A DNA stretch of 64,000 nt from Marinobacterium lutimaris (GTDB taxonomy: Bacteria; Pseudomonadota; Gammaproteobacteria; Pseudomonadales; Balneatricaceae): assembly GCF_900108065.1 (NCBI RefSeq), contig NZ_FNVQ01000002.1, positions 805,883 to 869,882 of the forward strand. The letters run 5' to 3'. Below the pieces are notes generated by a model. It was given only the letters and a program-made list of their open reading frames with translations, had not been told where the DNA came from and searched no databases. Position numbers and translations under genes: made by a program. Positions 1 through 64,000 of the stretch are shown here, in pieces. Each line of letters begins with the position of its first letter. The stretch's first letter is position 1.

Positions 1-100
1 CCTCGAGACGTATATCATTGACAGTAAATGGAAATTCAGCCGCTTTCGCTTGAACAATCCACAAGAACGATATAAGTAACAATCCCAGCTTACGTTTCAT
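1..100 (-). CDS. bamA: Outer membrane protein assembly factor BamA, N-terminal fragment
   Basis: Only the first 33 codons lie in the window; the gene continues beyond base 1. The ATG is at 100-98. The translation begins with a basic n-region (MKRKLG), a hydrophobic core and an AKA-A cleavage region, giving a signal peptide of about 20 residues. The mature start FPFTVNDIRLE is typical of the first POTRA domain of BamA. BamA is the outer-membrane beta-barrel insertase. Its position just downstream of rseP is the conserved gammaproteobacterial order, which supports the call despite the short fragment. Confidence 0.85.
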   Translation of the reverse strand, partial: MKRKLGLLLISFLWIVQAKAAEFPFTVNDIRLE

Positions 101-146
101 GCTGCAGGTCTTAATTTCCGTATAGTGAATTCTTTTCGAAGCGTAC

Positions 147-1502
147 TCAGAGTCTGGCGATGTCGTTGAGGATGGCCAGGGCCATCAAACTGAACAACAA
201 AGCCATACCGATACGCAGGCCCATCATCTGCACTTTTTCGCTGACCGGGCGCCCTCTGACCAGTTCGATAAACTGATAAAGCAGGTGCCCGCCATCAAGC
301 ATCGGGATCGGCAGCAGATTGAGAACGCCGAGACTGATACTCAGGTAAGCAAGGAAGCTGACGAAAGACTCCAGCCCCGAGGCCGCCGAAGCCCCCGCCA
401 CTTTAGCAATGGTGATCGGGCCACTCAAGTTTTTTACCGAGATGGCGCCGGCGATCATTTTGCCGATAGCATCCAGCGTCAGCCCGATCATCTGACCGGT
501 TTTCTGCACCCCGATCCACAGTGCCTCGACAGGTCCGTGGCTGACTTCACGAAGCATGGAGTCAGGCCACTGCACGGACTGAACACCGGCACCAATAAAG
601 CCATACTGCTGACCATTGTCATCAACCCGTGTATCCGGCGTCACGTCGAGAGGCTGCTCAGTGCCGGAACGCAGAACGGTCATCCGCAGCAACTGACCTG
701 GAGAAGAGCGCACTGTCTCAACCAGTGCACGCCAGTCTTCTACTGCTGCGCCGTTCACCGCGAGCACTTTGTCGCCGACCTGCAAACCCGCACTCTGTGC
801 TGCACCGCCGTCGGTCAGCGCACCGATCACTGCAGGAATTTCCGGCTGATATGGCCGCAGCCCCAAGGCACCTATGGGCGACTCTTTCTCGAGATCCACA
901 CGCCAGTCAGACAGCTGAACGCTGTAATCCCGGGCTACGCCACGATCCGGCTCACCTGCGCGCAGCAGGATCGAGCCCGTTTCACCCACTCGCGCCGCAA
1001 GCCGCAGGTTAACTTCGTCCCAGGATTGGACTTCGTGACCATCCACGGCCATCAGCTCAACGCCCGGTGTAATTCCCGCCCGCGCCGCCAGGGAGTCGGT
1101 CTGAACACCCCCTACTACCGGGATAACAACGGTACTGCCCCAGAGAAACAGGAACCAGTACGCCAGCACCGCAAAAACCAGGTTAACAATCGGCCCTGCG
1201 GCGACAATCGCCATACGCTGCAGTACGGGCTTGTTGTTGAACGCCTGCGATCTAAGCGCCTCGGGGACATCGCCCTCACGCTCATCAAGCATACGTACAT
1301 AGCCACCCAGGGGTATCATCGCCACCGAATACTCGGTGCCGTCACGACCTTTGCGCAGCCAGAGCGGTTTACCAAACCCCACAGAGAAACGCAGCACCTT
1401 GACGCCACAGCGGCGCGCCACCCAAAAGTGCCCCCACTCATGGATGGTAACCAATATTCCTAGGGTGACGAGCGTGGCAAGCAGCGTCTGCACAATACTC
1501 AT
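147..1502 (-). CDS. rseP: RIP zinc metalloprotease RseP
   Basis: Site-2 intramembrane protease of the inner membrane that cleaves the anti-sigma factor RseA in the sigma-E response and clears remnant signal peptides. The 451-residue product has the zinc motif HEWGH at residues 21-25 in the first membrane helix. Two PDZ domains lie in the periplasmic middle part, and a second metal-ligand motif LDGG (Asp about 403) lies in the third helix, followed by a C-terminal helix. Length and layout fit the family (E. coli about 450). It starts 16 bp after cdsA; dxr, which usually lies between the two, is absent here. Confidence 0.97.
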   Translation of the reverse strand: MSIVQTLLATLVTLGILVTIHEWGHFWVARRCGVKVLRFSVGFGKPLWLRKGRDGTEYSVAMIPLGGYVRMLDEREGDVPEALRSQAFNNKPVLQRMAIVAAGPIVNLVFAVLAYWFLFLWGSTVVIPVVGGVQTDSLAARAGITPGVELMAVDGHEVQSWDEVNLRLAARVGETGSILLRAGEPDRGVARDYSVQLSDWRVDLEKESPIGALGLRPYQPEIPAVIGALTDGGAAQSAGLQVGDKVLAVNGAAVEDWRALVETVRSSPGQLLRMTVLRSGTEQPLDVTPDTRVDDNGQQYGFIGAGVQSVQWPDSMLREVSHGPVEALWIGVQKTGQMIGLTLDAIGKMIAGAISVKNLSGPITIAKVAGASAASGLESFVSFLAYLSISLGVLNLLPIPMLDGGHLLYQFIELVRGRPVSEKVQMMGLRIGMALLFSLMALAILNDIARL

Positions 1503-1518
1503 TTAAATCTCCGGGGAG

Positions 1519-2322
1519 TTAAAACATCGGCGCCCAGTGCAGCCCCAGCATAAAGATCGGCGCCGCCGCGGTGAGACTGTCGATTCGGTCCAGTATGCCG
1601 CCATGCCCAGGCAGAATACGACCACTATCCTTAATGCCCCGCTCTCGCTTGAACAGACTTTCAAACAGATCACCCAGCACCGATGCCAGACAGGTCACCA
1701 CTGAAAGCGCCACGAGGTAGACCAGAGCCGTCGCCGGAAGTTCGCGCCACAGCCCGATTACCAGACCGATAACAACACTGGTGGCCAAACCACCAAGCAA
1801 GCCTTCGACCGTTTTTCCAGGACTTACACTCGGAATCAGCTTGCGCTTACCCAATAGCTTACCGGCACAGTAAGCCCCCGTATCCGCACCCCAGACCAAC
1901 AGCATAAGCATCACCAGGGCCAGCGTGCCCTGATCCATCGATTTGAGCAGCACCAGCGCCAGCCAAGCCGGCACGATCACCACCAACCCTACCAGCAGCT
2001 TCAGCTTCTGACAGTTCAGCTTTTTGGCGGGATAACTCACCACCAGGTAGCAGGCAAAGAGCCAGAAAAGGAACGCAAACACCAACACCGGGGTATAGAT
2101 GGCCGACGCCGCGAAGTGCAGCAACGCCACCGCGGCCAGACATACCAGCATGTATAACCAGCGACCGGCAACTCCCAGGGAAGCGAAGTTACCCCATTCA
2201 TGGGCTGCCAAGGCCACAACCCCAGCGGCACAGAGCGCAAAAGCAAGAGGAGAAAGATAGAAGACACCCAGCAGCACCAGAGCGGCAAGAATGACTCCGG
2301 TGATCAACCGCTGTTTAATCAT
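1519..2322 (-). CDS. cdsA: Phosphatidate cytidylyltransferase
   Basis: Makes CDP-diacylglycerol from phosphatidic acid and CTP, the branch point of phospholipid synthesis, in the inner membrane. The 267-residue product is almost entirely hydrophobic with several membrane helices. Near residues 220-250 it has the CDP-alcohol cytidylyltransferase signature, seen as SLFKRERGIKDSG then GHGGILDRIDS. The ATG overlaps the uppS stop by 8 bp, so translation is probably coupled. The usual downstream neighbour dxr is missing and rseP follows directly. Confidence 0.96.
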   Translation of the reverse strand: MIKQRLITGVILAALVLLGVFYLSPLAFALCAAGVVALAAHEWGNFASLGVAGRWLYMLVCLAAVALLHFAASAIYTPVLVFAFLFWLFACYLVVSYPAKKLNCQKLKLLVGLVVIVPAWLALVLLKSMDQGTLALVMLMLLVWGADTGAYCAGKLLGKRKLIPSVSPGKTVEGLLGGLATSVVIGLVIGLWRELPATALVYLVALSVVTCLASVLGDLFESLFKRERGIKDSGRILPGHGGILDRIDSLTAAAPIFMLGLHWAPMF

Positions 2323-3079
2323 GTTGTTCGGCCTTTAGCTGTTCGCTGGTTTTGCCAAATCGACGCTCTCTGGTACAAAAATCCAGGATCGCTTCGCGAA
2401 TCTGCTCTTTACCAAAGTCGGGCCAGTAAAGCGGTGAGAAATAGAACTCGGTATAGGCAAACTGCCAGATAAGGAAGTTGCTGACGCGCTGCTCTCCCCC
2501 GGTGCGAATGCAAAGATCCGGTTTGGGAAGATCCGCCAGGCAGGTATGACGATCAAGCAGCTCCGCATCAATCTGATCCGGACTCAACTCGCCACGCACA
2601 CAGGCTTCGGCCAGCTGTTTCGCGGCGTTACAGATATCCCACTGGCCGCCGTAGTTAGCCGCCACATTCAGCTGAAAGCCCGTACAGCCGGCGGTATCCT
2701 CTTCAGCCTGGGCGATCCGCTTTTGCAGATCCTTACTGAAGCGGCTGCGATCACCGATGATGCGCAGGCGAATATTATTCTTCACCAGCTTCGGTACTTC
2801 GCGAATCAGGGCGATACGGAACAGCTCCATCAGCCCGCGCACTTCCAGCGCTGGCCGCCGCCAGTTCTCGCTGCTGAAAGCAAACAGCGTCAGTGCTTCA
2901 ACACCGTTCTCGATACAGCCCTCGATGACGCGTTTTACGCTGTTCACGCCGGCACGATGCCCCGCCAGCACACCCTTACGATGCAGCTTGGCCCAGCGAT
3001 TGTTGCCATCCATGATGATTGCGATGTGACGCGGAGGCGCTTTCCCGTGCGGGAGATTTTTATTCGTTGCGTCGGACAT
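2315..3079 (-). CDS. uppS: Undecaprenyl diphosphate synthase (cis-prenyltransferase)
   Basis: Condenses isopentenyl diphosphate onto farnesyl diphosphate to make the C55 carrier for peptidoglycan and O-antigen. The N-terminal motif IAIIMDGNNRWA holds the catalytic Asp, and RTGGEQRVSNFLIWQ plus YTEFYFSP near the C-terminus are family signatures. I chose the ATG at 3079 (MSDATNK, 254 aa). An in-frame GTG at 3085 would add two residues. A 16-bp-stem hairpin lies just upstream, between frr and this start. Confidence 0.95.
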   Translation of the reverse strand: MSDATNKNLPHGKAPPRHIAIIMDGNNRWAKLHRKGVLAGHRAGVNSVKRVIEGCIENGVEALTLFAFSSENWRRPALEVRGLMELFRIALIREVPKLVKNNIRLRIIGDRSRFSKDLQKRIAQAEEDTAGCTGFQLNVAANYGGQWDICNAAKQLAEACVRGELSPDQIDAELLDRHTCLADLPKPDLCIRTGGEQRVSNFLIWQFAYTEFYFSPLYWPDFGKEQIREAILDFCTRERRFGKTSEQLKAEQHD

Positions 3080-3091
3080 GGTCACTCAACA

Positions 3092-3124
3092 AACAAATGG
3101 GGCGGCCAGGCCGCCCCATTTGTT
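3092..3124 (-). terminator. Strong hairpin between frr and uppS
   Basis: A perfect inverted repeat: the 16-base arm 3092-3107 and its complement 3109-3124 flank a single base, so the real stem is about 14 bp with a small loop. Read on the minus strand it starts 3 bases after the frr stop and is followed by a T-rich run (TTTGTTTGTTG) up to the uppS start. It could be a terminator with readthrough, or an mRNA-processing or stabilising element. Confidence 0.7.
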
Positions 3125-3127
3125 GCA

Positions 3128-3685
3128 TCAGATTTCCATCAGGTCAGTTTCTTTCTGCGCCAGCAGCGCATCGACTTCGCCGACGTATTTGTCGGTAATC
3201 TTCTGAACCTGGTCTTCACCACGACGGTTTTCGTCTTCGGTGATCTCTTTTTCTTTCAGCAGATCCTTGAAGTCGCCGTTGGCATCGCGACGGATGTTAC
3301 GGATCGCCACGCGAGCGTTTTCCGCTTCCACACGCGCCTGACGGATGTAGCCCTTACGGGTCTCTTCGGTCAGCGCCGGCATCGGCACGCGGATCACGTC
3401 ACCGCTGGTGGCCGGGTTGAGGCCCAGGTCGGATTTCATGATCGCTTTTTCGATCTCCGGCACCATTTTCTTTTCCCAGGGGTTGATCATCAACGTACGC
3501 GCATCTTCGACGGTAACGTTGGCCACCTGCTGAATCGGCATCATGGAGCCGTAGTAAGAGACCTGAACTGAATCCAGAATCGCCGGAGTAGCACGTCCCG
3601 TGCGGATCTTTTTGAAATGCTCGGTCAGAGACTCGATACTTTTCTTCATACGCGCTTCGGCGTCTGACATTATCTCACTGATCAT
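3128..3685 (-). CDS. frr: Ribosome recycling factor
   Basis: With EF-G, splits the post-termination ribosome. The product has 185 residues, exactly the family length. It starts [13 protein letters not shown] and has the conserved [13 protein letters not shown] segment near residues 28-40 and PWEKKM near residue 70. It starts one base after the pyrH stop, so the two are almost certainly co-translated, as in most proteobacteria. Confidence 0.98.
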
Positions 3686-3686
3686 C

Positions 3687-4433
3687 TTATTCTCCAGCGG
3701 TTGTGCCGCAGTCTATCAGGGTGCCTTCGTCACCGCCGACAACCAGGTTGACGAGCGCACCGTGCTTATTCATGTTGAACACGCGTACCGGCATATTGTG
3801 GTCGCGCGTCAGGCAGATGGCTGTCATATCCATGACGCCCAGCTGCTTTTCCAAAACCTCATCAAAGCTCAGACGGGTGTAACGCTCAGCCTTGGGATCC
3901 TTCATCGGATCGGCGGTGAACACACCATCCACTTTGGTTGCCTTCAGCACCACGTCGGCCTCGATCTCGATACCGCGCAGACAGGCTGCCGAGTCGGTGG
4001 TAAAGAACGGATTACCGGTTCCGGCGGCAAAGATTACCACATCTCCCTGATTCAGGTAGCGCATGGCGTTACGGCGATCATAGTGATCAACCACACCGCT
4101 CATCGGAATCGCGGACATGACGCGGGTAGCGATATTGCAGCGCTCCAGCGCTTCACGCATCGCCAGGGCATTCATCACTGTCGCCAGCATCCCCATATGG
4201 TCGCCTGTGACCCGATCCAGACCGGCCGCGCTCAGCGCTGCGCCACGGAAAAGGTTACCGCCACCAATCACCATACCAATCTGCACGCCAATCCCGACCA
4301 ACTGCCCGATCTCCAGCGCGACACGATTGAGCACCTTCGGATCGATACCGAAATTCTCATCGCCCATCAGCGCTTCGCCGCTCAGCTTCAGCAGGATACG
4401 TTTATATTTTGCGTGTTTATCGGTAGGAGGCAT
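3687..4433 (-). CDS. pyrH: UMP kinase
   Basis: Phosphorylates UMP to UDP; a hexameric amino-acid-kinase-fold enzyme. The N-terminal [12 protein letters not shown], the GGGNLFRG motif and the C-terminal [13 protein letters not shown] are family hallmarks. A longer frame starts with TTG at 4448, but that codon lies next to the GGAG that serves as ribosome binding site for the ATG at 4433 ([10 protein letters not shown], 248 aa). I therefore use 4433. It sits between tsf and frr in the standard order. Confidence 0.96.
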
Positions 4434-4519
4434 GAGTGGATTCTCCAAAGAGGGTGGGGACAGAGAGAGTGTAAAGCATCAACACGGGCCAGGCGAAGCC
4501 CAGCCCGCGGTGTTACCGA

Positions 4520-5380
4520 TCAGCCTTTCAGCTGTTCAGCAACCTCTGCAGCGAAGTCTTTAACTTCAACTTCGATACCTTCACCGACTTCAACGCGCAC
4601 GAAGGACACGAGCTCGGCACCAGCTGCTTTAACCAGCTGACCAACGGTCTGGTCCGGGTTCTTAACGAACGGCTGCTCAACCAGGCTGTTTTCGGACAGG
4701 AATTTCTTCAGACGGCCACCAGCCATCTTTTCCTTGATCTCTTCCGGCTTGCCTTCCATATCCGGCTGAGCCTTGATGATCTCTTTTTCGCGATCCAGCT
4801 CTTCCTGCGGCATATCTTCCGGCTTGGCTACACGCGGGTTAACCGCTGCAACGTGCATAGCAACGTCACGAGCCAGTTCAGCGTCACCAGCGGTCAGAAC
4901 AACCAGGGAAGCGATGCGGTTGTTGCTGTGAACGTAGCCATCAACAACAGCGCCTTCAACAACCATGATGCGACGTACGGTGATGTTTTCGCCGATCTTC
5001 TGTACCAGCGCTTCACGAGCGGATTCCAGGTCGCCAGCCATCAGGGCAGCAACGTCGTCCTGCTTGTCAGCGAAAGCCTTGTCGACAACCTTGGCAACGA
5101 AGCCCAGGAAGTTGTCGTCGCGGGCAACGAAGTCGGTTTCGGAGTTAACTTCAACCACAACAGCGTAGCTGTTGTCGTCTGCAACCTTGACAGATACCAC
5201 ACCATCAGCGGCAACACGGCTGGCTTTTTTAGCCGCCTTCATACCGGAGGATTTACGCAGATCGTCGATCGCTTTATCGATATCGCCTTCAGCCTCGACC
5301 AGTGCTTTCTTGCACTCCATCATGCCCAGACCAGTACGTTCGCGCAGTTCTTTAACCATCGCTGCGGAGATGTTCGCCAT
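4520..5380 (-). CDS. tsf: Translation elongation factor Ts
   Basis: Nucleotide exchange factor for EF-Tu. The 286-residue product starts [27 protein letters not shown], with the UBA-like N-terminal domain. The conserved dimerisation core includes [15 protein letters not shown] near residues 80-94. It is downstream of rpsB, separated by a hairpin with a T-tract that probably sets the rpsB:tsf transcript ratio. Confidence 0.98.
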
Positions 5381-5421
5381 GTCGGTTACCCCTATAAATA
5401 TTTCGCGTTAATTCTGAATCC

Positions 5422-5447
5422 AAAAAAGGGGAGCCAGGCTCCCCTTT
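5422..5447 (-). terminator. Intrinsic terminator or attenuator between rpsB and tsf
   Basis: An inverted repeat of AAAGGGGAGCC (5425-5435) and its complement (5437-5447). On the minus strand the stem is followed by six T residues (plus-strand A run 5422-5427). It lies after the rpsB stop (5488) and before the tsf start (5380). Partial termination between these two genes is known in E. coli; here the sequence supports the same layout. Confidence 0.8.
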
Positions 5448-5487
5448 ACGAATCGCTCAAGCTTAGCAGTCGCCTTTGACAGCCCGA

Positions 5488-6225
5488 TTACTCGGCAGCG
5501 TTCTGCTCTTCAACTTCTACGAATTCGCTTTTATCTCCAGCGTTTTCGCCAGCGCCTTCGACACAGGCATCAGCAACAGACTGCGCGTAGATCTGGATCG
5601 CACGCAGCGCATCGTCGTTACCCGGGATAACGTGATCGATGCCGTCCGGGTTGCTGTTGGTGTCGACGATACCGATAACCGGGATACCCAGTTTGTTGGC
5701 TTCGTTGATAGCGATACGCTCGTGATCAACGTCGATGACGAACAGCGCGTCAGGCAGACCGCCCATGTCTTTGATACCGCCGATAGACAGTTCCAGCTTT
5801 TCCATTTCGCGAGTACGCATCAGCGCCTCTTTCTTGGTCAGCTTGTCGAAAGTACCATCCTGAGACTGAGCTTCGAGCTCGCGCAGACGACGGATAGACT
5901 GACGGATAGTCTTGTAGTTGGTCAGCATACCGCCGAGCCAGCGGTGGTTGACGTAAGGCATGCCAGCGCGGGTAGCTTCTTCTTTCACGACCTTAGCGGC
6001 AGCGCGCTTGGTACCGACGAAAAGAACCTTGTTCTTGTTGGCAGCCATACCTTTGACCACGTCCAGCGCAGAGTTCAGCGCCGGCAGAGTGTGCTCAAGG
6101 TTGATGATATGGATTTTGTTGCGTGCGCCAAAGATGAACTGAGACATCTTCGGGTTCCAGTAACGGGTCTGGTGACCGAAATGAACGCCTGCCTTGAGCA
6201 GGTCACGCATGCTTACTTTAGCCAT
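5488..6225 (-). CDS. rpsB: 30S ribosomal protein S2
   Basis: Small-subunit ribosomal protein. The open frame runs further upstream to 6375, but homology begins at [25 protein letters not shown]. The ATG at 6225 is preceded by AGAGGAAA six bases away, so I use it (245 aa). Conserved elements include [23 protein letters not shown] and [12 protein letters not shown]. The C-terminus is acidic. First gene of the minus-strand operon, diverging from map. Confidence 0.98.
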
Positions 6226-6483
6226 TCTGATATTTCCTCTGAACGGGTTAAAACCTCCACATATCCCACCGTCCAACCGCGTCAGCGGCACCCAGGAGCG
6301 GCGTGTCGACATGTGTGTGTTTTGTAATGTGCCAGGGGCACGGGATTTTGGGAGCGCTTTTATACCACAAAGCACCGCCCGATTGAAGCCGCCTTTCTAT
6401 GCGACGGCGTTTTTCGCTACAATTTGGGTTTCTCGCCTACCTGATAATCAGGCCACCCAACTCCACCCAACACCCGGAGCCCT
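6226..6483. promoter_or_regulatory. Divergent rpsB/map promoter region with rpsB leader
   Basis: 258 bp without a gene. On the minus strand a TATAAA -10 candidate lies at 6358-6363 with a poor -35, giving an rpsB leader of about 125 nt. A small GTGCC/GGCAC hairpin lies within that leader. Gammaproteobacterial rpsB leaders (t44 RNA) are S2-autoregulated; I see a plausible position for one but did not confirm the fold. On the plus strand TACAAT at 6418-6423 is a -10 candidate for map. Confidence 0.45.
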
Positions 6484-7254
6484 ATGAGCATCATCATTAA
6501 AACCCCGGAAGAGATCGAAAAAATGCGCGTCGCCGGCCGTCTGGCCGCTGAAGTTCTCGAGATGATCGAACCGCACATCCAGCCGGGCGTCACCACCGAG
6601 GAACTCGACCGCATCTGCCACGACTACATCGTCAATGAGCAGAAGGCGATCCCGGCGCCGCTCAACTACCACGGTTTTCCCAAATCAATCTGCACCTCGG
6701 TCAACCAGGTGGTTTGCCACGGCATCCCCGGACCGAAAAAACTCAAGCAGGGCGACATCCTTAATATAGACATTACCGTCATCAAGGATGGCTACCACGG
6801 CGATACCAGCAAGATGTTTTTTGTCGGTGAAGTCGCTCAGCACGCCGAGCGCCTGTGCCAGGTAACTCAGGAGTGCATGAACCTGGGTATCGCACTGGTC
6901 AAACCGGGCGTACACCTGGGCGATATCGGCGCGGTGATCCAGAAGCACGCCGAAAGCCACCACTACTCTGTCGTACGTGAGTACTGCGGCCACGGCATCG
7001 GCGCCGGCTTCCACGAAGATCCGCAGGTGCTGCACTACGGCCGCGCCGGCACCGGTGAAGTACTCGAAGCAGGCATGTGCCTGACCATCGAGCCGATGAT
7101 CAACGCCGGTAAGCGCCACGTAAAACTGAATAAGCGCGATGGCTGGACAGTGGAAACCGCGGATCGCCGCCTCACCGCCCAGTACGAGCACACGATTCTG
7201 GTCACCCCAGAGGGTCACGAGATTCTGACCCTGCGCACCGAAGAGAAGCTCTGA
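6484..7254 (+). CDS. map: Type I methionine aminopeptidase
   Basis: Removes the initiator Met from nascent proteins. The 256-residue enzyme has the pita-bread-fold metal ligands in the usual order: DITVIKDGYHGDTSKM (two Asp), GHGIGAGFHEDP (His), TIEPMIN (Glu) and TAQYEHTILVT (Glu). Divergent from rpsB as in E. coli, and followed by glnD after a 34-bp gap. Confidence 0.98.
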   Translation: MSIIIKTPEEIEKMRVAGRLAAEVLEMIEPHIQPGVTTEELDRICHDYIVNEQKAIPAPLNYHGFPKSICTSVNQVVCHGIPGPKKLKQGDILNIDITVIKDGYHGDTSKMFFVGEVAQHAERLCQVTQECMNLGIALVKPGVHLGDIGAVIQKHAESHHYSVVREYCGHGIGAGFHEDPQVLHYGRAGTGEVLEAGMCLTIEPMINAGKRHVKLNKRDGWTVETADRRLTAQYEHTILVTPEGHEILTLRTEEKL

Positions 7255-7288
7255 TCGCCCTGTCCGCAGTAACGGAGTAAACCGCGTT

Positions 7289-9985
7289 ATGACAACCCGT
7301 ACCCAGCCAACCGAGCAGTTCGCCCGCTATCTGGACGTCGCTTCGCTATCCCAGGAGCTTGAACAGAAACCACCGTTCAAGGTTCTCAAAAAGGCACTGC
7401 ACGACTCCCAGGAGACGATGAACGAGGCCTTCCGCCAGGGCGAGGATATTCGCCACCTGGTGTATGGCCGCGCCTGGGTACTGGATCAGATTCTGACGCT
7501 GGCCTGGCACCGTTTCGAATGGCCCGACGCCAACAGCGTCGCCCTGGTCGCCGTGGGTGGATACGGCCGGGGCGAGCTGCACCCGTTTTCGGATGTGGAC
7601 ATCCTGATTCTGGTCGACGGTGTCGAGGCGGAGAGTTTCGAAGAGAGCATCAGCAGCTTCCTGACACTGCTCTGGGATATCGGCCTGGAGATCGGCTCCA
7701 GCGTGCGCACCATCGACGACTGTTACCAGGAGTCGCGCAACGATATCACCATCGCCACCAACCTGATCGAATCACGCACCATCGTCGGTAGCGAAAAGCT
7801 GCAGCAGCAGATGTACGAACGGGTGACCTCCGAAGGCGCCTGGACCGACAAGGAGTTCTTCCGCGCCAAGTATGCCGAGCAGAAAGAGCGTCATGAGAAG
7901 ACCAACAACACCGAGTACAACCTTGAGCCAAACCTGAAAAACTCACCGGGAGGCCTGCGCGATCTGCAGACCATCGGCTGGGTCGCAAAACGCCACTTCG
8001 GTGCCACTTATATCCGTGACCTGGTAGCCCACGGTTTCCTGACCGAGTCGGAGCTGGATACGCTGAACAGCGGCGAACTCTATCTCTGGACTGTGCGTTA
8101 CGCCCTGCACATGATCAGCGGCCGTCGTGAAGACCGCCTGCTGTTCGATCATCAGCGCTCCCTGGCGGACTTTTTCAAATACCAGGATGACGACAGCGCC
8201 CTCGCCGTCGAACAGTTCATGAGCAAGTACTACCGTGTCGCCAAGGCGATGTCGGAGTTTAATGACATGCTGCTGCAGTACTTCGACGAGGTGATCCTGC
8301 GCGCCGAGGAAGAGCAGCATATCCGTCCGCTCAACAACCGCTTCCAGGTGCATAACGACTACCTCGAAGTCACCTATGACAAGGTGTTCGAGCACCATCC
8401 CTTTGCGCTGATGGAGCTGTTCGTGCTGATGGCGCAGCACGAAGAGATCAAGGGCGTGCGCGCCTCCACCATCCGCCTGATCCGTAACCATCGCCACCTG
8501 GTGGACGACACCTTCCGCAACGATATCCGCAACACCTCCCTGTTCATGGAGCTGCTGCGCTCACCCGAAGGCGTTTCCACCGAACTCAAGCGGATGAACC
8601 GTTACGGCATCCTGGGTCGCTACCTGCCCGAGTTCGGCCGCATCGTCGGCCAGATGCAGCACGACCTGTTCCATATCTACACCGTGGATGCGCACACACT
8701 GAAAGTGATTCAGATGATGCGCCAGTTCCGCCACCGCGATCACCGCGACAGCCTGCCGGTAGCGCACCGGGTGGTAAACCAGCTGCCGAAGATCGAGCTG
8801 CTCTACATCGCCGGCCTCTACCACGATATCGCCAAGGGGCGCGGCGGCGACCACTCGGAACTGGGCGCCGATGACGTGATCGCCTTCTGCCGTCGTCACC
8901 ATATTGCCCAGTGGGACACCCAGCTGATCGCCTGGCTGGTGCGCAACCACCTGAAGATGTCGATGACCGCCCAGCGCCGCGATCTGTCAGACCCTCAGGT
9001 GATCCATACCTTCGCCGAGCAGGTCTGCGACAGCATCCATCTGGACTATCTCTACGTGCTCACCGTGGCCGATATCAACGCCACCAACCACACGCTCTGG
9101 AACAGCTGGCGAGCCAGCCTGCTGCGCCAGCTCTACATGGAAACCAAGCGTGCCCTGCGTCGCGGTCTGGAAAATCCGGTCAACAAGACCGAGCGTATCG
9201 CCCAGGTGCAGCACGAAGCGCTGCAGGCGCTGTCACGCATGGGGGTCACCTCCAAGGCCGCCCGCGAGCTGTGGGAAACCCTCGGTGACGACTACTTCCT
9301 GCGTGAGGAGCCGAAAGCGATCGCCCATCACACCCAGGCGATCCTTGAGCACCCCCACACCGACATTCCGCTGGTTACGCTGGAGAAAACCTCCTACCGC
9401 AGCCACGAGGGCGCCACCGAGATCTTTATCTACACCCAGGACGCGCCGAACCTGTTCGCGGCCACGGTATCCACTCTGGACCAGCTGCAGCTCAGCGTTC
9501 AGGACGCACGCATCATCGTCAGTGAAAATGGCTACGCGCTGAACAACTACACCGTTCTGACCGATGATGACCAGCCGCTGTCGGACAACCCTGATTACCT
9601 CAACGCGATCCGCCAGCGCCTGATCGAGGAACTGGACGATCCGGATGACTACCCGGATATCGTGCAGCGTCGGGTACCGCGCCAGCTCAAGGCGTTTGCC
9701 ACCAAGACCCGCGTCCTGGTCAGCAACGACCCCAACCTGCAGCAGACCGTGCTTGAAGTGATTACCGCCGACCGTCCAGGGCTGCTGGCCCGTATCGGCC
9801 ATATCTTCGTCGAGTTCGGCATCACCCTGCGCAAGGCGAAGATCGCCAATGTGGGCGAGCGCGTAGAGGACTTCTTCTTCATCACCGATATGAATGATCA
9901 GCCGATCAGCGATCCGGTGCTTTGCGAACGCCTGCAAAAGGCGATCTGCGAACAGCTGGACGAACACGTCCAGCACAGCCAGTAA
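7289..9985 (+). CDS. glnD: Bifunctional uridylyltransferase / uridylyl-removing enzyme GlnD
   Basis: The nitrogen sensor that uridylylates PII when glutamine is low and deuridylylates it when glutamine is high. In order: nucleotidyltransferase motif GGYGRGELHPFSDVDIL near residues 91-107, HD phosphohydrolase motif LYHDIAKGRGGDHSELG near 513-529, and two C-terminal ACT domains (about 715-790 and 825-895) that bind glutamine. 898 residues, normal for the family. Acts upstream of the NtrB/NtrC/GlnA genes found at 55-60 kb in this window. Confidence 0.98.
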   Translation: MTTRTQPTEQFARYLDVASLSQELEQKPPFKVLKKALHDSQETMNEAFRQGEDIRHLVYGRAWVLDQILTLAWHRFEWPDANSVALVAVGGYGRGELHPFSDVDILILVDGVEAESFEESISSFLTLLWDIGLEIGSSVRTIDDCYQESRNDITIATNLIESRTIVGSEKLQQQMYERVTSEGAWTDKEFFRAKYAEQKERHEKTNNTEYNLEPNLKNSPGGLRDLQTIGWVAKRHFGATYIRDLVAHGFLTESELDTLNSGELYLWTVRYALHMISGRREDRLLFDHQRSLADFFKYQDDDSALAVEQFMSKYYRVAKAMSEFNDMLLQYFDEVILRAEEEQHIRPLNNRFQVHNDYLEVTYDKVFEHHPFALMELFVLMAQHEEIKGVRASTIRLIRNHRHLVDDTFRNDIRNTSLFMELLRSPEGVSTELKRMNRYGILGRYLPEFGRIVGQMQHDLFHIYTVDAHTLKVIQMMRQFRHRDHRDSLPVAHRVVNQLPKIELLYIAGLYHDIAKGRGGDHSELGADDVIAFCRRHHIAQWDTQLIAWLVRNHLKMSMTAQRRDLSDPQVIHTFAEQVCDSIHLDYLYVLTVADINATNHTLWNSWRASLLRQLYMETKRALRRGLENPVNKTERIAQVQHEALQALSRMGVTSKAARELWETLGDDYFLREEPKAIAHHTQAILEHPHTDIPLVTLEKTSYRSHEGATEIFIYTQDAPNLFAATVSTLDQLQLSVQDARIIVSENGYALNNYTVLTDDDQPLSDNPDYLNAIRQRLIEELDDPDDYPDIVQRRVPRQLKAFATKTRVLVSNDPNLQQTVLEVITADRPGLLARIGHIFVEFGITLRKAKIANVGERVEDFFFITDMNDQPISDPVLCERLQKAICEQLDEHVQHSQ

Positions 9986-10026
9986 CCCACTATAAGAAAC
10001 AAGCTAGCCAGTAACGGGATAACAGA

Positions 10027-10320
10027 ATGAACGAAGCAAAACGTACCGAAATCGAAGCCGCCGTATTCCGCCGCCTGCTGCAGCACCTGGATGAGCGCAA
10101 GGATGTACAGAACATCGACCTGATGAACCTGGCCGGATTCTGCCGCAACTGCCTGTCCAAGTGGTACTCCGCCGCTGCCGAGGAGCGCGGTGAATCAGTG
10201 GACTACGAGCAGGCCCGCGAACTGGTGTATGGCGAGCCGTACAGCGACTGGAAGAAGAAATATCAGCAGGAGGCAACCGCAGAACAGCTGGCTGCCTTCG
10301 AGAAAAGCCAGGAGAAATGA
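10027..10320 (+). CDS. DUF1244 family protein
   Basis: A 97-residue soluble protein with the DUF1244 pattern: an N-terminal helix AAVFRRLLQHL, then NLAGFCRNCLSKWY with a CxxC pair, then YGEPYSDWKKKYQ. The family is small, conserved in proteobacteria and has no established function. The CxxC pair could bind a metal or be redox-active, but that is inference. It follows glnD by 41 bp and may be co-transcribed. Confidence 0.8.
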   Translation: MNEAKRTEIEAAVFRRLLQHLDERKDVQNIDLMNLAGFCRNCLSKWYSAAAEERGESVDYEQARELVYGEPYSDWKKKYQQEATAEQLAAFEKSQEK

Positions 10321-10337
10321 ATCAGGAAAGGTAAGCC

Positions 10338-10805
10338 TTACTCGGCGGCGCGTACCCAGGCGCGCTGCACCTGGTTCATATCCACCTCAAGCACCGTGGC
10401 GTAGGTATCATCCTGTACCGGGTAGGATTTCACCACCCGGGCGCCACGCACGATGCCCGCCACCGCGGTTTTAAAGCGGTCATTACTCACCACCATGTCG
10501 TTCACCTGGGTAGTGCCGTACAGGTACTGGCCATGAATCACGCCAGCCAGCTCCTGATAAGCGCGCAGCTTTGATGCCCGCATCGCCATCAGTACTTTCT
10601 GCTGTGGCGTTTGCCCTGGCTGCAGGCTGATCGGTGCGTAGCCGGTGGCACTGACCCAGTGTGGCTGGGCCGCCTTTTCGATCCGCGGCGTATGATCCAC
10701 ATCCGGCATCGCATCCACCGTATCGGAGAAGCCCTGGGCGATGGTTTCGCAGCCACTCAGCAGCACCACGGTGCACAGAGCGAATAGGATATTGAGTCTC
10801 TTCAC
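10338..10805 (-). CDS. flgP: LPP20-family flagellar lipoprotein FlgP
   Basis: A 155-residue lipoprotein with signal peptide and lipobox LLSGC near residue 19. The C-terminal LPP20 domain includes AMRASKLRAYQELAGVIHG. In Vibrio, FlgP forms the outer-membrane-associated ring of the polar flagellar basal body. The start is a GTG at 10805 with AGGA upstream. It lies 19 bp after flgO, and flgT diverges next to them. That three-gene set makes FlgP a better call than an unspecified LPP20 protein. Confidence 0.82.
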   Translation of the reverse strand: MKRLNILFALCTVVLLSGCETIAQGFSDTVDAMPDVDHTPRIEKAAQPHWVSATGYAPISLQPGQTPQQKVLMAMRASKLRAYQELAGVIHGQYLYGTTQVNDMVVSNDRFKTAVAGIVRGARVVKSYPVQDDTYATVLEVDMNQVQRAWVRAAE

Positions 10806-10824
10806 GGTTCGGTTCCTGCCTGGC

Positions 10825-11550
10825 TCAGCGGTCTAGGCCCACCGGGCCCTGTCTGTTTTCGATAATCATACCGGATTGCAACGCCTGCAGCGGGTCATAG
10901 CCGGGCCACTGCCCTTCCAGCCGTTCGTTGGAGATATGGGTCTGCCCCGAGGCGAGCACCTGCCGCGTCGTGGTATCCAGAACCCTCGCGTTGATGACCA
11001 GACCATTTGGCTGGCGCGCATAGGTGCCTGTGAGTACAAAGTAGATCCGATGCGAGTGCCGCAACAGCGACAGCGATGCCGGGTCCAGCTCCGGCTTGGC
11101 GGTGGTGGTCAGGCTGACGGCGCGATAATCCACCAGGTTGTAGCCCAGGTGCTCCATCTGAAAGATGAAGCTGTCGCTGAGACGCTCCCCCATCGGCCCC
11201 ACCTGGTCGCGCTGCATCAGGTTATGAAATTTGAGTACCGCCATCGGCAGCCGCCGGATACGGTTTTCATCCAGCCCCGATACCAGTTGCCCCGCCATCT
11301 GCTGCACTGCTTCACTGACCGGATCCATCGCGCCATCGGCCTCGCCGACCTGGGCCAGCGCCGCCGTACGTCCTACACGACCACTTTCGGCACCGGGATT
11401 GACCACCGATTCAATCTGGGACAAAGCCTCGGGACCAAAGCGCTCCACCTGCACAGGCTCCAGCGCGCCTTCCTGCGATGCGCAGCCCGCAAGCAGAGTC
11501 AGCATCAATGCTGCTGTTGCACCTGTCACCCTGTTTATCGGCGAGATCAT
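10825..11550 (-). CDS. flgO: FlgO-family flagellar outer membrane lipoprotein
   Basis: A 241-residue lipoprotein with signal peptide and lipobox LLAGC. The FlgO domain covers about residues 85-230 and includes the stretch with LGYNLVDYRAV and the segment IYFVLTGTY. FlgO is needed for normal flagellar stability and motility in Vibrio. The frame is open to 11664, but the ATG at 11550 gives a proper signal peptide and has GGAAAGG upstream, so I use it. Upstream of flgP and divergent from flgT, with 149 bp between the starts. Confidence 0.8.
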   Translation of the reverse strand: MISPINRVTGATAALMLTLLAGCASQEGALEPVQVERFGPEALSQIESVVNPGAESGRVGRTAALAQVGEADGAMDPVSEAVQQMAGQLVSGLDENRIRRLPMAVLKFHNLMQRDQVGPMGERLSDSFIFQMEHLGYNLVDYRAVSLTTTAKPELDPASLSLLRHSHRIYFVLTGTYARQPNGLVINARVLDTTTRQVLASGQTHISNERLEGQWPGYDPLQALQSGMIIENRQGPVGLDR

Positions 11551-11699
11551 CGGCGAGTTACCTTTCCTGTTTAAACCCTTGCTCTTCGCGCCCGCGCTCT
11601 TAACACGCTCAGCCCGGGGGCGCGACATTCCTATCCGAAACAGCTCTATGCTACATTCTCGCAAGTCCTGTCACTACTTGTATCGGTCAGCCTCGGTCT

Positions 11700-12914
11700 A
11701 TGTTGAGTATTCTTCGCCATCTGCTGGTTCTTATGACACTGGCCATCGCCCTGCCTGCCCAGGCCATCCCGGTCGAAGCCGAAGGGCGCGCCCTGGTGGT
11801 CAACGGCGATATCACTTCGGCCCGCAAACAGGCGATCGCCGATGCCCGCCAGGCGGCGTCTCTGCAGGCGGCAGCCTATATCTCCACCACCCAGGAGATC
11901 CGCGATGGCGTGCTTGAAATTGACGACATGAAGCTCCAGACCTTCGGCACGGTCAGCAACGTGGAGGTGCTGGATGAGCGGATCGAGAACAAGATGCTGA
12001 TCGTGCGAATCAGCGCCGATGTGATGGAAAACGCTTCCTGCCCTTCACCCGGCGCCCTCGATCATCGCAAGCGCGTGGCACTGACCCTGTTCCCTCTCAG
12101 CGAGCCTCGCCAGGCCAGTACCGGAGCCCTTGGCGAGATCCAGTCACGCCTGCCAAGCCTGCTCGCCCAGGGACTGCAGCAGAGCAGCGCCATCGAACCG
12201 CTGGACTTCAGCCGCAGCAACCTGATCAGGGACGTAGCCACCGCCCCGACCAATCAGCTGCCCGACGGTGGCCTCAGCAATGCACTGCAGAGCAGCGGCG
12301 AACCACTCAAGGCTCAGTTCATTATCTCCGGCGTAATCCGCGATATGTCGATGCGTACGCCGGTGGGTCCGTCCGAGCCCAATATTATCGTCGACCTGTA
12401 TAACGAAGCCGACTACAAGGCCAAACGCCACCTGCGCAACCTGGCACTGGAGCTGTTTATCTATGACGGGCTCAGCGGCCAGCTGCTCGATCGCAGGCTG
12501 TTCACCACTCAGGGCCGCTGGACCCGCCCGCGTGAAGAGCGCACAGGTTTTGCCAGCGCCGCGTTCTGGCAGCAGGATTACGGCCAGCAGGTTCAGGCGC
12601 TGATAGCCGACACCTCCAACTGGCTGGATGAACGCCTGCGCTGCGAGCCGCTGGCAGCCCGCATCAGCCGTACCAGTGGCGACCAGATCTGGATCGAGGC
12701 CGGCAGCACCCAGGGCGTCGAAAAAGACGATAACTTCACGATACTGCGCCGGATGACCTTCTACGACGATCAGATGCGTACCTACTCGGAGCTAAACGAC
12801 ACTCAGGTCACGCTGAAAATCGAGTCGGTGCAGCCCGGTTTCGCTCGCGGTCGTATCGTCGGCGACAGCCTCAGCCACAACATCCAGAGTGACGATATTG
12901 CTGTACTGAGGTAG
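11700..12914 (+). CDS. flgT: Flagellar assembly protein FlgT (H-ring)
   Basis: A 404-residue periplasmic protein with a signal peptide ending near LPAQA at about residue 22. An N-terminal domain (ADARQAASLQAAAYIS) resembles the FlgT N domain. A middle domain rich in beta structure and a C-terminal domain (KDDNFTILRR) follow. FlgT forms the H-ring around the LP ring of Na+-driven polar flagella and helps MotX/MotY assemble. Homology call is from pattern recognition; the flgO/flgP neighbours support it. Confidence 0.8.
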   Translation: MLSILRHLLVLMTLAIALPAQAIPVEAEGRALVVNGDITSARKQAIADARQAASLQAAAYISTTQEIRDGVLEIDDMKLQTFGTVSNVEVLDERIENKMLIVRISADVMENASCPSPGALDHRKRVALTLFPLSEPRQASTGALGEIQSRLPSLLAQGLQQSSAIEPLDFSRSNLIRDVATAPTNQLPDGGLSNALQSSGEPLKAQFIISGVIRDMSMRTPVGPSEPNIIVDLYNEADYKAKRHLRNLALELFIYDGLSGQLLDRRLFTTQGRWTRPREERTGFASAAFWQQDYGQQVQALIADTSNWLDERLRCEPLAARISRTSGDQIWIEAGSTQGVEKDDNFTILRRMTFYDDQMRTYSELNDTQVTLKIESVQPGFARGRIVGDSLSHNIQSDDIAVLR

Positions 12915-12998
12915 TGCAGAGACAGTTCAACAATAGTCAGGATATGAACAGGCGAGGCAGAGACGCTATATACTTGTTCACAGCATACTAGAACCCGA

Positions 12999-13027
12999 TT
13001 GACACCCGACCTCCCCCCTCTTAGTCT
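12999..13027 (+). promoter_or_regulatory. Sigma-70-type promoter of the zapB-like gene
   Basis: A perfect -35 TTGACA at 12999-13004, a 17-bp spacer, and a weaker -10 TAGTCT at 13022-13027. It ends 44 bp before the ATG of the coiled-coil gene at 13072. Confidence 0.6.
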
Positions 13028-13071
13028 GCGCTCCGGACTATTGCTGCGTGTTACTGATGGGAGTGTTTTTG

Positions 13072-13266
13072 ATGTCAAACGAGATCTTTTCCGAACTGGA
13101 AAACAAACTGGATTCTCTGATCGAGGAAGTGGAAACCCTGCGCCTGGAGATCAGCGAACTGCGCGAAGTGCGTGATGGCCTGAAAGCGGAGCAAAACGAG
13201 GCTGAAGATCGCCTGAAGAAACTGCTGGGCATGTTTGACCGGCTTGAGGAGAGCGCGGCCATTTAA
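13072..13266 (+). CDS. Small coiled-coil protein, ZapB-like
   Basis: A 64-residue, highly charged protein that is one continuous heptad-repeat coiled coil (FSELENKLDSLIEEVETLRL). It ends in RLKKLLGMFDRLEE, which resembles the C-terminus of E. coli ZapB, a Z-ring stabilising factor. The ATG at 13072 has GGGAG eight bases upstream; a GTG at 13048 lacks support. TIGR02449-type coiled-coil proteins are an alternative. A good promoter precedes it and a cyclase-like gene follows after 43 bp. Confidence 0.65.
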   Translation: MSNEIFSELENKLDSLIEEVETLRLEISELREVRDGLKAEQNEAEDRLKKLLGMFDRLEESAAI

Positions 13267-13309
13267 CGTGAGACGCCGACGACCCCGGCGTTCCAGGTGG
13301 GAGTTCACC

Positions 13310-14035
13310 ATGAAGGCAAGAACGCTGTTACTGTTGTCGGCCGACATTGCCGGCGCCACCGCCTACAAAGAGGCGCATAGCGCCGGCGACACCACACCGG
13401 AGTGGCTACTCCCTTTCACCGCTTTTTTCCGCGAAGCCCCCGCCGTACTGATGGGCAAGCTTGCCCTGGCCTTTATCGAATACGATGATCTACCCGCACT
13501 GCGCGTCTGGCGCGTCGCCGGCGACGAGATCATTTTCCTGGCAGAACCCCGCAACGCCGCGGAAGCGCTCGGCATCGTCGAGGCCTTTGCCGCCATGGTG
13601 GCGGACTACAATGCGCGCCTTGCCGATCTACACGGACTTTACCTGCGCGGCGGCGCCTGGGCCGCACCGATCGGCACGCAGAACATAGAGATAGAGATTC
13701 TTGAGATCCCCTCAGCTACCGAAGCCGGCGAGGCCTACAAGGAGTATGTGGGTCCAGATGTGGACAGCGGTTTTCGCCTGCTGAAAAACGCCCCCAACGG
13801 CCATATCGTGCTGTCACTGAAACTGGCGGCGGCACTGGCGGCGGGCGGCTGCCTCGGGCAGCTCTGCATCGGTCATGTGGATAACCAGCCCCTGAGGGGA
13901 CTGTTCGGCGGTAAGCCCTACCCTATTCTGATTGCGGGCAAGGGAACACTGGACTGCGGCGCATTGATCGCGTTGGAGGAAAACTTTATTGCAACCTTCG
14001 CACGCCGCCCCCAGGTGCTTCGCTTCAGCAGCTAG
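13310..14035 (+). CDS. Class III nucleotide cyclase-like protein, function unknown
   Basis: A 241-residue soluble protein whose motif order resembles the catalytic domain of class III adenylyl/guanylyl cyclases. SADIAGATAYKE (Asp12) sits where the first metal Asp lies, and WRVAGDEIIF (Asp72) matches the second metal Asp. GPDVDSGFRLLKN (Asp152, Arg156) corresponds to the G-x-x-V-N-x-x-x-R segment with Asp in place of Asn. No other domain is visible. It may be an active cyclase of unusual type or a degenerate nucleotide sensor. The ATG at 13310 has GGTGGGAG upstream. Confidence 0.5.
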   Translation: MKARTLLLLSADIAGATAYKEAHSAGDTTPEWLLPFTAFFREAPAVLMGKLALAFIEYDDLPALRVWRVAGDEIIFLAEPRNAAEALGIVEAFAAMVADYNARLADLHGLYLRGGAWAAPIGTQNIEIEILEIPSATEAGEAYKEYVGPDVDSGFRLLKNAPNGHIVLSLKLAAALAAGGCLGQLCIGHVDNQPLRGLFGGKPYPILIAGKGTLDCGALIALEENFIATFARRPQVLRFSS

Positions 14036-14072
14036 CTTTAGCGGCTGACTTTTACACCCAAGGGCGATCGTT

Positions 14073-14098
14073 CAGCACTCATCGGGCGATGAGTGCTG
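14073..14098. terminator. Hairpin between convergent genes
   Basis: Twelve-base complementary arms (14073-14084 and 14087-14098) separated by two bases, between the converging cyclase-like gene and the OmpA lipoprotein gene. No T-tract follows on either strand, so its efficiency as a terminator is uncertain. Confidence 0.5.
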
Positions 14099-14106
14099 TC
14101 TCTGCA

Positions 14107-14760
14107 TCAGCGCTGGGTACCGCGGATACGCACTTCAACACGACGGTTGATGGCACGGCCGGATGCACTGCCGTTGTCTGCGATCGGGTTACGCTCACCG
14201 TAACCACGCGCATTCAGACGCAGTCGATCCACGCCCACTGACATCAGGTACTGCGCCACAGATTCGGCACGACGCTCTGACAGCTGCTGGTTGTAGTCTG
14301 CACTACCGGTGGAATCGGTATAGCCTTCCACATCCACCTGGGTCTTGTTGAACTTCATCAACACCTTGGCCACGGAGTCCAGCACCGGGTAGAAACCGGA
14401 ATCGATCCGCGTGCTGTCGGTAGCAAAGGTAATATTGCCAGGCATCACCAGGCGGATATCGTCGCCCATACGCTCAACCCTTACGCCTGTGCCTTCAAGT
14501 TCCTGGCGCAGACGCATCTCCTGCTGGTCCTGGTAATAACCGATGCCGCCGCCAATGGCCGTACCAAGCGCTGCGCCCGCGAGCGCACCTTCACTGTCAT
14601 CAGCGATCACCGCGCCCAGTATCGCTCCACCCAGGGCGCCAATACCGGCTCCCTTGGTGGCCTGAGAAGTCTTGCTCTCCTGGGTGTAGGGGTCCAGCGT
14701 GGTGCACCCTCCCAGCAGGGCAAGAGACAGGATCGATACCGCAGTTGCTTTATAAATCAT
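14107..14760 (-). CDS. OmpA-family lipoprotein with glycine zipper (YiaD-like)
   Basis: A 217-residue envelope protein. It has a signal peptide with lipobox LLGGC near residue 19, a glycine-zipper region (AGIGALGGAILGAVIAD, about residues 38-75), and a C-terminal OmpA peptidoglycan-binding domain. That domain carries VEGYTDSTGSADYNQQLSERRA and the final RAINRRVEVRI. It probably anchors the outer membrane to peptidoglycan. Similar in layout to E. coli YiaD. Confidence 0.88.
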   Translation of the reverse strand: MIYKATAVSILSLALLGGCTTLDPYTQESKTSQATKGAGIGALGGAILGAVIADDSEGALAGAALGTAIGGGIGYYQDQQEMRLRQELEGTGVRVERMGDDIRLVMPGNITFATDSTRIDSGFYPVLDSVAKVLMKFNKTQVDVEGYTDSTGSADYNQQLSERRAESVAQYLMSVGVDRLRLNARGYGERNPIADNGSASGRAINRRVEVRIRGTQR

Positions 14761-15074
14761 TGTATTGCTCCTACAGTCATTCCAGAAAACATCCTGTTGC
14801 AGACCGGTAAACGTCCGTGCGGTTCCTTCCGCTGCCTAACATTCAAACACTAATTTAACTTCCAATTCTATTTAGCCCAGCATAGCTTAACGGCGCATGA
14901 AAAAAGTGAACAACCCGACAAACAAACACAAGCTATACCGAAGTTGCAGGCTCTCTCGCCCCAGACTGGCCCAAAGCGCACCCGTGTGCACTGGCCTAGA
15001 GCCTTGAGTCCCGATAAAATATCCACAGACTTAATTAGTATTATTCTATCGCGTGACAGCCCGAGGAGTTCCCC
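14761..15074. other. Intergenic region upstream of fabY and the OmpA lipoprotein
   Basis: 314 bp between divergent genes with no coding potential that I can support. It becomes AT-rich around 15010-15050, where a TATTAT-like -10 for fabY is possible but lacks a convincing -35. GAGGAG at 15063-15068 is the ribosome binding site for the TTG start of fabY. Confidence 0.5.
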
Positions 15075-16985
15075 TTGCCCCATCTTCCCGTCATAGTCGG
15101 CTTCGGTGGTATCAGCCCGGCCGGAAGAGCGTCTTTCCATCATGGCTATCGCCGCCTGATCATGGACAAGCTCGACCCTGAGACGCGACAGGAAACGGTC
15201 ATCGGCCTCGCCACACTGATGGGCCTGGCCAGTTTCGAGGACGGCAGTTACCTCAACGCCGACGGCCAGCGGGTCAGCGAAGCTGAGCTGGCGAAAGCGG
15301 TGGAACCGGCCGTGATGGACAACACCCTGATCCGTCGCATCCACCCCGACTGGTTTGACGTCAACGCGGTCACTTTCAACCGCCCCGCCGATATCCGCGG
15401 CGAAGACGATGTCCTGACGTTCCAGCTGCGCCGCCGCCACCTGCCCGCCACCCTGCCAGATAACTGGGAGGTCACCGAGCTTGAAGGCGGCCAGGCACAG
15501 GTCCGTGTCAGCGGTCAGTGCAGCCTGATCTTCCCCGACACCCGCGAGGCCCAGGTACAGAGCGCCGGCATGCTGCCGACCGGTTTTCATCCGGGCACCC
15601 TGTACCAGTCACGCAACCATCCGCGCGGACTGCAGATGGCCGTCTACGCCGCATCCGATGCGCTGAGTTCAGTGGGTATCGGCTTTGAAGAGATCATGAG
15701 CCACCTGGCTCCGGATCAGGTCGCAGTGTTCGCCAGCAACTCCATCGGCCAGATGGACGACCTCGGCTTCGGCGGCCTGACCAAATTCCCGGGCCTGGGC
15801 AAACGCACCACCTCCAAGCAGATGCCGCTGGGCTATGCCCAGATGCCTGCCGACTTTATCAACGCTTACCTGCTGGGCAACGTGGGCACCACCGGCGGTG
15901 CGCTCGGCGCCTGCGCCACCTTCCTCTACAACCTGAAGAACGGTGTCGAGGCGATCCGCAGCGGCCAGTGCAAGCTGGCGATGATCGGCGGATCCGATGC
16001 GCCGGTAACCCCGGAGATCATCGAAGGCTTCCGCGCCATGGGCGCACTGGCGGAAGATCGTCAGCTGGCGGCTCTTGATGGTCTCGACCAGCTCAGCGAA
16101 GAACATTACCGCCTGGCCTGCCGCCCGTTCGGCGAGAACTGCGGTTTCACCATCGGCGAATCCAGCCAGTTTCTGGTGTTGATGAGCGACGATCTGGCGC
16201 TGGAGCTCGGCGCCGATATCCACGGCTGCGTGCCGGACGTTTACGTCCATGCCGACGGCCACAAGAAGTCGATCTCCGCACCCGGCATCGGCAACTACAT
16301 GACGCTGGGCAAATCTGCATCGCTGATTCGCAGCATGCTCGGCGAAGACTCCCTGCGCCAGCGCAGCTATGTGCAGGCCCACGGCACCAGCACGCCGCAG
16401 AACCGGGTCACCGAATCCCACGTGATCAATGAAATCGCCCAGGCGTTCGATATCTCCGACTGGACGGTATCCGCGGTCAAGGCGTTTATCGGTCACTCCC
16501 AGGGCACCGCCGGCGGCGACCAGATCGCCACGGCGCTGGGCCTCTGGCGCTATGGCATCATTCCGGGCCTGACCACCACCAAGGCGATCGCCGAGGATGT
16601 GCATCAGACACGCCTGCACATTCCGCTGCAGCATCTGGAGAGCGGCAGCGACAGCATGGATTCCGTGCTGATCAACGCCAAGGGGTTTGGCGGCAACAAC
16701 GCCACGGCCACCCTGTTCTCGCCGCAGATCACCGAGCAGCTGCTGACCCGCCGTCACGGCGAAAGCGCCATGACCGACTGGCGCAAACGCCGCGAGGAAA
16801 CCCGCGAAAAAGCGGCAGAGTACGATCTGAACGCCACACGCGGCCTGGTTCGCCCAACCTACCTTTACGATCACCAGGTGCTCACCGGCGAAGACCTGAA
16901 GATCAGTGAACATCAAATCGAGCTGCCGGGTTACAGCAACCCGATCAGCCTGGATATGGATAACCCTTACAAGGACTTGAGCTGA
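15075..16985 (+). CDS. fabY: FabY-type beta-ketoacyl-ACP synthase
   Basis: Long KAS-fold condensing enzyme of 636 residues. In P. aeruginosa, FabY (about 634 aa) starts fatty acid synthesis from acetyl-CoA and malonyl-ACP in place of FabH. Active-site Cys lies in ALGACATFLYN (about 280), first His in QAHGTSTPQN (about 436), and Lys and second His in VKAFIGHSQGTAGG (about 469-474); GFGGNNATA closes the domain. The TTG start is supported by GAGGAG six bases upstream and by the recalled FabY N-terminus (LPVIVGFGG). The stop overlaps the next ATG by one base. Confidence 0.85.
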   Translation: MPHLPVIVGFGGISPAGRASFHHGYRRLIMDKLDPETRQETVIGLATLMGLASFEDGSYLNADGQRVSEAELAKAVEPAVMDNTLIRRIHPDWFDVNAVTFNRPADIRGEDDVLTFQLRRRHLPATLPDNWEVTELEGGQAQVRVSGQCSLIFPDTREAQVQSAGMLPTGFHPGTLYQSRNHPRGLQMAVYAASDALSSVGIGFEEIMSHLAPDQVAVFASNSIGQMDDLGFGGLTKFPGLGKRTTSKQMPLGYAQMPADFINAYLLGNVGTTGGALGACATFLYNLKNGVEAIRSGQCKLAMIGGSDAPVTPEIIEGFRAMGALAEDRQLAALDGLDQLSEEHYRLACRPFGENCGFTIGESSQFLVLMSDDLALELGADIHGCVPDVYVHADGHKKSISAPGIGNYMTLGKSASLIRSMLGEDSLRQRSYVQAHGTSTPQNRVTESHVINEIAQAFDISDWTVSAVKAFIGHSQGTAGGDQIATALGLWRYGIIPGLTTTKAIAEDVHQTRLHIPLQHLESGSDSMDSVLINAKGFGGNNATATLFSPQITEQLLTRRHGESAMTDWRKRREETREKAAEYDLNATRGLVRPTYLYDHQVLTGEDLKISEHQIELPGYSNPISLDMDNPYKDLS

Positions 16986-17398
16986 TGCGCATCGGAAGCA
17001 AGACAAGAACCGCACTGACGGCAGGCCTGATCACTCTTTCACTGGCCGGCTGCGGTGGGGATTTCCTCAAGCAGGACCCGACCGTGGATCAGTTTTACAC
17101 CCTGGACAGCGAAAAGCTGATGCTCTGCCGTGGCCTGACACGCGAATGCCGCGACCTGATTCCGATCGCCTCGGCCCAGCATCTGGCCCCAAAAATCGAG
17201 CGCGCCTACGGCACTGACCTCAAGGGCCCGAACTATCCGCTCAACCTGACCCGGATGATGATCAATCCGCCGGATGGCAGCTACAAGGCCTCACCGGTGG
17301 ATGAAAACGGCCGTTATATTCGCCTGCCGATTAACGAGCAGACCGACCTGGTCTGGGACGTACTGCAAGAAGCTCACGACTCGATCTACGAAGACTGA
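16985..17398 (+). CDS. Small lipoprotein of unknown function
   Basis: A 137-residue protein with a signal peptide and lipobox LSLAGC near residue 23. The mature part is soluble with two Cys in LCRGLTRECRDL. I do not recognise a family. Its ATG overlaps the fabY stop (TGATG), so it is translated with fabY and may work in lipid or envelope biogenesis; that is context only. Confidence 0.7.
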   Translation: MRIGSKTRTALTAGLITLSLAGCGGDFLKQDPTVDQFYTLDSEKLMLCRGLTRECRDLIPIASAQHLAPKIERAYGTDLKGPNYPLNLTRMMINPPDGSYKASPVDENGRYIRLPINEQTDLVWDVLQEAHDSIYED

Positions 17399-17416
17399 GG
17401 ACCAAGTCACACGGGC

Positions 17417-18208
17417 TCAACGCTTGGGCTCAAGCAGCTCAAGCAGCTCAAGCACTGTGCGGGAGGTGGTTTCAGCCACCTCCTCCACAGAGATCCCGCG
17501 CAGCTGAGCGATAATCCCTGCCACATCCGCCACCCGCATCGGTTCATTGGGCGCATCGCGCCAGTCACTCAGCGCCATATCGGGTGCATCGGTTTCCAGC
17601 ACTATTGAGGTCAAAGGCAATTCAGCGGCCAGACGGCGCAGTTTGGTGGCCCGGCTGTAGCTGATCGCACCGCCGAAACCGAGCTTGAAGCCCAGTTTCA
17701 GGTACTCCTGCGCCTGCTGTTCACTACCGGAGAAGGCATGAACAATGCCCGCCCGCGGTAACGCGAAACGGCGCAGCTGTTTCAGCATCTGATCATGCGC
17801 CTTGCGCACATGCAGCAGCACCGGCAGGTTGGCGGCTTTAGCGATCTTCAGCTGGGCTACCAGCAGTTCGGTCTGCGCCTCGGGGTCGAAACCGTCGATT
17901 TGGAAATCCAGGCCGATCTCACCGATCGCCACCAGCGCTTCACGGTGCGATTCAACTTCGCTGGCCAGGCGCTCGATATCCACCGGGCGATGCTGGTCCA
18001 TAAAGCAGGGATGCAGCCCCAGCGCGGGATAGAGCGAGACGCCTTCAGCACCCCTGGTACTGAGATCAAGGCAGCGCTGCCAATGTTCAGCGGTGACGCC
18101 GGGTACGACTATGGCACCGATGCCTGCCTGCCGGGCAGACTCGACCACCTGCTCGCGACGGGCGTCGAAAACGGGAAAATCCAGGTGGCAGTGAGAATCG
18201 ATCAGCAT
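17417..18208 (-). CDS. yjjV: TatD-family metal-dependent hydrolase (YjjV-like)
   Basis: A 263-residue TIM-barrel hydrolase. Metal ligands are SHCHLDFP at residues 5-12, GEIGLDFQIDG (Glu), LHVRKAHD (His), VHAFSGS (His) and LETDAPDMA (Asp). The sequence is closer to YjjV than to TatD itself. The family includes DNases, but the substrate here is unproven. The C-terminus ELLELLEPKR is encoded by three copies of a 9-bp repeat (17426-17455). Convergent with the lipoprotein gene. Confidence 0.85.
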   Translation of the reverse strand: MLIDSHCHLDFPVFDARREQVVESARQAGIGAIVVPGVTAEHWQRCLDLSTRGAEGVSLYPALGLHPCFMDQHRPVDIERLASEVESHREALVAIGEIGLDFQIDGFDPEAQTELLVAQLKIAKAANLPVLLHVRKAHDQMLKQLRRFALPRAGIVHAFSGSEQQAQEYLKLGFKLGFGGAISYSRATKLRRLAAELPLTSIVLETDAPDMALSDWRDAPNEPMRVADVAGIIAQLRGISVEEVAETTSRTVLELLELLEPKR

Positions 18209-18237
18209 GGACCGCAGTATGGCACAGATGGAGATGC

Positions 18238-18260
18238 GGGCCGTCCAGAAAAGACGGCCC
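18238..18260. terminator. Hairpin downstream of prfC
   Basis: GGGCCGTC (18238-18245) and GACGGCCC (18253-18260) with a 7-base loop, just after the prfC stop and upstream of yjjV. No strong T-tract on the minus strand, so it is a terminator candidate only. Confidence 0.5.
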
Positions 18261-18281
18261 GAGTGAAGGCAAAGAGCGGGA

Positions 18282-19865
18282 TCAGTGCTCCCGGGTGGCG
18301 CGGAAGGCGATATCCGGCCAGCGCTCTTCGGTCAGCGACAGGTTAACGCGGGTCGGCGCCAGGTAAGTCAGCAGACCTGAACCGTCATACGCCAGGTTGT
18401 CGTAGGCCTTGCGCTCAAACTCATCGAGCATCTTGTTATCTTTGCACTCAACCCAGCGCGCTGTAGCCACGCTGATCCCTTCGTAGACGCACTCCACCTT
18501 GTACTCGTCCTTAAGGCGGAACACCACCACTTCAAACTGCAGCTGACCTACGGCGCCGAGAATCAGGTCGTTGTTCTTCATCGGCTGGAACAGCTGCACC
18601 GCGCCCTCTTCGGACAGCTGCTGCAGACCTTTCTGCAACTGCTTCATCTTAAGCGGATCGGTGGGACGCACACGACGGAACATCTCCGGCGCAAAGTGAG
18701 GAATACCGGTGAACTTAAGCTGCTCGCCCTCGGTGAAGGTATCGCCGATCTGGATGGTGCCGTGGTTGTGCAGACCGATAATATCGCCAGACCAGGCGGT
18801 ATCCACGTTCTCACGGTCGCCAGCGAGGAAGGTCACCGCATCGGCGATCTTTACATCCTTGCCGATACGCACGTGCTTCATTTTCATGCCGCGGCTGTAT
18901 GCACCGGAGCAGATACGCATGAAGGCGATACGGTCGCGGTGCTTGGGATCCATGTTCGCCTGGATCTTGAAGACGAAACCGGAAAACTTCTCTTCGGTGG
19001 CTTCCACATCTCGGGTTTCGGTGCTGCGAGCCGGAGGCGCTGGCGCCCAGTCAACGAAGTCGTCGAGCATTTCGCGCACACCGAAGTTACCCAGTGCGGT
19101 ACCGAAGTAGACCGGCGTCTGCTTGCCCGCCATGTACGCATCCTGATCCCACTCGTGGGTAGCGCCGCGCACCAGCTCGATCTCATCGACAAACTCGTCG
19201 TACTCATCGTCCAGCAGAGCCTTAGCCTCGTCGGAGTCCAGCCCTTTGATCAGTTTTTCTTCAGCCAGGGTGTGACCCATGCCCGGGGTGAACAGATGCA
19301 GGGTATCGGTGTAGAGGTTGTACACGCCCTTGAAGCGCTTGCCGGAAGCGATCGGCCAGTTGATCGGCGCCGCCTCGATCTTCAACACCTCTTCGATCTC
19401 GTCGAGCAGCTCGATGGGATCACGGATATCGCGGTCCAGCTTGTTGACGAAAGAGAAGATCGGCGTGTCGCGCAGACGGCAGACCTCCATCAGCTTGATG
19501 GTCCGTTCCTCGACACCCTTGGCGCCGTCCACCACCATCAGCGCGGAGTCCACCGCGGTCAGGGTGCGGTAGGTATCCTCGGAGAAGTCCTCGTGCCCCG
19601 GGGTATCGAGCAGGTTAACGGTCCGGTCTTTGTAAGGGAACTGCATCACGGAGGAGGTGATGGAGATACCACGCTCCTGCTCCATGCTCATCCAGTCGGA
19701 GGTGGCGTGCCGGTCACTGCCCCGCCCTTTCACGGTGCCCGCCACCTGAATCAGCTGTCCGATCAACAGCAGCTTCTCGGTGATGGTGGTCTTACCGGCG
19801 TCGGGGTGGGAGATGATCGCGAAGGTGCGGCGCTTGGCCACTTCCTGCTGAACGTTCTGAGACAT
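18282..19865 (-). CDS. prfC: Peptide chain release factor 3
   Basis: GTPase that removes RF1/RF2 from the ribosome after termination. The 527-residue protein has G1 [16 protein letters not shown] near residues 19-34, G2/G3 region [10 protein letters not shown] and [14 protein letters not shown], and G4 NKLDRD. The EF-G-like domain II and the RF3-specific C-terminal domain follow. Length equals E. coli RF3 (about 529). Monocistronic with a hairpin downstream. Confidence 0.97.
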
Positions 19866-19892
19866 GGGTAGGGAATTTCCAGCTTTCAGGGC

Positions 19893-19915
19893 GGCTGCCG
19901 GATAATCCGGCAGCC
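19893..19915. terminator. Hairpin downstream of the chemoreceptor gene
   Basis: Perfect 10-bp arms GGCTGCCGGA (19893-19902) and TCCGGCAGCC (19906-19915) with a TAA loop, between the chemoreceptor stop and the prfC start. Likely a Rho-independent-type structure but with only weak T content after it. Confidence 0.55.
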
Positions 19916-19966
19916 TGGATTCGAAAAGGCGTTATTCTCGCCGATCAGAAGCCGTACGACAATCGA

Positions 19967-21583
19967 TCAGACCTTGAAACGCCCGACGAGCTCGGAGAGC
20001 TGCTGCGACAGGCGGTTGATATCCGCCGCCAGCGCCTCGTTTGCCTCGGCCACCTCTGCAGCGGAGGCGGTCTGGTCATTAAGCGAGGAGAGATTCTGGC
20101 CGATCTCATCGGATACGGCGCTCTGCTCCTCTGTGGCCTGGGCGGTCTGTACCGACAGGTCGCTGACACGGGTAAAGGACTCGCGCAGAGAACCGAACAT
20201 CTGGTTCAGCTCGCCCAGGCTGATCATGGAATCATCCGCAGAGGCCTTGCCTGCATCGATCACCTTCACCGATTCGGCGACGCTTTTCTGCAGCCGCTCA
20301 ATCATCCCCTGGATACGGCCGGTGCTCTCCTGGGTACGGGTAGCCAGCACCCTCACCTCGTCGGCCACCACCGCAAAGCCGCGTCCCTGTTCACCGGCGC
20401 GGGCCGCTTCGATCGCCGCATTCAGCGCCAGCAGGTTGGTCTGCTCGGCAATATCGCCGATGACGTCGACCACGGAGGCGATCTCGTTGGACTCCTTCTC
20501 CAGCTCATCGGAACGGGAACGTGCCTGCTCCATCTCCGAGGCCAGCTCGGCGATCTGGTTGTTGGTCTGCTCCAGCACCGTTTCGCCTTTTTCCACCAGT
20601 TCGGTGGAGGTTTCGGCTTCCTGGGCGGTGCCGTTGGCCACCGTTGCCATCTCCTTGTTGGCCAGGCTCATCTCATGCACGGCGCTGACAATGGAGTTGG
20701 AGGCGTTACCAAGGCTGCCGGTGATTTCACGGGTACGGTCCGAAGACTCGGACAGTGTCTCGATCAGGCGCCCGAATTCGTTGGACTGGCTCATGATAGA
20801 GCCCACCAGCGCCTGCAGTTTGTCGAGGAAGTGGTTGAACTCACGGCCCAGGTCACCGAGCTCATCATGGCTGCGAGCATCAACGCGAGCGGTCAGGTCA
20901 CCATCGCCCTCAGCAATATCACGCACGCTGGCGGTGAGATCCGCAGTCTGACGCGCGAGCCGTTTAGGCACCAGGTAGCTGACGATCAGTGCGATCAGCA
21001 CGGCAATGGCGATCACAATTCCACGCAGCAACTGCGCTGATTCCACCCTCTCCTGAATATCGGCTTGTTCCTCAACCGCTGTTGCCTGCGCCGCTTCACC
21101 CGCCTTGTCGAGGATGCTGCGCAGGCGACTGAACGCTTCGCCGGCCTGCTTTTCAGCACTGGCTAGCTCCGAAGCCGAAGCGTCCGCACTGGCTACGACG
21201 CGGTTGGAAGCAGCCAGCCACTCACTGAAGGCACGGTCAAAATCACTGAAGCTATTCACCAGCTGCGGATATCCGGCCATGGTTTCCCGGTATATCTGGA
21301 AACGATCCTTGACCTGGTTGGCATTCTCCTGACGATCCGCCTCCAGTTTCGCCATATCGCCCTGGCCGTAGATCTGCTGAAGCTCGGCTTCGCGGGCCTG
21401 GTAAAGGTCACGATCCGCATTCAATACTGTGGAGATTGCTGGCATAAAAGTACCGGTCTGGTGCTCATATCCCTGCTGCTGGAGATCAAGCAAGCGTGAA
21501 GAGAGAACCAGAGAGATCAGAATAGCTACAGTGAGTAGCACACTGGGGATAGAGCTTTTTACTCGGATACTGCGGATGTTCAT
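19967..21583 (-). CDS. Methyl-accepting chemotaxis protein
   Basis: A 538-residue transmembrane chemoreceptor. TM1 lies at about residues 12-31, followed by a periplasmic four-helix-bundle-sized ligand domain of about 155 residues and TM2 at about 187-205. A HAMP domain and the cytoplasmic signalling domain follow, with the invariant tip segment around 378-410 ([19 protein letters not shown]). Ligand unknown. The ATG at 21583 gives a standard N-terminus with GAGG upstream; the frame is open to 21628, but that extension contains promoter-like AT-rich sequence. Confidence 0.93.
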
Positions 21584-21837
21584 GCGGAAAAAGCCTCGAC
21601 AGAGAGTATTTTTATAGTGTCCACGCATCCTGCCTGGATGCAGATCATCCCTGTTTTTTTGGGGAACTCACATTACCCGTTAATTATTATGGAATATATC
21701 GACCGGCAAAAAAATCACTTAAAAATTTTAATGTCTCTTTTTTGATCCACTTTTATTATTAGATGCGACATTCTGCCCTATCAGCAGAGGCTGACCGAAG
21801 CGCTACAATAGCCCATCCTTAATCAAGCAAGCCTACC

Positions 21838-23127
21838 ATGCCCGGTTATCACGAAACCCTGTTACAGCTGACCTACACCCGCGTGCTGATCCTGTTCGGT
21901 CTCAGCACCCTGGTACTTGCCGCCATCTACGTAGTCGGCGCCGGCGTCGACGTCTGGCTGATCTGCGCTACCCTCGGCATGATGGCGCTGATCAACCTGT
22001 TTACCTACGCACGCCTGCACTCTCACTGGCCGGTCACCGAAAGTGAGCTGTTTTCCCAGCTCTGCGCCGACGCCATTCTTTACGGTGCGCTGATCTACCA
22101 GACCGGCGGTGCGACCAACCCGTTTATTTTTCTGCTGCTGATACCGCTGCTGATTTCGGCGGCGACGCTCTCCGGGCGCTTTACCTGGCTGATGGCGGTG
22201 ATCGTCGTGCTGTTCTACAGCTCGCTGCTGCGCTACTACCTGCCGGTACTGCCACCCCAGACCGAGCACCATTTCAGCCTTGGCGCCCTGTTCGATCTGC
22301 ATATCATCGGCATGTGGATGAACTTCCTGCTGACAGTCCTGCTGATCACCTGGTTCCTGGTCCGTATGCAGCACTCCATGCGCCAGCAGGAACGGCGCCT
22401 GAGCCGGGAGCGTGAACGCCGCATCCGTGACCAGCAGATGGTGTCTCTGGCCACCTTTGCCGCCGGCACCGCCCATGAGCTGGGCACGCCGCTGTCCACC
22501 ATGAGCGTGATCCTCAAGGATATGGCGCTGACCCATAAGGACCCGGAAACGGCCGAGGATATCGCCCTGTTGCAGCAGCAGGTGGGAGCCTGCTCTGACC
22601 GGCTGCAGGCGATGGCACGCAGCGCCCGCGATGCCGATGTAACGCAGAAAATGTCCGTAAGCCAGCTACTCGAAGAGCTGCTCGACGAGTGGCAGATCAT
22701 CCGCCCCCAGGCCCGCTATCAGCGTCTCGACCTGCAACCAGGTAACGCACCGCAGCTGGCCACCAGCCCACAGCTGAAACAGGCGCTGACCAACCTGCTC
22801 AACAATGCCGCCGACGCCTCAGACGAGCCGCTGGAGATCGAGCTGGACTGGGACAAGAGCAATATCTGGCTGCGCATTCACGACCAGGGGCCTGGACTAC
22901 CGCTGAGCAGCTCCGCCAACCTGGGGCGTCCGTTTGTCACCACCAAGGGCAAGGGGCTGGGTATAGGACTGTTCCTGACTGCCACCACCCTGGCCCAGCA
23001 TGAGGGCGAGGTCAGACTGTACGACCACCCCAAAGGCGGTACACTGACCGAGGTGCGACTTCCCATCGCGGCACCCGATATCGCCAAAGCCGATATCGTC
23101 ACACCTGATAACAAGGAGGCAGAGTGA
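21838..23127 (+). CDS. RegB/PrrB/RoxS-type redox sensor histidine kinase
   Basis: A 429-residue membrane kinase with about six N-terminal helices. It carries the RegB quinone-interaction motif GGATNPF (about residues 90-96), H-box AGTAHELGTPLS (His about 213), and ATP-binding N, G1 and G2 boxes (NLLNNAADAS, DQGPGLPL, GKGLGIGLFL). Cys252 in GACSDRLQ lies where the redox-active Cys of RegB is found. In the family, oxidised quinone or thiol oxidation turns the kinase off. A RegA-type regulator gene overlaps its 3' end. Confidence 0.9.
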   Translation: MPGYHETLLQLTYTRVLILFGLSTLVLAAIYVVGAGVDVWLICATLGMMALINLFTYARLHSHWPVTESELFSQLCADAILYGALIYQTGGATNPFIFLLLIPLLISAATLSGRFTWLMAVIVVLFYSSLLRYYLPVLPPQTEHHFSLGALFDLHIIGMWMNFLLTVLLITWFLVRMQHSMRQQERRLSRERERRIRDQQMVSLATFAAGTAHELGTPLSTMSVILKDMALTHKDPETAEDIALLQQQVGACSDRLQAMARSARDADVTQKMSVSQLLEELLDEWQIIRPQARYQRLDLQPGNAPQLATSPQLKQALTNLLNNAADASDEPLEIELDWDKSNIWLRIHDQGPGLPLSSSANLGRPFVTTKGKGLGIGLFLTATTLAQHEGEVRLYDHPKGGTLTEVRLPIAAPDIAKADIVTPDNKEAE

Positions 23128-23654
23128 GCGAGCAGTTCCTGGTGGTCGATGACGACCCCACTTTCACTCGGGTACTGGCGCGATCACTGACCCGCCGCGG
23201 CTTCAATGTCAGCGTGGCGCGCAATGTGGAGGAGGCGCTGATCCAGGCCAGGGAAGAGACTCCGGCACTGGCCAGCGTCGATCTGAAGATGGAGGGGCCT
23301 TCAGGGCTTGAGCTGATTGCCGGGCTGAGAGAGCTCAACCCGGAGATGAAGATCCTGATCCTCACCGGCTACGCCAGCATCGCCACCGCGGTGGATGCGA
23401 TCAAGCTGGGAGCCACCAACTACCTGCCCAAGCCCGCCGATGCCGATCAGATTCTGGCGGCGCTGAACCAGCAGGAAGCGGACGCCGGCCAGCAGATCAG
23501 CTCCGATCCCATGTCGGTAAACCGGCTGGAGTGGGAGCATATCCAGAAGGTGCTGACCGAGCACGAAGGCAACATCTCCGCCACCGCGCGGGCGCTGGGG
23601 ATGCACCGCCGCACCCTGCAGCGCAAACTGCAGAAGCGCCCGGTAAGGCGCTAA
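23124..23654 (+). CDS. RegA/PrrA/RoxR-type response regulator
   Basis: A 176-residue two-domain regulator. The receiver has acidic residues VVDDD at 8-11, phospho-acceptor Asp53 in SVDLKMEGPSG, and a conserved Lys in LPKPADADQI. After a short linker comes a Fis-type helix-turn-helix (GNISATARALGMHRRTLQRKL). The GTG start at 23124 overlaps the kinase stop by 4 bp. Members control respiratory oxidases and redox balance; targets here are unknown. Confidence 0.9.
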   Translation: MSEQFLVVDDDPTFTRVLARSLTRRGFNVSVARNVEEALIQAREETPALASVDLKMEGPSGLELIAGLRELNPEMKILILTGYASIATAVDAIKLGATNYLPKPADADQILAALNQQEADAGQQISSDPMSVNRLEWEHIQKVLTEHEGNISATARALGMHRRTLQRKLQKRPVRR

Positions 23655-23664
23655 ACCGGAAAGC

Positions 23665-24585
23665 TCATGCCTGAGCCTGGCCGAGCGCCAGCGCTTGCAG
23701 AAAGGTGTCCAGCACCATATTAGGCCGCACGCCCTTGCGGGTGATCGCCGCGTACTCCATCTCATAGCTCATCTGCCGAGGACACAGCGCCCGCATCTGG
23801 CCAGACTGCACCCAGCGCTCGGCATAATGATCGGGCAGAAAGCCCAGATAGAGGCCGGTCAGGATCATAAAGGCGATCCCCTCCCGATCCGATGCCCGGG
23901 CCGTGACATTGAGCTGTTCCAGCAGTTTCTTCATCTCGGGACTGGGCGCAAAGCTCTGCCCCACTGCTTCCTGCCGGGCCAACAGACCCAAGTCGATATC
24001 CGCATCGTCGCAGGCAAACAGCGGGTGCTCGGCACTGCAGTACAGGCTCGAGGTTTCGCTGTAGAGCGGATGGAACACCAGCCCGGAAACCTTTTGCACC
24101 TGGGGCACAACCCCCAGATGCAACTGCCCATCCACCACGCCGCGTTCGACGATGCCCGGCGAGAGCATACGGATATCGATACTGACCGCCGGGCCCTGCG
24201 CCTTCAGCGCCGCCAGCGCCCGTGTCACCGACATATGCGGCAGGGTGACCAGGTTATCGGTAATACCGATCACCAGCTCCCCCTTGAGCTGCTGATGGAT
24301 GGAGTTGATCTCGGTGCGGAAGCCATCCAGTGCGGTATGCAGCTGCAGCAGCGCCTGGTACGCCTGGCGGCCCTCATCGGTGAGGGCAAAGCCGGCGCGG
24401 CCGCGCTGACAGAGTCTCAGCCCGAGCCGCTTTTCCAGGTCCGCCATGCTGGCACTGATCGCTGAACTGCTGACGTTGAGCTCCACCTCCGCCTGGGCAA
24501 ATCCCCCCGCCTCCACCACGGTGCGGAACACTTTCAGCAGACGCAGATCGATATCACTGATCTGCCCAAGCAGGTTTTTACTCAT
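23665..24585 (-). CDS. LysR-family transcriptional regulator
   Basis: A 306-residue regulator with an N-terminal winged helix-turn-helix (LLKVFRTVVEAGGFAQAEVELNVSSSAISA, split here as LKVFRTVVEAGG and SSSAISASMADLEKRLG) and a periplasmic-binding-like effector domain. It follows the amidase gene after 4 bp on the same strand, so it is likely the last gene of the amidase/ABC locus and may control it. Effector unknown. Confidence 0.88.
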   Translation of the reverse strand: MSKNLLGQISDIDLRLLKVFRTVVEAGGFAQAEVELNVSSSAISASMADLEKRLGLRLCQRGRAGFALTDEGRQAYQALLQLHTALDGFRTEINSIHQQLKGELVIGITDNLVTLPHMSVTRALAALKAQGPAVSIDIRMLSPGIVERGVVDGQLHLGVVPQVQKVSGLVFHPLYSETSSLYCSAEHPLFACDDADIDLGLLARQEAVGQSFAPSPEMKKLLEQLNVTARASDREGIAFMILTGLYLGFLPDHYAERWVQSGQMRALCPRQMSYEMEYAAITRKGVRPNMVLDTFLQALALGQAQA

Positions 24586-24589
24586 CGTA

Positions 24590-26008
24590 TCAGCCTCTGG
24601 ATCCCGCTTTCGGGCGGCTCAGCCACTGCATCGGCAGCGCTCGCTCGAGACGACGGCAGGCGTTCAGCACCAGCGCATCAGCGCCCTTGGCGCCAACGAT
24701 CTGCAGACCGACCGGCAAGCCATCCACCAGGCCGCAGGGTGAGGTGGATGCAGGCTGCTGCGTCAGGTTGAACGGGTAGGAGAACGGCGTCCACTCCATC
24801 CAGTATTTCTGACTGTCGTCGGTGGTATCCCGGCCCGCGTCGAAGGCGGTGATCGGCAGAGTCGGCGTCACCAGCAGGTCGTACTGCTGATGGAACTCGC
24901 CCATCTTGATGCCCAGGGCAGCTCGCGCATCGACCGCTTTCATATAATCGACGATATCGATCTTCATGCCCTGTTCTCCGATGGCGCGAAAGCCCGGGTC
25001 GAGAAGATCCCGCTGCGCCTCGCTCATACCGCTGACCACCTTACCGGCACCGGCAAACCAGAGTGTGGAGAACATCTCCAGCGGATCGCTGAAACCGGGA
25101 TCCACCTCTTCCACCTCGGCACCCAGTTCGATCAGCGTGGCCACCGCCCGGTCGACACAGGCGCGCACACCCGGATCCACATTCACGTAGCCCAGGGTCG
25201 GGCTGTAGGCGACCTTCAGCCCTTCCAGCGGGCGGTCGAGAATATCGATCCAGTAACCGTCAAATTTGCGGTCGGAGTACCAGTCGCGGTGATCCGGCTG
25301 CGCCACCGCATCCATCATCAACAGGCTGTCTTCAACGGTGCGGGTCATGGGACCTAAGTGAGACAGCGTCGTCATGGCGCTGGCCGGCCACTGCGGGATG
25401 TAACCGAAGGTGGGCTTGATACCGAATACGCCACAAAAGCCGCCGGGAATACGGATAGAACCGCCGGCATCGCTGCCCTGGTGTAGCACCCCCATGTTCA
25501 GCGCCGCTGCCGCCGCGGCACCGCCGGAGGAGCCGCCCGCGGTTTTTCCGGTATCCCAGGGGTTGCGGGTCACACCGGTGGCACGGCTGTCGGTGACGCC
25601 CTTCCAGCCAAACTCCGGTGTAGTGGTTTTACCCAGGATCACGGCGCCGGCCTCGCGCATGCGGGCACTGAACGGCGCATCCTCGGTGGCCAGCTCATCG
25701 GTGCTGGTCAGGGAGCCGCTGCGGATCGGCATGCCGGCCACTTTGGTCAGATCCTTGATCGACGAGGGCACACCATCGATGGGCCCCAGCGCTTCACCCT
25801 TGAGCCAGCGCTGCTCCGAGGCCTTGGCGCTTTCCAGGGCTGATTCCTCGGCCACATGGCAATAGGCATTCACTTCGCTGTTGCAGGCTTCAATCCGCGC
25901 CAGCGCCGCACGGGTGGCGTCCAGCGGAGAGAGTTCGCCAAGACGGTAGAGACGCCCCAGCTCCATAGCTGTCAGGTCGGCGATCTCTTCGTATCCGTTG
26001 TTGCTCAT
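24590..26008 (-). CDS. Amidase signature family enzyme
   Basis: A 472-residue Ser-cis-Ser-Lys amidohydrolase. The catalytic Lys lies in SSIKDLTKVAG, the cis-Ser in AGGSSGGAAAA, and the nucleophile Ser in GSDAGGSIRIPGG. Similar enzymes hydrolyse aliphatic or aryl amides, or act as AtzE-like carboxybiuret hydrolases; the sequence alone does not fix the substrate. Its ATG overlaps the stop of the upstream carbamoylase-like gene by 4 bp (ATGA), so the two probably act in one pathway. Confidence 0.9.
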   Translation of the reverse strand: MSNNGYEEIADLTAMELGRLYRLGELSPLDATRAALARIEACNSEVNAYCHVAEESALESAKASEQRWLKGEALGPIDGVPSSIKDLTKVAGMPIRSGSLTSTDELATEDAPFSARMREAGAVILGKTTTPEFGWKGVTDSRATGVTRNPWDTGKTAGGSSGGAAAAAALNMGVLHQGSDAGGSIRIPGGFCGVFGIKPTFGYIPQWPASAMTTLSHLGPMTRTVEDSLLMMDAVAQPDHRDWYSDRKFDGYWIDILDRPLEGLKVAYSPTLGYVNVDPGVRACVDRAVATLIELGAEVEEVDPGFSDPLEMFSTLWFAGAGKVVSGMSEAQRDLLDPGFRAIGEQGMKIDIVDYMKAVDARAALGIKMGEFHQQYDLLVTPTLPITAFDAGRDTTDDSQKYWMEWTPFSYPFNLTQQPASTSPCGLVDGLPVGLQIVGAKGADALVLNACRRLERALPMQWLSRPKAGSRG

Positions 26009-27279
26009 TTGGCCTCCTCAATGCCTGCCGCATTCACCAGCGCAGTCAGCAGCACCGATGCACCGGCCGCCAGATCATCGGCGTCCGCGCGTTCCATCTC
26101 GTTATGGCTGATACCGCCCTCGCAGGGTACGAAGATCATCCCGGCGGGTGCTTTCTCCGCCAGGAAGATGGCGTCATGACCTGCGCCACTGACGATATCC
26201 ATATGCCCGTAGCCCAGCGCTGCTGCCGCATCACGTACGTAGGAAACGCAGTTATCCGCAAAATAGAGCGGCGCAAAATCGGCCGTGGGCGTCAGGCTAA
26301 CCTGAACGCCATGCAACGCTTCGAGCTCGGCGATTTTCGCTTTCAGCCCGCTCACCATGGCATCCAGCGCATCCGCTTCCAGGTGGCGGAAGTCGACGGT
26401 CATGTTGACCTGGCCGGGAATCACGTTACGTGAGCCGGGGAACAGATCCAGGCAGCCTACGGTCCCGCGTCCATGAGGTGCGTGTTCCAAAGCAGTGCGG
26501 TTCACGAAGGTGATCAACTCAGCCGCCACCAGGCCCGCATCGTGGCGCAGTGACATAGGCGTGGGCCCAGCATGGGATTCAACCCCCTGGATGCTGAGAT
26601 CAAACCACTTCTGGCCGAGGGCGCCGATCACCACACCGATGGTTTTCTCGGCATCTTCCAGCACCGGGCCCTGCTCGATATGAGCCTCAAAGTACGCACC
26701 CACCTGATGGCCGGGTACCGACTTTTCGCCGGCGAAGCCGATCTTGGTCAGCGCTTCACCCACAGAGATGCCCTCGGCATCGCGGATCGCCAGGGTCGGC
26801 TCCAGCTCAAACTCACCGGTGAACACGCCAGAACCCATCATGCAGGGCGGAAAACGGCAGCCCTCTTCGTTGGTCCAGGCGACCACTTCCACCGGCGCCT
26901 GGGTTTTGATGCCGAGATCGTTCATGCGGCGGATCGATTCCAGGCCAGCCATGACGCCAAAGCAACCATCAAACTTGCCGCCGGTGGGCTGGGTATCGAT
27001 GTGGCTACCGGTCATCACCGGCGGCAGCGAGTTATCCACACCCGGGCGGCGTACAAAGATGTTGCCGATCTGGTCGATGGAAACCTCGCAACCGGCCTCC
27101 TTGCCCCAGCTGATAAAGAGTTCACGTACCTGGCGGTCCAGGTCGGTGAGCGCTTGGCGATTGAGCCCGCCTTTGTCGGTTTCGCCGATCTTTCCCTGTT
27201 CCATCAGACTGTTCCAGAGACGATCGCGGTCTACGGTCAGGAGCCCATCCAGCGGCATCCCTTGAGTTTTCATATCCAT
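26005..27279 (-). CDS. M20-family Zn-dependent amidohydrolase (N-carbamoyl amino acid hydrolase / ureidopropionase-like)
   Basis: A 424-residue metallo-amidohydrolase of the hydantoinase/carbamoylase branch. Metal-ligand motifs are TGSHIDTQPTGGKFDG, WTNEEGCRF and GAGHDAIF, with the C-terminal SHNEME. Family members hydrolyse N-carbamoyl-L-amino acids, beta-ureidopropionate or allantoate, releasing ammonia and CO2. Next to an amidase and an ABC importer, it suggests uptake and breakdown of a carbamoylated or amide nitrogen compound. Confidence 0.88.
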   Translation of the reverse strand: MDMKTQGMPLDGLLTVDRDRLWNSLMEQGKIGETDKGGLNRQALTDLDRQVRELFISWGKEAGCEVSIDQIGNIFVRRPGVDNSLPPVMTGSHIDTQPTGGKFDGCFGVMAGLESIRRMNDLGIKTQAPVEVVAWTNEEGCRFPPCMMGSGVFTGEFELEPTLAIRDAEGISVGEALTKIGFAGEKSVPGHQVGAYFEAHIEQGPVLEDAEKTIGVVIGALGQKWFDLSIQGVESHAGPTPMSLRHDAGLVAAELITFVNRTALEHAPHGRGTVGCLDLFPGSRNVIPGQVNMTVDFRHLEADALDAMVSGLKAKIAELEALHGVQVSLTPTADFAPLYFADNCVSYVRDAAAALGYGHMDIVSGAGHDAIFLAEKAPAGMIFVPCEGGISHNEMERADADDLAAGASVLLTALVNAAGIEEAK

Positions 27280-27300
27280 TATCTTGTCCTGTTTGTCGCG

Positions 27301-27993
27301 TTAAACCGCCAGGTAGCGATCCTTGACCGCCTGCTCCTGCCGGAACTGCTCGCCGGTGCCGCTATAAACCACCTGGCCCTGTTCGATGACGTAATGTCGA
27401 TCTGCCAGCTTTTCACACACCGCCAGGTTCTGTTCCACCAGCAGTACCGATACGCCGGCCTCGCGGATTTTGCCGAGAATGCGCACGATCTCGTCGACGA
27501 TCACCGGCGCCAGGCCCTCGGTGGGCTCATCCAGCAGCAGCAGTTTGGGGTCGTTCACCAGTGCCCGGGCGATGGCCAGCATCTGCTGTTCACCACCGGA
27601 GAGCGCATTGCCGCCGTTTTTGCGGCGCTCATAAAGGCGCGGGAACATTTCGTACACATCGCTGAGGCTCCAGCGGCTGCTGGCACGCACGGCGATAGCC
27701 AGGTTCTCTTCGACGCTGAGCAGACCGAAGATGCCGCGATGCTCGGGCACCAGTGACACGCCGCGGCGAGCGATCTCGAACACCTCTTTGCCGATCAGCT
27801 CTTCGCCATCAAAAACGATGGAGCCCTCAGCCGGGCGCACGATGCCGGCGATACTGCGCAGCGTTGTGGTCTTGCCGGCGCCGTTACGCCCCAGCAGCGT
27901 GACCAGCTCCCCCGGGTTAACCTCGAGGGAGACACCTTCGAGCACATGGCTTTTGCCGTAGTAGGAATGAATCCTGTTGATTTCGAGCTTCAT
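27301..27993 (-). CDS. Branched-chain-type ABC transporter ATPase, LivF-like
   Basis: A 230-residue ATPase with Walker A GRNGAGKTTT, signature LSGGEQQMLAIARAL, Walker B LLLLDEPTEGL and a switch His (VEQNLAV replaces the usual H loop region). LivF-type subunits drive uptake of branched-chain amino acids, amides or urea. The ATG overlaps the LivG-like stop by 4 bp. Confidence 0.93.
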   Translation of the reverse strand: MKLEINRIHSYYGKSHVLEGVSLEVNPGELVTLLGRNGAGKTTTLRSIAGIVRPAEGSIVFDGEELIGKEVFEIARRGVSLVPEHRGIFGLLSVEENLAIAVRASSRWSLSDVYEMFPRLYERRKNGGNALSGGEQQMLAIARALVNDPKLLLLDEPTEGLAPVIVDEIVRILGKIREAGVSVLLVEQNLAVCEKLADRHYVIEQGQVVYSGTGEQFRQEQAVKDRYLAV

Positions 27994-28745
27994 GACCCGC
28001 TCTCCCCCAGATAGGCTTTCTTGACCCGCTCATCGCCGCGCACCTCTTCAGGCTCACCCTCGATCAGGATGTTGCCCTGGTGCATGACGGTGATACGGTC
28101 CGAGATCGACATCACCAGCTTCATGTTGTGCTCGATCAGCATCACGGTGTGGTCCTTGCCGAGCTCGGAGATCAGCTTCGTCATCACCGGAATATCGTCC
28201 ACCCCCATGCCGGAGGTTGGCTCGTCGAGCAGCAGCAGCTCGGGGTCGCTGCACAGTGACATGCCTACTTCGAGTACCCGCTGCTGACCGTGAGAGAGAT
28301 CCCCCGCATCGGTATTCGCCAGGTGCGTTAGCTTGATCCGCTCCAGTACCTCATCGGCTTTCTCCAGGTGCTTGGATCTGTGCGTATCTGAGTACCAGAA
28401 CGCCAGCGCTCCCAGCCCATCACGGCCCTGGGCGGCAAGACGCAGGTTCTCGCGCACGCTCAGGTTCTGGAACAGGCTGGTGATCTGGAACGAGCGCGAC
28501 ATGCCGGAGGAAACCCGCTTGTGCGCCGGCTGGCGCGTCAGGTCCTTGCCATCAAAACGGATCTTGCCGCTGGAGGGACGACGCTCACCGGTGAGGCAGT
28601 GAAACAGGGTTGTCTTGCCCGCACCGTTGGGGCCGATCACGGTATGGATGGTGCCGCGACGGATCTTCAGATCCACGCTACCCAGCGCGGCAAAGGCGCC
28701 GTAACGCAGGCCAAGCTGTTCGGTTTCGAGAATGTAATCGCTCAT
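27990..28745 (-). CDS. Branched-chain-type ABC transporter ATPase, LivG-like
   Basis: A 251-residue ATPase with Walker A GPNGAGKTTLFH, signature DLSHGQQRVLEVGMSL, Walker B LLLLDEPTSGM and IEHNMKLVM. The signature LSHGQQ is typical of LivG/UrtD-like proteins. I use the ATG at 28745, which overlaps the upstream permease stop (TGATG); a GTG one codon earlier is possible. Confidence 0.93.
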   Translation of the reverse strand: MSDYILETEQLGLRYGAFAALGSVDLKIRRGTIHTVIGPNGAGKTTLFHCLTGERRPSSGKIRFDGKDLTRQPAHKRVSSGMSRSFQITSLFQNLSVRENLRLAAQGRDGLGALAFWYSDTHRSKHLEKADEVLERIKLTHLANTDAGDLSHGQQRVLEVGMSLCSDPELLLLDEPTSGMGVDDIPVMTKLISELGKDHTVMLIEHNMKLVMSISDRITVMHQGNILIEGEPEEVRGDERVKKAYLGESGS

Positions 28746-29755
28746 CACTTCGCCTCCGCTTCTTTAGCCGCTTTTTCAGAGCCGCCGCTACGGCGCTCTT
28801 TCCAGCGTTTGATCAGCGACTCAACGCCTCCCCAGAGACCGGACGGCATGAACAGCACCACGGCGATCAGGGCGATACCCAGGATGATCATCCAGCGCGG
28901 CCAGACCGAAGAGAGCAGATCGCCGAGCATGACGATGGAACCTGCACCCAGCAGCGAGCCCAGCAGCGAACCGGTGCCACCGATGATCGTCATGATCAGG
29001 ATGTTCTCGGACATCAGCAGCTCAATGTTGGAGAGCGGCGCGAAGTTAAGCAGCATGGCGTAGAGCGCACCGGCGATACCGGTGATACCGCCCGAAATAA
29101 CGAACGCCAGCAGCTTGAAGTGGTTGGTGGAGAAACCCACTGCAGAAGCGCGGCCTTCGTTCTCGCGAATCGCCACCAGCGTGGTGCCAAAGGGTGAATG
29201 GATCACCCGGCGGGCAAACACGAAGATCAGCATGAACATCACCGCCACGAAGGTGTAGAAGGCGTAGCTCGAGGTCAGGTCCGATATTTCAAAGCCGAAC
29301 AGCGTCAGCGGCGGACGCGGTACATCCAGCAGACCGTTATCACCGCCGGTCCAGTCACTCAGCGTGTAGGCCAGGAAGTAGGCCATCTGTGTGAACGCCA
29401 GCGTCAGCATGACAAAGTAGATACCGGTACGACGGATCGCCAGCAGACCCACCAGCGCCGCCAGCGCAGCACCGGCAATCATCGCTGCGAACAGCGCACC
29501 GAGCAGACCAAAACCGAGATGGATCATGGTCAGCGAGGCCACATAGGCGCCACCGCCAAAGAAGATTGCCTGACCGAATGACAGCAGGCCGGTGTAACCC
29601 AGCAGCAGGTTACAGCCCAGGGCCGCCAGGGCGAAGATCAGGATTTCGGTCGCCAGCGTCGCCGACGGCAGCAGCAGCGGCATCAGCACCACCGCAGCGA
29701 GGGCCGCCAGGGTAACGCCACTGAAGATGGAGGCTTGTTTCTTGGATCTATTCAT
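28745..29755 (-). CDS. Branched-chain-type ABC transporter permease, LivM-like
   Basis: A 336-residue inner-membrane permease with about eight helices and the conserved GYTGLLSFGQAIFFGGGAY segment near residue 55 and GGTGSLLGSLLGA near 270. The frame is open to 29842, but the ATG at 29755 (MNRSKKQ) abuts the LivH stop (TAATG) and is preferred. The basic C-terminal tail KRWKERRSGGSEKAAKEAEAK is cytoplasmic. Confidence 0.92.
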   Translation of the reverse strand: MNRSKKQASIFSGVTLAALAAVVLMPLLLPSATLATEILIFALAALGCNLLLGYTGLLSFGQAIFFGGGAYVASLTMIHLGFGLLGALFAAMIAGAALAALVGLLAIRRTGIYFVMLTLAFTQMAYFLAYTLSDWTGGDNGLLDVPRPPLTLFGFEISDLTSSYAFYTFVAVMFMLIFVFARRVIHSPFGTTLVAIRENEGRASAVGFSTNHFKLLAFVISGGITGIAGALYAMLLNFAPLSNIELLMSENILIMTIIGGTGSLLGSLLGAGSIVMLGDLLSSVWPRWMIILGIALIAVVLFMPSGLWGGVESLIKRWKERRSGGSEKAAKEAEAK

Positions 29756-30612
29756 TACGCCCTCCCGAACAGACCGTAAGGTCTCAGCAGAATCACCACC
29801 GCCATGGCGCCATAGATCATCAGGCTCGCACCCTGGGGCCATATGGTGGTCATCATGCTCTGCACCAGACCAACCAGCAGACCGCCCACCAGCGCACCGC
29901 TGAAGGAGCCCATACCGCCGATCACCACGACCACGAAGGCAAGACCGAGCACCTCAGGTCCGATAAACGGATGCACGCCTCGGATCGGCGCCGCCAGCAC
30001 ACCGGCAAGACCTGCAAGGCCGACACCCAGCGCGAAGGTCAGTGCGAACAGCTTGTGAATATGGGTGCCCAGCAGCGACACGGTTTCGGCGTCTTCACTA
30101 CCGGCACGTACCAAAGCGCCGAAGCGGGTGCGCTCAAGCAGCAGCCACAGGCCCACCGCGATCACCGCGGTGAACAGAATCACGAACAGGCGGTACTTGG
30201 GATAGAAGAAGTCGCCCATGCGGAACACGCCGCTCAGCGCTTCGGGCACAGCCACGGTTTTACCGATCGGCCCCCAGACAGCGATGCTCAGCTCCTGGAT
30301 GATCAGTGCGATCCCCAGCGTAATCAGGATGTGGAACGTATGCGGCAGGTGGTAGGCACGACGGATCAGCGTCTTTTCCGTTACCCAGGCCAGCATCGCC
30401 ACGGCCACCGGCGCCACCACCAGCGCCAGCCAGAAATTGCCGGTCAGCGAGACCAGCGTAAAACAGAGGTAGGACCCCAGCAGGTAATAGGCACCGTGGG
30501 CGAAGTTCACGAAGTTCAACAAGCCGAAGATAATCGTCAGACCGACCGAAATCAGGAAGTAGATCATCCCCAGCCCGATGCCGTTCAGCGCCTGAAATAG
30601 ATACAGACTCAT
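29755..30612 (-). CDS. Branched-chain-type ABC transporter permease, LivH-like
   Basis: A 285-residue inner-membrane permease with about eight helices. Family motifs include LNFVNFAHGAYYLLG near residues 32-46 and GGMGSFSGALVGGLLVG near 232-248. Partner of the LivM-like subunit that follows. A long GC-rich hairpin lies between it and the substrate-binding protein gene. Confidence 0.93.
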   Translation of the reverse strand: MSLYLFQALNGIGLGMIYFLISVGLTIIFGLLNFVNFAHGAYYLLGSYLCFTLVSLTGNFWLALVVAPVAVAMLAWVTEKTLIRRAYHLPHTFHILITLGIALIIQELSIAVWGPIGKTVAVPEALSGVFRMGDFFYPKYRLFVILFTAVIAVGLWLLLERTRFGALVRAGSEDAETVSLLGTHIHKLFALTFALGVGLAGLAGVLAAPIRGVHPFIGPEVLGLAFVVVVIGGMGSFSGALVGGLLVGLVQSMMTTIWPQGASLMIYGAMAVVILLRPYGLFGRA

Positions 30613-30642
30613 CGGGTTTGCTCCTGCAACAGAGAAGGTAGT

Positions 30643-30666
30643 CGCGCCCGGCCGCGGCCGGGCGCG
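30643..30666 (-). terminator. 24-bp perfect palindrome between the binding-protein and LivH genes
   Basis: The 24-bp palindrome from 30643 to 30666 (CGCGCCCGGCC, GC, and the complement) forms a very stable stem with almost no loop, just after the stop of the substrate-binding protein. Such intercistronic hairpins usually stabilise the upstream mRNA or attenuate transcription, so that the binding protein is made in excess over the permease. Confidence 0.7.
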
Positions 30667-30675
30667 TTAAGCGGC

Positions 30676-31863
30676 TTAGCTACGCGTGCAATCCAGTGAG
30701 GATTCGTCCGGGAAGGACTCGCCGGAGCTGATGATCTCGGCAAAGTCGTCTTCGTCCTGCATCTCGGATGCAGCTTTGCCTTCCAGCAGGTAGTAGTCTT
30801 TCAGCACCTGGTGATCCGCCGCACGTACTGTTTCTTCACCGGTCGGGCCCTGGTAGACGCTGCCTTCCAGCGCCTTGGCCACGGCTGCACCATCGGTGCT
30901 GCCCGCTTTGGCGATCGCATCGAGAATTACCTTGGTACCGATGTAATCGGCGGCCATCGGGTAGTTTGGCGCCATGTCGTAGGCTTCACGAACGCGTTTC
31001 ACCAGTTCGTTGTTCATCGGTGTATCCACGGTGTGCCAGTACTGAGCACCGAAGTAGACACCCTCTGCCACATCCGGGCCGAGCTCCTGCAGCTGATCCA
31101 GACCGGAAGACCAGGCCACCAGGATCTTCATCTCGTTTTTCAGACCGAAGTTAACCGCCTGGCGCAGCGCGTTGCTGGACTGACCGCCGAAGTTGAGCAG
31201 CAGCAGGACATCGGGCTTGGCCGCCATGGCGTTGGTCAGGTAGCCGGAGAACTCCTGCTCCTGCAGCGAGTGGTAGCTATTACCCACGTGCTCGACACCT
31301 TGCGCTGCAAACACCTCTTTGGCGTTTTCCAGCAGTGCTTCACCGAATACATATTGCGGCGTGATGGTGTACCAACGCTTCCACTCCGGATGCGCCTTGA
31401 TCAGCGGCTCAACAGTTTCGTGGATCGCACCGTAAGTGGGTACTGACCAACGGAAGGTCGCCATGTTGCAGTCGGTACCGGTGAGTTCATCGGCACCGGC
31501 CGGGGTCATGAAGACACCGCCCGCCTTATCAACCTCTTTACCGATCGCCAGTGCGGTAGAAGAGAGAGTCGCGCCGTTAAAGAACAGAGCCCCGTCCTGG
31601 CTGATCGCTTCCTGCACCTTGCGCACCGCCTTGCCGGCGTTACCTTCGGTGTCGATCGCTTCGTACTTAACCGGGCTACCCAGCAGGTCGCCGTATTCCT
31701 CGACCGCCAGCTTAGATCCCATATCGGCGAACTTGCCGTAGCTGGCGAAGGAACCCGAGAGGGATTTCACGCCGTAAATGGTGACTTCCTCAGCTGAGCA
31801 AACCGCTGTCGTAGCTGAAAGTACGGCTACCGATAGAAGCTTTTTCCATGTTGTCACTTGCAT
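30676..31863 (-). CDS. Branched-chain-type ABC transporter substrate-binding protein
   Basis: A 395-residue periplasmic type I binding protein. The signal peptide ends near residue 24 (AVCSAEE), and the mature protein opens with VTIYGVKSLSGSFASYGK, typical of LivK-like proteins. The ligand could be an amino acid, amide or ureide; the downstream carbamoylase and amidase favour a nitrogenous amide. AAGAGG lies 8 bases before the ATG. Confidence 0.9.
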   Translation of the reverse strand: MQVTTWKKLLSVAVLSATTAVCSAEEVTIYGVKSLSGSFASYGKFADMGSKLAVEEYGDLLGSPVKYEAIDTEGNAGKAVRKVQEAISQDGALFFNGATLSSTALAIGKEVDKAGGVFMTPAGADELTGTDCNMATFRWSVPTYGAIHETVEPLIKAHPEWKRWYTITPQYVFGEALLENAKEVFAAQGVEHVGNSYHSLQEQEFSGYLTNAMAAKPDVLLLLNFGGQSSNALRQAVNFGLKNEMKILVAWSSGLDQLQELGPDVAEGVYFGAQYWHTVDTPMNNELVKRVREAYDMAPNYPMAADYIGTKVILDAIAKAGSTDGAAVAKALEGSVYQGPTGEETVRAADHQVLKDYYLLEGKAASEMQDEDDFAEIISSGESFPDESSLDCTRS

Positions 31864-31928
31864 TCTGTTTACCTCTTTTTCGGGCTTTTAATGTGTTGTT
31901 ATTTTTCGCTTTGAGGTTGGGCACTGGC

Positions 31929-31946
31929 GATCCTGTGGGCAGGATC
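31929..31946. terminator. Hairpin after the gntR-type gene
   Basis: GATCCTG (31929-31935) and CAGGATC (31940-31946) with a 4-base loop, in the 98 bp between the regulator gene and the binding-protein gene. It could end the regulator transcript or sit in the leader of the transporter operon. No T-tract. Confidence 0.4.
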
Positions 31947-31961
31947 TGATTGTTATCGGTG

Positions 31962-32708
31962 TTACATTTTTCGGGAGATCTGGCCGTCAAGCGCGACAAA
32001 GTGCTCTTCGGCTTCGCACATGTGTTCGCCCATCAGGCGACGCACAGCAGCCTCATCCGCATTGCGGTAGGCCGTTACCAGCTCCACGTGGTAATCCACG
32101 TTTGAGCGGGTGAATTCGTAGGCATCGATCTGGTAGGACTTTTTCAGCACCACCAGATCGCGCAGGGTTTCGTTGAGAAAGCGACCGATAAATCCGAGCA
32201 CCGGGTTCGGGCAGGCATCCGCCAGTACGTTGTGAAACTCCAGCTCGGCGATACGCTGCTCGCGCTGCTCCTCTTCGGAAACCGGCGGTTCGCTGCAGGC
32301 GCGGATATATTCATCCAGCAGTTCGAACTCTCGCTCCTTGAGATGCCCCACCACCGACACGGCCAGCTCGACCTCGATCAGCTTGCGCATCTGGTACACC
32401 TGTTCCGCCGACAGGTGCTTGAAGTAGAGGTAGTTGCGCAGCGCCTTGCTGGCAGGCTCAGTGCCCACCTCCGAAAGCCAGGCACCGCCGCCAGGACCCG
32501 GGCGGGTCCAGATCAGCCCCTCGACCTCCAGCGCCTTCTGCGCCTCGCGCACCGTTCCCTTGGAACAGCCGAACTCTTCGATCAGCTCTTTCTCGCTCGG
32601 CAGGCGATCACCCGGCAGCAGTTTTTCCGCCACAATCATCGCCTTCACCTCATCAACGATCAGGTCGGACAGTTTCTGCTTGCGTCTTCTTTTGATAGGT
32701 CCGGCCAT
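31962..32708 (-). CDS. GntR-family (FadR subfamily) transcriptional regulator
   Basis: A 248-residue regulator. The N-terminal winged helix has LPSEKELIEEFGCSKGTVREAQKALEVEG (in parts: LPSEKELIEEFG, SKGTVREAQKAL) at about residues 35-65, followed by a helical FCD effector domain with metal-site His residues (FHNVLAD, VDYHVELV, LMGEHM). It is the first gene of the transport/hydrolase locus on the same strand and is the likely local repressor, released by a carboxylate or amide ligand. Confidence 0.9.
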   Translation of the reverse strand: MAGPIKRRRKQKLSDLIVDEVKAMIVAEKLLPGDRLPSEKELIEEFGCSKGTVREAQKALEVEGLIWTRPGPGGGAWLSEVGTEPASKALRNYLYFKHLSAEQVYQMRKLIEVELAVSVVGHLKEREFELLDEYIRACSEPPVSEEEQREQRIAELEFHNVLADACPNPVLGFIGRFLNETLRDLVVLKKSYQIDAYEFTRSNVDYHVELVTAYRNADEAAVRRLMGEHMCEAEEHFVALDGQISRKM

Positions 32709-32723
32709 CTGCGCTCCTGAATT

Positions 32724-32757
32724 CAGGCAATTAATATAAATAATTATGATTAATTAT
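32724..32757 (-). promoter_or_regulatory. AT-rich promoter/operator region of the gntR-type gene
   Basis: A strikingly AT-rich tract in a GC-rich genome, 16 bp before the regulator's ATG. It carries the palindrome ATTAAT twice (about 32730 and 32750), plus TATAAATAATTAT between. It may be the promoter and an autoregulatory operator. Confidence 0.4.
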
Positions 32758-32765
32758 TAGAGCCT

Positions 32766-32790
32766 GAAAAAACGGCAGTCAAGCTGCCGT
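32766..32790 (-). terminator. Intrinsic terminator downstream of the CbiM-like gene
   Basis: ACGGCAG (32772-32778) and CTGCCGT (32784-32790) with a 5-base loop. On the minus strand the stem is followed by six T residues (plus-strand A run 32767-32772). It ends transcription coming from the CbiM-like gene, leaving an unusually long 3' region of about 180 nt. Confidence 0.85.
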
Positions 32791-32967
32791 CTCTGTAAGT
32801 TCAGATCGAGTATCCATAACCGGGGCAGGGAAATAAACAGTGCAGAGCTAAACTTTATTCCAGCATTTGCTCAACAATAAAACGTACTCACTACAGTCTG
32901 GATGTAAGTAAGAGCACTGGACTTTACGAGGCACGTTAACGGTTTTTAGCCGAAGAAGAACACAGAA

Positions 32968-33636
32968 TCACTGTTCATCGATATAGCGACGGGCATCGAA
33001 GGTCCGGATCCAGTCGGGGTGAAACACCATCATACCGGTCATGATGATGCCGTTAAGCAGACCTTCCGGGAACATGATCAACGGCAGATAGCGCACATAT
33101 TCGTGGTAGATCTTGCTCCAGGGATAGACATCCGCGAGCCAGAGCAGCGAGCCAATAGACAGGCCTCCGGCGGCGGCGGAAAGCCCACCACCGAGAAAGG
33201 CGCAGAGAAACAGGTAAACGAAAAAGTTACGCGGCAGCTTCGCTTCGACGACGCGCAAAACCGTCAGACTGACCAACGAGGGTATAACGACCCAGCAGAG
33301 CCCGTTCAACGGTAGATCCTGCCCGGCTTCGCGACCGATCAGGGTCAGGCCGATCAGCGCCGCACTGCCGGCGCAGATCGCCAGGTCCCAACCGAACATC
33401 AGTGTCAGCGTGGTCATGCCGACGAAATGGATCGACAGCCCTGGCGACAACCCGGCACGCAGCGTCCACATCAACATCAGCACCACCGCCGCACCGAACA
33501 GCAGGTGCTGGATCCCCCTCTCCCGCTTGAGCACACTCCAAGGCAGCCGCCAGAGCGCGAATGCCATAATGCCGGTATAGATCAGTGCGGAGATGCCCAG
33601 CCAGATTCCGGACACCAGTCCTTCGTTTGGGGTCAT
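32968..33636 (-). CDS. CbiM-like energy-coupling-factor permease (orphan)
   Basis: A 222-residue polytopic membrane protein with about six helices, related to the CbiM/COG3235 substrate-binding components of ECF transporters for Ni2+/Co2+ or related substrates. Landmarks are IHFVGMTTLTLMFGWDLAI near residues 70-88 and MFPEGLLNGIIMTGMMV near 188-204. No ECF ATPase or T-component lies nearby, and I see no cobalamin or Ni/Co riboswitch in the 86 bp upstream. Substrate unknown. Confidence 0.75.
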   Translation of the reverse strand: MTPNEGLVSGIWLGISALIYTGIMAFALWRLPWSVLKRERGIQHLLFGAAVVLMLMWTLRAGLSPGLSIHFVGMTTLTLMFGWDLAICAGSAALIGLTLIGREAGQDLPLNGLCWVVIPSLVSLTVLRVVEAKLPRNFFVYLFLCAFLGGGLSAAAGGLSIGSLLWLADVYPWSKIYHEYVRYLPLIMFPEGLLNGIIMTGMMVFHPDWIRTFDARRYIDEQ

Positions 33637-33722
33637 TGGCCGATTTCCAGTGCGCGAGTAAGGAAGTTACGTCTAGTGTAAGACATTGGATTGGCGTGGC
33701 CTGGCAATACCACTGATCCAGA

Positions 33723-34172
33723 TCAATCCAGATAGCGGCTAAAGAGCAGCGCATCCTCGCTGCCCTCTTCATCGTTGTAATAGTTGCGCCGGCGACCCGT
33801 CTGCTGCCAGCCGCAGCGCTGATAGAGATGCTGAGCCACATGGTTGGATTCGCGCACCTCCAGGTGAAAGGAAGCAACCCCTTCCGCTTCCAGCAGGGCT
33901 TGCCCCTTTTCCAGCATGGCGGTCGCCCGTCCTTCGCCCTGGTGTGCCGGATCCACACCGATACGTAGTAACTCCGCCTCGTCCAGCACTACGCCAAAGA
34001 GAAGGAAACCCAGCGGCCGACCATCCAGATCCTGTAGCCAGCAACGGAAACGTTTGGGGTTTGAAAGCATGCCGTGCCACTGTTTTTCAGACCAGGCTTC
34101 ATGAAAGCTGCGGTCATCCAGTTTATGGATAGCCTCAAGGTCGGCCAGACTGGCCCGGCGCAGTTCAACCAT
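33723..34172 (-). CDS. rimI: Ribosomal protein S18 alanine N-acetyltransferase
   Basis: GNAT-fold enzyme of 149 residues that acetylates the N-terminus of S18. Landmarks: RRASLADLEAIHKLDDRSF at the start, the acetyl-CoA loop VDPAHQGEGRATAMLE near residues 72-87, and LEVRESNHVAQHLYQRCGW. Overlaps the holD stop by 8 bp, the same holD-rimI pair as in E. coli and Pseudomonas. Confidence 0.93.
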   Translation of the reverse strand: MVELRRASLADLEAIHKLDDRSFHEAWSEKQWHGMLSNPKRFRCWLQDLDGRPLGFLLFGVVLDEAELLRIGVDPAHQGEGRATAMLEKGQALLEAEGVASFHLEVRESNHVAQHLYQRCGWQQTGRRRNYYNDEEGSEDALLFSRYLD

Positions 34173-35127
34173 GAGTCGCTTTGCTCAATAGCGGCTGGAG
34201 ATCGCGCCAGATATCCGCCTTCATTTCGGGTACCTGTAACGCCTCACTGAGGCTGTGACTGGCGACACAGGCAATACCAGCCTGCAGCGTAAAGCGGATG
34301 CCACGCAGTGCGTCCAGCTCCTCTTCTCGCCCCAGCAGCCACTGCGCTGCGCTTTCACCAAACAGCAGCGCCCGGGTGACCGGTTTGACTGACAGGGTGT
34401 ACTCAAGCTTGCGCGCCACCGCCTTGGCCAGTTCGTCCGGGCCTTGATTCAGGGAGGCACCGGCCAGAACAGGCCAGGAGAGAATAGCTGCGTCACTGGC
34501 CGCTTCGTTCTGCCCCAGCGAGGCGAGAATACCCTGCAGCAGGCGCTGATGCTGACGACCGAAGCCCTGACGCCCGGCGGGCGGCAGGCTATCCACAATC
34601 AACAGATCACCCGCCAGCATGAACGCCAGCTTCACCCGAGGCGCTTCCACACGCGGGCCGGAGCGCGGTGTCACGGAAACCTTATCCGCCTCATCGGACT
34701 GCGCGCCCTGCTGAGCCGCTTTGGGCTTGGGCCTGCTGGCCGATTTGGGATCGGAGGGAAGCTCCAGCTCCAGTGACGCACGGGCAGCAGCTCGCGCATC
34801 CTGGTTAGCCGGCGTGACGGAGGGCGCCACCGGTGCCGCCGGCGCGGACTCTGTTGCGGAAACGGATGCGGGCGCAGGCTTGGCCGTATCCAGTGTGGCG
34901 ATCGCTTCCCTGGCGCTCTGGGCAGCAGGCTGCTGATCCAGATCCAGATCGATATCATCCGCTCCCCAGGCATCATCCTGGCCATGGACGAACCCGGCCA
35001 CCCAGTCAGCAGACGCCGCCGCCCCCGGTAGTTCGGTGCGCGGCAGCCAACTGGTGATGCCTATGGCGCTTAGATAATCGTGGCGCTGCTGTTCCTGCTG
35101 AAATCTCTGCTGCTGGGTAGAACTCAC
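34165..35127 (-). CDS. holD: DNA polymerase III psi subunit (HolD), enlarged
   Basis: The N-terminus has YLSAIGITSWLPRTEL, matching the chi-binding segment of E. coli psi (LGITQW). The C-terminal half has the uracil-glycosylase-like psi fold: FMLAGDLLIVDSLPP and SHSLSEALQVPEMKADIWRDLQ. Between them lies a low-complexity Ala/Pro/Ser-rich linker of roughly 110 residues. At about 320 residues it is far longer than E. coli psi (137). I place the start at GTG 35127 with AAGG ten bases upstream; a TTG at 35133 is also possible. Overlaps rimI. Confidence 0.78.
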   Translation of the reverse strand: MSSTQQQRFQQEQQRHDYLSAIGITSWLPRTELPGAAASADWVAGFVHGQDDAWGADDIDLDLDQQPAAQSAREAIATLDTAKPAPASVSATESAPAAPVAPSVTPANQDARAAARASLELELPSDPKSASRPKPKAAQQGAQSDEADKVSVTPRSGPRVEAPRVKLAFMLAGDLLIVDSLPPAGRQGFGRQHQRLLQGILASLGQNEAASDAAILSWPVLAGASLNQGPDELAKAVARKLEYTLSVKPVTRALLFGESAAQWLLGREEELDALRGIRFTLQAGIACVASHSLSEALQVPEMKADIWRDLQPLLSKATHG

Positions 35128-35140
35128 AAACAACTAACCT

Positions 35141-36682
35141 TCACACCTGCGGATGTGCTTTCTGGATATTGGCATCAAGCATGTTCAGAGCATGCAGGTA
35201 GGCTTTACCTGAGGCAATGATGATATCGGTATCGGCGCCCAGGCCATTAACGATACGGCCGCCCTTTTCAAGACGCACGGTCACTTCGCCCTGGGAATCG
35301 GTGCCTTCGGTCACCGCGTTTACCGAGTAGATCAGCAGGCTGGCGCCAGACTTGGCCACCTGCTCAATCGCCTTGAAGGTCGCATCCACAGGGCCGCTGC
35401 CTTCGGACTCTGCAGCGTACTCTTCGCCATCGATCATCACCTTGATACTCGCCACCGGCGTCTCGCCGGTCTGGGAGGTGACGCTGAGGCTAGTGAGACG
35501 ATACTTCTCGCTGGCGGCCTCGGCGCGGGCGTCGCTGACCAGCGCCATCAGATCCTCATCGAAGATCTCATGCTTTTTGTCCGCCAGTTCCTTGAAGCGG
35601 GTAAAGGCGGTGTTGAGCTCAGCATCGGTAGCAAAGGTGGTACCCAGCTCTTCCAGACGGGCGCGGAACGCAGCACGGCCTGAGTGCTTCCCCAGCACCA
35701 TGCGGTTAGTGCCCCAACCTACATCCTGTGCGGTCATGATCTCGTAGGTTTCACGATGCTTTAGCACGCCATCCTGGTGAATACCGGACTCATGCGCAAA
35801 AGCGTTGGCACCCACAATCGCCTTGTTCGGTTGCACCGGGAAGCCGGTGACGCTGGAGACCAGGCGCGATGCCGCAACGATCTGGGTGGTGTCGATAGCG
35901 GTTTCCAGACCAAGCATATCCTTACGGGTACGCAGCGCCATGACGATCTCTTCCAGCGCGGCGTTACCGGCACGCTCGCCCAGACCATTGATGGTGCACT
36001 CCACCTGACGCGCGCCGGCACTTACCGCCGCCAGGGAGTTGGCCACCGCCAGACCCAGGTCGTTATGGCAATGAACGGAGAAGATCGCCTTGTCGGCGTT
36101 GGGAATACGCTGGATCAGTTCGCCGATGCGCTGACCGAACTCTTCCGGCACCGCATAACCCACGGTATCCGGGATATTGATGGTGCGCGCACCAGCATCG
36201 ATCACCTGTTCGATGATGCGACACATGAAATCCATCTCGGAGCGGCTGGCGTCTTCGAGCGAGAACTCAACGTCGTCGATCAGGCCGCGGGCTCGCTTCA
36301 CCGCACGTACGGCGTTTTCAACCACCTGATCCGGCTCCATCTGCAGCTTGTACTTCATATGGATCGGCGAGGTGGCGATAAAGGTGTGAATACGACCGGA
36401 GTTAGCGTCGCGCAACGCTTCACCGGCACGATCGATATCACCATCCAGCGCGCGGGACAGGGAGCAGACGGTGCTGTCCTTGATGGTACGGGCGATCGCC
36501 TGTACCGATTCGAAGTCGCCAACACTGGCGATCGCAAAACCCGCTTCGATTACATCGACACGCATCCGCTCCAACTGCCGGGCAATGCGTAGCTTTTCAT
36601 CACGGGTCATCGATGCGCCCGGGCTCTGTTCGCCGTCACGCAGAGTGGTATCAAAAACTATGACTCGATCCTGGCTACTCAT
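35141..36682 (-). CDS. leuA: 2-isopropylmalate synthase
   Basis: First committed step of leucine synthesis. The 513-residue protein has the HMGL-like barrel: [15 protein letters not shown] near residues 11-25, metal-binding [15 protein letters not shown] near 201-215, and [15 protein letters not shown] near 293-307. A C-terminal LeuA regulatory domain follows. The start at 36682 has CGGAGA upstream. Confidence 0.97.
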
Positions 36683-36732
36683 GCTGTTCTCCGAATTCCT
36701 GGACGTGGGCGTCCGATAACGATCAGGGCTAT

Positions 36733-36738
36733 AGTATA
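36733..36738 (-). promoter_or_regulatory. -10 element of leuA
   Basis: Minus-strand TATACT at 36738-36733, 51 bp before the leuA ATG, inside an inverted repeat GGGCT-N9-AGCCC (36726-36744) that could serve as an operator. The -35 is poor. A second hairpin GGCGCT/AGCGCC lies at 36760-36776. No leucine-rich leader peptide fits here. Confidence 0.45.
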
Positions 36739-36863
36739 CAGCCCATGGCAGGGGGATGCGGCGCTAATATAGCGCCTGAATCACCGCTTTAACACCCGCT
36801 GCTGCGAACCATTTTTCCAGGACCATCCTGGGCCAACACTCACCAGCTAAGTGAAGGGGAAAC

Positions 36864-38018
36864 ATGGCTCCAACCGATTTCGACCGCCTGATCGACCGCC
36901 GCGATACGGCAAGCCAGAAGTGGGAAAAATACCGTGATCAGGAGATTCTGCCGATGTGGGTCGCGGATACGGATTTCATGGCGCCAGCGGCCGTGCTTGA
37001 GGCTCTGCATGAGCGCGTCGACCACGGCGTATTCGGCTACACCAATACGCCTGCTGTACTGAATGAGCAGGTGTGCGAGCGGCTGCAAAGGCTCTACAAC
37101 TGGTCGGTCAGTTCCGATGAACTGGTCTGGCTGCCGGGGCTGGTGTGCGGTCTGCATCTGGCCTGTCGCACAGCCGCAGGGCCAGGCGAAGCGGTCATGT
37201 CGCCGCAGCCGATCTACCCCCCGTTCATGTCGGCGCCAAGGCTTTCCGAGCGGGAGCTGATCACCCTGCCGATGACTCATGTCGAGGGCCGCATGCGCAT
37301 CGACTTCGATGCCCTGGAGCAGGCGATCACCGCGCAGACCCGGCTATTGCTGTTCTGCAACCCACATAATCCGGGCGGCACCGTTTACCGTCGCGAAGAG
37401 CTGGAGCAGCTGGCCGAGATTCTGATCCGCCATGATCTGCTGGTCTGCTCCGACGAGATCCACTGCGACCTGATCCTGGAGCCGGGCCTGACTCATATCC
37501 CATTGGCTTCGCTGAATGACGAGATCGCCGCGCGCACCATCACGCTGATGGCGCCCAGCAAAACCTACAACATCGCGGGGCTTGGCTGCTCCTTTGCGGT
37601 AATCCAGGAACCACAATTGCGTCGCCGCTTCCAACGCGCCCGTAAGGGCATAGTGCCCGACGTCAATCTGATGGGTTACACCGCTGCCCAGGCGGCCTAC
37701 GCCGATGGCGATGAGTGGAACCGCGCCCAGCTGGACTACCTGCGTGAGAACCGCGATTACCTGATTGAGCAGATCAACGCCCTGCCCGGCCTGAAGCTGA
37801 ACAATATAGAGGCGACCTACCTGGCCTGGATCGACGTTAGCGGTGCAAAACTGGAAAACCCGGCCTACTTCTTTGAGCAGGCCGGCGTCGGCATGTCGCC
37901 AGGACGGGACTTTGGTGACGACCGCTATATGCGCTTGAACTTTGGCTGCCCAAGGGCTCGACTCGAAGAAGCGGTGGAGCGGATCCGCCGCGCCTTGCTG
38001 AATTCCTTGCCGGCTTAA
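36864..38018 (+). CDS. MalY/PatB-family PLP-dependent C-S lyase or aminotransferase
   Basis: A 384-residue fold-type I PLP enzyme. It begins FDRLIDRRDTASQKWEKY and has PMWVADTDF, typical of MalY/PatB cystathionine beta-lyases. The PLP Lys lies in MAPSKTYNIAGLG near residue 234, and the phosphate-binding Arg is in the C-terminal half (MSPGRDFGDDRYMRLNFG). Likely releases thiol, ammonia and pyruvate from S-alkyl cysteines or cystathionine. AAGGGG lies upstream of the ATG. Confidence 0.88.
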   Translation: MAPTDFDRLIDRRDTASQKWEKYRDQEILPMWVADTDFMAPAAVLEALHERVDHGVFGYTNTPAVLNEQVCERLQRLYNWSVSSDELVWLPGLVCGLHLACRTAAGPGEAVMSPQPIYPPFMSAPRLSERELITLPMTHVEGRMRIDFDALEQAITAQTRLLLFCNPHNPGGTVYRREELEQLAEILIRHDLLVCSDEIHCDLILEPGLTHIPLASLNDEIAARTITLMAPSKTYNIAGLGCSFAVIQEPQLRRRFQRARKGIVPDVNLMGYTAAQAAYADGDEWNRAQLDYLRENRDYLIEQINALPGLKLNNIEATYLAWIDVSGAKLENPAYFFEQAGVGMSPGRDFGDDRYMRLNFGCPRARLEEAVERIRRALLNSLPA

Positions 38019-38064
38019 GCGTTAAGGCTTTTCAGTGTTAAAGCCTTGAGCGCGACCTGAGCCT

Positions 38065-39036
38065 TCAGGCGCGCTCAAAGCTGAACGGAATTACCTCGTC
38101 GATGCGCGCAGCATTCAGCGCCAGCATCGCCAGGCGATCAAACCCCAGCGCCACTCCGGCACAGTCCGGCATCCCCGCTTCCAGCGCGCTGACCAGGCGA
38201 TGTTCCAGAGGACGCTCCGGCAACCCGAGCGCATTGCGTTTCTGCTGATCCAGTTCCAGTCGACGCGCCTGTTCCGGTGCATCGGTCAGTTCCTGGTAGC
38301 CGTTCGCCAGCTCGATTCCGCGGACGAAAAGCTCAAACCGGGTCGCCACCGGCGTGCCGGTTTCATCCTCGACCACCTGCGCCAGCGCCGCCTGGGTCGC
38401 CGGGAAACTGTGCACAAATACCGGCGCCTGCAGACGCGGCTCGATCACTTCGGACATCAGCAGGTTAAGCCAGGTATCCCGATCGTCATCTTCAAACGGC
38501 GCATCCACATGCTGACGGCAAAGCGCAGCCAGCTCGTCCACTGTTGCTACATGAGTATCCACGCCAAGCTCACGCAGGAACAGGTCGCGATAACCGATCC
38601 GCTCTGCCGCAAAACCCGGTATCGCCTCGGTCACCAACGCTTCGACCTCGTCCATCAGCGCCTGTGCATTCCAGCCCGGCCGGTACCACTCCAGCATGGT
38701 GAATTCCGGGTTATGGCGGCTGCCGCTCTCACCGTTACGGAACACCTTGCCAAGCTGATAGATTGCGCCAGCGCCTGCCGACAGCAAACGCTTCATGGCA
38801 TATTCGGGAGAGGTCTGCAGGTAAAGAGACACACCTTCCTGACCCGGCGCGGGCCGGTAGGTGGCTTCGATGGAATCGATAAAGGGATCACTGACGGCGC
38901 AATGTGAAAGCAACTGGGTATCTACTTCCATGACATCGCGCTGGTAGAAAAACTCACGCACAAGGCGTAGCAGTTGGGCACGCGCCCGAAGACGCTCGAT
39001 TGACGCACCGGGGCGCCAGTCTTCAATAGCAATCAT
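38065..39036 (-). CDS. epmA: EF-P lysine lysyltransferase EpmA
   Basis: A LysRS-like enzyme without an anticodon domain that attaches (R)-beta-lysine to Lys34 of EF-P. The 323-residue protein has class II synthetase motif 2 FRNGESGSRHNPEFTMLEWYR near residues 98-118 (in parts FRNGESGSRHN and EFTMLEWY) and motif 3 ALGFDRLAML near 300. The start at 39036 is supported by homology of the N-terminus, but there is no Shine-Dalgarno sequence; the ATG overlaps the stop of a nine-codon upstream ORF. A c-di-GMP-I-like riboswitch lies in the leader. Confidence 0.95.
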   Translation of the reverse strand: MIAIEDWRPGASIERLRARAQLLRLVREFFYQRDVMEVDTQLLSHCAVSDPFIDSIEATYRPAPGQEGVSLYLQTSPEYAMKRLLSAGAGAIYQLGKVFRNGESGSRHNPEFTMLEWYRPGWNAQALMDEVEALVTEAIPGFAAERIGYRDLFLRELGVDTHVATVDELAALCRQHVDAPFEDDDRDTWLNLLMSEVIEPRLQAPVFVHSFPATQAALAQVVEDETGTPVATRFELFVRGIELANGYQELTDAPEQARRLELDQQKRNALGLPERPLEHRLVSALEAGMPDCAGVALGFDRLAMLALNAARIDEVIPFSFERA

Positions 39037-39062
39037 TGAGGAACTAACATTTGGAAACCCAT
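39033..39062 (-). CDS. Nine-codon upstream ORF in the epmA leader (putative)
   Basis: Begins at ATG 39062 and encodes MGFQMLVPQ, with its TGA stop overlapping the epmA ATG (ATGA at 39036-39033). Neither it nor epmA has a clear ribosome binding site, so re-initiation coupling is possible. Its start region (ATGGG) can pair with CCCAT at 39082-39086 in the leader, which could hide it. Expression is unproven. Confidence 0.35.
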   Translation of the reverse strand: MGFQMLVPQ

Positions 39063-39088
39063 AGAAGAAGAGCAGAGTGCGATGGGGT

Positions 39089-39180
39089 GAATCTCTCTTT
39101 CGGTAGCCCGGCGGTCTAATCCGATTAAACCCGTGGCTTTGCGCGCCCGGTAAACCGGGTTTGCCTTTTCGAGAGAGACT
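39089..39180 (-). promoter_or_regulatory. Cyclic di-GMP-I (GEMM-I) riboswitch aptamer upstream of epmA
   Basis: Read on the minus strand: a P1 arm TCTCTCT (about 39178-39172), then AAGGCAAACC (39167-39158), the hairpin CCGG-TTTA-CCGG, then CGCAAAGCCACGGG, a hairpin GGTTTAA...TTAGACC, then GCCGGGCTACCG (about 39113-39102) and the closing P1 arm AGAGAGA (about 39098-39092). The segments GGCAAACC, CGCAAAGCC, ACGGG and GCCGGG-TACCG, in this order and spacing, are the conserved core of GEMM-I aptamers. The GNRA tetraloop of the first hairpin is replaced by TTTA and the GGGACGC segment reads GGCGCGC. G is kept at the G20-equivalent position, favouring c-di-GMP over cGAMP. It ends about 53 nt before the epmA ATG. 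Confidence 0.82.
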
Positions 39181-39355
39181 CGTTCGCTGGAATGCGGAAA
39201 CGATATTTGGGTGACGGGCAGGTTGGGCGACCTGTTCCGTCTATCGATATCCGTAAAGACATGCTAGCAACAAAAAATCGCCGATGCCATCCCCTGCGGA
39301 ACGATTAATCTCTATTCAGCCAGAATCCAGCGCCTCAAGGCTTCTGGATCTAACG

Positions 39356-39378
39356 CCGGCCCCGCTACACGGGGCCGG
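39356..39378. terminator. Hairpin downstream of efp
   Basis: Perfect 8-bp stem CCGGCCCC (39356-39363) and GGGGCCGG (39371-39378), loop of 7, ten bases after the efp stop. No T-tract, so some readthrough from efp into the epmA leader is possible. Confidence 0.6.
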
Positions 39379-39387
39379 TGAGGTCGA

Positions 39388-39951
39388 TCAGGCGCGGCTG
39401 ACGTATTCGCCGGTACGGGTATCGATCTTGAGGGTTTCACCCCGTTCGATGAACAGCGGTACACGCACCATGGCGCCGGTGCTCAGGGTTGCAGGCTTGG
39501 AACCGCCCTGAGCAGTATCACCCTTGAGACCCGGATCGGTTTCAACCACTTCCAGCTCAACGAAGTTCGGCGGAGTCACGGCGATAGGGTTGTCGTTCCA
39601 CAGGGTGACCATGCACTTGTCAGTCTCTTTCAGCCACTTGCCGGCATCGCCAACAGCGTTGGCATCGGCAGCGAACTGTTCGAAGCTGCTCGGCTCCATG
39701 AAGTGCCACATTTCACCGTCGCTGTAGAGGTATTCCATGTCACGATCCATGACATCGGCGCTTTCGACAGATTCGTTGGACTTGAAGGTACGTTCCCAGA
39801 TACGGCCGGTCAGCAGGTTACGCAGGCGCACACGGGTGAATGCCTGACCCTTGCCCGGTTTAACGAAATCAACATCGACCATGGAGCAAGGATCGCCTTC
39901 GATCATCACCTTGAGGCCGTTTTTGAACTGGTTGCTGGAATAAGTTGCCAT
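39388..39951 (-). CDS. efp: Translation elongation factor P
   Basis: Relieves ribosome stalling at polyproline motifs. The 187-residue three-domain protein has the modified loop FVKPGKGQA with Lys34 at the tip, the lysine that EpmA/EpmB beta-lysylate. The C-terminal signature [13 protein letters not shown] is present. epmA lies downstream on the same strand and epmB diverges upstream, so the whole modification pathway is local. Confidence 0.97.
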
Positions 39952-40179
39952 TGGATGGGTCCGCTTTATGTAAGGAAGCCCCGAACGCTCAAAACGCCCC
40001 AGACTTGAAAACTTGCAAACACGCCGGAAAAGCCGGCATAAAAAGTGCGCTAAAGTTTACAGGGGAGGCTCACGGCAAGTCCACTGGCAAGCTTTGATAG
40101 CCTGTGCACTGCTTGATACCGGGATGCCAACTTGGGCAGAATGCCGCTCTGACATCCATCCCCGTTGAAGAACCGATAC
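39952..40179. other. Divergent efp/epmB intergenic region
   Basis: 228 bp. Contains a small hairpin GCCGG-AAAAG-CCGGC at 40023-40037 in the efp leader, and AT-rich sequence around 40038-40060 where an efp promoter may lie (TTGCCG and TAAACT on the minus strand, spacing not ideal). I see no strong consensus promoter for epmB. Confidence 0.4.
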
Positions 40180-41181
40180 ATGACCTCATGCTGGCCCGCC
40201 GCCGATGCCTGGCAACAGTCGTTGCGCAACGTCATTACCGACCCCAATGAACTGCTGGCAAAACTGGCGCTCCCCGTGCACCTCGGCGACACCTCAGCCC
40301 AGGCGCAATTTTCGCTGCGCGTACCCAGAGAATTGGTGGCCCGCATCCACCCCGGGGATGCCCAAGACCCCATTCTGCTGCAGGTGCTGCCACAGCAGCG
40401 TGAAATGACACCGGTAACAGGATTCAGCGCCGACCCGCTGGCGGAGATGGGGTCCAACCCGGTTCCTGGCGTTGTCCATAAGTATCGCGACCGGGTGCTG
40501 CTGATCGGCAGCGGCGGCTGCGCCATCAACTGCCGCTACTGCTTCCGCCGTCACTTTCCCTACCAGGACAACCAACTCAGCGGCGAGCAGTGGCAGCAAG
40601 CACTTGACTACATTGACACTCACCCTGAGCTGGAAGAAGCAATCCTCTCCGGCGGCGATCCGCTGGTGACACCGGACAGCCGCCTGCAGCGCATGATCGC
40701 GGATCTGGCCCAGCGTCCACAGCTGAAGCGACTGCGGGTGCATACGCGCCTGCCGATCGTGATTCCCGACCGGGTGACCGAAGGGCTGGTCAAGGCAATG
40801 ACCGCTACCCGCTTGAAGCCGGTACTGGTGCTGCACTGCAACCACCCTCAGGAAGTCGATGCCAGCGTCCGCGACGCGATTTCGCGACTTATTCAGGCTG
40901 GCATCACCGTACTGAACCAGGCGGTTCTACTGCGAGGAATCAACGAAACTGTCGAAACGCAAAAAGCGCTGAGCGAAACCCTTTTCGACTGCGGAGTGCT
41001 ACCCTACTATCTGTTTGTACTCGACCCGGTGGCAGGCGCTGCGCATTTCGATGTAAGCGATGCTGAAGCGAAGCAACTGCTGGCGGAACTTCAGGCGTGC
41101 CTGCCCGGTTATCTGGTGCCACGATTAGCCCGTGAGATTCCCGGAAAACCGTCAAAAACATTATTAATGCCAGGCCGTTGA
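40180..41181 (+). CDS. epmB: EF-P beta-lysylation protein EpmB (lysine 2,3-aminomutase)
   Basis: Radical SAM, PLP-dependent mutase that makes (R)-beta-lysine for EpmA. The 333-residue product has the CxxxCxxC cluster motif at Cys114, Cys118 and Cys121 (GGCAINCRYCFRRHFPY), and SGGDPLVTPD (SAM-binding GGD). The frame extends to a TTG at 40165, but the ATG at 40180 matches the family N-terminus (WQQSLRNVITDPNELL). Confidence 0.95.
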   Translation: MTSCWPAADAWQQSLRNVITDPNELLAKLALPVHLGDTSAQAQFSLRVPRELVARIHPGDAQDPILLQVLPQQREMTPVTGFSADPLAEMGSNPVPGVVHKYRDRVLLIGSGGCAINCRYCFRRHFPYQDNQLSGEQWQQALDYIDTHPELEEAILSGGDPLVTPDSRLQRMIADLAQRPQLKRLRVHTRLPIVIPDRVTEGLVKAMTATRLKPVLVLHCNHPQEVDASVRDAISRLIQAGITVLNQAVLLRGINETVETQKALSETLFDCGVLPYYLFVLDPVAGAAHFDVSDAEAKQLLAELQACLPGYLVPRLAREIPGKPSKTLLMPGR

Positions 41182-41312
41182 GCACTTATTATTAAACGGA
41201 TGTTTGCAGCCGCCCCTGAAGTTTTATACAACACGCATATGGATATGCATCCGCCCAGAAAAGCTGTCCTCTGGGCACGACACTAAATACCCAAAAGGCC
41301 CGGAGCCCGTTA

Positions 41313-41864
41313 ATGAAACCTCAGAATAACTCCCGCCGGAGCACCGTTCGCTTTGCCATTCCTGTTGTCGGCGCCATGTTACTGGCCGCCTGTGCCGAAA
41401 AGCCTCAACCGGTCGTGCAACAGCCGCCGCCAAAAATCGTAGAGCCGCTGCCCGTTCTGGTAATCAATGGTATGCATCCGGGAACACCGGAAAAAAACAA
41501 GATCGTCGCCGCCCATATCGACTTCAGTAACGGCACAAAAAACACGCTTGAATATGTGATGTTTAAAACCACCGCTTATACCCACGGTGGCGAAGTGGTG
41601 AAATCGAAGAAAAGCGGCCGCGATCACGCCTGGCTGCGTGTCGCTGGGCCGTTTTCTCCGGGTGAAGGCAGCGGCGACAAGCGCTGGGACAAGGTGTGGC
41701 AGAACGATAAAATCGCCTGCTTCCGCATCGACGGTGCCGAAGTCATCGATATCCAGGGTGTTGTAGAGTATTACAAGGCCGACCAGATCCAGCTGTCACC
41801 GGCGGTTGCGGCTCTGGGCCTATGTGGCGGCGCCGTCGGCCAGAATAACCTGGCCGCGCAGTAA
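41313..41864 (+). CDS. Lipoprotein of unknown function
   Basis: A 183-residue protein with a basic N-terminus, hydrophobic core and lipobox LLAAC near residue 27, then a Pro/Gln-rich linker (QPVVQQPPPK). The mature domain has beta-rich segments (KIVAAHIDFSNGTKNTLEYV) and no motif that I recognise. Stand-alone and convergent with the DUF1820 gene. It resembles no enzyme. Confidence 0.7.
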   Translation: MKPQNNSRRSTVRFAIPVVGAMLLAACAEKPQPVVQQPPPKIVEPLPVLVINGMHPGTPEKNKIVAAHIDFSNGTKNTLEYVMFKTTAYTHGGEVVKSKKSGRDHAWLRVAGPFSPGEGSGDKRWDKVWQNDKIACFRIDGAEVIDIQGVVEYYKADQIQLSPAVAALGLCGGAVGQNNLAAQ

Positions 41865-41869
41865 ACCGT

Positions 41870-42190
41870 TTATTGGCGCTTGGGCGGGATGGTCGGAAAG
41901 GCCGTCACCGTCCCCTTGGCATCGCTGATCTTGGCGGTGCCTTCCTGACGCACCTCGTCGATGCGAATGATCGCCTGCATCGGCACCAGTGAACGCTTCA
42001 CATCGGCAAACTGCTGCTTCAGTTTCTCTTCACCCGGGTCGACCAGCAGTTCGGAACGGGAACCGAAGATAAATCCCTCCAGCTCGACAAATCCCCACAT
42101 ATCGCTCGGATAAACATGCCGTACGTAAAGCTCGTAAACCTTGTCCTGGTTCAGAAAGGCAACACGGTAAATAGGGTCTTCACTGGCCAT
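41870..42190 (-). CDS. DUF1820 family protein
   Basis: A 106-residue protein matching the DUF1820 pattern: YRVAFLNQDKVYELYVRHV near the N-terminus, GFVELEGFIFG, and PMQAIIRIDEV. The family is small and uncharacterised, and is commonly next to miaB in Pseudomonas-like genomes, as here (divergent, 173 bp). Confidence 0.82.
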   Translation of the reverse strand: MASEDPIYRVAFLNQDKVYELYVRHVYPSDMWGFVELEGFIFGSRSELLVDPGEEKLKQQFADVKRSLVPMQAIIRIDEVRQEGTAKISDAKGTVTAFPTIPPKRQ

Positions 42191-42313
42191 GGCCTGAAGT
42201 GTCTCCTGCGTAATTAAAATCCTGCCTCGAATATAGGGTCATAGCGACCGAAAACAAGGCTCACCCGGGGCGTTTCCACTGTTCAATTTCTGGTCTGCGG
42301 CTATGCTCTCACG

Positions 42314-42319
42314 TATAAT
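42314..42319 (+). promoter_or_regulatory. -10 element of miaB
   Basis: A perfect TATAAT 44 bp before the miaB ATG; the -35 region is poor (TGGTCT at 17-bp spacing). Confidence 0.5.
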
Positions 42320-42363
42320 GTGCGGTCCTTAATTCTATACCCTCCCGAAGTAACAGGTGATTC

Positions 42364-43707
42364 ATGGCGAAAAAGCTGTTTATCAAGACACATGGCTGTC
42401 AGATGAACGAATACGACTCGGCCCGCATGGCGGATCTTCTCGGCGAGAGCCATGCGCTCGAACTGACCGATGATCAGGACGCTGCCGACGTACTGCTGCT
42501 GAACACCTGTTCCATCCGGGAAAAGGCTCAGGAGAAGGTGTTCCATCAGCTGGGCCGCTGGCGCAAGCTGAAAGAGCAGCGCCCTGACCTGGTGATCGGT
42601 GTCGGTGGTTGTGTCGCTTCCCAGGAAGGCTCCGCCATCCTCGACCGCGCGCCTTACGTGGATATGATTTTCGGCCCGCAGACCCTGCACCGCCTGCCGG
42701 ATATGATCAACGAACGCCAGAACGGCGGTTCTGTCGGCATCGTCGATGTCAGCTTCCCGGAGATCGAAAAATTCGACCACCTGCCCGCCCCGAAGGTGGA
42801 AGGCGCCGAGGCGTTCGTCTCCGTCATGGAAGGCTGCAGCAAGTACTGCACATTCTGCGTCGTGCCTTACACACGTGGTGAAGAGGTGAGCCGCCCGCTG
42901 GATGACGTAATCGCCGAGTGCGTCGAACTGGCCGAACAGGGTGTCCGTGAGGTCAACCTGCTGGGCCAGAACGTCAACGCTTACCGCGGCGCCACCTCCG
43001 ATGGCGATGTGGCAGACCTGGCGGAGCTGATCCGCACCGTCGCCAGCATCGACGGCATCGACCGTATCCGTTTCACCACCAGCCACCCGGTGGAGTTCAG
43101 CGACTCGCTGATCGAGGTATACGGCGAAGTCCCCGAACTGGTCAGCCACCTGCACCTGCCGGTACAGAGCGGTTCTGACCAGGTACTGATGGCGATGAAG
43201 CGTGGCCATACCGCACTGGAGTACAAATCGAAGCTGCGTCGTATCAAGAAACTGCGCCCGGATATCAGCTTCTCCTCCGACTTCATCATCGGCTTCCCCG
43301 GCGAGACCGACCGTGACTTCGAGCAGACCATGAACCTGATCGCCGACGTGGGCTTCGACGCCTCGTTCAGCTTTATCTACAGTCGCCGTCCGGGCACGCC
43401 GGCCGCGGATCTGCCGGATGATGTCTCCGAAGAGACCAAGAAGGCACGCCTGAAGATTCTGCAGGACCGCATCACCGCCCAGGCGATGCAGATCAGCCGC
43501 CGCATGGTCGATTCGACCCAGCGCATCCTGGTCAACGGCTACTCGAAGAAGGATCCGGGCCAGCTGTCCGGACGCACCGAAAACAACCGCGTGGTCAACT
43601 TCCGCTGCGACAACCCGGACCTGATCGGCCACTTTGCCGACGTGAAGATCGTCCAGGCCTATGCCAATTCCCTGCTGGGTGAACTGGTATCTTCAGAGCT
43701 CGATTGA
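42364..43707 (+). CDS. miaB: tRNA-2-methylthio-N6-isopentenyladenosine37 methylthiotransferase
   Basis: Radical SAM enzyme with two 4Fe-4S clusters that methylthiolates i6A37. The N-terminal cluster Cys lie in THGCQMNE (12), LNTCSIRE (about 50) and VGGCVASQ (about 84). The radical SAM Cys are 158, 162 and 165 in [16 protein letters not shown], and a TRAM domain ends the 447-residue protein. First gene of miaB-ybeZ-ybeY-corC-lnt. Confidence 0.97.
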
Positions 43708-43756
43708 GCCCAGAAGCACACCAAGCACACAAACAGATTACGACTGATAGCGACTT

Positions 43757-44767
43757 ATGACTGATAGCGACGACGCACCGGCCCTTCCCTCCATGAAGCT
43801 ACACCTGGAGCCGGAAAACCCGGAAGCCCTGGCCAATCTCTGCGGCCAGTTCGACGAGCACCTGAAACTGATTGAACAGCGCCTGGGTGTTGAGATCCGC
43901 AACCGCGGCAGTGCTTTCCAACTGCTCGGCGATCTCGAACTGATCCGCGCCGTTAGCGACATTCTGCAGCAGCTCTACGCCGACGCCGTCAAAGGCGAGA
44001 CGATCACGCCAGAGCGCGTGCATCTGAACCTGCAGCAAGCGGGTATCGAGCAGCTGCAGAGCGAACTGCTGAGAGAGGACAAAGAGGTCAGCATCCGTAC
44101 CCGCAAGATGCTGATCCGCCCTCGTGGTGAAAACCAGCAGAAATACGTGCGCTCCATCCATCAGCACGATGTGAACTTCGGTATCGGCCCCGCCGGTACC
44201 GGCAAGACCTACCTGGCCGTAGCCTGCGCCGTGGAAGCGCTGGAGCGTGAAGAGGTCAGCCGCATCCTGCTGGTACGTCCGGCGGTGGAAGCTGGCGAGA
44301 AACTGGGCTTCCTGCCCGGTGACCTGGCACAGAAGGTAGACCCTTACCTGCGCCCGCTGTACGACGCACTCTACGAGATGATCGGCTTTGAGAAGGTCGC
44401 CAAGCTGATCGAGAAGAACGTGATTGAGGTCGCTCCCCTGGCCTACATGCGCGGGCGCACCCTGAACGGCTCCTTCGTGATTCTGGATGAAAGCCAGAAC
44501 ACCACCCGAGAGCAGATGAAGATGTTCCTGACCCGTATCGGTTTTGGCTCCACTGCCGTCATTACCGGCGATGTCACCCAGGTTGACCTGCCCAAGGGCA
44601 CCCGGTCCGGTCTGCTGCACGCCATGGAGGTGCTCAAGGGCGTCAAGGGGATCGGCTTTACCCACTTCACCGCCCGCGACGTAGTGCGCCACCCGCTGGT
44701 TCAGCATATCGTGCAGGCCTATGAAAGCTTCGAGAAGCGGGAAAATGCCCGTAAGGACGAGCACTGA
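43757..44767 (+). CDS. ybeZ: PhoH-like ATPase YbeZ
   Basis: A 336-residue P-loop protein with Walker [13 protein letters not shown] near residues 144-155 and Walker [12 protein letters not shown] near 240. An N-terminal KH-like region precedes it. YbeZ works with the RNase YbeY in rRNA maturation. Its stop overlaps the ybeY ATG by one base. Confidence 0.95.
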
Positions 44768-45225
44768 TGAACTACAGCGTCGACCTGCAGATCGATGTGG
44801 ATAACGCCGACCTGCCATCCGCAGAAAGCATCGAGCGCTGGGTCACTACAGCGCTGGAAGGACGCAGGGATCGTGGCGAAATCTGCATCCGTATCGTCAC
44901 CCCTGAAGAGAGCCAGACGCTGAACCGCGAATACCGCGGCAAGGACAAGCCAACCAACGTGCTCTCTTTCCCGTTCGAGGTTCCGCCCGGCATTCCCATG
45001 GATCTGCTGGGCGATCTGGCGATCTGTGCCGAGGTGGTCGCAGAGGAAGCTGTGGAGCAGGAAAAATCGCTCGAAGATCATTGGGCGCATATGGTGATTC
45101 ACGGCACCTTGCATCTGCTCGGTTTCGATCATATAAATGACGACGAAGCCGAAGAGATGGAAGCGCTGGAACGCGATCTGCTCGCCCGGCTTGGCATCAG
45201 CGACCCTTATGCCGAACCTAATTGA
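44767..45225 (+). CDS. ybeY: Endoribonuclease YbeY (rRNA maturation factor)
   Basis: A 152-residue zinc-dependent RNase for 16S rRNA 3'-end processing and ribosome quality control. The metal motif [11 protein letters not shown] carries three His near residues 116-126; [16 protein letters not shown] is the second family motif. One-base overlap with ybeZ (ATG within TGATG). Confidence 0.97.
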
Positions 45226-45244
45226 ACGTCCCTAGAGGAACAAA

Positions 45245-46087
45245 ATGAGCGAAGATCGATCGGGAAGCTCGTCAAAAAGCTGGTTGGAAAAGCTGACCAA
45301 CGCTTTTTCTGACGAACCCCGGACCCGGGCTGATGTCCTGGAAGTGCTTTATGAAGCCGGCGAAGAGGGCATCCTCGACCAAGATGCGGTGAGCATCGTT
45401 GAAGGTGCCATGCAGGTATCCGACATGCAGGTGCGCGATGTGATGATCCCGCGCTCACAGATGTCGGTGGTGCACATCGACCAGTCCCCCCGCGATTTCA
45501 TGCCCCTGATCATCTCCAGCGCTCATTCCCGCTTCCCTGTCTGCGGCGAGAACCCTGACGAGATTGTTGGCGTTCTGCTGGCCAAGGACCTGCTGCCCTA
45601 CCTGCTCGAAGGACGCCTCGACGAGTTCGACCTGAGCACCTGCATCCGTAAAGCCACCATGATCCCCGAGAGCAAGCGCCTTAACGTGCTGCTGAAGGAG
45701 TTCCGCGGCACCCGTAACCATATGGCGGTCGTGGTCGACGAGTACGGCGGTATCGCCGGCCTGATCACCATCGAAGATGTGCTTGAGCAGATCGTCGGCG
45801 AGATCGAGGATGAACACGACGCCGATGATGACGAGGGCAACATCAAGGCGTTTGACGATGACGGCTATATCGTCAAGGCTCTGACCCCGATCGAGGATTT
45901 TAACGAATACTTCGATGTGGGCTTCCCCGATAACGAGTTCGATACCATCGGCGGTATCGTGACCCAGCACTTCGGCCACCTGCCGGACAAGGATGAGTGT
46001 GTTGAGTTTGACGGCTTCAGCTTCAAGGTGCTGAGTTCCGACAACCGCCGCATCCGTCTGCTGCAGGTCAACCGCAACAAAGACTGA
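45245..46087 (+). CDS. corC: CorC/YbeX-type CBS-domain protein
   Basis: A 280-residue cytosolic protein with two CBS domains (about residues 65-190; RDVMIPRSQMSVV and TIEDVLEQIVGEIEDEHD) and a C-terminal CorC_HlyC domain. Linked to Mg2+/Co2+ resistance and ribosome biogenesis in E. coli. Two bases before lnt. Confidence 0.94.
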   Translation: MSEDRSGSSSKSWLEKLTNAFSDEPRTRADVLEVLYEAGEEGILDQDAVSIVEGAMQVSDMQVRDVMIPRSQMSVVHIDQSPRDFMPLIISSAHSRFPVCGENPDEIVGVLLAKDLLPYLLEGRLDEFDLSTCIRKATMIPESKRLNVLLKEFRGTRNHMAVVVDEYGGIAGLITIEDVLEQIVGEIEDEHDADDDEGNIKAFDDDGYIVKALTPIEDFNEYFDVGFPDNEFDTIGGIVTQHFGHLPDKDECVEFDGFSFKVLSSDNRRIRLLQVNRNKD

Positions 46088-46089
46088 GT

Positions 46090-47580
46090 ATGCACAAACT
46101 CACCTCGCTGCTGCCAGGGCTGGCGGCGCTGCTCTTGGGCGCCAGCGCCAGCCTGGCGTTTGCGCCCTTCTCGCTGCCCCTGTTCGCCATCCTTTCCGTT
46201 GCCGGTTTCTGGTTAACCCTGAGGGGAAATACACCGCGCCAGGCCGCACGCCGCGGCTGGCTCTACGGCCTGGGCTTTTTCGGCGCCGGCACCTCCTGGA
46301 TCTACGTCAGCATTCACACCTACGGCAACGCCTCGGTGCTGTTAGCAGGCGGGCTGACATTTCTTTTCTGTGCCGCCCTGGCACTGCTGTTCGCCATTCA
46401 GGCCTGGATGGGCGCCCGCTGGTTCCGCGGCAAAGGCGCCTGGATCGGTTTTATCGCGCTCTGGTGGCTGTTCGAGTGGCTGCGCAGCTGGTTTCTCACC
46501 GGTTTTCCCTGGCTTTATCTGGGCTACGCCTGGACCGACTCGCCGCTCAAGTCGCTGGCGCCGGTGACCGGAGTCTGGGGCCTGACATTCCTGACACTGC
46601 TGATGGGTGCAGGCGCGGTTGAAAGCTTCCTGCAGCGCCGAATCAGGCCGATCCTGCCCGCCACTCTATTGGTTGCCCTGACCCTGCTGCTACCCACCCA
46701 GTGGACCATAGAATCCGGGGAGCCGATCAAGACCGCAGTGATGCAACCCAACGTGCCCCAGCTGGAAAAATGGAATCCGCAGCGACGCGATGAAATTCTG
46801 GATCAGCTGATCGAGATGACCCGCGCCCATCCCGAGGCGGAACTGGTGGTCTGGCCCGAAAATGCGATACCCGCCTTCTACTACCAGGTTGCTGACCGGC
46901 TGCAGCCACTGCTCACCGAGCTCGGCAGCCGCACCCTGCTGGCAGGATTACCTACCAGCGAACCAGACCCGAATGACAGTCAGCGCAGGCTCTACCACAA
47001 CAGCGTCGCAGCCCTGGGCAACACTCCAGGCGTCTACCACAAGCAGCGCCTGGTGCCCTTTGGCGAATACGTACCGATGGAATCCCTGCTGCGCGGACTG
47101 ATCGAGTTTTTCAACCTGCCAATGTCCAGCTTCAGCCTGCCGCGCCAACAACAGGGAACACTGCAGGCGGGGCCCTACGAACTGGGCGTGGCGGTCTGCT
47201 ACGAGATCGCCTACCCGGAACTGGTGCGCGAGTCTGCGCTGCAGAGCGATATTCTGCTGACGGTATCCAACGACACCTGGTTTGGCCGCTCCATAGGGCC
47301 GGATCAGCATCTGCAGATGGCAAGGATGAGGGCGCTGGAAAATGGCCGCTGGGTGATGCGCGGCACCAATAACGGCATCACCGCGCTGATCGATCCCCAG
47401 GGACAGATCAGCGCAGAGCTACCTGTGGATAAAGCCGACGTTCTGACCGGGGAGGTCAGACCGATGCAGGGGCGGACACCTTATCAGCTTGCCGGCGTCT
47501 ACCCCTTGCTGATGCTGAACTTACTGCTGCTGGCTGGCCTGCTGTTCCGTCACATCCGTACGCCGCAGGAAAACCACTGA
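46090..47580 (+). CDS. lnt: Apolipoprotein N-acyltransferase
   Basis: Adds the third acyl chain to lipoproteins in the inner membrane. The 496-residue protein has about six N-terminal helices and a nitrilase domain with the triad Glu257 (WPENAIPAF), Lys318 (YHKQRLVPFGEY) and Cys370 (VCYEIAYPE), and a C-terminal helix. The last 60 bp overlap the 3' end of the convergent zinc-ribbon gene. Confidence 0.96.
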   Translation: MHKLTSLLPGLAALLLGASASLAFAPFSLPLFAILSVAGFWLTLRGNTPRQAARRGWLYGLGFFGAGTSWIYVSIHTYGNASVLLAGGLTFLFCAALALLFAIQAWMGARWFRGKGAWIGFIALWWLFEWLRSWFLTGFPWLYLGYAWTDSPLKSLAPVTGVWGLTFLTLLMGAGAVESFLQRRIRPILPATLLVALTLLLPTQWTIESGEPIKTAVMQPNVPQLEKWNPQRRDEILDQLIEMTRAHPEAELVVWPENAIPAFYYQVADRLQPLLTELGSRTLLAGLPTSEPDPNDSQRRLYHNSVAALGNTPGVYHKQRLVPFGEYVPMESLLRGLIEFFNLPMSSFSLPRQQQGTLQAGPYELGVAVCYEIAYPELVRESALQSDILLTVSNDTWFGRSIGPDQHLQMARMRALENGRWVMRGTNNGITALIDPQGQISAELPVDKADVLTGEVRPMQGRTPYQLAGVYPLLMLNLLLLAGLLFRHIRTPQENH

Positions 47581-48078
47581 GCCGCAGCTGCAGGGCTCTA
47601 TCGCCGCGGTAGCTGTCAGACACTGGGTTTCGCCGCAGACGGCGCATTCCAGCGTACCGGGAATGGTAATCTCGCCGGCGATATATTCGTTTTCACCATG
47701 GTCGAGCTGCTCGCGCAGCAGCTCCAGCCCGACACGGGTGCGATCCGCCAGATCCAGCAGTCGATCCATGGCGGTACGCTCCAGCACATCCAGATCGAAA
47801 TGCAGCCAGGAGGCCACCCCCGCTCCGGTCTCGTGAATGTAGTAGCCAAGCTGCACCAGGTCACGACGGATATAGGCCTTGAGCAGGTCCATCTCGTCGC
47901 GGGTCATCTCCTCGGCGGCCAGCTCTATCTCCGCCGCTTCCTCGATCTGCTCCTGAATAAAGTCCCAGGAGTTCTCACCGGCCTTGTCGAGCCGCTCACG
48001 CAGTCTGTCCAGGATGCGATCATAGGCACTGGGCGCATCGGGTGAGTGATTAGGGGATTTCTTATCATCACTGCTCAT
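47521..48078 (-). CDS. Zinc-ribbon protein, DUF1451/YbeL-like
   Basis: A 185-residue protein with a long acidic helical N-terminal part (YDRILDRLRERLDKAGE onward) and a C-terminal zinc ribbon: CAVCGETQC near residue 150 and PCSCGS near 166. The E. coli YbeL/YjfN-like relatives have no firm function. The C-terminal 20 codons overlap lnt on the other strand; both frames look genuine. Confidence 0.82.
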   Translation of the reverse strand: MSSDDKKSPNHSPDAPSAYDRILDRLRERLDKAGENSWDFIQEQIEEAAEIELAAEEMTRDEMDLLKAYIRRDLVQLGYYIHETGAGVASWLHFDLDVLERTAMDRLLDLADRTRVGLELLREQLDHGENEYIAGEITIPGTLECAVCGETQCLTATAAIEPCSCGSVVFLRRTDVTEQQASQQQ

Positions 48079-48196
48079 CGGGGCACTCCTGTCATTGACA
48101 GCCTAGGGCCTGGCTGTCGGATACACTCTCAGTATACGCCGATTGAAGCAGAGGAAGCCTTCCCGGATCAATGAACTGCTACGGTAACCGGAGCGG

Positions 48197-49978
48197 CTAA
48201 CGCAGCGCCACCGTATTACTGCCGCGTACCCAGACCTCTACCCTGCGGTTGCGCTCACGGCCCGCCGCCGTTTCATTGGAGGCCACCGGTGCCTGATCAC
48301 CCAGGCCATGCACCTCAACCACATTGATCCCACGCGCCAGCAGCTCATCACGCACAATCTGCGCCCGCTGAAGGGACAGTTGACGGTTCCGGTCACTTTC
48401 GCCCACATTGTCGGAGAAACCGATCAGCACCACACTCTGACCCGGGTTGTTCTCGAAAAAGCGGATAACCCGCGACATATCCCGCTGCGCCTTGCTGTCG
48501 AGCACAAAGGTGCCGCTGTTAAAGCGGAAGTTCAGCGACAGACGACTGCCACCGCCGGCAATATCCAGATACTCAAGCGGCAGCTCTTCGTTAAGCGCCG
48601 GCTGGATGCGGCGAATATTCTGCGAGACGAAACCGGTTTCGCGCACCACATCCTGCCCCGCCTCGGAACCGACAAACTCGACAAAGCGATGCGCCAGGCT
48701 GTCGAGCGGCAGATTGGTCGGCTCGTAGATATAGAGCCGCCTGGTCAGCGGGTAATCCTCGGTGGAAATGGTAAAGCTGGTGGGAAAAACAGGCAAAGCC
48801 CCAGTTTCGTCAGCGATGGCCAGCGCCTTGGCCCGCTGCACATAGGGCAGGCCGATAAAACCTATCGCGCCCGGCTCCTGGCTGACCCGCTCTGACAGCT
48901 CACTGCTCGACTCCAGCCGCAACGCACCGGGGTCCAGCGTCGCACCATACTTTTTCAACACCATGGAATCGAACGAGTCCCAGGTTCCGGAGTTACTGTC
49001 GCGGCTATAAACATGCACCGGCAGATCCGGCCCGCCCAGTTCACTCCAGTTACGGACCTGGCCCGAGAACAACTGCGCCAGCTGCTCAGTTGCCAGGCTG
49101 CTCAACGGGTTTTCGGGATGCACGATAATCGCCAGCCCATCCATACCGATAACATGCTCAGCGTTGACACTGCCCAGATCGCCATAGAGAGGCTCCAGCG
49201 CCTGACGCTCCTTCTCCTTGATGCGCCGGGACGCCATGGCGAGATCCGCCTGCTGCTTGGCCAGCCCTTTAAAACCGGTGCTGGAGCCATGGGCCTTGAG
49301 CTCGATTCGCAGCGGCTCGGAATCTTCACTCCTGCGCACAAGCAGGTCGCGCTCCACATCGTTATCGAGTTGCTTGAGATCGATATCGCTGGCCCCCTCG
49401 CGCTGCCAGAACGCCTTCAGCAGCGCCGGCGCCAGTGATTCACCGATGGTGTTTGAACCATGCAGACGCAGCAGCGTTTCTACCGCTGAGTCAGCGCCGA
49501 CCACCACCGCAGCATCCGGCGCTACCGGACTCGAACTCATGCGCAAGGGCGCGGGCACCGCATTGGCAGCCAGCCGCTCAGGAACCTCCCCGAAGCCGGA
49601 CAACAACTGCTGCCCCATCAGGCCGATACCTGCCAGCACCGCAACCAGTGCAAACATAACCAGCATCAACCCGGAAGAACGTTTCTTCGGCTTGCTCGCC
49701 GGGCTCTTCGCTTTTTCTCTGCCAGCCTCATCCAGGCGCGCGGCGGCGCTAGCGGAAGAAAGCTCCAGCGACTGACTGATATCCAGGGTTCCAGGAGTAT
49801 CCAGGTAGGGAATAAGAGACTTAAGCTCGAGCGGCAACTCGGCGGACGCCAATCGCGCGACCACCTGCTGGCGATAGGCCGGGTCATCGATCAGCTGCGG
49901 CAGTTCAACGCGTTCGCCACCATCCTTTTCCAGCTCCCGCTTTAATCGCCATAACAGATCAAACAGTGTCGTACTCAC
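48197..49978 (-). CDS. Membrane-anchored PstS-like/OmpA fusion protein
   Basis: A 593-residue protein. Residues 1-100 are cytoplasmic and soluble; one membrane helix spans about 103-122 (LMLVMFALVAVLAGIGLMG). A phosphate-binding-protein-like domain covers about 165-455 (RLHGSNTIGESLAPALL, HVYSRDSNSGTW). A C-terminal OmpA domain covers about 475-590 (LIGFSDNVGESDRN, RERNRRVEVWV). It would hold a periplasmic anion-sensing domain between the inner membrane and peptidoglycan. The start is GTG 49978. No pst genes nearby; function unknown. Confidence 0.8.
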   Translation of the reverse strand: MSTTLFDLLWRLKRELEKDGGERVELPQLIDDPAYRQQVVARLASAELPLELKSLIPYLDTPGTLDISQSLELSSASAAARLDEAGREKAKSPASKPKKRSSGLMLVMFALVAVLAGIGLMGQQLLSGFGEVPERLAANAVPAPLRMSSSPVAPDAAVVVGADSAVETLLRLHGSNTIGESLAPALLKAFWQREGASDIDLKQLDNDVERDLLVRRSEDSEPLRIELKAHGSSTGFKGLAKQQADLAMASRRIKEKERQALEPLYGDLGSVNAEHVIGMDGLAIIVHPENPLSSLATEQLAQLFSGQVRNWSELGGPDLPVHVYSRDSNSGTWDSFDSMVLKKYGATLDPGALRLESSSELSERVSQEPGAIGFIGLPYVQRAKALAIADETGALPVFPTSFTISTEDYPLTRRLYIYEPTNLPLDSLAHRFVEFVGSEAGQDVVRETGFVSQNIRRIQPALNEELPLEYLDIAGGGSRLSLNFRFNSGTFVLDSKAQRDMSRVIRFFENNPGQSVVLIGFSDNVGESDRNRQLSLQRAQIVRDELLARGINVVEVHGLGDQAPVASNETAAGRERNRRVEVWVRGSNTVALR

Positions 49979-50123
49979 CTGGCCTATCCCTAATCACTTA
50001 TGCCTGATAACCAGCGCCGTTCTACGTTGAACGCGCATTCAACAGGCGGGCGAGACTAACTGATACCGATTGCAGCCAGATTACAATTCTATGTGGCCTA
50101 TTCTGAGTAGCCTCGAGCCCCTG

Positions 50124-50152
50124 TTGACAGCTGAGCGAATATTGTATGCTAT
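50124..50152 (+). promoter_or_regulatory. leuS promoter
   Basis: Perfect -35 TTGACA at 50124-50129, with TATGCT at 50145-50150 (15-bp spacer) or TGCTAT at 50147-50152 (17-bp spacer). Gives a leader of about 95 nt before leuS, whose content I cannot assign. Confidence 0.6.
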
Positions 50153-50223
50153 GCGCCTTTCGTCTTTTCTCTATGGCCCTGATCGACGCTGTCCAAATTC
50201 CAGTCCGTCGCGTTCAGGCCTAG

Positions 50224-52851
<2,628 letters not shown>

Positions 52852-52864
52852 GCTGGGAGGCCCA

Positions 52865-53350
52865 ATGCTGAAACTACGCGCCCCGCTTTTTGCTCTGCTG
52901 GCCTCGCTGCTGGTCAGCGCCTGCGGTTTTCATCTCGCCGGTTACTATGAAGTACCGGCAGAACTGCGTCAGGTGCATCTGGTGATCCCGTCCGACCGTC
53001 CCAGCAACGTGCGGACCCACCTCTCCAGCCTGCTGGAGATCAACGGCATCGAGATTACCAATAAGGCCGACTACCGCCTTGAGATTCATGACGAACGCAT
53101 TCGCCGCCGCAGTCTCTCAACCAGTATCCGGGCTGACACCGTTGAGTATGAGCTGATCGCCAGGGCCCACTTCAGCGTCAGCAACCGCGCCGGCGAGTTG
53201 CTGATCGACAACCGCGAGGTACGTGCCGAGCGTGTTTTCAACAACAACGAAAACACCACCGCCCGGGATGCGCTGCAGGACCAGATCGAACGCGCTCTGG
53301 AAGAGCAGCTGGCGCAGCAGATCGTGCGTCAGTATCTCAGCCTGAAATAA
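52865..53350 (+). CDS. lptE: LPS-assembly lipoprotein LptE
   Basis: Outer-membrane lipoprotein that plugs LptD for LPS export. 161 residues with lipobox LLVSACGFHLAG near residue 20, the typical CGFHL start of mature LptE. The frame is open to 52841, overlapping leuS, but the ATG at 52865 with GGGAGG upstream is the better start. Followed by holA, the conserved leuS-lptE-holA order. Confidence 0.95.
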   Translation: MLKLRAPLFALLASLLVSACGFHLAGYYEVPAELRQVHLVIPSDRPSNVRTHLSSLLEINGIEITNKADYRLEIHDERIRRRSLSTSIRADTVEYELIARAHFSVSNRAGELLIDNREVRAERVFNNNENTTARDALQDQIERALEEQLAQQIVRQYLSLK

Positions 53351-53357
53351 CTCTGCG

Positions 53358-54395
53358 ATGAAGCTCAAACCCGAGCAGCTTGGCAGCCAGCTCAAGCGCC
53401 AGCAGGAGGCGTTGCCGGTCTATCTGGTCACCGGCGACGAACCTCTGCTGTGCGGTGAGAGTATCGATGCGATCCGTGCCCATCTGCGTCATCTAGGCTT
53501 TACCGAGCGCGAAGTGATGCATGTGGACGCAGGATTCAGCTGGGACAGCCTGCTGGAAAGCGCCAACGCCTTGTCTCTGTTTGCCGAACGCAAGATCATC
53601 GAGATCCGCCTTGGCAGCCAGAAACTCAACAAGGCCGCCAGCGATCTGCTGCAGAAGTACCTGGCGAACCCCGCACCCGATAATGCCCTGCTGATCGTCT
53701 GCGATCGTATGGACCGCTCCGTCAAACAGAGCGCCTGGTTCAAAAAGGTCGAGCAGTGCGGCGCTGTCGTGGAAGTCTGGCCCATCGAAGCGGACCAGCT
53801 GGTACAGTGGCTGGGACAGCGCGCCGCCAGCCAGGGCGTACAGTTGGAACCCGAAGCTCTGCAACTGATGGCTGACCGCATCGAGGGCAACCTGCTAGCC
53901 GCACGCCAGGAGCTGGATAAGCTGGCCCTGCTTTACCCGGGCCAGCGCCTCAACGCCGAACAGGTGGTACAGGCGGTCAGCGACAGCTCCCGTTTCGATA
54001 TTTTCGCCCTCACCGACGCCGCACTCCAGGCCGATGCCGGTCGCTGCCAGCATATCCTTCAGGTATTGCGGCAGGAGGGGAACGAGGCTCCGGTCGTACT
54101 CTGGGCGCTGACACGCGACATCCGCATGCTGCACCGGGTGATTCGCGGTGTCGCCAACGGTCAGGCCTGGGATACCCTGTGCCAGCGTGAGCGTATCTTT
54201 GGCAAGCGCAAGAATCTGGTACGCAATGCCACCCGGCGCCTACGACCGGAACAGCTGGAACAGCTGCTGGATCTGGCCTCCGACGTCGATATGGCGATCA
54301 AGGGACAACGGCCGGATGACCCCTGGCTGCTGCTGAACCAGATCACCCTTGCACTGGGTGGCTGCCAGCTTCCCTGGCGCCAGGCCCTGGATTAA
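53358..54395 (+). CDS. holA: DNA polymerase III delta subunit
   Basis: Clamp-loader wrench that opens the beta clamp. 345 residues, family length (E. coli 343). Landmarks: LVTGDEPLLCGESIDAIR near residues 23-40, the NLLAARQELDKLALL region near 178, and RFDIFALTDAALQ near 213. Immediately after lptE. Confidence 0.95.
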   Translation: MKLKPEQLGSQLKRQQEALPVYLVTGDEPLLCGESIDAIRAHLRHLGFTEREVMHVDAGFSWDSLLESANALSLFAERKIIEIRLGSQKLNKAASDLLQKYLANPAPDNALLIVCDRMDRSVKQSAWFKKVEQCGAVVEVWPIEADQLVQWLGQRAASQGVQLEPEALQLMADRIEGNLLAARQELDKLALLYPGQRLNAEQVVQAVSDSSRFDIFALTDAALQADAGRCQHILQVLRQEGNEAPVVLWALTRDIRMLHRVIRGVANGQAWDTLCQRERIFGKRKNLVRNATRRLRPEQLEQLLDLASDVDMAIKGQRPDDPWLLLNQITLALGGCQLPWRQALD

Positions 54396-54403
54396 CCCGG
54401 TCG

Positions 54404-54727
54404 GTGCGCACATCCAGACCGCTGTTACTGCTCTCCAGCCTGCTACTTATGAGCGGCTGTAGCAGCAAGGATCCGGACCGACTATCCAAGGGTGACGATC
54501 TCTACGATTACTATTGCGCCGCCTGCCATGAAGAGAACAACCTGGGCCGTTACCTGGAGCAGGTTCCGCTGCACCAGCGTCAGATGCAGGCGTATGAGAT
54601 CGTACTGATGCTGAAGCAGGGCTACAGCGGTGCACACCCGGAGTTTTCCCTGCCGCAACTGAGCGATGAGCAGGCCGATGCTGTGGCCCGGTTTGCTTAT
54701 TCGCTGCCCGCTTCAGCCGACAACTGA
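54404..54727 (+). CDS. c-type cytochrome lipoprotein
   Basis: A 107-residue protein with signal peptide and lipobox LLMSGC near residue 19, and one heme c motif CAACHEEN near residues 38-42. A distal Met candidate lies in MLKQGYSG or nearby. It is a small single-heme, membrane-anchored cytochrome of unknown partner. The start is GTG 54404 with a weak ribosome site. The 3' end overlaps the convergent gene by 31 bp. Confidence 0.75.
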   Translation: MRTSRPLLLLSSLLLMSGCSSKDPDRLSKGDDLYDYYCAACHEENNLGRYLEQVPLHQRQMQAYEIVLMLKQGYSGAHPEFSLPQLSDEQADAVARFAYSLPASADN

Positions 54728-55044
54728 TCCTTCACCGCATCCCTGAGCTGATCGCCCTCGCCCTGCTCAAGCAGCGCACGGACCTGATCCGCAGGAATCG
54801 GCACCACCGCCACCAGCGCGTCGGCCGGCACCTGCTGTATGCCGGCAAACGGCTGTAACAGCCGATCGGTCAGCAGCACCAGCGGCGTCTGTTGAAACTC
54901 CAGCGCCAACAGGTTGATACGCTGCTCGGCACAGCTCTCGAAGCTGACCGCCTGACCATCATGGGTAACAGCACTAAGACGCGCCAGAGCGCCAGCAGCG
55001 TCTTTCTCCGGTATAAGCCGATTGATTATCAGAACCTGTTGCAT
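54697..55044 (-). CDS. Hypothetical protein
   Basis: A 115-residue soluble protein (MQQVLIINRLIPEKDAA...). No family recognised. The pattern of beta strands (LVLLTDRLL, LVAVVPIP) suggests a small alpha/beta fold. GGGAGAG lies seven bases before the ATG at 55044, which is 17 bp after the trmL stop, so it is probably translated from the trmL transcript. Confidence 0.6.
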   Translation of the reverse strand: MQQVLIINRLIPEKDAAGALARLSAVTHDGQAVSFESCAEQRINLLALEFQQTPLVLLTDRLLQPFAGIQQVPADALVAVVPIPADQVRALLEQGEGDQLRDAVKDQLSAEAGSE

Positions 55045-55061
55045 CAGTTTACTCTCCCACA

Positions 55062-55532
55062 TCAACCGGATTTTCCTACGCTACTGCCCGCGAATCCCAA
55101 CTGTCGCCAAGCCTCAAATACAATGACCGCACAGGCGTTGGAGAGGTTCATACTGCGACTTCCCTCAAGCATAGGCAGCCTGAGGCTGTCGTAGCGCTCA
55201 CGCACGTTCTGAGGCAAACCCCGCGTTTCAGGACCCAACAGCAGAATATCGCCGGCGCTGAACTGAGCCTCGGTATAACAGCGCTCGGTTTTGGTGGTCA
55301 GCGCCCAGACCCTGGACGGCTGTACCGCTTCGACACAGGCTTCCAGTGATGGCCAGGTACGCACATCGGCATACTCACCATAATCCAAACCGGCGCGACG
55401 CAAGCGCTTGTCATCGAGCTCGAAGCCAAGAGGTTCAATCAGATGAAGGTTGAAGCCGGTGTTCGCGCAGAGGCGGATGATGTTACCGGTATTGGGGGGG
55501 ATTTCTGGTTGGTAAAGTACGACGTTAAGCAT
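55062..55532 (-). CDS. trmL: tRNA (cytidine/uridine-34-2'-O)-methyltransferase TrmL
   Basis: SPOUT-fold methyltransferase for the wobble base of tRNA-Leu. The 156-residue protein has PEIPPNTGNIIRLCANTG near residues 9-26, LLLGPETRGLP near 95-105 and MNLSNACAVIVFEAWRQ near 128-144, the trefoil-knot SAM motifs. Length equals E. coli TrmL. Confidence 0.95.
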   Translation of the reverse strand: MLNVVLYQPEIPPNTGNIIRLCANTGFNLHLIEPLGFELDDKRLRRAGLDYGEYADVRTWPSLEACVEAVQPSRVWALTTKTERCYTEAQFSAGDILLLGPETRGLPQNVRERYDSLRLPMLEGSRSMNLSNACAVIVFEAWRQLGFAGSSVGKSG

Positions 55533-55581
55533 TTTGTCCGGCTCCCGTGCTCTGGGAGCCGGATCTTAACCCGCGAGGGTC

Positions 55582-57018
55582 TCAGTCGTCACTGTCCTCG
55601 TCGCCCATATCCTCGCTATCCATACCCAGCTCCTTGATCTTGCGAGTCAGGGTATTACGCCCCCAACCCAGCAGCTGAGCGGCATCGCGACGACGGCCGG
55701 CGGTATGTTTCAGCGCCACCTCAATCATCACTTTTTCGAACTGAGGCACCGCTTCATTGAGGATACCCTGCTGACCACGAGTGAGCTGCTGATCGGCCCA
55801 GAGACGCAATGCCTGCTCCCAGCTACCGCTGACCGGTACGCCCTCCTCCTGGGATTCGATCAGCTCGGTAGGCAGATCAGAGATCAGAACCTCACGGCCT
55901 GATGCCATAACGGTCAACCAGCGACAGATGTTTTCCAGCTGACGCACGTTACCCGGCCAGGGCAGATCGCAGAGGAACTGCTCGGTATCGGTCCTGAGCA
56001 TCTTCGGCTCCACTGCCAGCTCTTCGGCAGAGTGGGCCAGGAAGTGGCGCGCCAGACGCGGGATATCTTCGCGACGTTCAGCAAGCTTGGGAATATGGAT
56101 ACGGATGACGTTGAGGCGATGGAAAAGGTCTTCACGGAAGCGACCCTCTTTTACCAGTCGCTCCAGGTTCTGGTGAGTCGCCGCGATGATGCGAACGTCC
56201 ACCTTAACCGGGGTATGACCACCAACACGATAAAACTCGCCATCGGCCAGCACACGCAGCAGTCGGGTCTGGGTATCGGCCGGCATATCACCGATCTCAT
56301 CCAGAAACAGGGTGCCGCCATCGGCCTGCTCAAAACGACCGCGACGGGCAGCTTGGGCACCGGTAAACGCCCCCTTTTCATGACCGAACAGCTCAGACTC
56401 GATCAGGTCCTTGGGGATCGCCGCCATGTTCAAAGGGATAAACTGACCGGACGCCCGTGGGCTGTGGCGATGCAGCGCATGAGCGACCAGCTCCTTACCG
56501 GTACCGGACTCACCGTTGATCAGCACAGTAATGTTGGAGTGGGACAGACGCCCAATGGCACGGAACACCTCCTGCATTGCCGGTGCTTCACCGATAATCT
56601 CGGCACTGGGATCGTCCTGCTGCTCGGTGACCTTCTCGCGGCGCTCGTGAGCATGCTCAATGGCGCGCTTAACCAGGGCGACGGCTTCGTCCACATCAAA
56701 CGGCTTGGGCAGGTATTCAAAGGCGCCACCCTGGTAGGAAGCGACTGCACTGTCGAGGTCGGAATGCGCCGTCATAATAATGATCGGCAGATCCGGGTTT
56801 ACCTGCTGCAGATGATCTAGAAGCTCGAGACCGCCGGTGCCGGGCATGCGGATATCGCTGACCACCGCATCCGGCTGTTCGCGCTCCAGCCGGCGCATGA
56901 GGTCATCCGCGCTTTCAAAAACCTGGGTTTCCACACCCGCCGAAGACAGCGCCTTTTCCAGCACCCAGCGAATTGAACGGTCGTCATCGACAACCCAGAC
57001 GTTACCTGAGGTTTTCAT
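55582..57018 (-). CDS. ntrC: Nitrogen regulation response regulator NtrC (GlnG)
   Basis: Sigma-54 enhancer-binding protein of 478 residues. The receiver has phospho-acceptor Asp55 ([10 protein letters not shown]). The AAA+ domain has Walker [13 protein letters not shown], the sigma-54 loop KGAFTGAQA and Walker [13 protein letters not shown]. The C-terminal Fis-type helix-turn-helix is [19 protein letters not shown]. Overlaps ntrB by 17 bp. Likely binds the palindromes upstream of glnA and ntrB described here. Confidence 0.97.
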
Positions 57019-58075
57019 GATTCTGCTCCAGCGGTATTAACAGTTGGAAGCGGGTCTCGCCCGGCTCCGTGTTACATTCGATCAAACCATGGTGGCGGTT
57101 CACGATGGACTGGGCGATCGACAGGCCCAAGCCTGAGCCGTCGGCGCGCCCCGTCACCATGGGATAAAAAATGGAAGAGAGAAGATCGGCGGGAATACCC
57201 GGCCCGTTGTCGATAATTTCCACCGAACACACCAGCCTATGGCGCTCGGTGCCCAGCGTGATCTGACGCAGGGCCCTGGTGCGCAGGACAATCTGCGCGT
57301 GCGGAGTTTTCGACTCCTGCAGCGCTTCCATGGCGTTACGCGTTATATTCAGCGTCGCCTGGATCAACTGCTCACTATCGCCTTCAAACTCAGGAATGCT
57401 TGGGTCGTAATCCCGTACCAGGCGAATCTGGCCGCCCGACTCCACCTGAATCAGGCTGCACACCCGTTCCAGAATCGCATGGATATTGACCAGCTCGATA
57501 TTCGGCAGCTTGTGCGGCCCCAGCAGGCGGTCCACCAGGTTACGCAGGCGGTCGGCCTCTTCGATAATAATCCGGGTGTATTCATGCAGGCTTTCATCGT
57601 CCAGCTCGCGCTCCAGCAACTGCGCCGCACCGCGAATACCGCCGAGGGGGTTCTTGATCTCATGAGCTAACCCGCGCACCAGAGTGCGTGCGGTGGCGTG
57701 GCGGGTGAGGATCTCCTCTTCCCGCTCAATCCGGATCAGACGATCCCTGGCCTGTATCTCGAGCAGCAGACCCGACTGGGGAACAGGGTTAACGCTGTAG
57801 TCGACGATCAACTCCTGCCCCGTCTGCGTAACCAGACGTGCTTCTCGCTTGCTGTAAGGATGGCCGCTGTCGAAAGACTCGCGAAGAACTTTCAGTTCCT
57901 CTTCGCTGGGAGACAGCCACTCCTCGATGGGACGGCTTTTCAGGCGCCGAAGCGTCGCTTCAAGCAGCATTTCGGCGGCGGGATTCATGTACTGGATACA
58001 CAGCGACTCATCGAGCAGCAACACCGACGAGGTCAGGTTATCCAGAATCTGTTTATGCGATTGTTGACGAAACAT
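57002..58075 (-). CDS. ntrB: Nitrogen regulation histidine kinase NtrB (GlnL)
   Basis: Cytosolic PII-controlled kinase/phosphatase of NtrC. 357 residues: PAS domain about 10-110, phospho-acceptor His138 in GLAHEIKNPLGG, N box NITRNAMEAL, and G boxes DNGPGIP and GSGLGLSIAQ. Located between glnA and ntrC as in enterics. Confidence 0.96.
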   Translation of the reverse strand: MFRQQSHKQILDNLTSSVLLLDESLCIQYMNPAAEMLLEATLRRLKSRPIEEWLSPSEEELKVLRESFDSGHPYSKREARLVTQTGQELIVDYSVNPVPQSGLLLEIQARDRLIRIEREEEILTRHATARTLVRGLAHEIKNPLGGIRGAAQLLERELDDESLHEYTRIIIEEADRLRNLVDRLLGPHKLPNIELVNIHAILERVCSLIQVESGGQIRLVRDYDPSIPEFEGDSEQLIQATLNITRNAMEALQESKTPHAQIVLRTRALRQITLGTERHRLVCSVEIIDNGPGIPADLLSSIFYPMVTGRADGSGLGLSIAQSIVNRHHGLIECNTEPGETRFQLLIPLEQNHENLR

Positions 58076-58209
58076 CTACCCGCTCTATCTAGTTCAATGT
58101 CGATCAATTATGCAAGTTAAGCGCCAACTAAGGAGTGCCCGCAAAAGCGCCACAACTGCGCATATTCGGAGCACCACGGGATGAGACGCTAAATACGCGC
58201 CCTCATATT

Positions 58210-58224
58210 GCACCAAATATGTGC
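58210..58224 (-). promoter_or_regulatory. Candidate NtrC-binding palindrome upstream of ntrB
   Basis: On the minus strand GCACATATTTGGTGC, which has the NtrC half-sites GCAC and GTGC seven bases apart and is close to known enterobacterial sites. About 135 bp before the ntrB ATG; in E. coli NtrC represses the glnL promoter from such a site. Confidence 0.6.
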
Positions 58225-58300
58225 ACATACAAAATAAACACGCACTTCTTACTGGCATTAGCTGTTATCGCCAGGCACTGGCCAGTTAACGAGCGCATAA

Positions 58301-58328
58301 AAAAAGGCCTCCCGAAGGAGGCCTTTTT
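58301..58328. terminator. Bidirectional intrinsic terminator downstream of glnA
   Basis: GGCCTCC (58306-58312), loop CGAA, GGAGGCC (58317-58323), flanked by five A residues and five T residues that extend the stem and provide T-tracts on both strands. It lies 20 bp after the glnA stop and separates glnA from ntrB. Confidence 0.92.
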
Positions 58329-58347
58329 CAAAGACGGAAAGTCTTAT

Positions 58348-59754
58348 TTATACGGAGTAGTACAGGTCGTACTCGATCGGATGAGTAGTCATGTTGACAG
58401 TAGCTACTTCCTCACGCTTCAGAGCGATGTATGCACCGAGCATGTCGTCAGTGAATACGCCACCTTTGGTCAGGAACTCGCTGTCAGCTTCCAGAGCATC
58501 CAGAGCTTCAGCCAGAGTTTCGCAGACAGTCGGGATCTCAGCCGCTTCTTCCGGCTCCAGGTCGTACAGATCCTTGTCGGCAGCATCGCCCGGGTGGATC
58601 TTGTTCTGGATACCGTCAAGACCAGCCATCATCAGAGCCGCGAACGCCAGGTACGGGTTAGCGATCGGATCCGGGAAGCGGGTTTCGATACGACGACCTT
58701 TCGGGCTGGTCACGTAAGGAATACGGATGGAAGCAGAACGGTTACGGGCAGAGTATGCCAGCATTACCGGAGCTTCGAAGCCAGGTACCAGACGCTTGTA
58801 GGAGTTGGTGCCCGGGTTGCAAAGTGCGTTCAGCGCTTTAGCGTGCTTGATGATACCGCCGATGTAGTACAGGGCAGTTTCGCTCAGGCCAGCGTAAGCA
58901 TCACCTGCGAAGATGTTAACGCCATCTTTGGACAGGGACTGGTGAACGTGCATACCAGAACCGTTGTCGCCAACGATCGGCTTCGGCATGAAGGTAGCAG
59001 TTTTGCCGTAAGAGTGAGCGACGTTGTGTACGCAGTACTTCAGTACCTGTACTTCGTCAGCCTTGGCTACCAGGGTGTTACCGGCAACGCCGATTTCACA
59101 CTGACCAGCAGTTGCTACTTCGTGATGGTGTACTTCAACTTCCAGACCCATAGCGGTCATGGCGTCGCACATAGCACCACGCAGATCGTGCAGGGAGTCA
59201 ACCGGCGGAACCGGGAAGTAGCCGCCCTTAACGCGCGGACGGTGACCGGTGTTGCCACCTTCGAGCTTCATGGAAGAAGACCATGCAGCTTCTTCAGAGT
59301 TTACGGTGTAACCGCAACCGCTCATGTTGGTGTGCCACTCAACGGAATCAAATACGAAGAATTCCGGCTCAGGACCGAACATAGCGCTGTCAGCGATACC
59401 GGTAGACTTCAGGTATTCTTCTGCGCGCTTGGCAACAGAACGCGGGTCACGCTCGTAACCCAGACCAGTCATCGGCTCAACGATGTCGCAACGCACGATA
59501 ACAGTGGCATCTTCAGAGAACGGATCCAGCAGAGAAGCGCTGTCGTCCGGCATCAGGATCATGTCGGAGTCGTTGATACCTTTCCAGCCAGCGATGGAAG
59601 AACCATCGAACATTTTGCCTTCTTCGAAGAAGTCTTCGCCAACTTCGGTAACCGGCAGGGTCAGGTGCTGTTCCTTACCTTTGGAATCGGTAAAACGCAG
59701 GTCGACCCAGCGTGCTTCGCTTTCTTTAATGAGATTCAGAGTTTTCTCTGACAT
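58348..59754 (-). CDS. glnA: Glutamine synthetase, type I
   Basis: Makes glutamine from glutamate, ammonia and ATP. 468 residues, the bacterial dodecamer length. The beta-grasp N-domain is followed by [17 protein letters not shown] (about 50-66), metal motif [16 protein letters not shown]-binding segments and the adenylylation site Tyr397 in [11 protein letters not shown]. This is the beta-subtype that GlnE modifies. A sigma-54 promoter and NtrC sites lie upstream. Confidence 0.98.
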
Positions 59755-59843
59755 GTTACTCTCTCCACTCGATGAATTTGCCAGACGCTTAATTCTGCTT
59801 CAGTCGCCCGCTTTTTTAACGGGCTAACCATGCCGCATTTTAA

Positions 59844-59859
59844 AGCAACATACATGCCA
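59844..59859 (-). promoter_or_regulatory. Sigma-54 promoter of glnA
   Basis: On the minus strand TGGCATG-TATG-TTGCT, matching the -24/-12 consensus TGGCACG-N4-TTGCW at nearly every position with exact spacing. It lies 90 bp before the glnA ATG. Confidence 0.88.
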
Positions 59860-59968
59860 GCACCTAAATTGTGCTCTCGGCCCATAAAATCGGGCACGAA
59901 AACCCGAGCTTTAGAGTCGATAGGCACTACATTAGTGCACACTAAACGCAATAGCACCAACATAGAGC
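59860..59968 (-). promoter_or_regulatory. Three candidate NtrC-binding palindromes upstream of glnA
   Basis: All have GCAC-N7-GTGC or one or two mismatches: GCACCTAAATTGTGC (59860-59874, touching the -24 element), GCACTACATTAGTGC (59924-59938) and GCACCAACATAGAGC (59954-59968). The last two start 30 bp apart, about three helical turns, as in the strong E. coli glnA enhancer pair. The third differs from a known E. coli glnA site at only two positions, from memory. Confidence 0.75.
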
Positions 59969-60122
59969 ACAGCTAGCAATGGTGCGGCGATCTGTCCCGC
60001 GACCCCAAGATCATACCTCAACGCTCGGGCTTCAGTCTCGACTTGATCGATTCAAAGTGGATATAAAGCACTCAGCTTCACCTAATGTTCAGACAGTAAT
60101 CGATTGTTCTCCACCCCTTGCG

Positions 60123-60128
60123 TATAAT
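60123..60128 (+). promoter_or_regulatory. -10 element of typA
   Basis: Perfect TATAAT 34 bp before the GTG start of typA; no good -35 at 17 bp. The 59755-60161 region thus holds the glnA enhancer/promoter on one side and the typA promoter on the other. Confidence 0.5.
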
Positions 60129-60161
60129 GCTCGCCTTTAGAATCAAACCAGGTATATCCGT

Positions 60162-61976
60162 GTGATCGAAAAACTCAGAAATATCGCCATTATCGCTCAC
60201 GTCGACCATGGCAAAACTACGCTTGTCGACAAGCTGCTGCAGCAGTCAGGAACCCTCACACGCCGTGACGAAGGTGCCGAGCGCATCATGGATTCCAATG
60301 ACCAGGAGCGCGAGCGCGGCATTACTATTCTGGCGAAGAACACGGCTATCCGCTGGAACGACTACCGCATCAATATCGTCGACACTCCGGGACACGCCGA
60401 CTTCGGTGGTGAGGTTGAACGTGTACTCTCCATGGTCGACTCCGTTCTGCTGCTGGTCGATGCTGTTGACGGCCCGATGCCGCAGACCCGCTTCGTAACC
60501 CAGAAAGCCTTTGCTCGCGGCCTGCGCCCGATCGTTGTTATCAACAAGATCGACCGCCCGGGTGCCCGTCCTGACTGGGTCATGGACCAGGTGTTCGACC
60601 TGTTCGACAACCTTGGCGCCACCGATGAGCAGCTAGACTTCCCGGTTGTTTACGCGTCCGCGATCAACGGTATTGCCGGTAACGACCCCGACGCGATGGC
60701 TGAAGATATGCAGCCGCTGTTCGAAGCGATCGTTGAACACGTCGATCCGCCTACCGTCGACACCGAAGGTCCGTTCCAGATGCAGATCTCCGCACTGGAC
60801 TACAACAGCTTCGTTGGCGTTATCGGTGTAGGTCGAGTATCCCGCGGTAAGGTCAAGACCAATACCCAGGTCAAGGTTATCGACAGCCACGCCGGCGTGC
60901 GTAACGGCCGCGTACTGAAGATCATGGGCTACCACGGTCTCGAGCGTATTGAAGTAGACAGCGCCCAGGCTGGCGACATTATCTGCATCACCGGTCTCGA
61001 TGAGCTGAACATCTCCGATACGCTGTGCAGCCCTGACGTGGTCGAAGCACTGCCGGCCCTGTCTGTAGATGAGCCGACCGTGTCCATGACCTTCCAGGTC
61101 AACGACTCCCCGTTCGCGGGCCAGGATGGCAAGTTCATCACCAGCCGCAACATCAAGGACCGTCTGGATCGCGAACTTATCCACAACGTGGCGCTGCGTG
61201 TTGAGCAGGGCGACTCCCCGGAGAAGTTCAAGGTATCCGGCCGTGGCGAACTGCACCTGTCGGTACTGATCGAAAGCATGCGTCGCGAAGGCTTCGAGCT
61301 GGGTGTTTCCCGTCCCGAAGTTATCCAGAAAGAGATCGACGGCGAGATTCAGGAACCGTACGAGCTGGTCATGCTGGACGTTGAAGAGCAGCACCAGGGC
61401 TCCATCATCGAAGAGCTGGGCAAGCGTCGTGGCGACATGACCAACATGGAAGTGGATGGTAAGGGCCGCGTACGCCTGACCTTCATGATTCCGTCCCGCG
61501 GCCTGATCGGCTTCCGCAGCATGTTCCTGACCATGACCTCCGGTACCGGCATCATGACCTCCATCTTCGACCACTATGGTCCGGTCAACAAAGGTGAAGT
61601 GGTTAGCCGTAACAACGGCGTACTGGTTTCCATGGTCAACGGTAAAGTGCTCGGCTATGCGCTGTTCAGCCTGCAGGAGCGCGGCCGTCTGTTTATCGAT
61701 CCGAACATCGATGTCTACGAAGGCATGGTTATCGGTATCCACAGCCGCTCCAACGACCTGGTCGTTAACCCGACCAAGGGCAAGCAGCTGACCAACGTCC
61801 GTGCCTCCGGTACCGACGAGAACATCGTGCTGACACCGCCGATCAAGTTCACCCTGGAGCAGGCGCTGGACTTTATCGAGGATGACGAGTTGGTTGAAGT
61901 TACTCCGGCCGCAATCCGCATCCGCAAAAAGCTGCTCAAGGAAAACGAGCGCAAGCGTGCGAGCAGCAAGAAGTAA
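60162..61976 (+). CDS. typA: Ribosome-associated GTPase TypA/BipA
   Basis: EF-G-like GTPase for 50S assembly and stress adaptation. 604 residues: G1 [15 protein letters not shown] (about 13-27), G3 [15 protein letters not shown]4 [10 protein letters not shown], then EF-G domains II, III and V and the BipA-specific C-terminal domain. The GTG start gives [10 protein letters not shown], as in E. coli. Confidence 0.97.
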
Positions 61977-61996
61977 AACTTACTTCCAGTAATACC

Positions 61997-62026
61997 AAGG
62001 GGCAGCATTCGCTGCCCCTTCTTTTT
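61997..62026 (+). terminator. Intrinsic terminator of typA
   Basis: Perfect 10-bp stem AAGGGGCAGC (61997-62006) and GCTGCCCCTT (62011-62020), 4-base loop, followed by CTTTTT. 20 bp after the typA stop. Confidence 0.93.
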
Positions 62027-62096
62027 CCAGCCCCTGTTTTACCCACCCTCAGCCGTCTTATACTGAGTTCTCCAGCCAGCAGACATGGAGAGCCCA

Positions 62097-63047
62097 ATGC
62101 GCACCCTCTACCCCGAAATCCAGGTTAATCAGGAATACCTTCTAGAAGTCGGACAGGGTCATCGCATCCATGTCGAAGAAAGCGGCAATCCTAATGGCAT
62201 ACCCGTGCTGTTCGTTCATGGTGGGCCTGGTGGAGGTTGCTCCCCCACTCACCGCCGTTTCTTCAATCCCGAAAAGTACCGCATCATTCTATTCGACCAG
62301 CGCGGCTGTGGCCGCTCGACGCCCCATGCCAGCCTTAAACAAAACACGACAGACGCACTGATCAGCGACATGGAACAGATCCGCGTGCACCTCGGCATCG
62401 AACGCTGGCTGCTATTCGGCGGCAGTTGGGGCTCAACCCTGAGCCTGGTCTATGCACAGGCTCACCCTGAGCGCGTCTGCGGATTGATTCTTCGAGGTAT
62501 TTTTCTCTGCAGGGAGCGCGATATCGGCTGGTTCTACCAGGATGGCGCGAGTTTCGTCTTCCCCGATTTCTGGCAGGACTATCTGGAGCCGATTCCGAAA
62601 GAAGAGCGTAACGACCTGCTCACTGCCTATTATGAAAGACTCACCTCGGATAACGAGCTGGTGCGCATGGCCGCTGCGAAAGCCTGGTCTGTCTGGGAGG
62701 GACGCTGCTCTACGCTAGACCCTAACCCTGAGATCGTCGACCACTTTGCCGATCCTCACTTCGCCCTGGCCATGGCCAGGATAGAGGCTCACTACTTTAT
62801 CAACGGCGCATTTATAAGACCAAACCAGATCCTGGACGATGCCGACAGGTTGAAAGAGATACCACTCACCATAGTGCATGGCCGCTACGATATGGTCTGC
62901 CCGGTGGAACAGGCCTTCGCACTGCAGCAGGCAGTACCGCATGCGGAACTCCACATCGTTCGCGATGCAGGGCACTCCGCCTTTGAACCAGGCATAAGCG
63001 ATAACCTGGTTCGTGCCACCGACCGATTTGCCGAAAGCCTCGCCTGA
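62097..63047 (+). CDS. pip: Prolyl aminopeptidase (proline iminopeptidase)
   Basis: Alpha/beta-hydrolase that removes N-terminal proline. Motifs: oxyanion HGGPGGGCSPTHRRFFNP, DQRGCGRSTPHA, nucleophile Ser in FGGSWGSTLSL (about 110), and the His in DAGHSAFEPG. I use ATG 62097 (MRTLYPEIQ, 316 aa). The in-frame ATG at 62085 is itself next to the GGAGA that serves as ribosome site for 62097. Confidence 0.93.
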   Translation: MRTLYPEIQVNQEYLLEVGQGHRIHVEESGNPNGIPVLFVHGGPGGGCSPTHRRFFNPEKYRIILFDQRGCGRSTPHASLKQNTTDALISDMEQIRVHLGIERWLLFGGSWGSTLSLVYAQAHPERVCGLILRGIFLCRERDIGWFYQDGASFVFPDFWQDYLEPIPKEERNDLLTAYYERLTSDNELVRMAAAKAWSVWEGRCSTLDPNPEIVDHFADPHFALAMARIEAHYFINGAFIRPNQILDDADRLKEIPLTIVHGRYDMVCPVEQAFALQQAVPHAELHIVRDAGHSAFEPGISDNLVRATDRFAESLA

Positions 63048-63059
63048 CAGAGAGAAGAG

Positions 63060-63497
63060 ATGAAAGGACTGATTCAACGCGTTAACCATGCCTCCGTTCG
63101 CGTAAACGGTGAAGAGATAGGCTCAATCCAGAAAGGCATTCTCTTACTGCTGGGTGTAGACAAGGAAGATGACCAGGCGAAGGCAGACAAACTGCTCCAT
63201 AAGGTAATGAACTACCGCATCTTTCCCGATGCAGACGGCCGCATGAACCTGAGCCTGGCTGACACCGGCTACGAACTGCTGGTGGTGTCCCAGTTCACCC
63301 TGGTCGCCGATACCCGCAAGGGTATGCGCCCAGGCTTTTCACGGGGAGCTACTCCTGAACTCGGCGAAGCGCTCTACGACTATTTCGTCGCCAAAGCCAA
63401 AGAGCCCGGGAACCGTATCCAGACCGGAGAGTTCGGCGCAGATATGAAGATCACTCTGGAAAACGATGGCCCCGTGACTTTTATGCTGGAGAGCTAA
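63060..63497 (+). CDS. dtd: D-aminoacyl-tRNA deacylase
   Basis: Hydrolyses D-amino acids from mischarged tRNA. 145 residues, family length. Key motifs SQFTLVADTRKGMRPGFSRGA (in two parts SQFTLVADTRKG and RPGFSRGA, about 77-100) and the Gly-cisPro motif NDGPVTFMLES at the C-terminus. 12 bp after pip with GAGAAGAG as ribosome site; probably co-transcribed. Confidence 0.96.
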   Translation: MKGLIQRVNHASVRVNGEEIGSIQKGILLLLGVDKEDDQAKADKLLHKVMNYRIFPDADGRMNLSLADTGYELLVVSQFTLVADTRKGMRPGFSRGATPELGEALYDYFVAKAKEPGNRIQTGEFGADMKITLENDGPVTFMLES

Positions 63498-63547
63498 ATC
63501 CCTTTTCTGCAAACCGGGAACAAGCGTCACCTTGAAGCCGATACAAA

Positions 63548-63597
63548 ATAGGATTTTTTCCTATACAACCTATTTTCATTTTCAGTGAAAATACCAT
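63548..63597 (+). promoter_or_regulatory. Palindrome-rich promoter region of the putative sRNA
   Basis: Two inverted repeats: ATAGGA-N5-TCCTAT (63548-63564) and ATTTTCA-N7-TGAAAAT (63572-63592). A weak -10 TACCAT lies at 63592-63597 with no -35, which suggests activator dependence. The first palindrome lies about 47 bp before the expected transcript start, a position where GacA boxes are found in Pseudomonas, but its bases do not match the TGTAAG-N6-CTTACA box. The second repeat could instead be a dtd terminator. Confidence 0.4.
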
Positions 63598-63602
63598 TCG
63601 AG

Positions 63603-63728
63603 GGTCGCAAGGATGCGTGTGAGATGACTGGATGCATGCCCTCTCTTACTTCACGGATGACGTAAGACTGGAAAGGAAGCCTGACGGGGCCCGTAGCTAC
63701 ACGGAAGTGTACCGGGCCTCTCCTTTTT
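63603..63728 (+). ncRNA. Putative RsmY/RsmZ/CsrB-type regulatory sRNA
   Basis: About 126 nt with six GGA motifs (63611, 63630, 63655, 63670, 63675, 63703). Three sit in the RsmA/CsrA consensus CANGGANG and in hairpin loops: CAAGGATG in CGCA-AGGA-TGCG (63606-63617), CACGGATG in TCA-CGGA-TGA nested in CTTAC/GTAAG (63645-63666), and CACGGAAG in TACAC-GGAA-GTGTA (63698-63711). The last hairpin is extended by GGCCCG/CGGGCC (63688-63693, 63713-63718) and followed by TTTTT (63724-63728) as terminator. Size and layout match RsmY/RsmZ, which titrate RsmA. 5' end estimated from a weak -10. Confidence 0.7.
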
Positions 63729-63819
63729 AAGCCGCTCTCGTAATTTCATCACTTCCGCTCTTCTCCAATCTTTATCACGGCCTGGATGATTCATCCTAGG
63801 CGCTGTATCGCCTGATTGG

Positions 63820-63845
63820 TGGAGCGACGTCCTCGTCGCGCTTGG
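63820..63845. repeat. REP-like palindrome, copy 1
   Basis: GTGGAGCGACG-TCCT-CGTCGCGC with a perfect GCGACG/CGTCGC stem (63824-63829, 63834-63839). The G-T-GGAG head followed by a GC hairpin resembles Pseudomonas-type REP elements. Confidence 0.55.
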
Positions 63846-63885
63846 CCGACTGGCTTTGAATTATCCACCGTGCTGGCTTCGATCG

Positions 63886-63906
63886 GCACGGGCGTACCTC
63901 CCGTGC
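63886..63906. repeat. Inverted repeat
   Basis: GCACGGG (63886-63892) and CCCGTGC (63900-63906), 7-base loop, between the two REP-like units. May be part of a composite intergenic element. Confidence 0.45.
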
Positions 63907-63932
63907 TTCGGTGCGGTGGCACGATAGCTTTG

Positions 63933-63960
63933 CGTAGGAGGGGCGGCCTCGTCGCGATTG
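63933..63960. repeat. REP-like palindrome, copy 2
   Basis: CGTAGGAGGGGCGGCCTCGTCGCGATTG in shorter parts: head GTAGGAG at 63934-63940 and tail CCTCGTCGCG at 63947-63956. It shares the GGAG head and the CCTCGTCGCG tail with copy 1, in the same orientation, but its stem is imperfect. The rest of 63730-64000 shows no ORF that I can support. Confidence 0.5.
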
Positions 63961-64000
63961 CTTGGGGTTATGCTTGGGGCGTTCGGTGCTGGGGAGGGGC

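Follow-up and report, generated by a model that had tools for sequence, protein, structure and literature searches.

A c-di-GMP-I aptamer beside epmA belongs to a recurring unit that may be a free-standing RNA gene

In the 64,000-nt stretch of Marinobacterium lutimaris DNA analysed here (the window), a c-di-GMP-I aptamer with covarying helices lies directly upstream of epmA, and it is one copy of a unit that recurs in three genera with differing neighbour genes. The unit is made of an extended -10 promoter element, a 5' domain, the segment TCCAGCGA and the aptamer; the genera are designated g1 (the genus of the window), g6 and g16, which are arbitrary labels. As promoter type, fixed segment and aptamer are kept while the neighbour genes change, we consider an independent RNA gene the best reading of the unit. 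We give a probability of about one half to the reading that it is a free-standing c-di-GMP-I RNA gene, resembling merRNA, which in g1 also runs into epmA. Any tie of c-di-GMP to protein synthesis through epmA would be only secondary to such an RNA gene.

The features of the locus are listed in Table 1. The efp gene lies upstream of the aptamer and of epmA on the same strand, and epmA, which starts at 39036, 52 nt past P1, is the next gene after the aptamer. A sense terminator-like site follows efp in three of the four relatives scanned (L035, L036 and L037, none being found in L038); in shuffles of the three positive regions, 0.5–0.9 such sites are expected per region. The second Rfam match in the window is a t44 RNA (RF00127) at 6247-6337 on the (-) strand, with 65 bits.

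Table 1. Features of the efp-epmA region, in window coordinates.
Feature	Coordinates	Strand	Basis
efp, elongation factor P	39388..39951	(-)	TIGR00038, 252.8 bits (cut-off 185.8)
epmA, EF-P--(R)-beta-lysine ligase	38065..39036	(-)	TIGR00462, 376.9 bits (cut-off 286.9)
epmB, other EF-P modification enzyme, divergent	40165..41181	(+)	TIGR03821, 463.3 bits (cut-off 369.3)
GC-rich hairpin directly after efp, without T run	39356..39378	(-)	Sequence
Predicted promoter, ATGGCA (39290-39285), 18 bp, TGC-TAGCAT (-10 at 39266-39261)	39261..39290	(-)	Conserved extended -10
5' domain of the RNA; stem-loop predicted, beginning at the putative start site	39195..39253	(-)	Fold
Linker TTCCAGCGA	39184..39192	(-)	Sequence comparison of unit copies
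c-di-GMP-I aptamer	39099..39175	(-)	RF01051 match
P1, 5' strand GAGTCTCTC	39173..39181	(-)	Alignment and covariation analysis
P1, 3' strand GAGAGATTC	39089..39097	(-)	P1 pairs compared in 15 distinct sequences of two genera
P2 hairpin CCCGG-UUUA-CCGGG	39146..39159	(-)	RF01051 match and covariation
P3 helix, able to pair along its full length; receptor motif not seen	39105..39138	(-)	RF01051 match and covariation
G20-equivalent	39165	(-)	Authors' own placement on the sequence
A47-equivalent	39140	(-)	Authors' own placement on the sequence
C92-equivalent	within 39103-39102	(-)	Authors' own placement on the sequence

The sequence-only reading had recognised a GEMM-I core upstream of epmA and had proposed a search with the corresponding Rfam covariance model. 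That search bears the core out: the full RF01051 (c-di-GMP-I) model matches with 51.2 bits and an E-value of 4.3e-7 for the window, the gathering score being 35 bits. The same reading had described the aptamer as a variant. Docking of a GNRA tetraloop is usual in c-di-GMP-I aptamers, though not universal; in the window copy the P2 loop is UUUA and P3 is able to pair along its entire length, so that neither the GNRA loop nor a P3 receptor is seen. The description thus holds for the window copy but does not define the group, since all ten g16 copies of the unit, read by eye, have a GNRA loop in P2. PMC4744006 names G20, A47 and C92 as ligand-contact residues. By our own mapping, their equivalents in the eight g1 copies are invariant (G, A and the two C residues of the ACCG block). 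The aptamer next to epmA is of the c-di-GMP-I class, and it is predicted to bind c-di-GMP.

All eight g1 genomes have an RF01051 match immediately before epmA and in its orientation, with scores of 42.2–51.2 bits. In these eight distinct sequences standard pairs fill 95.4% of the pair cells, and two-sided changes are seen at 10 of the 31 pairs; none of 500 shuffles equalled either the standard-pair fraction or the number of two-sided changes. With helices that covary and a match at this place in every g1 genome, the observation is not due to chance. Conservation of the aptamer before epmA in related genomes, which the sequence-only reading had named as a check, is found throughout g1. An epmA match was obtained in 112 of 116 genomes of the wider family, and in the 104 of these that are outside g1 no RF01051 match lies near epmA (strict-filter RNA search, positions compared by eye). 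In 20 of the 21 highest-scoring relatives outside g1 (G102 left out), no aptamer was seen near epmA with Rfam at E-values up to 5, nor with R1, a model built from the eight g1 aptamers, run without filters (best score 11.0 bits). The same leader was not found in 80 named epmA loci either (best 16.4 bits, E 0.84); the model recovers the ordinary c-di-GMP-I aptamer in every one of 27 test loci, but three of these score no more than 21–23 bits, so that remote leaders in the 80 loci could be missed.

The spacing of efp and epmA also differs. In 19 of these 20 relatives efp precedes epmA at a distance of -16 to about 213 nt, whereas in g1 262–473 nt separate efp from the start of the aptamer match, with the predicted promoter inside; the distance is more variable among the 80 named loci. 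The wide g1 gap holding the aptamer indicates that the unit was gained there, or lost elsewhere. The nearest named EpmA relatives come from a Marinobacterium sp. (63%), Neptuniibacter caesariensis (61%) and Neptunomonas japonica (58%), in a listing that may omit records very close to the window.

When R1 was run on 390 genomes of the order, matches at E<=1e-8 were found in 10 genomes, all of this family and all in g1, g6 or g16; strict filters were used, so that remote copies could be missed. The unit is present in 8 of 8 g1, 8 of 8 g6 and 10 of 11 g16 genomes. The g6 copies have the same P1 and upstream segment as those of g1 (TTCCAGCGAA; CTCCAGCGAA in G059), while their epmA is elsewhere in the genome. 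The pattern CCAGCGA-GARTCTC precedes the aptamer in the eight g6 genomes; it also matches elsewhere, and none of ten such loci inspected has an aptamer core in the bases displayed. In g16 a third form, CCAGCGAATAGATCC (CCAGCGAAAAAGATCC in one copy), stands before an RF01051 aptamer in the ten positive genomes. In the exception, G022, pattern matches exist but are not beside its two aptamers.

The segment TCCAGCGA is common to all 26 unit copies. The eight g1 copies were chosen without reference to the CCAGCGA motif, while the g6 and g16 copies were selected by it, so that its constancy in the latter is partly due to selection. A loose pattern gave 62 distinct cores in the loci examined, of which 24 have CCAGCGA within 45 nt upstream and 38 do not; one of these 38, in L036, is plainly no aptamer. 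CCAGCGA was not found in the 45 nt upstream of the ordinary c-di-GMP-I leaders of g1. In G006, CCAGCGACGAATCTCCCCC at L198:1501-1519 is nearly the linker plus the 5' P1 strand of the epmA element; this site has no aptamer and no clear long gene across it, and it lies about 2 kb from another c-di-GMP-I match.

The promoter of the unit is predicted from its extended -10. In the form TGnTAnn[AT]T this element is located 58–79 nt before P1 in 8 of 8 g1 copies, and it is found at the corresponding place in all 16 g1 and g6 copies; the looser TGnTAnnnT is present in 26 of 26 copies, starting 45–80 nt before the linker. The six bases 18 bp upstream of the -10 were read off by position and not by search: they are [AG]T[AG][AG]C[AG] in the eight g1 copies and TTGGC[AG] in the eight of g6. 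A strict consensus promoter scan reported a promoter in L037, and none in the window or in L035, L036 and L038. With the predicted promoter upstream of the aptamer, any epmA transcript that starts there should contain the aptamer, and epmA is likely to be transcribed from this putative promoter through the aptamer.

Over the 15 distinct g1 and g6 sequences, seven of the nine P1 pairs are invariant, while two-sided changes occur in all five pairs of P2 and in 9 of the 14 of P3; these counts lean toward structure, as the alignment was fitted to the model. Near-invariance of P1 beside covariation of P2 and P3 indicates that P1 is held in sequence, and not in shape alone, in these two genera; the P1 sequence of g16 is different.

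No target gene is common to the three genera: epmA is beside eight of eight copies in g1, none of eight in g6 and none of ten in g16, and no close sense gene is shared by the g6 or by the g16 copies. Gene contexts were counted from simple ORF calls, and the scan for terminators after the unit covered g1 and g6. Three of the eight g6 genomes (G060, G012 and G058) have a strong hairpin plus T run after the unit, with energies of -31.1, -35.6 and -38.3 kcal/mol, and no strong terminator was found after it in the other five (-3.7 to -9.9 kcal/mol). In three of the g6 genomes (G055, G056 and G057) a convergent gene ends within about 90 nt of the unit; it is of the AcrB family by Pfam in L162, and the others are similar in appearance. 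The next sense ORF is 444 nt from the unit in G054 and 529 nt in G059, an integrase-like ORF begins 888 nt after it in G060, and in G012 and G058 the sense gene of a shared operon lies beyond the terminator-like hairpin. This operon, of the Zn-protease/7TM-transglutaminase-like type (Pfam shown for L165), is downstream on the same strand in four of the eight g6 genomes and starts at +272 to +529 (the start in L166 being estimated). ORFs of 221 and 358 codons overlapping the aptamer in L163 and L166 were taken as chance frames. Upstream neighbours of the g6 unit also vary, and include a protoglobin diguanylate cyclase (L162) and an OprD porin (L164), among others; in two g6 genomes (L162 and L167, with Pfam for L162 only) the unit is divergent from a protoglobin-GGDEF diguanylate cyclase gene. 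For each of the ten g16 copies, 269–514 nt separate the unit from the start of the next sense ORF. An antisense ORF of 86–87 codons, known from ORF calls only, begins within 33 nt of the unit in nine of the ten g16 genomes (L234-L236, L240, L242-L244, L246 and L247).

The g1 genomes also contain ordinary c-di-GMP-I leaders, which have the same aptamer family as the epmA element. Of 26 RF01051 matches in g1, 8 are at epmA and 18 elsewhere; two of the latter are in the genome of the window, before genes for an HDOD-domain protein and for a secreted metalloprotease-like protein. Fourteen of the 18 were examined for P1 competitors (L001, L003, L004, L005, L007, L009, L010, L011, L014, L020, L021, L023, L026 and L031). 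Eight of these precede ORFs that resemble the HDOD protein of L001, and four precede ORFs that resemble the metalloprotease-like protein of L003; L004 and L026 are followed by other ORFs. In all 14, P1 is weak (-6.5 to -10.9 kcal/mol), its 5' side starting with GATCC or similar, and a downstream segment outpairs it for its 5' strand (-10.4 to -19.2 kcal/mol); taken singly, these pairings are matched by 0 to 48 of 200 shuffles. The competitor is the same GGATC-type segment in most of them. This downstream segment, often GAGGATC, is likely to be the switch platform of the ordinary g1 leaders.

In contrast, P1 of the eight epmA copies is strong (-14.4 to -17.6 kcal/mol), and the best downstream competitor for its 5' strand reaches only -5.7 to -11.6 kcal/mol, with 37 to 184 of 200 shuffles as low. 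Competitors located upstream, or for the 3' strand, were not clearly beyond shuffles, the lowest counts being 20 of 300 shuffles for the 3' strand in G005, and 36 of 300 for an upstream competitor of the 5' strand in G006. No downstream competitor as strong as P1 was found in the 18 g6 and g16 copies, and hence in none of the 26 copies of the unit. These searches for a platform used simple folding, by which absence is no proof.

Two other devices were considered as a platform for epmA in the window, masking of a Shine-Dalgarno sequence and an intrinsic terminator ahead of the start codon, and neither was found. There is no good Shine-Dalgarno to mask before epmA in the window: in the eight g1 genomes, anti-SD pairing at -20 to -3 of epmA is between +1.0 and -3.0 kcal/mol, unfavourable in five and weak (-2.2 to -3.0 kcal/mol) in three. 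In six of the eight, the sequence between aptamer and start codon that best matches the anti-SD is AAAGAGAGATTC or AAGGAGAGATTC, which belongs to the P1 3' strand itself. In the window, the stretch from the aptamer to the start codon contains no recognised intrinsic terminator. A terminator-like hairpin followed by a T run was seen within early epmA, at 38969-38955 on the (-) strand; shuffles of that region give 0.5 sites. The best hairpin-plus-T candidates of g1 are inside epmA as well, except in G004, which has a possible terminator before the gene (-25.1 kcal/mol); no convincing one precedes epmA in the other g1 genomes.

The sequence-only reading had proposed that c-di-GMP controls epmA, and through it EF-P modification. 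Adjacency of a c-di-GMP-I aptamer to epmA throughout the genus agrees with this proposal, but no expression platform was found and the unit recurs without epmA. A cis-acting c-di-GMP riboswitch of epmA that lacks a classical platform, the copies in related genera being other leaders or relocated relics, is accordingly a tentative alternative. It might act by hiding the purine-rich P1 3' strand, or through access of Rho or an RNase. It accounts for the element being beside epmA in every g1 genome, for the widened efp-epmA interval and for the position of the best anti-SD match; against it, no downstream segment competes for the 5' P1 strand more strongly than chance allows, no terminator was found before the start codon in the window, and the units of g6 and g16 have no epmA beside them. 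Pairing of the freed 3' strand downstream, with a probability of at least 0.5, is predicted in only three of the eight g1 copies, and near the start codon in two of these. That the element is a relic, presently without function, is the least probable reading: the missing platform and the poor anti-SD pairing before epmA would fit decay, but the helices show compensatory changes, P1 is near-invariant in two genera and the linker is common to three. It is improbable, if slightly less so, that the RNA responds to a different ligand, for example cyclic AMP-GMP. Binders of this molecule (GEMM-Ib) carry A at the G20 position, whereas the G20-equivalent is G, and not A, in all eight g1 epmA copies. 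This argument is weakened by PMC9262584, where G20 is described as contributing to selectivity without being a strict filter; class variants with a changed ligand exist (PMC7266159), and the window copy combines the absence of a tetraloop-receptor contact with a strong P1.

A free-standing RNA gene is favoured by a competitor stronger than P1 in none of the 26 unit copies, as opposed to all 14 ordinary leaders examined, by the extended -10 in 26 of 26 copies and the fixed P1 beside covarying P2 and P3, and by the terminator, convergent gene or long gap before the next sense gene that often follows the g6 and g16 copies. Counted against it, epmA adjoins the element in all eight g1 genomes, which fits control in cis, and a convincing terminator is missing before epmA (save perhaps in G004), as is a strong one in five of the eight g6 genomes; the four g6 copies with the same-strand operon downstream may have a leader role. 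If the unit is a free-standing RNA gene, its RNA would start about 72 nt before P1 in the window (51–72 nt in g1), bind c-di-GMP, and end soon after P1 in at least some related genomes, with a predicted length of roughly 200 nt where a terminator follows. The separate RNA could act by pairing or protein binding via the fixed TCCAGCGA segment, or by holding c-di-GMP. In g1, where no clear terminator precedes epmA, binding of c-di-GMP could also alter the amount of EpmA, in a direction that is not predicted. More specifically, a family of c-di-GMP-sensing RNAs acting in trans via TCCAGCGA, of which the g1 copy before epmA also sets EF-P beta-lysylation, is doubtful. When 12 of the 16 g1 and g6 genomes were searched for the 11-base linker complement as a possible trans target, no recurring site near gene starts was seen: among 49 matches, 30 loci were examined and 7 were the element itself, and besides the element a single locus, in one genome only, has a match 43 nt before a gene start.

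With the Vibrio cholerae c-di-GMP-I (GEMM-I) aptamers Vc1 and Vc2, the epmA element shares the ordered core, the P1-P2-P3 architecture and the contact-residue equivalents. According to PMC4744006, Vc1 acts as an on switch and belongs to a leader whose start is 225 nt upstream of the start codon. Compared with this type, the window copy lacks the GNRA loop and receptor. The unit differs further in its strong P1, almost constant in sequence in two genera, in having no recognised platform, in the fixed TCCAGCGA ahead of the aptamer and in lacking a target gene common to the genera. A precedent for a free-standing RNA of this kind is merRNA of Bdellovibrio bacteriovorus, described in PMC3627812 as an abundant non-coding RNA with a c-di-GMP riboswitch domain and no conserved downstream ORF, for which storage of c-di-GMP is proposed. 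The comparison is one of features; merRNA is 445 nt long and its authors found no conservation outside Bdellovibrio, whereas the unit is predicted to give an RNA of roughly 200 nt, is present in three genera and is followed by epmA in one. No report linking a c-di-GMP riboswitch to EF-P or epmA/poxA was found in the open-licence literature. EF-P of Acinetobacter baumannii was reported to bind c-di-GMP itself (2022 work, cited in the review PMC11139211), and Xanthomonas EF-P was reported to be under the RpfC/RpfG/RpfF system, after transcription (PMC6637768); in view of these findings a link between c-di-GMP and EF-P is not far-fetched.

Riboswitch aptamers are normally taken as switches of the next gene, and here promoter type and upstream segment are kept while the neighbours change. 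Riboswitches in non-coding RNAs are called rarely described (PMC3627812), and a family of them spread over three genera would therefore be a good system in which to learn their role. If the RNA also controls epmA in g1, it would provide a new route from c-di-GMP to polyproline translation, in addition to the reported binding by A. baumannii EF-P.
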